Of a DNA stretch of 41,823 bases, positions 1 through 41,823 are shown in pieces (position 1 is the first letter of the stretch; every line of letters starts with the position of its first letter). The notes under the pieces were generated by a model that was not told the DNA's origin, did not search any database, and saw nothing but the letters and a program-made list of their open reading frames with translations. A program made the translations under genes and the position numbers. Origin of the DNA: Caenibius sp. (GTDB lineage Bacteria > Pseudomonadota > Alphaproteobacteria > Sphingomonadales > Sphingomonadaceae); assembly GCA_030830695.1 (NCBI GenBank), contig JAURML010000048.1, forward strand, positions 1-41,823, written 5' to 3'.

Positions 1-1190
1 AGACCAGTGACGAATATCGCACCCGCGCCGCCAAATACAACCGCCCCCGTTGCGCCAAGAAAGGCGGCGGCCACGCCGGACTGCATTTCGCCCAGTTCGT
101 TCGAAGCCGAAATCGCCAGTCCTGAAATTGACGATACGCGCCCGCGCATCGCATCTGGCGTATGCAATTGCACCAGCGTGCCGCGAATGAAGACGGATAC
201 CATGTCCGCCGCGCCCAGCAGCACCAGAAAGCCAAGTGATAGCGCGAAGTTGCGTGACAGGCCAAAGCCGATGGTGGCCGCCCCGAAGATCACCACCGCC
301 CAAAGCATCTTCACGCCGACATTACGCTCGATCGGCCATAAGGACAGCAGCAGCGCGACCAGTGCGGCGCCTGCGGCGGGCGCCCCGCGCATGATGCCCA
401 GACCTTCTGTTCCGACGCCCAGAATATCCCGCGCGAAAACCGGCAGCATGGCTGTTGCCCCGCCCAGCAGCACCGCAAACAGATCCAGCGTGACGCAGCC
501 CAGCAGCAGGCGGTTGCGGATCGTGAATTGCAACCCGTCAGCCATCAGGCGCAGGGGATGGCTGGCCTCGCTTTCCTCATGCGGAGGGAGGGCGGCGATC
601 GCCAGCAACAACCCGGCCGCGATCACCAGCAGGCCAAGCGAGATGAAATAGGGTAGCGCATTCGATACCGCGAACAGCAATCCGCCTGCCGCCGGCCCCA
701 GAACGCTGGCAGACTGCCAGGCGATGGAATTGAGCGCGATTGCCTTGGGAAACAGGCGCGGTGGCACGATGTTTGGGGCAATCGCGCTCATCGACGGGCC
801 GGTGAACACGCGCGCGGCGCCGTGCAGCGCGGCCAGCGCAAACAGAATGGGCAGGGTCAGCGCATCGAGCCAGGTCAGCACACCAATGGCCGCGGCCAGC
901 GTGCAGTCCACCAGCATTGCGAACGCAGCGACATGGCGGCGGTCGAACCGGTCTGCGGCCAGCCCTGCAACCGGGGTCAGCAGGAACAGGGGAACGAATT
1001 GCGCCAGCCCCAGCAGGCCCAGCTGGAAGGCCGCAGCGGGCCGGTCCATTCCGTAATCGGTGCGGGCGATGTCATAAGTCTGGTAGCCGATCAGGACCAC
1101 CATCGACAGGGTGGCGAAGACGGCAAGGAAGCGAGCCGACCAGAACAAGCGGTAATCGCGGATCTGGAGCGGTGACTGGGGTTCGATCAC
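1..1190 (-). CDS. MFS transporter, EntS-like (MFS_3) exporter, C-terminus cut by window edge
   Basis: Inner-membrane major facilitator protein, probably a proton-driven exporter. Translating the minus strand gives a continuous hydrophobic frame. An MFS motif-A-like loop (LAADRFDRRHVAAF) follows the second helix. Further on come a conserved FTGPSMSAIAPNIVPP segment and the late RGRVSSISGLAISASNELGE segment typical of the MFS_3/EntS-like group. The frame is still open at base 1, so the C-terminus is missing. No ATG lies near the N-terminus; the GTG at 1190-1188 (V-I-E-P-Q-S-P-L) is the best start before an upstream in-frame stop. The substrate cannot be read from the sequence. It lies just downstream of the PilZ gene on the same strand. 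Confidence 0.8.
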   Translation of the reverse strand, partial: MIEPQSPLQIRDYRLFWSARFLAVFATLSMVVLIGYQTYDIARTDYGMDRPAAAFQLGLLGLAQFVPLFLLTPVAGLAADRFDRRHVAAFAMLVDCTLAAAIGVLTWLDALTLPILFALAALHGAARVFTGPSMSAIAPNIVPPRLFPKAIALNSIAWQSASVLGPAAGGLLFAVSNALPYFISLGLLVIAAGLLLAIAALPPHEESEASHPLRLMADGLQFTIRNRLLLGCVTLDLFAVLLGGATAMLPVFARDILGVGTEGLGIMRGAPAAGAALVALLLSLWPIERNVGVKMLWAVVIFGAATIGFGLSRNFALSLGFLVLLGAADMVSVFIRGTLVQLHTPDAMRGRVSSISGLAISASNELGEMQSGVAAAFLGATGAVVFGGAGAIFVTG

Positions 1191-1259
1191 CTCATCGCCA
1201 TGGCAGGCGTGGGCACGCTTGCCAAGCGTTCAGCAATCAGGCGCGGCGGAAAGTTTCCG

Positions 1260-1598
1260 TCAGCGCGGGCGGCGCAATTTGGGGTTGGGCTGCAGTTCGT
1301 CGATCATCATCATGAAATCGTCGAGGCGCAGGATGCGCTCGAACTGGAAACCGGCGCGTTCTTCGCGGGTCCAGATGCAATAGGCTTCGATCCGCCCGAT
1401 CAGGGGCAGGCGAATGACCACGCGATCACCTTTGGTCAGATCGGCCGCATTGTCGATCATGAATCCCTGCGCCGAAAGATTGACGATGTGGAATTGCATG
1501 TCGCCGCGCACGCGATGCTCGGCAATGACCGGAAAATCGACCGGGTGGCGCGCGGCGCGCCGCAAATCGGTTACCGAAAGTTGTGCCCCTACTGCCAC
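1260..1598 (-). CDS. PilZ domain protein
   Basis: Small cytoplasmic protein of the PilZ fold, a family that often binds cyclic di-GMP. An N-terminal RRAARHPVDFPV segment supplies the arginine-rich RxxxR-type motif. NLSAQGFMI is the (D/N)xSxxG motif, followed by KGDRVVIRLPLIGRIEAYCIW and RAGFQFE, the usual beta-barrel strands. It is a single-domain version of about 112 residues with no output domain, so it would act through a partner. The start chosen is the GTG at 1598, preceded by a GGGAGG ribosome site; a TTG at 1628 in the same frame is an alternative and would add ten residues. It sits between tyrS and the MFS gene on the same strand. Confidence 0.75.
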   Translation of the reverse strand: MAVGAQLSVTDLRRAARHPVDFPVIAEHRVRGDMQFHIVNLSAQGFMIDNAADLTKGDRVVIRLPLIGRIEAYCIWTREERAGFQFERILRLDDFMMMIDELQPNPKLRRPR

Positions 1599-1690
1599 TG
1601 ACCCGATACCTCCCTGGCAAGTGTTCAACGGGGATTATCGGGCAAATAGACTGCAAAAAGGTAAATGCCGATATTTCATCGGGCGGCGCA

Positions 1691-2914
1691 TCACACTGGC
1701 CGCAGGACACCATGTTTTTTCTTGCCCGCGGAAATGCGCACTTCCGCGCCGCCGGGAATGAGATAAGCGGCATCGTTAACGGGTTCCCCGTCAATCCGCG
1801 CACCGCCGCCCGCAACCAGGCGCTTGGCTTCGCCCTTGCTGGCGGCAAAGCCAATCGCGACCAGTGCGTCCAGCACGGGCATGCCGCTGGCGGGCAGGGG
1901 AATTTCGGGAAGGTCGGAACCCATGCCACCGCCTGCAAATGTTTCCGCTGCCGTCGCTTCAGCGGCCTGCGCCGCATCCCGCCCGCGCACCAGCGCGGTC
2001 ACTTCATTGGCCAGCACGATCTTGGCGGCGTTGATCTCGCTGCCCTGCAAGCCTTCCAGCCGGGCGATTTCATCCAGCGGAAGATCCGTGAACAGGCGCA
2101 GGAAGCGGCCCACATCACGGTCGTCCGTATTGCGCCAGTATTGCCAGAAATCATAGGCCGGCAGCGTGGCTTCGTTCAGCCAGACCGCGCCCGCCGCCGT
2201 CTTGCCCATCTTGGCCCCGTCAGCGGTGGTGAGCAGCGGGGTGGTGAGGCCGAACAGTTCCAGCCCATCCATCCGGCGGCCCAGTTCGATTCCGTTGACG
2301 ATATTGCCCCACTGGTCCGATCCACCCATCTGCAACCGGCAGGCATGGCGCAGGGCCAGTTCGCGGAAATCGTAGGCCTGCAGGATCATGTAGTTGAATT
2401 CGAGGAAGGTCAGCGGCTGTTCGCGTTCCAGCCGCAGTTTGACCGAATCGAAGGTCAGCATGCGATTGATCGTGAAATGCGGCCCGACATCGCGCAGCAA
2501 ATCGATATATTTCAGCTCGCCCAGCCAGTCATCATTATTGACCATGATCGCATCGCCCGGCCCGTCGCCAAATTGCAGCAGCCGTTCGAAAACGGTGCGG
2601 ATAGTGGCGATATTGCCCGCGATCGCTTCTGTGGTCAGCAGCTTGCGGCTTTCATCCTTGCCAGATGGATCGCCCACCTTGGTGGTGCCGCCGCCCATCA
2701 CCACGATTGGCTTGTGCCCGGTCTGTTGCAGGCGGCGCAGCATCATGATTTGCACAAGAGAACCGACGTGCAGCGATGGCGCCGTGGCATCGAAGCCGAT
2801 ATAGCCCGGCACGATCTCTTTTGCCGCCAGCGCATCCAGCGCGGCCGCATCGGTCAACTGGTGGATATAGCCCCGCTGGTCGAGCAGGCGCAGGAGGTCG
2901 GATTGGTAAGTCAT
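1691..2914 (-). CDS. tyrS: Tyrosyl-tRNA synthetase
   Basis: Charges tRNA-Tyr with tyrosine in the cytoplasm. The protein (407 residues from the ATG at 2914) has the class I signature as HVGS at residues 49-52, a [17 protein letters not shown] block typical of bacterial TyrRS, the [16 protein letters not shown] and GGSDQWGNI substrate-pocket segments, and a KMSKS-type loop written GAKMGKT. The C-terminal part ([21 protein letters not shown]) is the S4 RNA-binding domain. The frame stays open upstream to 2995, but the ATG at 2914 gives the usual N-terminus ([17 protein letters not shown]). It is divergent from the DOMON-like gene, with only 45 bases between the two starts. Confidence 0.97.
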
Positions 2915-2959
2915 GGCTGCCTTTTGAATTTCGGCGGCGCCTAGCACGGGGAAGGCCGC

Positions 2960-3481
2960 TTGCAAACGTATCGCTTGATCGCTCACCCGGACCATCCGGC
3001 CCGCGAGATCAAAGGCGTGAGCCTGCGTTGCGTAACGTTGAAGGACGGGCGCACCATGCTGCGTTATCGCGTGGATGGCTGCGGCGCGCTGGTGATACCG
3101 GACTATGCCGGAACCGGTCGTGCTGACGGGTTGTGGCGCACCACCTGTTTTGAAATGTTCCTGAAGGACCGGTCGCCCGCATATTTCGAATTCAACTTCT
3201 CGCCATCGGGGCGCTGGGCCGCTTATGCCTTCCAGTCCTGGCGGGAGGGGGTGGAAGCGCCGGAACTGTCATCCGCCCCTGTCATCGCCTGGGACAAGGG
3301 TTCGGAAATCTTCGTGCTCACTGCCTTTCTGGCGACGGTCGATGTGGCAGGCGCGCATCGGGCGGGTTTTTCAGCGGTGCTGGAAGAACTCGGCGGACAC
3401 ACTTCCTACTGGGCGCTGGCGCATGCGCCAGGCAAGCCCGATTTTCATGATGCGGCTTGCTTCACCGCGCGCCTCAGCTAA
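2960..3481 (+). CDS. DOMON-like domain protein
   Basis: Protein of 173 residues resembling the DOMON-like domain proteins of sphingomonads. The diagnostic stretch is [11 protein letters not shown], followed by [23 protein letters not shown], a beta-sandwich pattern, and a final [19 protein letters not shown]. No signal peptide or membrane helix is visible, so it is probably cytoplasmic. The start is a TTG at 2960 with GGGGAAGG just upstream; no ATG gives the full N-terminal strand. It ends three bases before the NamZ gene, so the two form one transcript. DOMON folds bind haem or sugars in other proteins, but its biochemical role here is unknown. Confidence 0.75.
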
Positions 3482-3484
3482 CGC

Positions 3485-4690
3485 ATGGTCATGAAATTCG
3501 GAATTGATCGCCTGCTTGCCGAACCGGACCTGCGCCAGCCGCTGGAGGGCAAGCGCGTGGCGCTGGTCGCGCATCCCGCTTCGGTCACAGCCGATCTCAC
3601 TCATTCGCTGGATGCGCTGATCGCCGCCGGGGTCAATGTCACCTCGGCTTTCGGTCCGCAGCATGGGCTGAAGGGCGACAAGCAGGACAATATGGTGGAA
3701 ACCGCGGACGAGACCGATCCGCATTACCGCATCCCCATCTTCAGCCTTTATGGCGAGGTGCGCCGTCCGACCCCGGCGATGATGGACACGGCGGATGTGT
3801 TCCTGTTCGACCTGCAGGATCTCGGGTGCCGCATCTATACCTTTGTCACCACGCTGCTCTACCTGCTGGAAGCGGCGGCAGCCCGGGGCAAGAGCGTGTG
3901 GGTGCTGGACCGGCCCAATCCCGCCGGGCGGCCGGTAGAAGGAACCTTACTGCTGCCGGGCCAGGAAAGCTTTGTCGGGGCGGGGCCAATGCCGATGCGC
4001 CACGGCCTGACGCTGGGCGAAATGGGGCAGTGGTTCGTCCGCCAGTTCGGGCTGGATGTCGATTACCGGGTGATCGAGATGCATTACTGGCTGCCCGAAG
4101 CCGCGCCCGGCCTGGGCTGGCCGCAGGAACGCCTCTGGATCAACCCTAGTCCCAACGCCGCCAATCTCAACATGGCCCGCGCCTACGCCGGTACGGTGAT
4201 GCTGGAAGGCACCACGATGAGCGAGGGCAGGGGGACAACCCGCCCGCTGGAGGTGCTGTTCGGCGCGCCCGACGTGGATGCTGCGGCCGTGCTGGCGGAG
4301 ATGGAACGCTTCGCCCCGCAGTGGCTGGCGGGCTGCGCGCTGCGGCCTTGCTGGTTTGAGCCGACTTTTCACAAACATGCAGGCACACTGTGCAGCGCGC
4401 TGATGGTCCATGCCGAAGGGCCGTTCTACGACCATCGCGCCTTCCGCCCGTGGCGGTTGCAGGCGCTGGCCTTCAAGGCGATTCGCCGCCTCTATCCCGA
4501 TTACCCGCTGTGGCGCGATTTTCCCTATGAGTATGAGTTCGAGCGGCTGGCGATCGATGTGATCAATGGTGGCCCCGCCCTGCGCGAATGGGTGGACGAT
4601 GCGGGTAGCGCACCCACCGATCTGGAGGCGCTGGCCGGGACGGATGAAGCGGCATGGCGCGACGCGGTCGGCCCGCTGCTGCTGTACTGA
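3485..4690 (+). CDS. namZ: DUF1343 / NamZ-type exo-beta-N-acetylmuramidase
   Basis: Full-length (about 400 residues) member of the DUF1343 family, whose characterised member NamZ (GH171) removes N-acetylmuramic acid from the non-reducing end of peptidoglycan fragments. Family hallmarks are GKRVALVAHPASV, a FGPQHGLKGDKQDNM block, FDLQDLGCRIYTFVTTLLYLL, VLDRPNPAGRPVEG, LWINPSPNAANLNMARAYAG and EGRGTTRPLEVLFGAP. The C-terminal half (PTFHKHAGTLCSALMVHAEG to the end) is the second DUF1343 domain. There is no signal peptide: the protein starts MVMKFGIDRLL, so it would act on fragments already in the cytoplasm. It is co-transcribed with the DOMON-like gene. The exact muropeptide substrate is inferred, not shown. 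Confidence 0.85.
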   Translation: MVMKFGIDRLLAEPDLRQPLEGKRVALVAHPASVTADLTHSLDALIAAGVNVTSAFGPQHGLKGDKQDNMVETADETDPHYRIPIFSLYGEVRRPTPAMMDTADVFLFDLQDLGCRIYTFVTTLLYLLEAAAARGKSVWVLDRPNPAGRPVEGTLLLPGQESFVGAGPMPMRHGLTLGEMGQWFVRQFGLDVDYRVIEMHYWLPEAAPGLGWPQERLWINPSPNAANLNMARAYAGTVMLEGTTMSEGRGTTRPLEVLFGAPDVDAAAVLAEMERFAPQWLAGCALRPCWFEPTFHKHAGTLCSALMVHAEGPFYDHRAFRPWRLQALAFKAIRRLYPDYPLWRDFPYEYEFERLAIDVINGGPALREWVDDAGSAPTDLEALAGTDEAAWRDAVGPLLLY

Positions 4691-4700
4691 TTGTGCCGAA

Positions 4701-5882
4701 CTAGCCCTGCTTGCGGCTCAGCTCGCGCATCGCATCTTCCATGCCTGACAGCGTGAGCGGATACATCCGGTCATTCAGCAGTTCGCGCATGATCCGGGTC
4801 GACTGGCTGTAACCCCACTGCGCCTCGGGTACCGGGTTCAGCCAGACCGTGGCGGGATAGGTATTGGTGACCCGCTGCAGCCAGGTGGAGCCGGCTTCCT
4901 GGTTCATATATTCGACCGAGCCGCCGATGTGAGTGATCTCGTACGGGCTCATCGCCGCATCGCCCACGAACACGACCTTGTAATCATGCCCGTATTTGTG
5001 GAGGATATCCCAGGTGTTGGTCCGTTCCGACCAGCGGCGGCGATTGTCCTTCCACACCGCGTCATACAGGCAGTTGTGGAAGTAGAAGAATTCGAGATTC
5101 TTGAACTCGCTGGTCGCGGCGCTGAACAATTCCTCGCACAGGCGGATATAGGGGTCCATCGACCCGCCCACATCCAGAAACAGCAGCAGCTTGACCGCAT
5201 TGTGCCGTTCTGGCCGCATGCGGATGTCAAGCCAGCCCTGCCTCGCGGTTCCCTGGATCGTGCCCTCAAGGTCCAGCTCTTCCACCGCGCCTTCGCGGGC
5301 GAAACGGCGCAGGCGGCGCAGCGCCACCTGGATATTGCGCGTGCCCAGCTGCTTGGTGCTGTCGAGATTCTGGAACTCGCGCTTTTCCCACACCTTGATC
5401 GCGCGCTTGTGCTTGCTCTCGCCGCCGATCCGCACGCCTTCGGGGTTATAGCCGGAGTTGCCGAACGGGCTGGTACCGCCGGTGCCGATCCACTTGTTGC
5501 CGCCCTGATGCCGCCCTTGCTGTTCTTCCAGCCGCTGCTTCAGCGTGTCCATGATCTCTTCCCAGGAACCCAGGGATTTGATCTTTTCCATCTCTTCGGG
5601 GCTGAGGAATTTTTCCGCGATGGCCTTCAGCCATTCTTCCGGCACATCGACCGCCTGCTGGCCATAGTCAGTCAAAATACCCTTGAAGACTTTCTGGAAC
5701 ACCTGGTCGAACCGGTCCAGCAGCCCTTCATCCTTCACGAAGGTGGCGCGGGCGAGGTAATAGAACGCTTCGGGCGTCTGTTCGATCACATCCCGTTCCA
5801 GCGCCTCGATCAGCACGAGGTGCTCCTTCAGGCTGGCAGGGATGCCCGCCGCGCGCAGTTCGTCGAGGAAGTTGAGGAACAT
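4701..5882 (-). CDS. VWA domain protein, CoxE-like (COG3825-like)
   Basis: Soluble protein of 393 residues. The N-terminal half is helical (FLDELRAAGIPASLKEHLVLIEAL, typical of the family), with a glycine-rich middle (GTGGTSPFGNSGYNPEG). The C-terminal half is a von Willebrand A fold. The metal site (MIDAS) appears at residues 237-243 as D-V-G-G-S-M-D, so the usual DxSxS has glycine in the middle position. Proteins of this kind pair with MoxR AAA+ ATPases as a metal-insertion or chaperone module. Here the MoxR gene is two genes upstream in the same operon. The start follows the GFA stop by five bases. Its client protein is unknown. Confidence 0.85.
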   Translation of the reverse strand: MFLNFLDELRAAGIPASLKEHLVLIEALERDVIEQTPEAFYYLARATFVKDEGLLDRFDQVFQKVFKGILTDYGQQAVDVPEEWLKAIAEKFLSPEEMEKIKSLGSWEEIMDTLKQRLEEQQGRHQGGNKWIGTGGTSPFGNSGYNPEGVRIGGESKHKRAIKVWEKREFQNLDSTKQLGTRNIQVALRRLRRFAREGAVEELDLEGTIQGTARQGWLDIRMRPERHNAVKLLLFLDVGGSMDPYIRLCEELFSAATSEFKNLEFFYFHNCLYDAVWKDNRRRWSERTNTWDILHKYGHDYKVVFVGDAAMSPYEITHIGGSVEYMNQEAGSTWLQRVTNTYPATVWLNPVPEAQWGYSQSTRIMRELLNDRMYPLTLSGMEDAMRELSRKQG

Positions 5883-5887
5883 GAGTG

Positions 5888-6316
5888 TCAGGCCTTGGGA
5901 ACAGGGATCGGAGGCTGTTGCGGGTATTGCTCAATTCCCGGATCAATCTGCGCCCAGTCTGGCGCTTCGGAAACCCAGATCGCCATTTGCGGCTTCAGCC
6001 CATGCGGCTGGTCGATGGCACCGAGGCGCACGGTCTTCAGATGCATCCGGGCCGAACTCTGGCCGTATATCTGAGTGCCGCACGCAGGGCAGAAATGGAA
6101 AGTCAGCGTATTGCCACTTGCCGCCTTCCATTCGGCAGAGGCCAATTCGCCTTCGACGCCAACCGCTTCGGCCGGAAAGATCGCATTATGCGTTGGCCCT
6201 CCCGCGGCGATCTGCTGGCACTGGCGGCACCAGCACTGGCGCGTACCGACCGGATCGGCGGCGATGGACAGCGTGATTTTCCCGCAAGCGCAACGTCCGG
6301 TGTAGGATCTGCCCAT
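5888..6316 (-). CDS. GFA / CENP-V family zinc protein
   Basis: A 142-residue member of the GFA (glutathione-dependent formaldehyde-activating-like) fold. The zinc ligands are visible: C9 and C11 in GRCACGK, C28, C30 and C33 in CWCRQCQQ, and C76 and C79 in FCPACGTQ. The family name comes from one enzyme; most members, probably including this one, have no established reaction. It is cytoplasmic, with no signal peptide. The ATG overlaps the TGA of the MoxR gene by one base (TGATG), and the VWA gene begins five bases after its stop, so it is translated as the middle gene of that operon. Whether it takes part in the MoxR-VWA function is open. Confidence 0.85.
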   Translation of the reverse strand: MGRSYTGRCACGKITLSIAADPVGTRQCWCRQCQQIAAGGPTHNAIFPAEAVGVEGELASAEWKAASGNTLTFHFCPACGTQIYGQSSARMHLKTVRLGAIDQPHGLKPQMAIWVSEAPDWAQIDPGIEQYPQQPPIPVPKA

Positions 6317-7164
6317 CAGTTTTGCCGCCGCGCCATGAAGGCCAGCCGTTCGAACAGCATGATATCCTGTTCGTTCTTCAGCAGTGCGCCGTGCAGCGGG
6401 GGAATTGCCTTGGTCGGGTCCCGGTCCTGCAGCACCTCCAGCGGCATGTCCTCGTTCAGCAGCAGCTTCAGCCAGTCGAGCAGTTCGGAGGTCGAGGGCT
6501 TTTTCTTCAGCCCCGGCACTTCGCGAACCTGGTAGAAGATTTCCATCGCCTTGGTGACGAGCTGCTTCTGGATACCGGGGAAGTGGACCTCCACGATTTC
6601 GCGCATCGTCTCGTGATCGGGGAACTTGATGTAGTGGAAGAAACAGCGTCGCAGGAAGGCGTCGGGCAGGTCTTTCTCGTTATTCGAGGTGATAACCACG
6701 ATCGGGCGTTCCTTGGCCTCGATCCGTTCCTGAGTTTCGTAAACGTCGAAGCTCATCCGGTCGAGTTCCTGCAACAGATCGTTCGGAAACTCGATATCGG
6801 CTTTGTCGATTTCGTCGATCAGCAGCACCGGCAGTTCGGGCGCGGTGAAGGCTTCCCACAGCTTGCCCTTTTTGATGTAATTGCGGATGTCATGCACGCG
6901 CTCGTCGCCCAGCTGGCCGTCGCGCAGGCGGGCAACCGCGTCATATTCATAAAGCCCCTGCTGTGCCTTGGTCGTGCTCTTGACGTTCCATTCAATCAGC
7001 GGCGCACCCACGGCCTTGGCGATTTCATGCGCCAGCACGGTCTTGCCGGTACCCGGTTCACCCTTCACCAGCAGCGGGCGGCGCAACAGCACCGCCGCAT
7101 TCACCGCCACCTTGAGATCATCCGTGGCGATATAGTCTTTCGTGCCTTCAAAGCGCTGAGTCAT
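6316..7164 (-). CDS. MoxR family AAA+ ATPase
   Basis: AAA+ ATPase of 282 residues with a Walker A motif at residues 35-42 (GEPGTGKT), Walker B in VLLIDEIDKAD, sensor 1 in VVITSNNEKDLPDAFLRRC including the arginine finger, and a C-terminal helical lid. The start chosen is the ATG at 7164 (MTQRFEGTKDYI), which matches the family N-terminus; an upstream extension to 7230 adds only basic, low-complexity residues. MoxR proteins usually work with a VWA partner to remodel or load metal into a target enzyme, and such a VWA gene lies downstream (4701-5882). It is the first gene of the three-gene operon, facing a roughly 300-base upstream region shared with the YdcH gene. Confidence 0.9.
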   Translation of the reverse strand: MTQRFEGTKDYIATDDLKVAVNAAVLLRRPLLVKGEPGTGKTVLAHEIAKAVGAPLIEWNVKSTTKAQQGLYEYDAVARLRDGQLGDERVHDIRNYIKKGKLWEAFTAPELPVLLIDEIDKADIEFPNDLLQELDRMSFDVYETQERIEAKERPIVVITSNNEKDLPDAFLRRCFFHYIKFPDHETMREIVEVHFPGIQKQLVTKAMEIFYQVREVPGLKKKPSTSELLDWLKLLLNEDMPLEVLQDRDPTKAIPPLHGALLKNEQDIMLFERLAFMARRQN

Positions 7165-7466
7165 GATGCGTCGTTCCTGATGTCTTTCGCGTTTGCGAAG
7201 GGAGATAGGTGAGGGCGGCGCGGCACGCAAGCGCAGGCAAATTTTCCCTGTCGGGGGCCTTGAAATCAGACCGAATCACTCATATTGCCTTCCTTGCGGG
7301 CCGGGCCCCTCTGGCGCGGCGCATTGTCCATCAGGAAATGCGCCTCGTGATGTCGGACCGCATCGGATGTTGCCGATGCCTGGGTCCGGGTTCCTGCCCC
7401 CCTCCTGAAACCCGCAGGCTCGGCACATCCGATCGAACGTCAATTCGTTTCGATAGGGAGTTTACA
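7165..7466. other. Divergent intergenic region between MoxR operon and YdcH gene
   Basis: About 300 bases with no convincing gene; the open frames here have no family features. The region must hold the promoters of the minus-strand MoxR operon and of the plus-strand YdcH gene. The one structured element is a perfect 7-base inverted repeat, GCATCGG at 7360-7366 and CCGATGC at 7373-7379, separated by six bases. No T-tract follows it, so a terminator is unlikely. A good ribosome site (GATAGGGAG, 7452-7460) precedes the YdcH start. I could not identify -35/-10 boxes with confidence. Confidence 0.5.
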
Positions 7467-7640
7467 ATGTCCGACCGTGTCTTCCGCCTGATGGAACGCC
7501 ATCAGCGCCAGGACGATCTGTTGCACCGCGCGCGCAAGCGCCGTTTTGCCGATCCATTCGAGATCGCCCGCATCAAGAAGCTGAAGCTGGCGATCAAGGA
7601 CAGGATCGCCCGCGCGCTCAGGAAACCGAAAATGGCATAG
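7467..7640 (+). CDS. Small YdcH-like (DUF465) protein
   Basis: A 57-residue basic protein, MSDRVFRLMERHQRQDDLL at the start and DPFEIARIKKLKLAIKDRI in the middle, matching the DUF465/YdcH family: one charged helical hairpin with the RIKKLKLAIKD core. The function of this family is not known. The start is the ATG at 7467, with GATAGGGAG seven to eight bases upstream; the frame stays open upstream, but that part does not resemble the family. The stop is TAG. It is followed after about 95 bases by the broken terC gene on the same strand. Confidence 0.8.
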   Translation: MSDRVFRLMERHQRQDDLLHRARKRRFADPFEIARIKKLKLAIKDRIARALRKPKMA

Positions 7641-7734
7641 CCGCCCGTTGAACAGCGGCAATCTGGCCGGCGTCGCCCCGCATTTACGCTCATGGCGGCG
7701 CCGGCCCTTTTCCCATTTGAAGTGAGATTTGCAG

Positions 7735-8721
7735 ATGGAATTTTTGCTGGCTGACTGGCTGGGAACGCCAGTGTGGTTCTGGCTGAGCTTTGCGGTCCTC
7801 GTGATCGGGCTGACCGCATTTGACCTTGGCATTCTGCACAAGGACGACCGCGAGATGGGGATTGCCGAATCCCTTAAGCTTTCGGCCTTCTATATCGGGA
7901 TCGCGTTGTTGTTTGGCCTCTGGGTCTAGGCGGAAAAAGGCCCGGATCTGGGCATGAAATACTATACGGGCTTCTTCATCGAGAAGGCGCTGTCGATCGA
8001 CAATGTCTTCGTCATCTCGATGATCTTCACCTATTTCGCTATTCCTGCACGCTATCAATATCGGGCGCTGCTGTGGGGTACCCTGGCCGTGATCGTGCTG
8101 CGCGGAATCATGATTGCCGGTGGTGCCGCGCTGGTCAATCAGGCCTATTGGCTGCTCTACATCTTCGCTGCCTTCCTGATCGTGACCGGCATCAGGATGT
8201 TGTGGGCGACTGATCATCAACCCGATATCGGGCGCAACCCGGTGGTCCGCTGGCTGTCAACTCATCTGCGGGTCACGCCAACCCTGCACGGCCAGCATTT
8301 CTTCGTGAAAGTGCCTGATGAACGCACCGGCAGGCTGGTGCGGGCGACCACCCCGCTGTTCCTGGCGCTGGTGGTGATCAATCTGGCCGATCTGGTGTTT
8401 GCGGTGGATTCCGTGCCGGCGATCTTCGCGATCACGACGGACACGTTCATCGTCTATACGTCGAACATCATGGCGATCCTGGGACTGCGCGCGCTTTATT
8501 TCGCGCTCGCATCCATGATCGACCGGTTTCACTATCTGAAATATGCGCTGGCGATGGTGCTCATCTTCATCGGCGGCAAAATCTTCGTGTCCGATTTTGT
8601 GCTGGGCGGGGACAAATTCCGGCCGGTCGCCAGCCTGGCAGTGACAATCGGCCTGATCGCGGCGGGGATTGTCTGGTCACTCTGGAAAACACGGGGGAGT
8701 GCAAGCACGGTCACCTCCTGA
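7735..8721 (+). pseudogene. TerC family membrane protein interrupted by in-frame TAG
   Basis: Integral membrane protein of the TerC family (metal or tellurite-resistance-like transporters). The frame reads from the ATG at 7735 (MEFLLADWLGTPVWFWLSF) to a TAG at 7927-7929, codon 65, and continues in the same frame as AEKGPDLGMKYYTGFFIEKA to the TGA at 8719-8721. Both halves are plainly one TerC protein: the EKALSIDNVFVISMIFTYF signature lies just after the stop, and FAVDSVPAIFAITTD, the second conserved acidic motif, lies near residue 225. Homologues, as I recall them, have tryptophan after the preceding W-V, so the stop looks like TGG changed to TAG. A separate start at 7954 would omit the first two helices. 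Pseudogene, read-through or sequencing error are all possible. Confidence 0.8.
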
Positions 8722-8735
8722 TTCCCCCGGTGATG

Positions 8736-8764
8736 CCGGCGGTGGTGCCCCCTGCCGCCGCCGG
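8736..8764. terminator. Hairpin between convergent terC and parE
   Basis: CCGGCGGTGG (8736-8745) pairs with CCGCCGCCGG (8755-8764), a 10-base stem with one G-U pair and a 9-base loop, placed between the stop of terC and the stop of parE. A short TT follows on the plus strand. A second perfect 12-base palindrome, CCCTGATCAGGG at 8773-8784, sits one base before the parE stop codon. Together they probably serve as a bidirectional transcription end, although neither has a long T-tract. Confidence 0.45.
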
Positions 8765-8785
8765 TTCTGCCGCCCTGATCAGGGG

Positions 8786-10762
8786 TCAGGCATCGATCAG
8801 ATCGCGATCCAGTTCGCCCGCGTGATTCTGGATGAAGTTGAAGCGGTGTTCAGGGTTGCGGCCCATCAGCCGGTCGACCAGATCCTTCACCGCCGCGCGC
8901 TGTTCAAAGCCGGGCGGCAAGGTTATGCGGATCAGGCTGCGGCTGTCAGGGCTCATGGTGGTTTCGCGCAATTGCTGCGGGTTCATTTCACCCAGGCCCT
9001 TGAAGCGGCCGACTTCCACCTTCTTGCCCTTGAACACCGTTTCTTCCAGCTCCGCGCGGTGCGCGTCATCGCGGGCATAGCGGCTCTCCTTGCCCAAGGT
9101 CAGGCGATAGAGCGGCGGCTGGGCGAGGAACAGATGCCCGCGTCGCACCACTTCGGGCATTTCCTGAAAGAAGAAGGTCATCAGCAGCGTGGCGATATGC
9201 GCCCCGTCGACATCGGCATCAGTCATGATGATGATCCGGTCATAACGCAGTGCTTCCGGGTCGCAATCCTTGCGCATCCCGCAACCCATCGCGAGCGCAA
9301 GGTCGGCGATTTCCTGATTGGCGCGAATCTTGTCAGCGGTGGCGCTGGCGACGTTCAGGATCTTGCCCCGGATCGGCAGGATCGCCTGCGTCTTGCGGTC
9401 TCGCGCCTGCTTTGCGCTGCCCCCGGCGCTATCGCCTTCGACGATGAACAGTTCGGTTTCGCCTTCGCCTTCGCCCGAACAATCGGTCAGCTTGCCGGGC
9501 AGGCGCAGCTTCTTGGCGTTAGTCGCGGTCTTGCGTTTGACCTCGCGCTCCGCCTTGCGGCGCAGGCGCTCGTCCATCCGTTCCATCACCTGCCCCAGCA
9601 GGGCGCGACCGCGCTCCATATTGTCGGACAGGAAATGGTCGAAATGGTCGCGCACCGCGTTTTCCACCAGCCGCGCGGCATCGGGCGAGGTCAGCCGGTC
9701 CTTGGTCTGGCTCTGGAACTGGGGATCGCGGATGAAAAGCGAAAGCATGATTTCGCTGCCGGTCACGATATCGTCGGCCGAGATATCCTTGGCCTTCTTC
9801 TGGCCCACCAGATCGCCAAAGGCGCGGATGCCCTTAGTCAACGCGGCGCGCAGGCCCTGTTCATGGGTGCCGCCATCGGGCGTGGGCACGGTATTGCAAT
9901 ACCAGTTGTAGGAACCGTCGGACCACAGCGGCCAGCCGATCGCCCATTCCACTCGGCCCATGTCTTCGGCGAAATCCTGGCTGCCCGAAAAGAACTGGCT
10001 GGTCACGCATTCGCGTGTGCCGATCTGTTCGGCGAGATGATCGGCCAGCCCGCCGGGAAACTGGAAGGTCGCCTCCTGCGGGACGTCGTCCGATGCCAGC
10101 GTGGCAGCGCATTTCCAGCGGATTTCGACCCCGGCGAAGAGATAGGCCTTGGACCGGGCGAGTCGGAACAGGCGGGCGGGTTTGAACTGCTGTGCCCCGA
10201 AAATTTCCTCATCCGGCACGAAGCTCACCGAAGTACCGCGCCGGTTGGGTGCGGCGCCCAGTTTCTGCAAGGGGCCGAGCGTTACCCCGCGCGAGAATTC
10301 CTGCGCAAACAGTTCCTTGCTGCGGGCGACTTCGACCCGCGTCGTGCTGGACAGTGCGTTGACCACGCTCACCCCCACGCCATGCAGGCCGCCGGAGGTG
10401 GCATAGGCCTTGCCCGAGAACTTGCCGCCCGAATGGAGCGTTGACAGGATGACTTCGAGCGAGGACTTGCCCGGAAACTTGGGATGTTCGTCCACCGGGA
10501 TGCCGCGCCCGTTGTCCGTGATCGTCAGGCGGTTGCCTTCCTCCAGTGTCACCTCGATCCGACTGGCGTGGCCGGCCACCGCTTCGTCCATCGCGTTGTC
10601 GAGCACTTCGGCGGCAAGGTGATGAAGCGCGCGTTCGTCCGTTCCGCCAATATACATGCCGGGGCGGCGGCGCACCGGCTCCAGCCCTTCCAGCACCTCG
10701 ATCGAGGAGGAATCATAGTCACCGCCGCCGCTGGGCAGCTTGTCGAACAGGTCGTCACTCAT
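8786..10762 (-). CDS. parE: DNA topoisomerase IV subunit B
   Basis: ATPase subunit of topoisomerase IV, which decatenates replicated chromosomes together with ParC (not in this window). The 658 residues show the GHKL ATPase motifs: EVLDNAMDEAVAGHA, DNGRGIPVDEHP and GGLHGVGVSVVNALS. The transducer domain follows, then the Toprim domain with IVEGDSAGGSAKQARDRKTQ and the metal-binding DADVDGAHI. Length and the lack of a gyrase-type insert fit ParE rather than GyrB. The start is the ATG at 10762 (MSDDLFDKLPSGGGDYD). It lies downstream of the LpoA-like lipoprotein gene on the same strand, with a 56-base gap. Confidence 0.95.
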   Translation of the reverse strand: MSDDLFDKLPSGGGDYDSSSIEVLEGLEPVRRRPGMYIGGTDERALHHLAAEVLDNAMDEAVAGHASRIEVTLEEGNRLTITDNGRGIPVDEHPKFPGKSSLEVILSTLHSGGKFSGKAYATSGGLHGVGVSVVNALSSTTRVEVARSKELFAQEFSRGVTLGPLQKLGAAPNRRGTSVSFVPDEEIFGAQQFKPARLFRLARSKAYLFAGVEIRWKCAATLASDDVPQEATFQFPGGLADHLAEQIGTRECVTSQFFSGSQDFAEDMGRVEWAIGWPLWSDGSYNWYCNTVPTPDGGTHEQGLRAALTKGIRAFGDLVGQKKAKDISADDIVTGSEIMLSLFIRDPQFQSQTKDRLTSPDAARLVENAVRDHFDHFLSDNMERGRALLGQVMERMDERLRRKAEREVKRKTATNAKKLRLPGKLTDCSGEGEGETELFIVEGDSAGGSAKQARDRKTQAILPIRGKILNVASATADKIRANQEIADLALAMGCGMRKDCDPEALRYDRIIIMTDADVDGAHIATLLMTFFFQEMPEVVRRGHLFLAQPPLYRLTLGKESRYARDDAHRAELEETVFKGKKVEVGRFKGLGEMNPQQLRETTMSPDSRSLIRITLPPGFEQRAAVKDLVDRLMGRNPEHRFNFIQNHAGELDRDLIDA

Positions 10763-10818
10763 GGCTTAGGCATAAGCGCGCGATTCACCGCCTTACAAGC
10801 GGCGCGCGCGTTTTATCG

Positions 10819-11964
10819 TCAGTCCTGGAACCTAGCGGGGGCGGGGGAGACGACCTGGATCGAGCCATTGCCCATCTGGCGCACTTCCATCGCCCGTTCG
10901 CCTATGCCGCTGGACATAAAGCGGAACGGCCCGTCGAGCCCCAGGAAACCGCCACTGTCGAGCATCATTTCGGTGGGAAAGCGCGTTCCGGGCTTCCATT
11001 CGCGCGCAACCCGCAATGTCAGCAGAACCGCGTCATAGCCGAGCGTCGAAATGCGATAGGGCTGCGCGCCGAAGCGCGATTTGTAGCTTTTGGAAAATTG
11101 TTCATACCGCCCGTCGGAAACGGCAGAAAACCATGCGCCGCGCAGCGCGGGCGCCGCCGTGATGCTGGATTCGCCGCTCCACAATTCAGTGCCGAGCAAT
11201 TTCGGTTTGGTCGTCATGTCCTTGAATTGCCCGGCGGCAATCGCCGCCAGCCGGGCCCCGTCAGCGATCAGGACTGTGTCGAAACCGCCCTTGTCAGCCA
11301 GCGCTTTGGCCGCGGCACTGATGCCGCTGCTGCCACGGGCGAATTTTTCGACCCGCATCAACGCCCCGCCTTCGCTGACGATGGCGGTGGACAGGGCGGC
11401 TTCAACCCGGTCGCCATAATCGCCATGCGGAATGAGCGCGGCAAAGCGCGACGATCCCTTGGTGCGTGCATAGGCCACCGTGCGGGCGACGGACTGGCCG
11501 GGGATATGGCCCATCACGAACACATCGCGCGCTGCCGTGGTCACATCGTTGGAAAAGCTGATCAGCGGCACCCGCTTGGGCCGGGCGACTCGCACGATTT
11601 CTACGGTGTTGGCGCCCAGCAGCGGGCCGAGGATCAGCTTGCTGCCATCGGCGACGGCGCGGGCGGCGGCGCTGCCGGCACCGGTTGCCGTGTCGTAGGT
11701 GGTGATCCGCAAGTTGGTGGCGTTCGTGTCAAGCAACGCCATGGTCGTCGCATTGGCGATCGACTGGCCAACATCGGCATTTTCGCCTGACAGGGGCACC
11801 AGCAAGGCGATGCGATGCCGCCCGTCATCATCGGGCAGGACGTTTTCTGCCGGACCGGTGTGGGTGAGAGGTCCGGTCGCCTTGGGCACGACCGCGCAGC
11901 CCGCCAGCAACACTGTGGTGAGTGCCAGCGTAAAACCCCGTCTGTCGATCCGTGTTCCGAACAT
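10819..11964 (-). CDS. LpoA-like penicillin-binding-protein activator lipoprotein
   Basis: Outer-membrane-type lipoprotein with a periplasmic-binding-protein type I fold. From the ATG at 11964 the signal peptide reads MFGTRIDRRGFTLALTTVLL, ending in a lipobox LLAGC with lipidated C23. A proline-rich linker and the ligand-binding-fold core (RIALLVPLSGENADVGQSI, then VPLISFSNDVTTAARDVFVMG) follow. It resembles the C-terminal domain of LpoA, the activator of PBP1A, without the N-terminal TPR domain. Length is 381 residues. An alternative ATG at 11985 adds seven residues, but the one chosen has a GGAG ribosome site. The neighbourhood, divergent from rsmI with yraN beyond, is the same as around lpoA in many proteobacteria and supports the assignment. 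Confidence 0.8.
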   Translation of the reverse strand: MFGTRIDRRGFTLALTTVLLAGCAVVPKATGPLTHTGPAENVLPDDDGRHRIALLVPLSGENADVGQSIANATTMALLDTNATNLRITTYDTATGAGSAAARAVADGSKLILGPLLGANTVEIVRVARPKRVPLISFSNDVTTAARDVFVMGHIPGQSVARTVAYARTKGSSRFAALIPHGDYGDRVEAALSTAIVSEGGALMRVEKFARGSSGISAAAKALADKGGFDTVLIADGARLAAIAAGQFKDMTTKPKLLGTELWSGESSITAAPALRGAWFSAVSDGRYEQFSKSYKSRFGAQPYRISTLGYDAVLLTLRVAREWKPGTRFPTEMMLDSGGFLGLDGPFRFMSSGIGERAMEVRQMGNGSIQVVSPAPARFQD

Positions 11965-12003
11965 TACTTGCCGCTCCGTAGCCATCTGGTCCAAAAGGAT
12001 CGG

Positions 12004-12837
12004 GTGGAAAAAGAACCCCTCCTGCCTGGCCTCTATATAGTGGCGACCCCGATTGGCAATCTCGGGGACATAACATTGCGGGCAATCGACATTCTCACGC
12101 GATGCGACGCCATCGCCTGCGAAGACAGCCGGGTCACCGCAAAGCTGCTGCGCCATCTGGGGCTCAGGCAGCCGCTCTGGCGATATGACGATCACAGCAG
12201 CGAAGCGGACCGCGAACGCCTGATCGCCGCCATGCGTGACAAGCCGGTCGCGCTGGTCAGCGATGCCGGGACGCCATTGATCTCCGATCCGGGCTATCGC
12301 CTGGTCCGGGCGGCGCGTGCCGCGCAGATCCCGATCACCAGCCTGCCGGGGCCAAGCGCGGCGATCGTCGCGCTCACGCTTTCCGGCCTGCCGACTGATC
12401 GCTTCCTGTTCGCGGGCTTCCTGCCGGTAAAGGACAAGGCCCGCCGCGATGTGCTGGACGATCTGGCGCGCGTTCCGGCCACGCTGGTGTTTTACGAAAC
12501 CGCGCCGCGCCTCGGCAAGGCGCTGGATGTGATTGCGGCAGCCTTGCCAGGTCGGGAAGTGGCGGTGGCGCGCGAACTGACCAAGACCTTCGAGGAGTGT
12601 CGTACGGGTTCCCCGCACGAACTTGGCGATCATTACCGGGCGCATCCCCCCAAAGGGGAAATCGTGCTGATGATCGCGCCGCCTGCGTCGTGCGAAGAGA
12701 CGCCAGACGCTGACCGCCTGCTGCTGGAGGCGATGGAATATGAAAAACCCTCGCAGGCCGCCGCACAGGTCGCCCGACGCACCGGGCTGGACCGCAAACA
12801 GCTTTACGCGCGGGCGATGGAGCTCAAACCCCGGTGA
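12004..12837 (+). CDS. rsmI: 16S rRNA (cytidine(1402)-2'-O)-methyltransferase
   Basis: Methylates the ribose of C1402 in 16S rRNA using S-adenosylmethionine. The tetrapyrrole-methylase fold is evident: GLYIVATPIGNLGDITLRAI at the start, CDAIACEDSRVTAKLL, ALVSDAGTPLISDPGYRLV (SAM-binding loop), SLPGPSAAIVALTLSGLPTD and RFLFAGFLP. The C-terminal KPSQAAAQVARRTGLDRKQLYARAM is the family's helix-turn-helix tail. The GTG at 12004 is the chosen start, with AAGGA just upstream; the frame is open further upstream but overlaps the divergent lipoprotein signal peptide. Its stop overlaps the yraN start by four bases (GTGA). Length is 277 residues, usual for the family. Confidence 0.93.
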   Translation: MEKEPLLPGLYIVATPIGNLGDITLRAIDILTRCDAIACEDSRVTAKLLRHLGLRQPLWRYDDHSSEADRERLIAAMRDKPVALVSDAGTPLISDPGYRLVRAARAAQIPITSLPGPSAAIVALTLSGLPTDRFLFAGFLPVKDKARRDVLDDLARVPATLVFYETAPRLGKALDVIAAALPGREVAVARELTKTFEECRTGSPHELGDHYRAHPPKGEIVLMIAPPASCEETPDADRLLLEAMEYEKPSQAAAQVARRTGLDRKQLYARAMELKPR

Positions 12838-13121
12838 GCCGCGCGATGCGCGAGCGGCGGGGACGCGCGGCGGAAGGCCGGGCAGCGCTCTATCTGCGGC
12901 TGAAGGGCTGGCGCATCCTGGCCTTTGTCGAGGTAAAGTGGCGCAGCAGCGCCGAATTGCTGGATCAGGCGATTGACGCGCACCGCCTGCGCCGGGTTGC
13001 CGCTGCAGCACAGGCGGTGATGGCGGACTACATGCAGGGCGCGCAACGGGTGCGGATCGATGTCTTGCTGCTTGCGCCCTGGCGCTTCCCGCGCCACATC
13101 GCCAACGCTTGGCAGCCATGA
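12834..13121 (+). CDS. YraN-family (UPF0102) protein with internal deletion
   Basis: A 95-residue protein whose two ends match the YraN/UPF0102 family: RRGRAAEGRAALYLRLKGWR at the N-terminus, then VEVKWRSSAELLDQAIDAHR and VRIDVLLLAPWRFPRHIANA. Between GWRIL and AFVEVK, family members normally have about 20 more residues containing the conserved GE(I/V)DL segment, which carries an acidic residue of the PD-(D/E)xK-like core. Here GWRIL runs directly into AFVEVK in the same frame. Usual length is about 115-120 residues. The GTG start at 12834 overlaps the rsmI stop. The protein may be folded but probably lacks the nuclease-like centre. The function of intact YraN is not settled. Confidence 0.8.
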   Translation: MSRAMRERRGRAAEGRAALYLRLKGWRILAFVEVKWRSSAELLDQAIDAHRLRRVAAAAQAVMADYMQGAQRVRIDVLLLAPWRFPRHIANAWQP

Positions 13122-13143
13122 ACGCCGCCGGAAGGGATAGAGC

Positions 13144-14109
13144 ATGAGCCTTCGCATCGCCATCCAGATGGACCCGCTGGAAACGATCAATATCGCGGGG
13201 GATTCCTCTTTCGCGCTGATGCTGGCCGCGCAGGAACGCGGCCATCGCCTGTTTCACTATGATGTCGGTTCGCTGACTCTGGACGCCGATGACCGGCTGC
13301 ATGCGCTCGCTCATCCCGTTATCGTGCAGCGGGTAGAAGGCGATCATTTCAGCCGGGGCGAGGGGCAACGGATTGATCTTGGCCGCGATGTGGATGTGGC
13401 GCTGATGCGCCAGGATCCGCCGTTCGACATGGGGTACATCACCGCCACTCACCTGCTTGAACGGATTCGGTACGAAACGCTGGTGGTCAATGATTCGGCC
13501 AGCGTGCGCAATGCGCCGGAAAAGGTCTTTGTGCTGGATTTCCGGCGCTTCATGCCGCCCACCCTGGTCACTCGCAGTGTTGACGAGGTGAAGCGCTTCA
13601 TGGCCGAACATGGCGCGGTGGTGGTGAAACCCATTCACGGCAATGGCGGCAAGGCGATTTTCCGCGTGCCTGAAAATGGTGAAAACCTCTCCGCCCTGTT
13701 CGAAGTGTTCAACCAGACCTGGCCCGAACCGCATATGGTGCAACCGTTCCTTCCCGAAGTGGCCGAAGGGGACAAGCGGATCGTGCTGGTTGACGGGGTG
13801 GTGGCGGGCGCGATCAACCGCAAGCCGGGGGAGGGAGAGTTCCGCTCGAACCTTGCGGTTGGCGGATCGGCAGAAGCCACCGAATTGAGCGCGCGCGAAC
13901 GGGAAATCTGCGATGCGCTGGGGCCGGAGCTGAAAAAGCGCGGCCTGGTGTTTGTGGGAATCGACGTGATCGGTGGCAAATGGCTGACGGAGATCAACGT
14001 CACCAGCCCCACCGGCATTGTCGCGATTGACCGCTTTAACGGCACGGATACGGCAGCACTGATCTGGGACGCGATCGAGGCGCGCCACGCCGCTTTGTCA
14101 GCGGCTTGA
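13144..14109 (+). CDS. gshB: Glutathione synthetase
   Basis: Joins glycine to gamma-glutamylcysteine with ATP, the second step of glutathione synthesis, in the cytoplasm. The 321-residue protein begins SLRIAIQMDPLETINIAGDS, the characteristic GshB N-terminus, and continues with LMRQDPPFDMGYITATHLLE. The ATP-grasp domain shows VVVKPIHGNGGKAIFRV, then VDGVVAGAINRKPGEGEFRS and the metal-binding ITEINVTSPTG-like segment (LTEINVTSPTGIVAIDRFNG). A GGAAGGG ribosome site precedes the ATG at 13144. It follows yraN by 22 bases, so it is likely in the rsmI-yraN-gshB transcript. Confidence 0.96.
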   Translation: MSLRIAIQMDPLETINIAGDSSFALMLAAQERGHRLFHYDVGSLTLDADDRLHALAHPVIVQRVEGDHFSRGEGQRIDLGRDVDVALMRQDPPFDMGYITATHLLERIRYETLVVNDSASVRNAPEKVFVLDFRRFMPPTLVTRSVDEVKRFMAEHGAVVVKPIHGNGGKAIFRVPENGENLSALFEVFNQTWPEPHMVQPFLPEVAEGDKRIVLVDGVVAGAINRKPGEGEFRSNLAVGGSAEATELSAREREICDALGPELKKRGLVFVGIDVIGGKWLTEINVTSPTGIVAIDRFNGTDTAALIWDAIEARHAALSAA

Positions 14110-14125
14110 AACCGGGCGGCTCCGC

Positions 14126-14638
14126 TCAGGAAAAGGTGAAATCGACCATGATTTCGCCGGAAATCGCCTCCAGCGCGTCGCGCAGCTGATCGGCGCTTGC
14201 GGTGGCGGGCAAGGTGATCCGCGCGCGTGCGCGAAACAGGCTTTCGCCCGACCATGCGCCCTTTTCCTCCTCCGATGCGAAAGCTTCGATATTGGCGCCC
14301 ATGCGCGCCAGAACATCCGTGACCTGCCGCACGATGCCGGGCCGGTCCTGCCCGACCAGTTCGATTGCAACAATATCGGCGCTGGCGGGTGGTTCATCAC
14401 CGGCGGGCACGATGGACACCTCCAGTCCTGACCGGTCGATCCGGCTGATCGCCTGTTCCAGTTCGGCCAGCCGCCCGTCATCCAGTTCGACCAGCACGGA
14501 TCCCACATATTTGCCACCCAGCCGGGCAAGGTGGCTTTCCAGCCAGTTGCCGTCAGCAGCCAGCACCGCATCAGCCAGCGCCTGAGTAAGGCCGGGCCGA
14601 TCACTGCCCAGCACGGTAAGGATGATTCGCGTTGTCAT
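14126..14638 (-). CDS. Tandem ACT-domain protein (GcvR-like)
   Basis: A 170-residue protein made of two ACT domains: residues about 3-80 (RIILTVLGSDRPGLTQALAD) and about 88-170 (DIVAIELVGQDRPGIVRQVT). Both begin with the DRPG turn that binds amino acids in this fold. It resembles the glycine-cleavage regulator GcvR in layout, but no gcv gene lies nearby, so the regulatory target is unknown. Its ATG overlaps the xerC stop by four bases, making it the last gene of the rph-rdgB-hemW-xerC operon. Its stop lies 16 bases from the convergent gshB stop. Confidence 0.8.
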   Translation of the reverse strand: MTTRIILTVLGSDRPGLTQALADAVLAADGNWLESHLARLGGKYVGSVLVELDDGRLAELEQAISRIDRSGLEVSIVPAGDEPPASADIVAIELVGQDRPGIVRQVTDVLARMGANIEAFASEEEKGAWSGESLFRARARITLPATASADQLRDALEAISGEIMVDFTFS

Positions 14639-15537
14639 GTTCCGTTCCGCTCCCGAGGATGAGCGGCACGATAGGCTTCCAGCATCCGCGCCGCATCCAC
14701 TTTCGTGTAAATCTGCGTCGATCCCAGGCTGGCATGACCCAGCAGCTCCTGCAAACTGCGCAGATCGGCCCCCGCGCCCAGCAAATGCGTGGCAAAGGAA
14801 TGGCGCAGCGCATGCGGCGTGGCCGTGGGCGGCAGGCCCAGCGCAACCCGCGCCCGGGCCATCGCCTTCTGCACCATGCCTTGCGCAAGCTGCCCGCCCT
14901 TCGCGCCCCGGAACAGCGGGGCACCTTTTTCCAGCGGCCAGGGCGAGCGGGCGACATAATCCGCCACCGCATCGCGCAGGATGGGCAAAATCGGCACCAC
15001 GCGCTGCTTGTTGCCTTTACCGGTCACGCGCAAAGTTTCGCCCAGCGGATAATCCCCGCCGGTCAGCGACAGCGCCTCGGAAATGCGCAGGCCCGCGCCG
15101 TAAAGCAGCAGCAGCACGGCCCGGTCGCGCGCGCCGATCCAGTCATCGCGCGCATCATTCAGCACGCAATCGGCCAGGCTTTCCGCATCGTCAGGCGTCA
15201 CCGGGCGGGGGATACCCTTCTTGATCCGCGGGCCGCGCAGGCGGGGGCCGCTCACCGCGTCCATCCCGGTCTGTTCGCGCGCGAAGGCGAGAAAGGCCTT
15301 GAGCGCGGACAGTTCGCGTGCGGCGGAAACATTGCCGATCCCCTCGGCCCGGCGTGCGGACAGCTGCTGGCGCAGCGCCTGCACGTCCAGCGTGGCAAGT
15401 GCGCGCCAGTCCGTCTCGCCCAGACTGGCCAGCAACCGCGCCGCGCTGGCGACATAGGCGCGCACCGTATGCGGGCTGCGCCGCCGGTTGAGCGTCAGGT
15501 GATCGCGCCAGGCTTCCAGCAGGTCGGCGGTGGCCAT
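14635..15537 (-). CDS. xerC: Tyrosine recombinase XerC
   Basis: Site-specific recombinase that resolves chromosome dimers at dif with XerD. The 300-residue protein has the N-terminal SAM-like domain (DHLTLNRRRSPHTVRAYVAS) and the catalytic domain with its conserved residues: Arg in LYGAGLRISEALSL, the HxLRHSFATHLL box as HALRHSFATHLLGAGAD, LQELLGHASLGSTQIYT with the final His/Trp position, and the nucleophile Tyr in QIYTKVD. The start is the ATG at 15537 (MATADLLEAWRDHLTL), overlapping the hemW stop by one base (TGATG); the frame remains open upstream only as a shadow of hemW. A XerD role cannot be fully excluded, but the extended N-terminus and context favour XerC. Confidence 0.88.
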   Translation of the reverse strand: MATADLLEAWRDHLTLNRRRSPHTVRAYVASAARLLASLGETDWRALATLDVQALRQQLSARRAEGIGNVSAARELSALKAFLAFAREQTGMDAVSGPRLRGPRIKKGIPRPVTPDDAESLADCVLNDARDDWIGARDRAVLLLLYGAGLRISEALSLTGGDYPLGETLRVTGKGNKQRVVPILPILRDAVADYVARSPWPLEKGAPLFRGAKGGQLAQGMVQKAMARARVALGLPPTATPHALRHSFATHLLGAGADLRSLQELLGHASLGSTQIYTKVDAARMLEAYRAAHPRERNGT

Positions 15538-16685
15538 CAGCCGACCAGTTCCAGCGGCACAAGCTCGCCAAGCAGCGCGTCGAGCAGGGGCATGCCCGCT
15601 TCGGTCACGCCGATCCGGGCGCCACGGCGCCAGACCAGCCCGAGCGGTTCGTAGAGCCGCAACCGCTCCTCCTCGATCAACCCCCTGGGGGGAAGGGCAA
15701 AGCGGGTGGCGAGCGCATCCAGATCGATCCCTTCGGCCAGCCGCAGACCCATCAGCAGCGCTTCGGATGCCTGCTCGGCAAGCGGCAGGGCCCGTTCCTG
15801 AGCGATGCCATGTTTCTGCTGCGCGACGCCTTCCAGCCAGTTTTCCGGTTTGCGATGCCTCACCGTCGCCAGGCCGCCGCGCCGCCCGTGCGCGCCGGGG
15901 CCGATTCCGCAATAATCGCGGTATCGCCAGTAGGCCAGATTGTGGCGGCTTTCCTCGCCGGCGCGGGCATGATTGCTCACCTCATAGGCGGGCAGGCCAG
16001 TGGCTGCGGTCAGTTCGCGGGTAAGGGTGAAGAGATCGGCCGCGGGATCGTCTGCTAGCGGGGTGAAGGCGCCCTGGCGGACATCTGTCGCAAAGCGCGT
16101 GCCTTCTTCGATGGTCAGTTGATAGAGCGAGAGGTGCCCGGTCCCGAATCCGAGCGCGCGGACCAGCTCGACACGCCATTGTTCCGTTGTTTGCCCCGGT
16201 CGGGCATAGATCAGGTCGAATGAGACGCGGCTGAATGCAGTTTGCGCCACTTCAAGCGCGTTAAGCCCCTCTTCAACGCCATGAAGTCGACCCAGAAATT
16301 GCAGCGCCTCATCGTCCAATGCCTGCAGGCCGAGCGAGACGCGATTAATGCCCGCGTCAGCCAACTGGCTGAAATTGCTGGCTTCCACTGACGACGGATT
16401 GGCCTCCAGCGTAATCTCGATGTCGGGTGCAAAGCCCCAAAGCCGTTCGGCCTCCGCCAGCAATGCATCGACCAGGGCGGGCGGCATCAGCGACGGCGTG
16501 CCTCCGCCGAAAAACACGCTTTCCAGCGCCTCTCCGCCTGCTGCCTGCGCTTCATGCCGCATGTCCGCCAGCAAGGCATCACGCCACAGGTCAACATCAA
16601 CCCCGGCGCGGACATGGCTGTTGAAATCGCAATAAGGACACTTCTTCAGGCAGAAGGGCCAGTGGATGTAAAGCGCGCGGGCCAT
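15537..16685 (-). CDS. hemW: Radical SAM haem chaperone HemW
   Basis: Radical-SAM protein once annotated as oxygen-independent coproporphyrinogen oxidase, now known as a haem chaperone. The iron-sulfur cluster cysteines are C12, C16 and C19 in PFCLKKCPYCDFNSH, the HemW version ending in F rather than the extra cysteine of HemN. Other marks are FFGGGTPSLMPP, EITLEANPSSVE, INRVSLGLQALDDEALQFLG, the HNLAYWRYRDYCGIGPGAHG block and the C-terminal HemN_C domain. Length is 382 residues, normal. It lies nine bases after rdgB and overlaps xerC by one base. Confidence 0.93.
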   Translation of the reverse strand: MARALYIHWPFCLKKCPYCDFNSHVRAGVDVDLWRDALLADMRHEAQAAGGEALESVFFGGGTPSLMPPALVDALLAEAERLWGFAPDIEITLEANPSSVEASNFSQLADAGINRVSLGLQALDDEALQFLGRLHGVEEGLNALEVAQTAFSRVSFDLIYARPGQTTEQWRVELVRALGFGTGHLSLYQLTIEEGTRFATDVRQGAFTPLADDPAADLFTLTRELTAATGLPAYEVSNHARAGEESRHNLAYWRYRDYCGIGPGAHGRRGGLATVRHRKPENWLEGVAQQKHGIAQERALPLAEQASEALLMGLRLAEGIDLDALATRFALPPRGLIEEERLRLYEPLGLVWRRGARIGVTEAGMPLLDALLGELVPLELVG

Positions 16686-16694
16686 GCCGCCACT

Positions 16695-17324
16695 CTAGCC
16701 GCCAAACTGCGCTGCCACCAGCTTGGCAAAGGCATCGGCGCGGTGGCTGATGCGATGCTTTTCCTCAGGGTCGATCTCGCCGAAGGTTTCGCTCAGTCCA
16801 TCTGCTGTAAAAACAGGGTCATAGCCAAAACCCTTGAGGCCACGTGGAGGCCAGGTGAACTGGCCATCGACCCGCCCTTCATACACAGCGGTTTCCCCAC
16901 CGGGCCAGGCAATGGCCAGCACGCAGGAAAACCAGCAGGCGCGATCCGTGCCAGGACCAAGCCCTTGGAGCAGCCCTTCGACCTTGCCCATTGCCATGTA
17001 CCAGTCCCGCCCGGCGGGTCCTTCGAACCATTGGCGTTCGGCCCAGTCTGCGGTGTAGACGCCCGGCCGCCCGCCCAGCGCGGCCACTGAAAGCCCGCTG
17101 TCGTCCGCCAGCGCCGGCAATTGCGAGGCTTCCGCCGCCGCCCGCGCCTTGATCAGCGCGTTCTCGACGAATGTCGTGCCCGTTTCGGCGGGTTCAGGCA
17201 GGCCAAGCGCTCCGGCAGAGATGCATTCCAGCCCACACGGCGCGAGCAGGGCGGAAATTTCCTTCAGCTTGCCCGCATTATGCGTGGCTATGACAAGCTT
17301 GCCCCGGCCCAGCCTGCGGGTCAT
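16695..17324 (-). CDS. rdgB: RdgB/HAM1 non-canonical purine NTP pyrophosphatase
   Basis: Hydrolyses inosine and xanthosine triphosphates to keep damaged purines out of DNA and RNA. Recognisable blocks are [19 protein letters not shown] (substrate and phosphate loop), [40 protein letters not shown] (catalytic Asp), and the C-terminal [14 protein letters not shown] and [13 protein letters not shown]. Length is 209 residues from the ATG at 17324, which overlaps the rph stop by four bases (ATGA). The pairing with rph is conserved in many alphaproteobacteria. The stop is TAG at 16695-16697. Confidence 0.94.
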
Positions 17325-18034
17325 CGCACCGCTGCATCTTGTGCGGCGAACACCCGGTCGCAACCGATCCGCGCCAGCCGCAGCAGGCGCAGGAAGCTCT
17401 CTTCGTCATAGGGTGCGCCTTCGGCGGTGGCCTGTGCCTCGGCGATCTTGCCGCCTTCGATCAGCACGAAATTGGCGTCGGCATCCGCGGAACTGTCTTC
17501 GTCATAGTCGAGGTCCAGCACCGGCGCGCCCCGAAAAATGCCGCAACTGATCGCCGCCACCTTGGCGGTCAGCGGATCGTCCTGGATCGCGCCTGCCTTC
17601 ATCAGTGAATTTACGGCGAGACGCAGCGCCACCCATGCCCCGGAAATGGAGGCCGTACGGGTGCCGCCGTCTGCCTGAATCACGTCGCAATCCAGCGTGA
17701 TCTGGCGTTCGCCCAGCTTCTTCAAATCCGTCACTGCGCGCAAGGATCGCCCAATAAGGCGCTGAATTTCCTGCGTACGCCCGCTCTGCTTGCCTTTGGC
17801 CGCCTCTCGGCTGCCGCGCGTATGCGTGGCACGCGGAAGCATGGAATATTCGCCCGTCACCCAGCCTTCACCCTTGCCGCGCAGCCAGGGCGGCAGACGC
17901 TCCTCGATACTGGCGGTGCACAGCACCCGTGTGTCGCCGAAGGAAATCAGGCATGATCCCTCGGCATGTTTGGTGAAACCGGTTTCGATGGTGATAGCGC
18001 GCATCTCGTCGGGCGCGCGGCCGGAAGGTCGCAT
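17321..18034 (-). CDS. rph: Ribonuclease PH
   Basis: Phosphorolytic 3'-5' exoribonuclease that trims tRNA 3' ends. The 237-residue protein begins [20 protein letters not shown] and contains [20 protein letters not shown], the [20 protein letters not shown] block, the [19 protein letters not shown] phosphate-site region and [20 protein letters not shown]. All are hallmark RNase PH segments. The start is the ATG at 18034. It is the first gene of the minus-strand operon rph-rdgB-hemW-xerC-ACT and is divergent from hrcA with 78 bases between them. Confidence 0.96.
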
Positions 18035-18112
18035 GGGAATTCCTCTGACTATTTCGTTGGCCCTTGGCGCAACGGGCTTGAGGCTGCAAGGGGAGGCTTT
18101 ACATAGAATGCC

Positions 18113-19156
18113 ATGTCCACCCCGCCCATCACCGAATTGAACACCCGTGCGCGGGAGATTTTCCGTCTGGTGGTGGAAGGCTATCTCAGCAGCGGGCAGC
18201 CGGTGGGATCTAAGGCGCTGGCGGGCGAGGGCGGGGTGAACCTGTCCCCCGCATCGATCCGTTCTGTTCTGCACGATCTGGAACAGCTGGGATTGCTGGC
18301 CGCGCCGCATACCAGCGCGGGGCGGATGCCGACCGATTCCGGCCTGCGGCTGTTCGTGGACGGGATGATGCAGGTGGCTGAACCGACGCGGGAAGAACGC
18401 GCCGCCATCGAACGCCGTCTGTCTGAACCAGGCCCGATCGAGCAGGCGCTGGAAGCGACCAGTGCGATCCTGTCCGATCTTTCAGCGGCGGCGGGCGTGG
18501 TCATGATCCCGCGTCGCGAACCGCGCCTGTCGCAGCTCAGCCTGGTGCTGCTGGGGCCGGGGCGGGCGCTGGCGGTTCTGGTCGGTGAAGATGGCCACGT
18601 CGAAAACCGTATTCTGCCGCTGCCATCGGGCCTGCCCCTGCCCGTGCTGGAACAGGCGGCCAATTACATCACCGCGCGGCTGGGCGGGCGCACTCTGGCG
18701 GAGGCATCGCGGGCCATGCGCGAAGAAATCGCTTCGGGTCGTTCGGCGCTGGACGAGGCGGGGCGCGATCTGGTCGAACGCGGGCTGGCGGTGTGGAGCG
18801 AGGATGCGGCCAGTCGCCGCGTGCTGATCGTGCGCGGGCAGGCAAACCTGCTGGACGAAGCGGCGCTGAGCGATATCGAACGGGTACGATCGCTGCTGGA
18901 CGATCTTGAAAACAAGCAATCCGTGGCCGAATTGCTGGAAACCGCCCGCGAGGCGGATTCGACCCGCGTGTTCATCGGTTCTGAGAACCGTTTGTTTGCG
19001 CTGTCCGGTTCGTCGGTCATTGCATCACCCTATCGCGACATGGATGGAAAAGTGGTGGGCGTGGTGGGGGTAATCGGCCCGACGCGGTTGAATTACGCGC
19101 GCGTCGTCCCCATGGTGGATTTCACGGCCCAGTCGCTGGGCAAGCTCATTGGATAG
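18113..19156 (+). CDS. hrcA: Heat-inducible transcription repressor HrcA
   Basis: Repressor that binds CIRCE inverted repeats upstream of chaperone operons and responds to heat via GroE. The N-terminal winged helix-turn-helix is [20 protein letters not shown] followed by [20 protein letters not shown] and [38 protein letters not shown]. The C-terminal HrcA domain ends with [20 protein letters not shown]. Length is 347 residues. The ATG at 18113 lacks a well-spaced ribosome site; GGGGAGG lies about 16 bases upstream. No CIRCE sequence is visible in the upstream gap or elsewhere near the chaperone genes here, so its targets are probably outside this window. It is followed by grpE after 18 bases; the stop is TAG. 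Confidence 0.95.
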
Positions 19157-19174
19157 CCAAGATACAGGACCGAA

Positions 19175-19747
19175 ATGACTGATCAAAAACCGGAGCCGCA
19201 GGACAAGGCGGTGGCCGAAGAACTGAAGGGCGTTCCCGAGGAATTTCTGGACCAGGGGGGCGAAGGCGAAAGCGCGCTGGCTGAACTCGACAAGCTGCAA
19301 GGCCAACTCGAAGCTGCGCAGCAGGACGTGCTTTATGCGCGCGCCGAAACGCAGAATGTGCGCCGCCGCCTGGAAAAGGACATCGCTGACGCGCGTGCCT
19401 ATGCCGCGACCGGCTTTGCGCGCGACATTTTGTCTGTTTCCGATAATCTTTCCCGCGCACTGGAGAGTATTCCTCAGGAATTGCGTGAAGATGAAAAGCT
19501 GAAGAATCTGGTTGCCGGGATCGAGGCGACCGCGCGCGAGATTGACAAGGTCTTTGCTGCGCATGGCATCAGCCGCATCGCCGCCATGGGCCTGCCGCTC
19601 GATCCCAACCAGCATCAGGCGATGATGGAAATTCCGGCGGCAGATGTGGAGCCGGGCACCGTGATTCAGGAAATGCAGGCAGGTTACATGTTCAAGGAAC
19701 GCCTGCTTCGCCCGGCGATGGTGGCGGTGGCGAAGAAGGCTGAGTGA
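19175..19747 (+). CDS. grpE: Nucleotide exchange factor GrpE
   Basis: Releases ADP from DnaK and so resets the Hsp70 cycle. The 190-residue protein has an acidic N-terminal tail, a long coiled-coil helix (ALAELDKLQGQLEAAQQDVL, YARAETQNVRRRLEKDIADA) and the C-terminal beta domain with MGLPLDPNQHQAMMEIPAAD and the GYMFKERLLRPAMVAVAKKA end. AGGA lies just upstream of the ATG. It is co-transcribed with hrcA. Its last 56 bases overlap, on the opposite strand, the end of the orphan gene 19692-20201. Confidence 0.95.
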   Translation: MTDQKPEPQDKAVAEELKGVPEEFLDQGGEGESALAELDKLQGQLEAAQQDVLYARAETQNVRRRLEKDIADARAYAATGFARDILSVSDNLSRALESIPQELREDEKLKNLVAGIEATAREIDKVFAAHGISRIAAMGLPLDPNQHQAMMEIPAADVEPGTVIQEMQAGYMFKERLLRPAMVAVAKKAE

Positions 19748-20201
19748 CGCGACCGAGTTGCGCGATGTCGCTCACAATTTTACGGGCATCACTCACGATT
19801 TGTGTCAACGCTTCGACAGTGAGGAGCCGCCCTTCGGGATAGGATTGGCTTGCGTTCTGTGAATTGATGAAGTTTGCCGTCGCGACGCCGTCGACGCGAC
19901 AAACCCTCATTTGGCTGTGCACGATATCTGCGCGAACTGGTAACAGGTCGCAAATCTGATCGGCCAGGCGATCCCTCTTCGAGTGATTTGCTTTTGCCAT
20001 CTGGGGGATTCCATCGATCTCGCGGAACTTCTCCACCTTGGCACCCAAATGTGATCCGTTGGGTTTCTGCCCGGCTGCCTTCAGCAATTGGGCGATTGCC
20101 TGTTCTAGTTCCGAGAAAGCGTCCAGCACCTGACTTCGTAAATCTACAAGTTCGGCACGGGCTGTCTGGTCAAATTGGCTAGGGGAGTTGTCCATGGCCA
20201 T
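19692..20201 (-). CDS. Hypothetical protein, lower-GC orphan overlapping grpE 3' end
   Basis: I do not recognise this 169-residue protein. It looks real: helical, with heptad-like leucines (ELVDLRSQVLDAFSELEQAI, AQLLKAAGQKPNGSHLGAKV), then KRDRLADQICDLLPVRADIV, a beta-like HSQMRVCRVDGVATANF and a final helix LTVEALTQIVSDARKIVSDI. No signal peptide or membrane segment is seen. A hand count over 19801-20040 gives about 55% GC, against about 67% in a sampled stretch of hrcA, suggesting recent acquisition. The C-terminal tail (proline-serine rich) is encoded opposite the grpE 3' end. Alternative starts are 20201 and 20195. With its neighbours on this strand it separates grpE from dnaK. Confidence 0.6.
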   Translation of the reverse strand: MAMDNSPSQFDQTARAELVDLRSQVLDAFSELEQAIAQLLKAAGQKPNGSHLGAKVEKFREIDGIPQMAKANHSKRDRLADQICDLLPVRADIVHSQMRVCRVDGVATANFINSQNASQSYPEGRLLTVEALTQIVSDARKIVSDIAQLGRVTQPSSPPPPSPGEAGVP

Positions 20202-20229
20202 CGCATATCATGCCACTGATAACAGACGG

Positions 20230-20685
20230 TTAATCGGTAAAACGCACCACCCCCGCATACACCTCCGGCCCCGAAACCCCCGCCACTTTCACCCCGTTCC
20301 GCAGCAGGAATGCGTGGCGCACGATTTCGGCCTGCTGTTCCAGCCCGTATCGCTCCAGCGGCTAGCCGGGTTTCAGGCTGTAGTCGTAACGCCGGGAAGC
20401 CAGTCCGCGCAGCATGACATAGAGTGCGCCGTGCCGCTGCGCCTGCCAGACATGCGTCATCTCATGCAGGAAATGACCCTGGCGGTGCAGTGAGGCGCCG
20501 CCGAAATCGTCGCAGTAAAACCCGTCGCGCGGGTGGAAATGAATATGCCCGCCCGGCGCCATCATCCTGTTATGCGGCTGAAACGGAAACCATTTCCGGC
20601 GGCGAATGGTAACCCGGCCATAATCGACCGCATCGCCGAACACGGATCGGGCCAGCGCCACCTCGCCTGCGGTCAGGGGGCGCGT
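20230..20685 (-). pseudogene. Vgr-like HExxH zinc-metallopeptidase-fold protein, decayed
   Basis: Resembles the small vgr-related or DUF4157-like proteins of sphingomonads. The readable protein is RPLTAGEVALARSVFGDAVD, then GRVTIRRRKWFPFQPHN, GGHIHFHPRDGFYCDDFGG, the zinc motif HEMTHVWQAQ, and RRYDYSLKPG. A TAG at 20362-20364 then interrupts it, and the same frame goes on as PLERYGLEQQAEIVRHAFLL to a TAA at 20230-20232, again matching the family. The expected initiator position (just before RPLTAGE) is ACG at 20685-20683; the first usable start, GTG at 20661, lies inside the conserved N-terminus. Two independent lesions make a pseudogene the best reading. It follows the copper chaperone gene on the same strand. 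Confidence 0.65.
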
Positions 20686-20717
20686 GCCCCCTGCCGGGCA
20701 GGATGGCGCAGCCGAAG

Positions 20718-21194
20718 TCAGTCAGCCCCTCCGGGCGCTTCGATCTTGGCGTCGAACTGATACTGATCGCCGCCGACGAAAGTCAGCGCCACCGGGGTGG
20801 TGCCGCCCGCCTGAAGGCCCGAATCAAGTTCGTTGATCATCACATGCTTGCCGCCCGGCTTCAGGCTGACCGGCTCACCTGCGGTCACGTTGATGCCGCC
20901 GATCGGGGCCATGCCGGTGACGCCGCCCTGTTCCATGGTGTCGTGCATCTTTGCGCCTTTGCCGCCCTGAACCTGGACCTTGCGGAGCATCAGATATTCG
21001 CTGCCGTTGTTTACAATGTCGAAATAGAGCGCGGCGGGATTCCCTTTGACCGCAGGCAGCACGATGCGCCCGTTAGTGACCGTGACATTGGCCATGCCTT
21101 CCGGCAGCGCTTCTTCAGCGGGCTGTTCGCCGCAAGCGGTCAGTCCGACCGTGCACAGACCCAGCGCGATGGATGCGAAGATAGTCGTTTTCAT
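20718..21194 (-). CDS. PCu(A)C-type periplasmic copper chaperone, lipoprotein
   Basis: Periplasmic copper(I) chaperone of the DUF461/PCu(A)C family, which helps deliver copper to cytochrome oxidase. The N-terminus [20 protein letters not shown] ends in a lipobox LTAC with C21, so it is probably membrane-anchored. The copper motif H-M-x-M...HxM is present as [14 protein letters not shown] and [14 protein letters not shown]. Preceding strands include [20 protein letters not shown]. Length is 158 residues. A strong GGGGAGAGGA ribosome site precedes the ATG at 21194. It is divergent from dnaK; its upstream region contains the dnaK heat-shock promoter on the other strand. Confidence 0.88.
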
Positions 21195-21243
21195 CTTATT
21201 CCTCTCCCCTGCTTCCCGGCGCGAAAACTACTCCACACTATCC

Positions 21244-21271
21244 CTTGTGCCAAGGCGAAGCGCACCTATAT
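21244..21271 (+). promoter_or_regulatory. RpoH (sigma-32) promoter of dnaK
   Basis: CTTG at 21244-21247 and CCTATAT at 21265-21271 are separated by exactly 17 bases, which matches the alphaproteobacterial RpoH consensus (CTTG, 17-18 bases, CYTATNT). It lies about 90 bases upstream of the dnaK ATG at 21359, with no other gene between. Transcription would begin about seven bases past the -10, leaving a leader of roughly 80 bases. No HrcA/CIRCE repeat is seen nearby, so this promoter is the likely heat control of dnaKJ. Confidence 0.7.
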
Positions 21272-21358
21272 CCCCAACGAAACGAGCCGCCGATGCGACT
21301 TGCCCTGTGGGGGAGCCGAACCGCGCGGTGTCAACACTTGAGACAGGATAGGGGAATA

Positions 21359-23272
21359 ATGGCCAAAGTTATCGGTATCGACCTCGGCACGACCAACAGC
21401 TGCGTTGCAGTGATGGACGGAGGAAAGCCCAAGGTTATCGAAAATGCGGAAGGTGCGCGCACGACGCCGTCAATCGTCGCCTTCACCAAGGACGGCGAAC
21501 GGCTGATCGGCCAGCCGGCCAAGCGCCAGGCGGTGACGAACCCGGACAACACGATTTTCGCGGTGAAGCGCCTTATCGGCCGCCGCTTTGACGACCCCAT
21601 GACCAAGAAGGACATGGAACTGGTCCCCTATGACATCGTCAAGGGCAAGAATGGCGACGCCTGGGTTAAGGCCGGTGGCGAGGATTACAGCCCGTCGCAG
21701 GTTTCAGCCTTCATTCTTCAGAAGATGAAGGAAACCGCCGAGAGCTATCTTGGCGAAACGGTGACGCAGGCCGTGATCACGGTGCCCGCCTATTTCAATG
21801 ATGCCCAGCGTCAGGCGACCAAGGACGCGGGGCAGATCGCGGGTCTTGAAGTGCTGCGCATCATCAACGAACCGACAGCGGCCGCGCTCGCCTATGGTCT
21901 CGACAAGGACGATGGCAAGACCATCGCGGTCTATGACCTTGGCGGCGGCACCTTCGACATTTCCATCCTCGAAATCGGCGATGGCGTGTTCGAAGTGAAG
22001 AGCACCAATGGCGATACCTTCCTGGGCGGCGAGGATTTCGACTCTGCGCTGGTCGAGTTCCTGGCTGACAAGTTCAAGTCCAAGGAAAACATGGGCCTGC
22101 GCACGGACAAGCTGGCGCTGCAGCGGCTCAAGGAAGCTTCCGAAAAGGCCAAGATCGAGCTGTCTTCGGCGCAGAGCACGGAAATCAACCTGCCCTTTAT
22201 CACCGCGCGCATGGAAGGCGGTTCGACGACGCCGCTGCATCTGGTGGAAACCATCACTCGTGCCGACCTTGAAAAGCTGGTCGAAAAGCTGATCCAGCGC
22301 ACGCTTGATCCGTGCAAGAAGGCGCTGGCCGATGCCGGTGTTTCGGCGAGCGATATTGACGAGGTCGTGCTGGTCGGCGGGATGACCCGTATGCCCAAGG
22401 TGCGCGAAGTGGTGAAGGGCTTCTTCGGCAAGGAACCGCACACGGGCGTCAACCCGGACGAGGTCGTGGCCATGGGCGCCGCGATCCAGGCCGGCGTGCT
22501 GCAGGGCGACGTCAAGGATGTGCTGCTGCTCGACGTGACCCCGCTTTCGCTGGGCATCGAAACGCTGGGCGGCATCATGACCAGGATGATTGACCGGAAC
22601 ACCACGATCCCCACCAAGAAGAGCCAGGTCTACTCAACTGCCGAGGACAATCAGCAGGCGGTAACGATCCGGGTGTTCCAGGGTGAGCGAGAAATGGCCG
22701 GGGACAATAAGCTGCTCGGCCAGTTCGATCTGGTCGGCATCCCGCCTGCGCGGCGCGGTGTACCTCAGATCGAGGTGACCTTCGACATTGACGCCAACGG
22801 CATTGTTCATGTCACGGCGAAGGACAAGGGCACCGGCAAGGAACAGCAGATCAAGATCCAGGCGTCTGGCGGGCTTTCGGATGGAGACATCGACCAGATG
22901 GTCCAGGATGCCGAAAAGTTTGCGGAAGAAGACAAGAAACGGCGCGAAGCGGCGGAAGCCAGGAACAACGCCGAAAGTCTGGTCCATGCCACCGAACGCC
23001 AGCTTGAAGAAAATGGCGACAAGGTGGAAGCCTCGCTCAAGTCCGAAATTGAAGCGGCCATTGCCGACGCCAAGACCGCGATCGAGAGCGGCGAGGTCGA
23101 AGCGATGAACGCCAAGAGCCAGGCGCTGACCGAACTGGCCATGAAAATGGGCCAGGCCATTTACGAGAAGGAGCAGGCGGCTGCGGCATCGCCGGATGCC
23201 AATGCACCTGCTCAGGATGACGACGTGGTCGATGCCGAATTCTCGGAAGTGGACGAAGAGAACAAAGGCTGA
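21359..23272 (+). CDS. dnaK: Molecular chaperone DnaK (Hsp70)
   Basis: ATP-driven folding chaperone. The 637-residue protein starts [20 protein letters not shown] and shows the actin-like ATPase motifs, including [57 protein letters not shown] and [17 protein letters not shown]. The substrate-binding domain has [20 protein letters not shown] and the C-terminal helical lid, then the acidic [18 protein letters not shown] tail. AGGGGA sits just upstream of the ATG at 21359; an upstream ATG in frame would add non-homologous residues. A good RpoH promoter lies at 21244-21271. It is followed by dnaJ. Confidence 0.98.
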
Positions 23273-23291
23273 TCGCCTGATGAATAGCCAG

Positions 23292-23324
23292 ACCGCCACC
23301 TGCGCCCTGCGCGCGGGTGGCGGT
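23292..23324 (+). terminator. dnaK-dnaJ intergenic hairpin
   Basis: ACCGCCACC (23292-23300) and GGTGGCGGT (23316-23324) form a perfect 9-base stem around a GC-rich 15-base loop. It sits in the 70-base gap between the dnaK stop and the dnaJ start. There is no T-tract, so it may be a partial terminator or an mRNA-stabilising or processing element that lowers dnaJ expression relative to dnaK. Confidence 0.5.
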
Positions 23325-23342
23325 TGAGTTAGAGGCGGGGCA

Positions 23343-24473
23343 ATGGCGAGCGAGATCGATTATTACGAATTGCTGGAGGTGGAGCGGACGGCGGACGACA
23401 AGACGCTGAAATCCGCGTACCGCAGGCTTGCCATGCGCTTCCATCCGGACAAGAATCCTGGCTGCGCGGAATCCGAAGCCAGGTTCAAGGCGATCAGCGA
23501 GGCATATGATTGTCTCAAGGATCCCCAGAAACGCGCAGCCTACGATCAGTATGGCCACGCCGCCTTCCAGCAGGGCATGGGCGGTGGCCCGCGCGGCGGC
23601 CATGCCGATTTCGGCGACATTGGCGACATTTTCGAAACGATATTCGGCAGCGCTTTCGGCGGCGGTGGCGGCAGACGCCAACCGCGCCGGGGCGCGGATC
23701 TGCGTTACGACATGGAAATCAGCCTGGACGAGGCGTTCCATGGCAAGGACACGCAGATCGAGGTCGAGGTTGCGGTTCAGTGCGAACCATGCGGCGGGTC
23801 CGGTTCGCAGCCGGGCACCGGTCGGCGCGCCTGCGGCACCTGCCACGGCCACGGCAAGGTGCGTTCGCAGCAAGGGTTCTTCATGGTCGAACGGCCATGC
23901 CTGCAATGTCATGGCCATGGCGAAGTGATTGAGCAGCCATGCCGCGAATGCCGGGGCGAAGGCCGGGTCGATGCGATGCAGAAGCTGGAGGTCTCGATCC
24001 CACCCGGCGTCGACAATGGCACGCGCATCCGCCTGTCCGGAAAGGGTGAGGCTGGACCGGCAGGTGCGCCATCGGGCGACCTTTACATCTTCCTGCATAT
24101 CCGGCCGCATCCGGTGTTCCAGCGTGAAGGAACGGTGCTGGCCGCGCGGGTGCCGATCAGCTTTACCCTGGCGGCATTGGGCGGTTCCATTGAAATTCCC
24201 GGTCTCGACGGGGAGATGATCTCGGTCGATGTCCCGGCGGGTATCCAGTCGGGCCGACAATTGCGCAAACGCGGTGCGGGCATGCCAGTGCTGCAGGGCA
24301 AGGGACGCGGCGAACTGGTGGTTGAAATCCAGGTCGAAACGCCGACCCGGTTGAGCGCCCGGCAGAAGGAACTGCTGCGCGAATTCCAGGAAACCGAAAC
24401 CGGTGATGAATGCCCTGAATCGAGTGGATTTTTCGACCGGTTGAAGAATGTCTGGAGCGATCTGACCGAATGA
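23343..24473 (+). CDS. dnaJ: Chaperone DnaJ (Hsp40)
   Basis: Stimulates DnaK ATPase and delivers substrates. The 376-residue type I J-protein has the J domain (DYYELLEVERTADDKTLKSA, HPD at residues 34-36), a glycine-rich linker (GGGPRGGHADFGDIGDIFET), and a zinc domain with four repeats: CEPCGGSG, CGTCHGHG, CLQCHGHG and CRECRGEG. The C-terminal substrate domains include VSIPPGVDNGTRIRLSGKGE. The ATG at 23343 follows GAGGCGGGG. Second gene of the dnaK-dnaJ unit; it converges on the patatin-like gene, with a hairpin between the two. Confidence 0.97.
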   Translation: MASEIDYYELLEVERTADDKTLKSAYRRLAMRFHPDKNPGCAESEARFKAISEAYDCLKDPQKRAAYDQYGHAAFQQGMGGGPRGGHADFGDIGDIFETIFGSAFGGGGGRRQPRRGADLRYDMEISLDEAFHGKDTQIEVEVAVQCEPCGGSGSQPGTGRRACGTCHGHGKVRSQQGFFMVERPCLQCHGHGEVIEQPCRECRGEGRVDAMQKLEVSIPPGVDNGTRIRLSGKGEAGPAGAPSGDLYIFLHIRPHPVFQREGTVLAARVPISFTLAALGGSIEIPGLDGEMISVDVPAGIQSGRQLRKRGAGMPVLQGKGRGELVVEIQVETPTRLSARQKELLREFQETETGDECPESSGFFDRLKNVWSDLTE

Positions 24474-24490
24474 GCCCGCGGGGTGCGGGC
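24474..24490. terminator. Hairpin between convergent dnaJ and patatin-like gene
   Basis: GCCCGC (24474-24479) and GCGGGC (24485-24490) form a perfect 6-base stem with a 5-base GGGGT loop, exactly in the gap between the stop codons of two convergent genes. It can serve both directions. No T-tract is seen, so it is a candidate only. Confidence 0.45.
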
Positions 24491-24491
24491 C

Positions 24492-26801
24492 TCACATCGC
24501 CAGGATTTCAGCACGAATGCCGGGCACCAGCTCGCGATCTGCGCGCAACCTGCCTGCTTCCTCATCCATGATTGCCAGAAACAGCTCCTTGCGGATGGCA
24601 AGGATCTCCGCATCGCCAAGCTGCTGGTCGAGCGTTGACAGCACCAGATTCAGCATCCGCTCCGCCCCGTGAAGCCGTCCCCACAGATAATCATTTTCGC
24701 GATAGGCGCGGCTGAAGAATGCGCCGAAATTATAGAACTCGATCCCGCGCAGCGTGGAAGCGGTGCCCCCTTCACGGATCGAACGCGCATCGTCCGGCGA
24801 AATCCGGTCAACCTTGACAGGATCGAATTCGGTCAGACCTTCGTTGCGGACCAGCGGAAGCGTGGTGACATCGTAAAAGGGGAAACCGAGATAGGCGAGC
24901 AGCATGCGTCGCCGGAATGGGCGGGGCAGCTTGTCCAACCCCTCTGCCAGCATCTCCTCCACCTCATCATCGACGGTGCGCAGGTCGCGCCGCTCGGCCA
25001 TGGCGTTAAGCACAGCACCGGGATTATCGAATATCCGTTCGGCCAGTTCCTCGAAATCGGGGCCGAGGCTGGCCGTGCGTTCCCGCTCGATATAACGGGA
25101 CAGCGCATTGAAGACGAGCGCCCGAGCCGCCTCGCGATCCTGCCGCTCACTTGCATCGACAAAGACCGGATCGCGCGCCAGTCGCTGCGACAGCAGCCGC
25201 AAACGCCGGATGCGAAAGGCGATGTCGTGATTGCGAAAGAACATGATCGCTTCGGGGCTCGCGCCAATGCCTTTGCGTTCGTCTGAGAGACTGGCCAACC
25301 CGCGTGCCGTCAGTTCCGCGCGCAGCTGGTCGGCAATCGAAATGTGATCGGGCAGCAGCAGATGCGGGACCGCCGCGTGAACGGTCCGCGCGAGCCGGTC
25401 AATGATCCCGTTGAACTTGGCTTGGGCGTAACCATGGAAGGCATAGCCGGCCTGTTCGGCCGCAGCCTGCTGCGCCTTGGCCCGCCAGCTGTTGAGGCGG
25501 CGGGGGGTGAGTTTACCCATGAACAGCGTCCGCCCGAACAATCGTTCAACCGTGCGTTCCACATCGGGTTGCAAGGCGGCAAGGATGCGCTGGGTGCGTT
25601 CCGCCACGCGCGATTGCGCGCCGAGTGCTTCGAGATTGTCGCGGATCGGCTGTTCGCGCGGGATAGTCGAGAGTGAACCTAGGATCGCGGAAAAGAAGCC
25701 CACCGGGCGGGTCCGGTCACCGCCGCTGCCGCGATCGGGGCGGGGATCGATATAGACGAAGCGGCGGTCAACCTCGCGCTGCACGGGCCGCTGGTTGAGC
25801 GCTGCTGCGGCCTCTGCAAACGGCGCATTGACCAGCACCGAACCGTCAATCAGCGAGACGTGATCGACGTCGCCCTGGCGCACATGTGCGGGCATGATCC
25901 GTTCGAGGAATGCATCCCGGCCTGTCCATTCCTGACGGCCTTCGCGGGCCAGTTCTTCGATCTCGGCGATCTGCAATGGCGGGAAGGCACCTGGGAAGCT
26001 CGCGGTGGCGCGCGCCGCGAACACCAGTTCGAGCGGATCGGCAAGGCCTTGTCCGCCTGTCTCCGGAGTGCGCGAATGAAAGCCGACCGGCATGCGGCGC
26101 TCACTCTCTTCAATCATCGGCGGACTATGAAGGCGAAGCATTTCGCGATAGCCGCGAAAATCGGTCGCGGTCACAAACAGGTCGAGCGGATGGCGCGGCG
26201 GCAACAGCGGTTCGCCCGCCGGAACGGAACGCATCGCTTCCAGTGCCGCGCACAGCAGGCGCGAAAAGCCGATGCCTGAAAAGGGCGGCGCGAACCAGCG
26301 GCTGCGAATGAAGCGCGACAGCTTGGCCCGCACTTCGGCACGGGTTTCGAGTGCGACGCTTTCGGACACGGCGTTACCCGGCCGGGTTAGCACGAAATGC
26401 ACCAACGGGGCGGCCCAGAATTTGGCGAAGCGCGACCATGGTCTTGCGTCGGGATCAAGCAACCGGTCAACATCGGCCGCGGAAAGCCAAAGGTCGGTCA
26501 GCGGTTCGAGAGAACGGCCCGAATGTATTGCTTCGGCCAGGAACACGGCATTGATCCCGCCCGCGCTCGCCCCGCTCAAGATGTCGGGCAGGATGCGCAG
26601 GCGCAGGCCACGTTCCCGCTCAAGCCTTTCGAGCAGGCGGCAATAGACAGCCTCGCTGCCATCAATGCAGTGTTGGCCGGAATGAAAGGAGCGGCTGGCG
26701 CGGGCGAGCTTCCACAGTTCCTTGGTCACGCCATGCATGTACACGGCAAGGCTGACCCCTCCGTAACAGACCAGCGCGATGCGAAGCTCTTTGTGCTGCA
26801 T
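24492..26801 (-). CDS. Patatin-like phospholipase-fold protein with DUF3376-type C-terminus
   Basis: Large (769 residues) patatin-like protein. The oxyanion loop is ALVCYGGVSLAVYMHGVTKE, the nucleophile motif is G77-A-S79-A-G81 in LPDILSGASAGGINAVF, and the second catalytic residue is in VSLIDGSVLVNAPFAEAA (DGS). The remainder, about residues 370-769, is helical and arginine-rich (LFGRTLFMGKLTPRRLNSWR, DEVEEMLAEGLDKLPRPFRR) and resembles the long C-terminal region of actinobacterial and alphaproteobacterial patatin-like proteins (DUF3376). No signal peptide is visible. It probably hydrolyses acyl esters of lipids, but the substrate is unknown. The start is the ATG at 26801, 71 bases from the divergent radA start. 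Confidence 0.85.
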   Translation of the reverse strand: MQHKELRIALVCYGGVSLAVYMHGVTKELWKLARASRSFHSGQHCIDGSEAVYCRLLERLERERGLRLRILPDILSGASAGGINAVFLAEAIHSGRSLEPLTDLWLSAADVDRLLDPDARPWSRFAKFWAAPLVHFVLTRPGNAVSESVALETRAEVRAKLSRFIRSRWFAPPFSGIGFSRLLCAALEAMRSVPAGEPLLPPRHPLDLFVTATDFRGYREMLRLHSPPMIEESERRMPVGFHSRTPETGGQGLADPLELVFAARATASFPGAFPPLQIAEIEELAREGRQEWTGRDAFLERIMPAHVRQGDVDHVSLIDGSVLVNAPFAEAAAALNQRPVQREVDRRFVYIDPRPDRGSGGDRTRPVGFFSAILGSLSTIPREQPIRDNLEALGAQSRVAERTQRILAALQPDVERTVERLFGRTLFMGKLTPRRLNSWRAKAQQAAAEQAGYAFHGYAQAKFNGIIDRLARTVHAAVPHLLLPDHISIADQLRAELTARGLASLSDERKGIGASPEAIMFFRNHDIAFRIRRLRLLSQRLARDPVFVDASERQDREAARALVFNALSRYIERERTASLGPDFEELAERIFDNPGAVLNAMAERRDLRTVDDEVEEMLAEGLDKLPRPFRRRMLLAYLGFPFYDVTTLPLVRNEGLTEFDPVKVDRISPDDARSIREGGTASTLRGIEFYNFGAFFSRAYRENDYLWGRLHGAERMLNLVLSTLDQQLGDAEILAIRKELFLAIMDEEAGRLRADRELVPGIRAEILAM

Positions 26802-26872
26802 GATGCAACTGTGGCCCGTGTCTGTCGGAAAGGCAATTGCGTTCCACTTCTGTTCCGGTTATCTCCACGATC

Positions 26873-28240
26873 ATGTCAAAGTCCAAACGCCGTTATGTAT
26901 GCCAGGCCTGTGGCAGTGTTGCGCATCGCTGGCAGGGCCAGTGCCCCGATTGCGGGGAATGGAACACGCTGGCGGAAGAGGCACCGGCCACGGTCTTTTC
27001 ACAGAAGCACGATCTGTCCAGCGGGGGGGGCGCGGTCGAATTCGTGCCGCTGGACGCGCCTGGCCAGATGCCGCAACGGCAGGGGACCGGGCTGGCCGAA
27101 CTGGACCGTGCCCTGGGTGGCGGGCTTGTGCCCGGCTCCGCCATTCTGATGGGCGGCGATCCAGGGATCGGCAAATCGACCCTGCTGCTGCAAGCAGCCG
27201 CGAAGATCGCCCGGCAGGGAAGGCAGGCGATATATGTCAGCGGGGAAGAAGCGGCAGGGCAGGTGCGCCTGCGCGCCGCGCGCCTGGGTCTTGCCGATGC
27301 GCCCATCCGGCTGGCTGCCGCAACCTCGGTGCGCGATATTCTGACCACGCTCAACGCGATGGAGGCGCCCGCCCTGCTGGTAATCGATTCGATCCAGACG
27401 ATGCATTCTGATCAGATCGAAGGGGCGCCGGGCACGGTCAGCCAGGTGCGCGGCTGCGCCTTCGAACTCATCCGCTATGCGAAGGAAAATGGCACCGCGC
27501 TGGTGCTGGTCGGCCATGTCACCAAGGACGGGTCAATCGCGGGACCGCGCGTGCTGGCACATATGGTCGATGTGGTGATGAGTTTCGAAGGGGAACGCAG
27601 CCACCAGTATCGTATCCTGCGCGCGCTCAAGAACCGCTTCGGCGCGGTCGATGAAATCGGCGTTTTCGCCATGGCCGGGGACGGGCTGGAAGAAGTGGCC
27701 AACCCTTCCATGCTGTTCCTTTCCGGGCGTGAGCATCCGATCGCAGGCAGCGCAGTGTTTCCCGCGCTCGAAGGGACGCGGCCCGTGCTGGTGGAAGTTC
27801 AGGCCTTGATCGTCCGTTTGCAGAGCGGGGCGACGCCCCGCCGGGCGGTGGTGGGGTGGGACAGCGGGCGGCTCGCCATGCTGCTCGCGGTGCTCGAATC
27901 CCGCTGCGGGCTCAACTATTCATCAGCGGAGGTCTATCTCAATGTCGCGGGTGGCTATCGCCTGACCGACCCGGCGGCGGACCTTGCGGTTGCTGCCGCG
28001 CTGGTTTCCGCACTGGCAGATCGGCCCTTGTCCGCACAGTCTGCCTGGTTCGGGGAAATCTCGCTGGCCGGAGAAATCCGGCCCGTCAGCCATTCCTCCT
28101 TGCGCCTCAGAGAAGCAGCAAAGCTGGGCTTCAGTACTGGGTATGGACCGGCGGAATTGAAAGATTCTGTCCGCGGAATGAAATACGAAGGGCTCAAAAT
28201 GCTGCCTGACCTCGTTGACCGGATCGTTGCAAAGGCATAA
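26873..28240 (+). CDS. radA: DNA repair protein RadA
   Basis: RecA-like ATPase that processes recombination intermediates. The 455-residue protein starts MSKSKRRYVCQACGSVAHRW, with zinc-finger cysteines C10, C13, C24 and C27. Walker A is GGDPGIGKSTLLLQ, Walker B is LLVIDSIQTM, and the RadA-specific KNRFG motif is in RALKNRFGAVDEIGVFAM. The C-terminal part (LNVAGGYRLTDPAADLAVAA, GEISLAGEIRPVSHSSLRLR) is the Lon-protease-like domain, lacking the catalytic Ser/Lys pair as usual in RadA. The ATG at 26873 gives the correct zinc-finger N-terminus. It is the first gene of a five-gene plus-strand run to alr; the stop is TAA. Confidence 0.96.
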   Translation: MSKSKRRYVCQACGSVAHRWQGQCPDCGEWNTLAEEAPATVFSQKHDLSSGGGAVEFVPLDAPGQMPQRQGTGLAELDRALGGGLVPGSAILMGGDPGIGKSTLLLQAAAKIARQGRQAIYVSGEEAAGQVRLRAARLGLADAPIRLAAATSVRDILTTLNAMEAPALLVIDSIQTMHSDQIEGAPGTVSQVRGCAFELIRYAKENGTALVLVGHVTKDGSIAGPRVLAHMVDVVMSFEGERSHQYRILRALKNRFGAVDEIGVFAMAGDGLEEVANPSMLFLSGREHPIAGSAVFPALEGTRPVLVEVQALIVRLQSGATPRRAVVGWDSGRLAMLLAVLESRCGLNYSSAEVYLNVAGGYRLTDPAADLAVAAALVSALADRPLSAQSAWFGEISLAGEIRPVSHSSLRLREAAKLGFSTGYGPAELKDSVRGMKYEGLKMLPDLVDRIVAKA

Positions 28241-28252
28241 TCATCTGCTCCC

Positions 28253-28786
28253 ATGACGGGATTTGACATCATCGTCCTCGTGCTGGTCGGGGTCGGAGCC
28301 TTCGGCGGCTTCATGCGCGGCTTCGTGCAGGAAATCCTCTCGCTTGCCGCATGGGTTCTCGCCCTGTTCGCAATTCACAGTTTGCATTCGCCGCTGACCT
28401 TGTGGCTGGTCGAGCGTCAGTATAGGGTGACTGCCGCGGCAGTCTTTGCCTACGCGCTGCTGCTGCTTATTCCCTATGCGGGGATGAAGCTGATCGCGGG
28501 GCGGCTGGGGCAGGCTTCGCGTTCGTCACTGCTCGGACCGGTCGACCGCGTGCTCGGTTTCGGCTTCGGCACGGTCAAGGGCATCATCATCGCGGTACTT
28601 GCCTTTTCGCTGCTGGTGCTGGGCTATGACACGGTCTGGGGCCCCGCAGGCCGCCCGGAATGGATCACCTCCGCACGGACTTATCCCTTCATCTCCACCG
28701 CTACGGAAGAACTCGTGCAGATCGTCCAGGACCGGCGTGAACTCCTCGCCAGCGAGGATCGCCGACTGGAGAAGAACGGCAAATGA
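28253..28786 (+). CDS. cvpA: CvpA family membrane protein
   Basis: Inner-membrane protein of 177 residues in the CvpA (colicin V production) family. It begins MTGFDIIVLVLVGVGAFGGF and continues MRGFVQEILSLAAWVLALFA, the family signature of two helices joined by a short loop. Two further helices follow (AAVFAYALLLLIPYAGMKLI, GTVKGIIIAVLAFSLLVLGY), then a charged cytoplasmic or periplasmic tail ending LEKNGK. It starts 12 bases after radA and overlaps the next gene by four bases (ATGA). In E. coli CvpA has been linked to envelope and bile-salt resistance; here the role is unproven. Confidence 0.88.
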   Translation: MTGFDIIVLVLVGVGAFGGFMRGFVQEILSLAAWVLALFAIHSLHSPLTLWLVERQYRVTAAAVFAYALLLLIPYAGMKLIAGRLGQASRSSLLGPVDRVLGFGFGTVKGIIIAVLAFSLLVLGYDTVWGPAGRPEWITSARTYPFISTATEELVQIVQDRRELLASEDRRLEKNGK

Positions 28787-29217
28787 GCGGGGCCGCCAGG
28801 CTCTATTCCCCCGAATTGCTCGAACTGGCGGTGCGGCTGGCAGCCTATCCGTGGAAGGATGACATGAGCCATTACGGCGACGCCCGTTCGCCCAGTTGCG
28901 GCAGCCAGGTCGCGATTGGTCTGCAGGTTGACGGTAACTCCAGAATATCGCGCATCGGCTTACGGTCGCGTGCCTGTGCGGTAGGGCAGGCGGCCGCCGC
29001 AATTTTTGCTGACGGCGCCCTATGGGGGGCAGTGGATTCGATCGCCCCGACCGAAGCTGAACTGGTGCTGTGGCTCGCGGGCGAGGGAGACATGCCGAAT
29101 TGGCCGGGGGTGGGCGCGCTGGTTCCCGCACTTGATTATCCGGGCCGCCACGGCGCGATCCTGTTGCCGTGGAGAGCTGCGATTGCGGCGCTTTCCAACG
29201 CGGGGTCGAACCGTTAG
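28783..29217 (+). CDS. NifU/IscU-like iron-sulfur scaffold-family protein, two-cysteine form
   Basis: A 144-residue protein with the IscU/NifU N-terminal fold. It begins ARLYSPELLELAVRLAAYPW and keeps two of the three cluster-ligand cysteines: C39 in SPSCGSQVAIGLQVDG and C65 in RSRACAVGQAAAAIF. The place of the third cysteine, near the C-terminus, reads RHGAILLPWRAAI, so the residue is missing. True scaffolds need three cysteines and an aspartate, so this protein may bind a cluster differently or not at all. It overlaps cvpA by four bases, and the MHS transporter follows. The stop is TAG. No other isc/suf genes are in the window. Confidence 0.8.
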   Translation: MSGAARLYSPELLELAVRLAAYPWKDDMSHYGDARSPSCGSQVAIGLQVDGNSRISRIGLRSRACAVGQAAAAIFADGALWGAVDSIAPTEAELVLWLAGEGDMPNWPGVGALVPALDYPGRHGAILLPWRAAIAALSNAGSNR

Positions 29218-29252
29218 AGCGGCACGGGAACGCGCAAGGGAGAGCGGCCGCG

Positions 29253-30890
29253 ATGGCGCACGATACCGCAACAGGAACAGCAGAGCCCAGCCAGAAGGAA
29301 ATCAGGCTGGTTATCGCCGCATCGTCGGCGGGCACCGTGTTCGAATGGTATGATTTCTTCATTTATGGCACCCTGGCCGGACTGATCGGCAAGGCCTTCT
29401 TCCCTGCTGAAAATGAAATCCTGCAAACGCTGCTGGTGTGGGCGGGGTTTGCCATCGGTTTCGGCTTTCGTCCGCTGGGAGCGATCCTGTTCGGTTATCT
29501 GGGCGACCGGCTGGGCCGCAAATACACATTCCTCGTTACGGTCACGTTGATGGGCATTGCCACTGCCGGGGTCGGCCTGATCCCGTCAGCTGAAACAATC
29601 GGCCTGGCCGCACCTGCCATCGTCATCCTGCTGCGTATCATTCAGGGGTTGGCGTTGGGTGGTGAATATGGCGGGGCGGCGATTTATGTGGCCGAACACG
29701 CGCCACTTGAAAAGCGCGGCTACTACACTTCCTACATTCAGGCGGCGGTGATCGGTGGCTTCGTTCTGTCGATCGCGGTGGTTCTGGCCTGCCGGTTTCT
29801 GATCCCGGCAGAAGCATTCGAAAGCTGGGGCTGGCGCATGCCTTTTCTGCTCTCGCTTGCCCTGCTTGGCATATCCTTGTGGATGCGCCTCAAGCTCTCG
29901 GAAAGTCCGGTCTTCCGGGCCATGAAGGAAGCGGGCGAAGTGTCGCACAACCCCTTTGTCGAAAGCCTGACCTATCCTGGCAATCCCAAGCGCATTTTCG
30001 TGGCCTTGTTCGGAATCACGGCAGGCCTGACCACCATCTGGTATACGGCCTTCTTTTCCAGCCTGTCGTTCCTTAAGGGGCCGATGCGGATGGAACCGAC
30101 GACAGCCGAAATCACGCTTGGCATCGTCGGGCTGATCGGGATGGGTTTCTATCTCTATTTCGGCAAGCTGTCGGACCGGATCGGACGCAAGAAGCCGCTT
30201 GTCTGGGGCAATTTCCTGATCCTGATCGTGTTGTTTCCGACCTTCTGGGCGATTGGCAATCTGGCCAACCCCAGGCTTGAGGAAGCATCGCGCAGTGCAC
30301 CGGTGACGGTCAGCGGCACCGATTGCTACTACAATCCCTTTGCCGACCTGTTCGGCGAACGTCAGACCAAATGCGGCAAGGTGTTGCAATCGCTCACTGC
30401 TGCAGGCGTTCCCTACAGCCTCGCCAGTTCTGATGCGGTGGCGTTGCGGATCGGTAACCAGCCGGTTGATCTTGGCGAGGTTGAGTGGGCGGATGATGGC
30501 AGCGTAAAGGCACAGGTCGAGGCCGGGCTTACCCAGACGGGATATGATTTGAACACCCAGCGTCCACCCATCGCCAATATCGCCGGGATTATCGCCTTGC
30601 TGCTGGTGCTCGCCGCATTGTCTGGCGCCAATTACGGGCCGGTCGCCGCACTGCTGGCCGAGATGTTCCCGCCAAAGATTCGGTACAGCTCGATGTCGAT
30701 CCCCTATCACATCGGTGCCGGTTATTTTGGCGGTTTCCTGCCTTTGATCGCCAGCTACATCATTGCCAAATCCGGCGATGTCTATGCGGGGTTATGGTAC
30801 ACATGGGTGTTCGTGGCCATCGCTCTGGTAGTTGGCTGGTGGGGCATACCAGATGGTCCACCGCGCGAATTCTCAGACGAACATTCCTGA
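29253..30890 (+). CDS. MFS transporter, metabolite:H+ symporter (MHS) family
   Basis: Twelve-helix proton symporter of the ProP/KgtP/ShiA family (545 residues). Family marks are SSAGTVFEWYDFFIYGTLAG in helix 1, the motif-A loop GYLGDRLGRKYTFL, RIIQGLALGGEYGGAAIYVA and, later, the second motif GKLSDRIGRKKPLVWGN. An unusual soluble stretch of about 100 residues (about 335-435) lies between two late helices; it contains TDCYYNPFADLFGE and RQTKCGKVLQSL, two cysteines that could form a disulfide. The ATG at 29253 follows AAGGGAGAG. The stop overlaps the alr start by one base (TGATG). The substrate is not known; organic acid or amino acid uptake is likely for the family. Confidence 0.88.
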   Translation: MAHDTATGTAEPSQKEIRLVIAASSAGTVFEWYDFFIYGTLAGLIGKAFFPAENEILQTLLVWAGFAIGFGFRPLGAILFGYLGDRLGRKYTFLVTVTLMGIATAGVGLIPSAETIGLAAPAIVILLRIIQGLALGGEYGGAAIYVAEHAPLEKRGYYTSYIQAAVIGGFVLSIAVVLACRFLIPAEAFESWGWRMPFLLSLALLGISLWMRLKLSESPVFRAMKEAGEVSHNPFVESLTYPGNPKRIFVALFGITAGLTTIWYTAFFSSLSFLKGPMRMEPTTAEITLGIVGLIGMGFYLYFGKLSDRIGRKKPLVWGNFLILIVLFPTFWAIGNLANPRLEEASRSAPVTVSGTDCYYNPFADLFGERQTKCGKVLQSLTAAGVPYSLASSDAVALRIGNQPVDLGEVEWADDGSVKAQVEAGLTQTGYDLNTQRPPIANIAGIIALLLVLAALSGANYGPVAALLAEMFPPKIRYSSMSIPYHIGAGYFGGFLPLIASYIIAKSGDVYAGLWYTWVFVAIALVVGWWGIPDGPPREFSDEHS

Positions 30891-31942
30891 TGCGATCCGA
30901 TCCGGCGTCACCGCCCGCTGCGCTGCGCCTGAAGCTCGACACGCAGGCGCTGGCTGCCAACTGGCGCGCGCTGGATGCATTCGCACCCGATGCGGCGACA
31001 GGGGCCGCGGTGAAGGCCAACGCCTATGGACTGGGCGTGCACAAGGTCATGCCCGCACTGCGCGAGGCAGGCGCGCGTGATTTCTTCGTCGCCCATTGGG
31101 GCGAGGTAAACGAAGTGCTGGCGCATACGCCGGGGGGCAGTATTTCCGTCCTGCACGGTCCGCTCACTGCGGACGACTGCGCTTTTGCCCGTGCCACCGG
31201 TGTGCGCCCGGTCATCAACAGCACGTTTCAGGCGCAGCTCTGGACGGATGCCGGCGGCGGTCCGTGCGATGTGATGATTGACAGCGGCATCAACCGGCTG
31301 GGCCTCTCGCTTCCGCAGATCGGCGATCCCGCAGTGCGTGCCTTGCAGATCGACACGCTGCTGTCGCACCTCGCCTCGGCGGATGAGGACAGCGCCCAGA
31401 ATGCAGAGCAGCTTGCCATCTTCAAGCAGGCCTGCGCCGCACTGCCCGCCCGGCGGCGCAGCCTCGCCAACAGCGCCGGCATCGGTCTGGGCGAGGCCTA
31501 TCATTTCGATCTGACCCGGCCGGGCCTGTCGCTTTATGGTGGTGTACCGCGCCCTGAACTGACAAATGCCATTTGTCAGGTCGCATATCCCCAGGCGGCG
31601 ATCATCCAGCTTCGCGATCTCTCTCCCGGCGATCGGGTCGGCTACAATGCAACATTCACGGCCACGCGCGCGATGCGCGCCGCAGTGGTTTCAATCGGCT
31701 ATGCTGACGGCTATCTGCGCTGCTGGTCAGGGCGCGGCGCGCTGCAGAGCAAGGGCCGTGCGCTGCCACTGCTTGGCCGCGTATCTATGGACATGGTGGT
31801 CGTCGACCTCGTCGCTGCGCCTGAGTTACGCGAAGGTGACTGGCTCGACATTCCTTATGCCTTGCCTCAGGCAGCGATGGCCAGCGGCCTGTCGCAATAT
31901 GAGCTGATTACCATTCTGGGACGCCGCCTTCACCAGTCCTGA
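30890..31942 (+). CDS. alr: Alanine racemase
   Basis: PLP enzyme that makes D-alanine for peptidoglycan. The 350-residue protein has the cofactor lysine K42 in AAVKANAYGLGVHKVMPALR, the HWGEVNEVLAHT and MIDSGINRLGLSLPQI segments, the SLANSAGIGLGEAYHFDLTR block, the catalytic tyrosine in GDRVGYNATFTAT, and the C-terminal domain RVSMDMVVVDLVAAPELREG. The start is the ATG at 30890, overlapping the stop of the MHS transporter, so it is translationally coupled to it. An ATG further upstream lies inside the transporter. Last gene of the radA-cvpA-NifU-MHS-alr run. Confidence 0.95.
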   Translation: MRSDPASPPAALRLKLDTQALAANWRALDAFAPDAATGAAVKANAYGLGVHKVMPALREAGARDFFVAHWGEVNEVLAHTPGGSISVLHGPLTADDCAFARATGVRPVINSTFQAQLWTDAGGGPCDVMIDSGINRLGLSLPQIGDPAVRALQIDTLLSHLASADEDSAQNAEQLAIFKQACAALPARRRSLANSAGIGLGEAYHFDLTRPGLSLYGGVPRPELTNAICQVAYPQAAIIQLRDLSPGDRVGYNATFTATRAMRAAVVSIGYADGYLRCWSGRGALQSKGRALPLLGRVSMDMVVVDLVAAPELREGDWLDIPYALPQAAMASGLSQYELITILGRRLHQS

Positions 31943-31950
31943 CAGCTATG

Positions 31951-31985
31951 TTGCGCTGCACATATTGCAATGCTACGTTGCACAA
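31951..31985 (+). promoter_or_regulatory. TGC-rich putative PhaR operator
   Basis: Between the alr stop and the phaR start the sequence carries TTGCGCTGCA (31951-31960), TTGCAATGC (31965-31973) and TTGCACAA (31978-31985): three TTGC units spaced 14 and 13 bases apart, with TGCA-ATAT-TGCA symmetry. PhaR proteins studied in other alphaproteobacteria bind TGC-rich sites and repress their own gene, so this is the likely autoregulatory site. The exact contacts are inferred. Confidence 0.5.
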
Positions 31986-32010
31986 TCACGCCAGCGAGAG
32001 GAGTGTGGCG

Positions 32011-32568
32011 ATGGCCAAAAAACAAGGGTCCGGCGAAGGCCCGGTGATTATCAAGAAATACGCCAACCGGCGGCTCTACAACACCGCATCGTCGAGCTAT
32101 ATCACGCTGGACGATCTCGCCGCGATGACCCGCGAGAATGTCGATTTCCAGGTGCTGGACGCGAAGACCGGCAATGACATTACGCATTCGATCCTGACCC
32201 AGATCATCATGGAAGAAGAATCCAGCGGCGAACAGATGCTGCCGGTCAGCTTCCTGCGCCAGCTCATTTCCATGTATGGCAATTCGATGCAGGCGATGAT
32301 GCCGCAATATCTCGAAGCGGCGATGCAGAACTTCTTCAGCAATCAGCAGAAGTTCCAGCAGGCTTTCAAGGACGGGGTGGCAGGCAGCCCGTTTGAAAAG
32401 ATCGCCGAAACCAACCGCGCCATGTTCCGTGCGGCGACCGCGTTTGTCCCCGGCGTGGCACAGGCGGCTGACGGCGGCACTGCACCGCAGGCCGGTGGGG
32501 CTGAGCTTGACGCCTTGCGCAGGGAAATGGCCGAAATGCAAAAGAAGCTCGACGCCCTTGGCAAATAG
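32011..32568 (+). CDS. phaR: Polyhydroxyalkanoate synthesis regulator PhaR
   Basis: DNA-binding regulator that senses PHA granules and controls phasin and PHA synthesis genes. The 185-residue protein contains the PHB/PHA accumulation regulator DNA-binding domain, VIIKKYANRRLYNTASSSYI, TLDDLAAMTRENVDFQVLDA and KTGNDITHSILTQIIMEEES, followed by the PHB_acc domain LPVSFLRQLISMYGNSMQAM and a coiled-coil C-terminus (AELDALRREMAEMQKKLDAL). The ATG at 32011 has AGAGGAG upstream. A TGC-rich putative operator precedes it. No phaA, phaB, phaC or phasin gene lies in this window, so it acts in trans. The stop is TAG. Confidence 0.93.
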   Translation: MAKKQGSGEGPVIIKKYANRRLYNTASSSYITLDDLAAMTRENVDFQVLDAKTGNDITHSILTQIIMEEESSGEQMLPVSFLRQLISMYGNSMQAMMPQYLEAAMQNFFSNQQKFQQAFKDGVAGSPFEKIAETNRAMFRAATAFVPGVAQAADGGTAPQAGGAELDALRREMAEMQKKLDALGK

Positions 32569-32630
32569 GCGCTGAAGCGGCATCGGGCGGGGGTATTCCC
32601 GTCCCCCCGGATTCGAAGGCTCAGATTCCC

Positions 32631-34175
32631 GTGTCAAACATACGTCATGCCCTGTCGGTCAAGCGCGCCGATGATTTCGCGCAATGGTATCAGGCGGTCA
32701 TCTCCGAGGCGGACATGGCCGAGGAGTCGGGCGTGCGCGGCTGCATGGTTATCAAGCCCTGGGGTTACGGCATCTGGGAGCGGATCCAGCGCCTGATGGA
32801 TGACCGGATCAAGGCGGCAGGCGTCCAGAACTGCTATTTCCCGCTGTTCATCCCGCTGTCCTATTTCGCCAAGGAAGCGGAACATGTCGAAGGTTTCGCC
32901 AAGGAAATGGCGGTGGTCACGCATCATCGCCTGATCGCGGGCGAAAATGGCGGGCTGGTGCCCGATCCCGATGCGAAGCTGGAAGAGCCGCTGGTGGTTC
33001 GTCCAACCTCCGAAACGGTGATCGGCGCCGCGATGGGCCGTTGGGTGCAGAGCTGGCGCGATCTGCCGCTGCTGACCAACCAGTGGGCCAATGTCGTGCG
33101 CTGGGAAATGCGCACCCGCATGTTCCTGCGCACCAGTGAATTCCTGTGGCAGGAAGGCCATACGGCGCATGAAGATCGCGCGGACGCGATGCGCGAAACG
33201 CTGCGAGCGCTGGAAATGTATCGCAGCTTTGCCGAAGATGCGCTGGCCATGCCGGTGATTGCGGGCGAAAAACCGGAGAACGAACGTTTCCCGGGAGCGG
33301 AGGCGACCTACTCCATCGAGGCGATGATGCAGGATGGCAAGGCGCTGCAGGCCGGCACGTCCCATTACCTGAGCACGAGCTTCGCGGAGGCGGCGGGGAT
33401 CCGTTATCAGGACCGCGAAGGCGGGCAGCAGTTGTGCCATACCACTAGCTGGGGCGTTTCAACCCGCCTGATTGGCGGCGTCATCATGGTCCATGGCGAT
33501 GATGACGGGCTGCGCGTGCCGCCGGCAATCGCGCCGCAGCAGATCGTGATCCTGCCGATGCTGCGCGATGACGATGGCGATGGAGCGTTGCTCGATTATT
33601 GCGAGCAACTGCGCAGCGCGCTGGCCGCACAGCACGCACTGGGCGAACCGGTTCGCGTCCTGCTGGACAGGACACCCGGCAAGGCTGCAGCCAAACGGTG
33701 GAACTGGGTGCGCAAGGGCGCGCCGCTGATCATCGAGGTCGGCCAGCGTGACATGGCGGAAGGCAAGCTGGCCATGCTGCGGCGCGACCGGTTGTGGAAC
33801 ATTGACAATGGCAAGCCCGCGTTCGAATTCCTCAGCCGCGAGGATTTCACGTCGCAGGCGCCCTCGCTGCTCGCAACGATTCAGCAGGGCATGTTCGAGG
33901 AAGCGCGCGACCGGCGCGATGCCAATATCACGCGTGGCGTGACCACCATGGCGGAGGTTGCGGAATTCTTCGCCGAAGACAAACGCTACCCCGGCTGGCT
34001 GGAAGTGCAGTGGGCCAAGCCCACGGGCGCAGCGCTGGACAAGGTGGTGGAACAGCTCAAGGCGCTCAGGCTTACTATTCGTAACGTGCCGATGGATGCC
34101 GTCCCGGCGGACGGAGCCTGCATATTCACCGGCCAAGCGGCGATAGAGCGCATCTATATCGCCCGGGCCTATTGA
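32631..34175 (+). CDS. proS: Prolyl-tRNA synthetase, archaeal/eukaryotic-like type
   Basis: Charges tRNA-Pro with proline. The 514 residues follow the type found in archaea, eukaryotes and some bacteria, not the classic long bacterial type with an editing insert or the short alphaproteobacterial type. Segments are GVRGCMVIKPWGYGIWERIQ (motif 1 region), EPLVVRPTSETVIGAAMGRW, WEMRTRMFLRTSEFLWQEGH (motif 2), TSHYLSTSFAEAAGIRYQDR, CHTTSWGVSTRLIGGVIMVHGDDDGLRVPP across two blocks (motif 3), and a C-terminal anticodon-binding domain. The start is a GTG at 32631. The stop is one base before the rnr start, so the two are translated together. Confidence 0.95.
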   Translation: MSNIRHALSVKRADDFAQWYQAVISEADMAEESGVRGCMVIKPWGYGIWERIQRLMDDRIKAAGVQNCYFPLFIPLSYFAKEAEHVEGFAKEMAVVTHHRLIAGENGGLVPDPDAKLEEPLVVRPTSETVIGAAMGRWVQSWRDLPLLTNQWANVVRWEMRTRMFLRTSEFLWQEGHTAHEDRADAMRETLRALEMYRSFAEDALAMPVIAGEKPENERFPGAEATYSIEAMMQDGKALQAGTSHYLSTSFAEAAGIRYQDREGGQQLCHTTSWGVSTRLIGGVIMVHGDDDGLRVPPAIAPQQIVILPMLRDDDGDGALLDYCEQLRSALAAQHALGEPVRVLLDRTPGKAAAKRWNWVRKGAPLIIEVGQRDMAEGKLAMLRRDRLWNIDNGKPAFEFLSREDFTSQAPSLLATIQQGMFEEARDRRDANITRGVTTMAEVAEFFAEDKRYPGWLEVQWAKPTGAALDKVVEQLKALRLTIRNVPMDAVPADGACIFTGQAAIERIYIARAY

Positions 34176-34176
34176 A

Positions 34177-36426
34177 TTGGCGAAGAAGCCGATCCCCGGC
34201 CTTCCCGGCAAACAGCAGATCCTCGCCTTCATTGAATCGTCGGACAAGCCCGCCGGCAAGCGCGAGATCGCGCGCGCCTTTGGCCTCAAAGGGCAGGAGA
34301 AAATCGCGCTCAAGGCCCTGCTCAAGGACATGGCCGATGAAGGTCTGATTGATGGCGAAAAGCGCGCCTTCCACCGGATGGGCGGAGTGCCAAAGGTAAC
34401 GGTGTTGCGCGTCGTCGATATCGAGGATGGTGAAGCCATCGCCATACCCGACAACTGGCAGGCGGACGACGCCACGCCGCCGCCACGGCTGCGGCTGGTG
34501 GAGCGCAAGAAGGGTAGCGCGCTGCGCAAGGGCGACCGCGTTCTTGCCCGCACCGAAGAAGCGGGCACTGGCTGGCGTGCGCATCCCATGAAGAAGCTGG
34601 TCAACACCGGTGAGGCCCTGATGGGCGTGGTCGAAGTGGACGGGGCAGGCAAGGCCTGGCTCGCCCCGGTCGACAAGCGAGTGCGCCATGCCACCCCTAT
34701 TTCCGATCTGGGCGGGGCCGAGGCCGGGCAACTGGTGCTGGCGGAACCGGCAGGGCGTTCGCCACGCGCGGGTGTCAAGGTGATGGAGGTGCTGGGCGAT
34801 CCGCTGGCCCCGCGTGCCTTCAGCCTGATCGCCATTCACAGGCACGGCATTCCCCACATCTTCCCGGCTGAAACACTTGCCGAAGCAAAACTGGCGGCGA
34901 AGCTGCCGCTGGCTGATGACCTTCGCGAGGATCTTCGCCATATCCCCATCGTTGCTATCGATCCGGCCGATGCGCGCGATCATGACGATGCGATCTGGGC
35001 CGAACCTGACGAAAGCGGCGGCTTCCGTGCGATTGTCGCCATCGCTGACGTCAGCTTCTATGTCCGCCCCGGCGGCGCGCTTGACCGCGAAGCGCGCAAA
35101 CACGGCAATTCGGTCTATTTCCCGGACCGGGTGGTGCCGATGTTGCCCGAAGTGCTCTCGGCTGACGTCTGCTCGCTCAGACAGGGGGAAGATCGCGCGG
35201 CGATGGTCTGCCATCTGGAGATCGACTCGCAGGGGGTAGTCAAGGCCTGGCGTTTCTCACGTGCCATCGTGCGCATCGCGCATAATGTCGCTTATGAAGA
35301 TGCCCAGATGCAGATTGACGATGGCTCGGCTGACAAGGTCCTGAGAGATCTGTGGGCCTGCTGGAAATCGCTGGAGGCCGCGCGTCACCGGCGCGATCCG
35401 CTGGAACTGGAACTGCCGGAACGGCGCGTGGTGCTGGATGAACAGGGCCGGATTGCGTCAATCGCGGTGCGCGAACGGCTGGATGCTCACCGGGTGGTGG
35501 AAGATTTCATGATCGCCGCCAATGTTGCAGCCGCCAAGGCGCTGGAAAGCAAGGCATCGCCGGTCGTCTATCGTATTCATGAACCGCCGGGGCGCGACAA
35601 GCTGATCGCGCTCAAGGATTATCTCGACACCTTCGGCAAGAAGCTGGCGCTGGGGCAGGTCATTACTCCCGGTCTGTTCAACCGCATGCTCAAGGACATC
35701 GCTGATGAAGGGGAAAAGGCGCTGATCATGGAGGCGGTGCTGCGCAGCCAGACGCAGGCCTATTACGGGCCGCGCAATGCCGGGCATTTCGGCTTGGCGC
35801 TAGGCAGCTATGCGCATTTTACGTCGCCCATCCGACGCTATGCGGATCTGCTGGTGCATCGTGCGCTGGTGGATGCCTACAATCTGGAACAACCAAAGCC
35901 AACCGGCGATCTGCCTGCCGCAACCGGGCTGTCGGACCGCGACCGTGACGATCTGGGCAAGGTCAGCGAGGCGGTCAGCGTTGCCGAACGGCGCGCGATG
36001 GAGGCAGAACGTGACACGATTGATCGCTATGTCGCCGCCTGGCTTTCTTCCCGTGTTGGCGAGGTGTTCGAAACACGCATCACCGGCATCCAGCGCTTCG
36101 GGCTGTTCGCCACCATTGTGGGACTGGGCGGGGATGGGCTGGTCCCCATATCGACATTGGGGGCGGAACGTTTCTTCCATGATGAGGCGTCGCGCACCCT
36201 TACCGGCGAACGCAGTGGCACCGTGTTTGCCATGGGAGACCGCCTGAAACTGCGCCTTGCCGAAGCAAACCCGCTGACCGGTGCCTTGAAGTTCGAACCG
36301 CCCGCAACGCAAGGCTCGTCAATCGAGCCGCGCGGAGCTAGGCCAGTGGAGCGCAAGAAGGGCAAATATATGGCTGGAAAACGCGGACGCCCCGGCAATA
36401 TCCGCCATCAGGGACGCTGCAAATAG
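34177..36426 (+). CDS. rnr: Ribonuclease R
   Basis: 3'-5' exoribonuclease that degrades structured RNA. The 749-residue protein has an N-terminal helix-turn-helix-like segment (KREIARAFGLKGQEKIALKA), cold-shock domains, the RNB catalytic domain with the metal-binding aspartates in AIDPADARDHDDAIWAEPD and the later block KDIADEGEKALIMEAVLRSQ, YAHFTSPIRRYADLLVHRAL, then an S1 domain (VGEVFETRITGIQRFGLFAT). A short lysine/arginine tail ends RGRPGNIRHQGRCK. The start is a TTG at 34177, one base after the proS stop; no ATG or strong ribosome site is nearby, which suggests coupling. The stop is TAG. Confidence 0.95.
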   Translation: MAKKPIPGLPGKQQILAFIESSDKPAGKREIARAFGLKGQEKIALKALLKDMADEGLIDGEKRAFHRMGGVPKVTVLRVVDIEDGEAIAIPDNWQADDATPPPRLRLVERKKGSALRKGDRVLARTEEAGTGWRAHPMKKLVNTGEALMGVVEVDGAGKAWLAPVDKRVRHATPISDLGGAEAGQLVLAEPAGRSPRAGVKVMEVLGDPLAPRAFSLIAIHRHGIPHIFPAETLAEAKLAAKLPLADDLREDLRHIPIVAIDPADARDHDDAIWAEPDESGGFRAIVAIADVSFYVRPGGALDREARKHGNSVYFPDRVVPMLPEVLSADVCSLRQGEDRAAMVCHLEIDSQGVVKAWRFSRAIVRIAHNVAYEDAQMQIDDGSADKVLRDLWACWKSLEAARHRRDPLELELPERRVVLDEQGRIASIAVRERLDAHRVVEDFMIAANVAAAKALESKASPVVYRIHEPPGRDKLIALKDYLDTFGKKLALGQVITPGLFNRMLKDIADEGEKALIMEAVLRSQTQAYYGPRNAGHFGLALGSYAHFTSPIRRYADLLVHRALVDAYNLEQPKPTGDLPAATGLSDRDRDDLGKVSEAVSVAERRAMEAERDTIDRYVAAWLSSRVGEVFETRITGIQRFGLFATIVGLGGDGLVPISTLGAERFFHDEASRTLTGERSGTVFAMGDRLKLRLAEANPLTGALKFEPPATQGSSIEPRGARPVERKKGKYMAGKRGRPGNIRHQGRCK

Positions 36427-36434
36427 GCAGGCGG

Positions 36435-36887
36435 TCAGCTTAGCCGGTCGATATCCTCGCCGCTCAGCGCGCCGGGGATGATGAACACCGGACAGGGCAG
36501 GGAACCGGCCCGGGCCGTAAAATGGCTGACCAGCGGCCCGGGGTTGCCTTCCTGCGCAGCGCCCAGCACCAGCGCGGCGACTTCGGGATGTTCGGCCAGA
36601 TATTCCTGCACGACCTTGTAGCCTTCGCCCCTGCGCACTGAAATCGTGGGCATGCGCCCGCTCTGGGCCAGGATGCTGCCTGCTGCGCCTGTGGCCATCA
36701 CTTCGGCGCGGTCGCGCGCTTCCGCCTCGATCGTCGCCTGAACGCCGCCAAAGGCATTGAATGCCTGGGGTGCGATCAGCGCCAGAATATGCACGGCGCC
36801 GTCCGTCTTGGCCGCGCGTCGTGCGGCAAAATGCAGCGCAACGCGCGCTTCATCAGTCTCGTCGACAATTACCAGATAGACACGCAT
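36435..36887 (-). CDS. Universal stress protein (UspA family)
   Basis: Single-domain Usp fold of 150 residues. The N-terminal strand and helix read MRVYLVIVDETDEARVALHF AARRAAK in two parts; the C-terminal half has VVQEYLAEHPEVAALVLGAA followed by a G-x2-G-x9-GS-type region (GNPGPLVSHFTARAGSLPCP) and ends VFIIPGALSGEDIDRLS. ATP binding of the family is possible but not certain. The ATG at 36887 has a near-perfect AAGGAGG site five bases upstream; a longer frame to 36917 adds residues across that site and is rejected. It is divergent from pdhC with 115 bases between. Confidence 0.88.
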   Translation of the reverse strand: MRVYLVIVDETDEARVALHFAARRAAKTDGAVHILALIAPQAFNAFGGVQATIEAEARDRAEVMATGAAGSILAQSGRMPTISVRRGEGYKVVQEYLAEHPEVAALVLGAAQEGNPGPLVSHFTARAGSLPCPVFIIPGALSGEDIDRLS

Positions 36888-37002
36888 GGCGACCTCCTTG
36901 GGCGACGGTATCCGCAATTATCATTAATGGTGCAAGGCGCTTGCCTGCATCGGGCGAATTGGCCAAAACGCGATGAGCGCTTTTGAAGGATCCGCCTGAG
37001 CT

Positions 37003-38280
37003 ATGCCTGTTGAGATCAAGATGCCCGCCCTTTCGCCGACGATGGAGGAAGGCACGCTGGCCAAATGGCTGGTGAAGGAAGGCGACGAAGTCCGCTCGGG
37101 CGACATTCTGGCTGAGATCGAGACGGACAAGGCGACAATGGAATTCGAGGCGGTGGACGAAGGCAGGATTACTTCGCTGGTCATCCCCGCCGGAACCGAA
37201 GGGGTCAAGGTGGGCGCGGTGATCGCCACACTGGCCGGGGAGGATGAGGGCGCTTCTGCCCCGCCTGCTTTGCCCGCCGCGAAGGCCGAAGCGCCAGCGC
37301 CGTCCCCTGCGCCCGCACCAACCGCATCCGAACCTGCGCCCGCGGCTCCCGCCATGCCCGCGCCATCTTCCGGCGAGCGGATCATTGCCTCGCCACTGGC
37401 GAAGCGGATTGCGGCGGGCAGGGGCATCGATCTGACGACCGTCGCCGGTTCTGGCCCCAACGGGCGGATCGTGAAGGCGGATGTGGAGGCACTGGCCGGT
37501 ATCGCGCCCGCAGCCGCCAGTGCCAGTATGGGTGCCGGTGCAGCCGCGCCCTCCATCGCGCCGCCTGCCATGCAGCCGCAGGATTTCGGCATTCCGCATG
37601 TCGCGGAAAAGCTGTCCTCTATGCGCAGGACCATCGCCCGGCGCCTGACCGAGAGCAAGCAGCAGGTGCCGCATATCTATCTGACGGTGGATGTCCGGCT
37701 CGATGCGCTGCTGGCGCTGCGGGGTGAAATCAACGCCGCGCTGGAACCGCAGGGCATCAAGCTGTCAATCAACGACCTGCTGATCAAGGCGCTGGCGAAG
37801 TCGCTGGAAGCCGTGCCGGAATGCAATGTGCAGTTTGCAGGCGATCAGCTGCTGAAGTTCGCGCGGGCCGATATTGCGGTGGCCGTATCCATTCCCAATG
37901 GCCTGATCACGCCGATCGTGGCGGATGCGGGGGCGAAATCAGTCTCCAGCATATCGAAAGAGATGGCGGATCTGGCGGCGCGGGCGAAGGAAGGCAAGCT
38001 CGCCCCGCATGAATATCAGGGCGGAACGGCCAGCCTGTCGAACATGGGAATGTTCGCGATCAAGCAGTTCGATGCGGTGATCAACCCGCCGCATGCGATG
38101 ATCATGGCGGTGGGGGCGGGCGAGAAGCGGCCATTCGTGATTGACGATGCGCTGGCGGTCGCCACGGTGATGTCGGCCACCGGCAGCTTCGATCACCGCG
38201 CGATTGACGGGGTGGACGGCGCCCGCCTGATGCAGGCCTTCCGCCAGCTGGTCGAAAACCCGCTCGGCATGCTGGCCTGA
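37003..38280 (+). CDS. pdhC: Pyruvate dehydrogenase E2, dihydrolipoamide acetyltransferase
   Basis: Core of the pyruvate dehydrogenase complex, transferring the acetyl group to CoA. Residues 1-78 are one lipoyl domain, with the lipoylated lysine K43 in [17 protein letters not shown]. An alanine/proline-rich linker follows (about 80-125), then the E3/E1-binding domain ([38 protein letters not shown]), a second linker, and the catalytic domain with the family ending [20 protein letters not shown]. Length is 425 residues. It is followed after 30 bases by lpdA. The E1 genes pdhA and pdhB are not in this window. Confidence 0.95.
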
Positions 38281-38310
38281 GTGCGCGAATAGCAAAAATC
38301 CGGAGCATTC

Positions 38311-39723
38311 ATGGCTGAACCATATGATCTTGTTGTGCTTGGCTCTGGCCCGGGCGGTTATGTTGCGGTGATCCGAGCGGCGCAGCTTGGCCTCAAGACC
38401 GCAATTGTGGAGCGCGAGAAACTGGGCGGCATTTGCCTCAACTGGGGCTGCATCCCGACCAAGGCGCTGCTGCGTTCGGCCGAAATCTTCCATTACATGA
38501 ATCATGCTGCCGATTACGGGCTGGCGGCAAAACAGATTTCCGCCGATCTGGACGCGATCGTGAAACGTTCGCGCGGGGTCGCCAGCCAGCTCAATGCGGG
38601 CATCGCGCATCTGATGAAGAAGCACAGGGTCGCGGTGTACATGGGCGAGGGCAGGTTGAGCGCACCCGGCACACTGGAAGTGAGAGGCGAGAAGGGCACT
38701 GAAGCGCTATCCGCCCGGCATATTATTGTCGCCACGGGCGCGCGTGCGCGCGAACTGCCCTTCGCCAAGGCTGACGGCAAGCGTATCTGGACTTATCGCC
38801 ATGCGATGACCCCGCCCGAAATGCCGACAAAGCTGCTGGTGATGGGTTCTGGCGCAATCGGTATCGAATTTGCCAGCTTCTATAATGATCTCGGCGCCGA
38901 GGTGACCGTGGTCGAAATGCTGGACCGCATCGTTCCCGTCGAAGATGCGGATGTCTCCGCCTTCCTTGAAAAAGCGCTGGCGAAGCAGGGGATGACGATC
39001 TTGACCGGGGCTGGCGTCGAAGGGCTGGAGGTCAGCGCCAGTGGCGTAAAAGCGCGGATCAAGGGCAAGGACGGCAAGGTCGGAGCTCAGGAGTTCAGTC
39101 ATGTCATCTCCGCCGTGGGCATCGTGCCCAATACGGAAGATATCGGCCTTGAATCGCTGGGCGTGGCCATGGATCGTGGCTTCATCCAGATCGACCCCTT
39201 CGGGCGCAGCGTCGTGAAAGGCGTGTGGGCCATCGGCGATTGTACGCCCGGGCCATGGCTGGCGCACAAGGCCAGCCATGAAGGTGTGACAGCCGTCGAA
39301 GCCATCGCGCAGGAACTGGGCAACAAGGATGTCCATCCGCATCCGCTGGACCGGCGCAATATACCCGGCTGTACCTATTGCCATCCGCAAATCGCCAGCG
39401 TGGGCCTGACCGAAGCGAAGGCGCGCGAAGCGGGGTATGAGGTGAAGATCGGCAATTTCCCGTTTATCGGCAATGGCAAGGCGATTGCGCTCGGCGAGGC
39501 GGAAGGCTTCGTAAAGACCGTGTTCGACGCGAAGACCGGCGAATTGCTGGGCGCGCACATGATCGGGGCGGAAGTAACCGAACTGATTCAGGGCTATGTG
39601 GTGGGTAAGCAGCTTGAAGCGACCGAAGCGGAACTGATGCAGGCCGTGTTCCCGCACCCAACGCTCAGCGAAATGATGCATGAAAGCGTGCTCGCCGCTT
39701 ATGGCCGGGCGCTGCATATCTGA
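38311..39723 (+). CDS. lpdA: Dihydrolipoamide dehydrogenase (E3)
   Basis: Flavoprotein that reoxidises the lipoyl group of the dehydrogenase complex, making NADH. The 470-residue protein shows the FAD-binding VVLGSGPGGYVAVIRAAQLG, the redox disulfide C42-C47 in GGICLNWGCIPTKALLRSAE, the NAD site LLVMGSGAIGIEFASFYNDL, GVWAIGDCTPGPWLAHKASH near the second FAD motif, and the catalytic HPT/E in VFPHPTLSEMMHESVLAAYG. GGAG lies six bases upstream of the ATG. It forms a pair with pdhC. Confidence 0.95.
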   Translation: MAEPYDLVVLGSGPGGYVAVIRAAQLGLKTAIVEREKLGGICLNWGCIPTKALLRSAEIFHYMNHAADYGLAAKQISADLDAIVKRSRGVASQLNAGIAHLMKKHRVAVYMGEGRLSAPGTLEVRGEKGTEALSARHIIVATGARARELPFAKADGKRIWTYRHAMTPPEMPTKLLVMGSGAIGIEFASFYNDLGAEVTVVEMLDRIVPVEDADVSAFLEKALAKQGMTILTGAGVEGLEVSASGVKARIKGKDGKVGAQEFSHVISAVGIVPNTEDIGLESLGVAMDRGFIQIDPFGRSVVKGVWAIGDCTPGPWLAHKASHEGVTAVEAIAQELGNKDVHPHPLDRRNIPGCTYCHPQIASVGLTEAKAREAGYEVKIGNFPFIGNGKAIALGEAEGFVKTVFDAKTGELLGAHMIGAEVTELIQGYVVGKQLEATEAELMQAVFPHPTLSEMMHESVLAAYGRALHI

Positions 39724-39818
39724 CGGGAGAGCGGCGTAACGGGACACAGCGCTGCCGTATGGCCAAACCGGATCGTCGGCACTATGAGGCGCGGCTGTTG
39801 CGAGTTTAAGGGGTTACG

Positions 39819-41120
39819 ATGCGCATTGCGATGATCGGCACAGGCTATGTCGGCCTGGTTTCGGGCACCTGCTTCTCGGACTTCGGGCATGATGTGACCT
39901 GCATTGACAAGGATTCCGGCAAGATCGAAGCCCTGCTGGACGGACGCATCCCCATTTTCGAGCCCGGCCTGCATGCGCTGGTTGCCAAGAATGTGAAGTC
40001 AGGTCAGCTAGCCTTTACGCAACACCTGGCAGATGCCGTGCCACAGGCAGAGGCGGTGTTCATCGCTGTGGGTACGCCATCCCGTCGGGGCGATGGGCAC
40101 GCCGATCTGAGTTACGTTTACGCCGCCGCGCGCGAAATGGCCGAGTTCCTTTCTCCCGGCGTGGTGGTGGTCACCAAATCCACGGTCCCTGTTGGGACCG
40201 GCGACGAGGTGGAGCGGATCATCCGTGAAGTGCGCCCAGATCTGGATTTCGCTGTCGCCTCAAACCCCGAATTCCTGCGCGAGGGTGCGGCAATCCAGGA
40301 TTTCAAGCGTCCTGACCGCATCGTCATCGGCTGCGAGGATGCGCATGCCGAAGATGTCCTGAAGGAAATCTATCGCCCGCTGTTCCTTAACCAGTCACCA
40401 GTTGTCACCATGTCGCGGCGCGGGGCGGAGTTGACCAAATATGCAGCCAACGCGCTGCTCGCAACCAAGATCACCTTCATCAACGAGATCGCCGATCTGT
40501 GCGAACGGGTTGGCGCCGATGTGCAGGATGTTGCGCGCGGAGTGGGGCTGGACAATCGCATTGGGCCCAAATTCCTTCATGCCGGGCCGGGCTATGGCGG
40601 TTCCTGCTTCCCCAAGGACACGCTGGCGCTGCTCAAGACAGGTCAGGATTATGACACGCCGCTGCGGATTGTGGAGGCGGTCGCCACAGTGAATGACAAT
40701 CGCAAGCGCTCAATGGGACGCAAGGTTATCAATGCGATGGGTTGCCAGGTGCATCGCAAGACGGTCGCGATCCTGGGCCTGACCTTCAAACCCAATACCG
40801 ATGACATGCGTGATTCCCCCTCGCTCGCGATTATCCAGACCTTGCAGGATGCCGGCGCCAGTATCCGCGCCTATGATCCGGAAGGCATGGAACAGGCCGC
40901 CCAGATGATGACGGGGGTGGCCTTCTGCGCTGACGCGTATGAGGCGATGACCGGGGCTGATGCGGCGGTGATCGTGACCGAATGGGACAGGTTCCGCGCG
41001 CTGGACTTCAGCCGGATGAAGACACTGCTGAAACAAATGGTCCTGGTCGATTTGCGCAACATTTATGAGCGCCATGAGGTTGAACGGCACGGCTTCAAAT
41101 ATGTCGCGATCGGCAGGTAA
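39819..41120 (+). CDS. ugd: UDP-glucose 6-dehydrogenase
   Basis: Oxidises UDP-glucose to UDP-glucuronate for cell-surface polysaccharides. The 433-residue protein begins with a Rossmann NAD-binding motif MRIAMIGTGYVGLVSGTCFS, and contains VTKSTVPVGTGDEVERIIRE, ASNPEFLREGAAIQDFKRPD, the catalytic cysteine in GPGYGGSCFPKDTLALLK, and the C-terminal UDP-binding domain with ILGLTFKPNTDDMRDSPSLA. An AAGGGG site precedes the ATG at 39819. It stands alone after lpdA with a 95-base gap; no other polysaccharide gene is in the window. The stop is TAA. Confidence 0.95.
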   Translation: MRIAMIGTGYVGLVSGTCFSDFGHDVTCIDKDSGKIEALLDGRIPIFEPGLHALVAKNVKSGQLAFTQHLADAVPQAEAVFIAVGTPSRRGDGHADLSYVYAAAREMAEFLSPGVVVVTKSTVPVGTGDEVERIIREVRPDLDFAVASNPEFLREGAAIQDFKRPDRIVIGCEDAHAEDVLKEIYRPLFLNQSPVVTMSRRGAELTKYAANALLATKITFINEIADLCERVGADVQDVARGVGLDNRIGPKFLHAGPGYGGSCFPKDTLALLKTGQDYDTPLRIVEAVATVNDNRKRSMGRKVINAMGCQVHRKTVAILGLTFKPNTDDMRDSPSLAIIQTLQDAGASIRAYDPEGMEQAAQMMTGVAFCADAYEAMTGADAAVIVTEWDRFRALDFSRMKTLLKQMVLVDLRNIYERHEVERHGFKYVAIGR

Positions 41121-41705
41121 TACCCCATCCAGCCGCCCGTCAGTTGCAATAATGCGGGAACAGCGAGAACGCGAGAACAGCCGCAGCACCACCGTCGGTC
41201 TTTCGATGGGGTAACCGCGCAAATCCAAGCCAGTATACGTCCGGGCTGTTCCTGCTGGTTTCCGGGTAATGTCAAAAACGGAGATGCAGCTGAGCTTTGG
41301 TTCGAATGGCGTTGGAACCCGCACAGCGGCGTGGTGCACTTCACCAATCGGAGGCGACCTCTCCTGTGCCATGGTTGCGGGCGGCTGGGCTTTAAGATGG
41401 GAGCGCTACTGGGGGAACCACCGGTGCGACTGATCAGGGTGCCGACTAGTCACCGAACTGTTTGCTCCAAACCAAACCCATCTCATCCAACGCGCAGAAT
41501 TGTATGTATGGAGAACCGCGGGTCCCATTTCTGAGATTTGGGGGTGCCCCGGGGGTGGGGTGAAGCTGGTCAGGATTTAATAGGGGGGGTACTAAACGAA
41601 GCGCAAGGCAGATGGTGGCTGGTTGGCTAGCGCTGTCGTAAAGGTGGGTAGGATGGTGGGTATTATGAATACCTTACCCATAAGTATCTGTTATTATTAA
41701 AAAGG
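41121..41705. other. Unassigned 585-base region before tRNA-Ser
   Basis: No recognisable gene. The longest plus frame in the middle (about 41250-41535) encodes no family I know, and the minus frames are featureless. The right-hand part becomes AT-rich (about 35% GC in 41641-41700 by hand count). It contains a small perfect inverted repeat, GGTATT at 41659-41664 and AATACC at 41668-41673. A motif AAAGGTGG...GGTGGG at about 41640-41661 resembles the sequence at 41701-41722, which is the tRNA 3' end region. This could be a decayed gene or integration remnant, or simply a spacer. Confidence 0.4.
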
Positions 41706-41795
41706 TGGCGGACAGGGTGGGATTCGAACCCACGGTGGGCTTGCACCCACGCCGGTTTTCAAGACCGGTGCATTCAACCGCTCTGCCACCTGTCC
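41706..41795 (-). tRNA. tRNA-Ser (anticodon UGA)
   Basis: On the minus strand the 90-base sequence folds as a class II tRNA. The acceptor stem is GGACAGG with CCTGTCC, discriminator G73 and an encoded CCA at 41706-41708. The D arm is GGCAGAGCGGTTGAATGC, the anticodon stem is CCGGT/ACCGG around the loop CTTGAAA, giving anticodon TGA, which reads UCA and related serine codons. A long variable arm (GTGGGTGCAAGCCCAC) fits serine tRNA, and the T loop is GTTCGAATC. A run of five Ts follows directly after the CCA. Confidence 0.95.
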
Positions 41796-41823
41796 GTGCC
41801 GAGCGCCGTCCCGCTAGCGCGCG

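Follow-up and report, generated by a model that had tools for sequence, protein, structure and literature searches.

The terC gene of this DNA is interrupted by an in-frame TAG at codon 65, a site that is otherwise almost always Trp, and we consider it probable that this is a recent nonsense change that has most likely produced a null allele, the loss perhaps being covered by paralogues. In the window (the whole stretch of 41,823 nucleotides that was analysed), a 328-codon terC frame at 7735-8721 (+) is open apart from this one TAG and reaches its terminal stop at 8719-8721. The parts of the gene are:

7927..7929, forward strand: premature TAG at codon 65, Trp in 94 of 96 distinct homologues
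7735..7929, forward strand: 5' part of terC, 64 codons up to the premature TAG, predicted to encode helix one and the greater part of helix two
7954..8721, forward strand: 3' part of terC, an open frame of 255 aa from ATG, containing the whole PF03741 match (predicted seven-helix core)

With the stop entered as X, the frame matched the PF03741 (TerC) profile at 172.5 bits against a cut-off of 27.8, over residues 78-286 and thus entirely past the TAG. The claim of the earlier note that both sides of the TAG form one interrupted TerC frame is therefore borne out. A TerC frame of 328 codons with a single stop does not arise by chance. The TAG is a true interruption in the sequence as assembled, and one continuous full-length TerC protein is not encoded, codon 65 being TAG under table 11. 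The terC stretch is present once in its own assembly, besides a 28-base partial match. From its family the product would be a putative membrane protein for metal handling; no solved structure matched the TerC protein by sequence at E 0.001.

The conservation of codon 65 was assessed in 98 foreign loci, comprising the best 80 of 193 terC loci found by peptide patterns together with 18 rows from a search of relatives. The patterns did not include residue 65, and therefore Trp at this site was not favoured by the locus search. The codon was TGG in 95 of these loci and a Tyr codon in the other three, and after collapsing them to 96 distinct proteins 94 had Trp and 2 had Tyr, so that the statement in the earlier note that this position is usually Trp proved correct on alignment. 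Homologues naturally split at this point, which that note had allowed for, were not encountered: no stop or interruption was found at codon 65 in any of the 98 loci (best 80 of 193 plus 18 rows). The best 80 of the 193 loci, from named genomes, share 71-83% protein identity with this TerC and their titles are mostly Novosphingobium or other Sphingomonadales. In a loose first look at 97 foreign relatives, which included no same-genus genome, most had no match to this TerC form; 16 matched the protein at E 0.001, and none of the 16 had an internal stop. One relative (G007, C1:492558-493583) has a TerC with extra residues between residues 61 and 75, the frame being unbroken.

Upstream of terC lie two further elements:

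7293..7365, forward strand: terC RNA (Rfam RF03067), the operon leader, 55.8 bits against a gathering threshold of 39.9
7467..7640, forward strand: small gene of 57 aa (ORF), which we take to be YdcH/DUF465-like

At the Rfam gathering threshold, the terC RNA and a tRNA were the only matches in the window, and our literature search found no paper about the terC RNA motif. Among 20 loci of relatives, of which two probably come from one genome, the terC RNA was found upstream of terC on the same strand in 16, and a homologue of the small gene lay between the RNA and terC in 13. Since the terC RNA precedes both the small gene and terC in these 13 loci, the leader may control a two-gene operon comprising the ydcH-like gene and terC.

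When the window was compared with its 15 nearest homologues, pN/pS was 0.228 for codons 1-64 and 0.235 for codons 66-320, and the corresponding values among those 15 homologues themselves were 0.232 before the stop and 0.202 after it, which places the 3' part slightly above its relatives (0.235 vs 0.202). The 130 columns taken as invariant in 86 relatives show 3 differences in the window, one of them being the stop; for the same columns, 68 of the 86 relatives differ at none, 15 at one, 1 at two and 2 at three. These values suggest that the terC frame was constrained until very recently, or still is, with slight relaxation at most. As there are still signs of constraint on both halves of terC, on the gene next to it and on the leader RNA, the nonsense change would be recent, or else a consensus error of the assembly. 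The latter would leave the terC of the organism intact, and we regard it as the less likely reading of the two but one with real weight, since the intact state of the rest of the operon and the normal-looking constraint are also what a base-calling error would leave behind, and the genome is in 200 contigs with an estimated contamination of 2.74%. The earlier note had ended on two alternatives, a truncated gene or an error in the assembly, and the evidence still stands between them.

The position of the stop within the protein raises another reading. The read-through form, modelled with AlphaFold2 (pTM 0.72, mean pLDDT 77 and every residue at 90 or below), has helices at 13-34, 43-68, 70-86 with 89-100, 105-136, 140-157, 207-233, 237-265, 268-289 and 297-319, and a short helix at 169-177 that stands apart from the core helices. 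In the model, two N-terminal helices are thus followed by a seven-helix core after residue 69, and residue 65 falls close to where helix 43-68, the second one, ends. Since the TAG splits the two N-terminal helices from a core that is open at ATG 7954, ribosomes could stop at codon 65, restart at this ATG, 24 bases past the TAG, and make the PF03741 core as a second piece. The 255-aa frame from ATG 7954 alone matched PF03741 at 173.3 bits (cut-off 27.8), the same score as with the 5' part, and Bacillus TerC proteins are described as seven-helix in one report (Nat Commun 2023, PMC10550928). The low pN/pS of the 3' part is consistent with such a product, as is the longer join of the G007 protein, the unbroken frame of which indicates that the joint tolerates change. 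We nevertheless consider a restart improbable. The ATG at 7954 lacks a clear ribosome-binding site, matching at best 3 of 6 bases, although this weighs little because the same 3 of 6 is all that the native start at 7735 reaches. Met74 is shared by 78 of 86 loci with at least 74% identity and is therefore an inherited residue rather than a new start, and no relative among the 98 loci is split in this way. Furthermore, the modelled helix 70-86 would miss its first residues.

Two further genes among the first found to be interrupted likewise had TAG in place of Trp, and it was therefore tested whether UAG is read as Trp in this organism, by recoding or suppression. In-frame stops flanked by coding signal before and after were sought in 1,205,444 of the 2,528,662 bases of the assembly, window included, with a recall per position of 23% in the first, stricter scan, then 43% and then 61%, the last value being measured in the first of three rounds at the final setting. 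The final setting gave 111 candidate stops (56 + 21 + 34), and 29 read-through frames from the scans were put to Pfam; the remaining candidates were dismissed on visual inspection, being either antisense frames or the ends of genes that adjoin a new one. Also excluded from the count were L162 8440, L204 12474, L157 12277, L272 4384, L280 11825 and L260 8714, together with a TAG-containing remnant of an IS-type transposase (L225 3988). The result was 8 in-frame stops in 7 genes, of which 6 were TAG, 1 TGA and 1 TAA. The genes other than terC are:

20233-20721, reverse strand: second broken gene of the window, TAG at 20362-20364; 5 of 7 homologues have Trp there, and the other two Arg and Lys
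G000 contig 82, L167:11865-12956, forward strand: gene of the PAP2 superfamily, interrupted in frame by two TAGs that lie 246 bases apart; in 6 distinct loci, Trp in all 6 at one site, Phe in 5 and Met in 1 at the other
contig 31: CsgG-like gene, TAG; Val in all 3 distinct loci covering the site, 5 genomes matched
contig 148: chemotaxis receptor gene, TAG; Arg in the best 2 of 13 sequences matched
contig 11: EF-hand gene, TGA; mixed residues in 8 loci
contig 47 (L242 999): Na+/H+ exchanger gene, TAA at what is presumably a Tyr position; the Pfam match spans the stop

The number of stops bears on the possibility of a consensus error, as about one in-frame stop per 150 kb (8 in 1,205,444 bases, at a scan recall of about 61%) could be supplied by a modest error rate. 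However, the two stops in the one PAP2 gene are poorly explained by a local base error and, being 246 bases apart, resemble a decaying gene more than they do scattered errors. The yraN gene (UPF0102) at 12834-13121 (+) of the window is also shortened, with about 21 codons gone in frame by eye against one relative; it matched profile positions 34-79 of 80, and 6 of 6 relatives matched from position 1 to at least 77. As a further oddity of the assembly this is a point against a real change in terC; such an in-frame loss is, however, not readily explained by an error of the consensus either, and the number of broken genes found here is within the normal range for bacteria.

The share of TAG among the stops (6 of 8) is as codon usage predicts for single changes (expected 0.52-0.60, P 0.17-0.32). 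Three of the six in-frame TAGs are at Trp positions (terC, the gene with 20362-20364 and PAP2), and three TGG-to-TAG changes among 8 stops exceed the expectation from codon usage, with P 0.005-0.038 depending on the weight given to transitions, in what is a post hoc comparison. This would be in keeping with a UAG codon read as Trp, but the other three TAGs stand where homologues have Phe, Val and Arg, respectively, and TAG still terminates 37 of 253 long frames, hrcA presumably being among the genes that end in it. The YceG/mltG gene also ends in TAG, and the match ends alike (residues 329-339) in 9 of 10 relatives. The gene for release factor 1 (prfA) is present and intact, its match of 488 bits being above the cut-off. 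A tRNA with a CUA anticodon was absent from the 48 tRNA matches of a search that was not exhaustive and left some ordinary tRNAs unrecovered, from a whole-genome pattern search (9 hits vs 34 for the reversed pattern) and from the ARAGORN output on the scanned stretches, about half of the genome. ARAGORN added a Leu-CAA tRNA that the first of these searches had lacked. Since the tRNA set is incomplete and ARAGORN covered about half of the genome, it is possible that a CUA tRNA gene was missed or lies in an assembly gap. In a Codetta screen, UAG or UGA was inferred as Trp in eight yeasts; the authors ascribed this to pseudogenes, in which most stops are the outcome of a single transition such as that from UGG (PMC8629427), and this would account for the surplus of Trp sites found here (3 of 8). 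With mixed residues at the sites, TAG still ending genes, prfA present and no CUA tRNA found in these searches, a UAG-as-Trp code was rejected, and read-through of terC by recoding, which the earlier note had raised, is very unlikely. Equally far-fetched is a weaker form in which a tRNA, missed or absent from the assembly, inserts Trp at some UAGs of this lineage with an efficiency that is low or varies with context, so that terC and a few other genes would keep their function.

We therefore return to a recent nonsense change in terC as the favoured explanation. A single nonsense change would have struck the nearly invariant Trp codon, and translation would then end after 64 residues, giving two N-terminal helices, the second incomplete, with no TerC core. 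If the base is real in the organism, the truncated product would presumably be inactive and the allele most likely null. The genome holds two further genes that match PF03741, on C146 (171.1 bits) and C194 (60.7 bits), and since these other TerC-family genes are present, the loss of terC may be tolerated, the paralogues perhaps buffering it. That most of the 97 relatives in the loose first look do without a match to this form likewise suggests that it is dispensable. In Bacillus, TerC proteins serve the metalation of manganese-dependent exported enzymes (PMC10550928). In practice automated annotation would show a pseudogene or two separate gene pieces at this locus, which is otherwise of little importance. 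The case is of use as an example of how a handful of TGG codons turned into stops can mimic a stop-to-Trp code, and of how sampling in-frame stops more widely settles the question.

Compared with the TerC family (PF03741), this gene, which we take to be the long, Alx-like form, has the same domain, length, RF03067 leader and neighbouring gene as in the other Sphingomonadaceae looked at, and differs in the in-frame TAG at codon 65. With ordinary nonsense alleles and young pseudogenes it shares a single stop in a constrained frame, in a genome where other genes are hit and all three stop codons occur, and no feature sets it apart from them. Stop-to-Trp codes are a different matter: UGA is read as Trp in Mycoplasmatales, Entomoplasmatales and some insect symbionts, according to the Codetta paper (PMC8629427). 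The likeness to these codes lies in some in-frame stops at Trp positions, whereas here the codon is UAG, the replaced residues are mixed, release factor 1 is present, UAG ends genes and no matching tRNA was found in the searches made. The stop in terC thus looks like an ordinary, recently broken copy or a sequence error rather than a new form of decoding.
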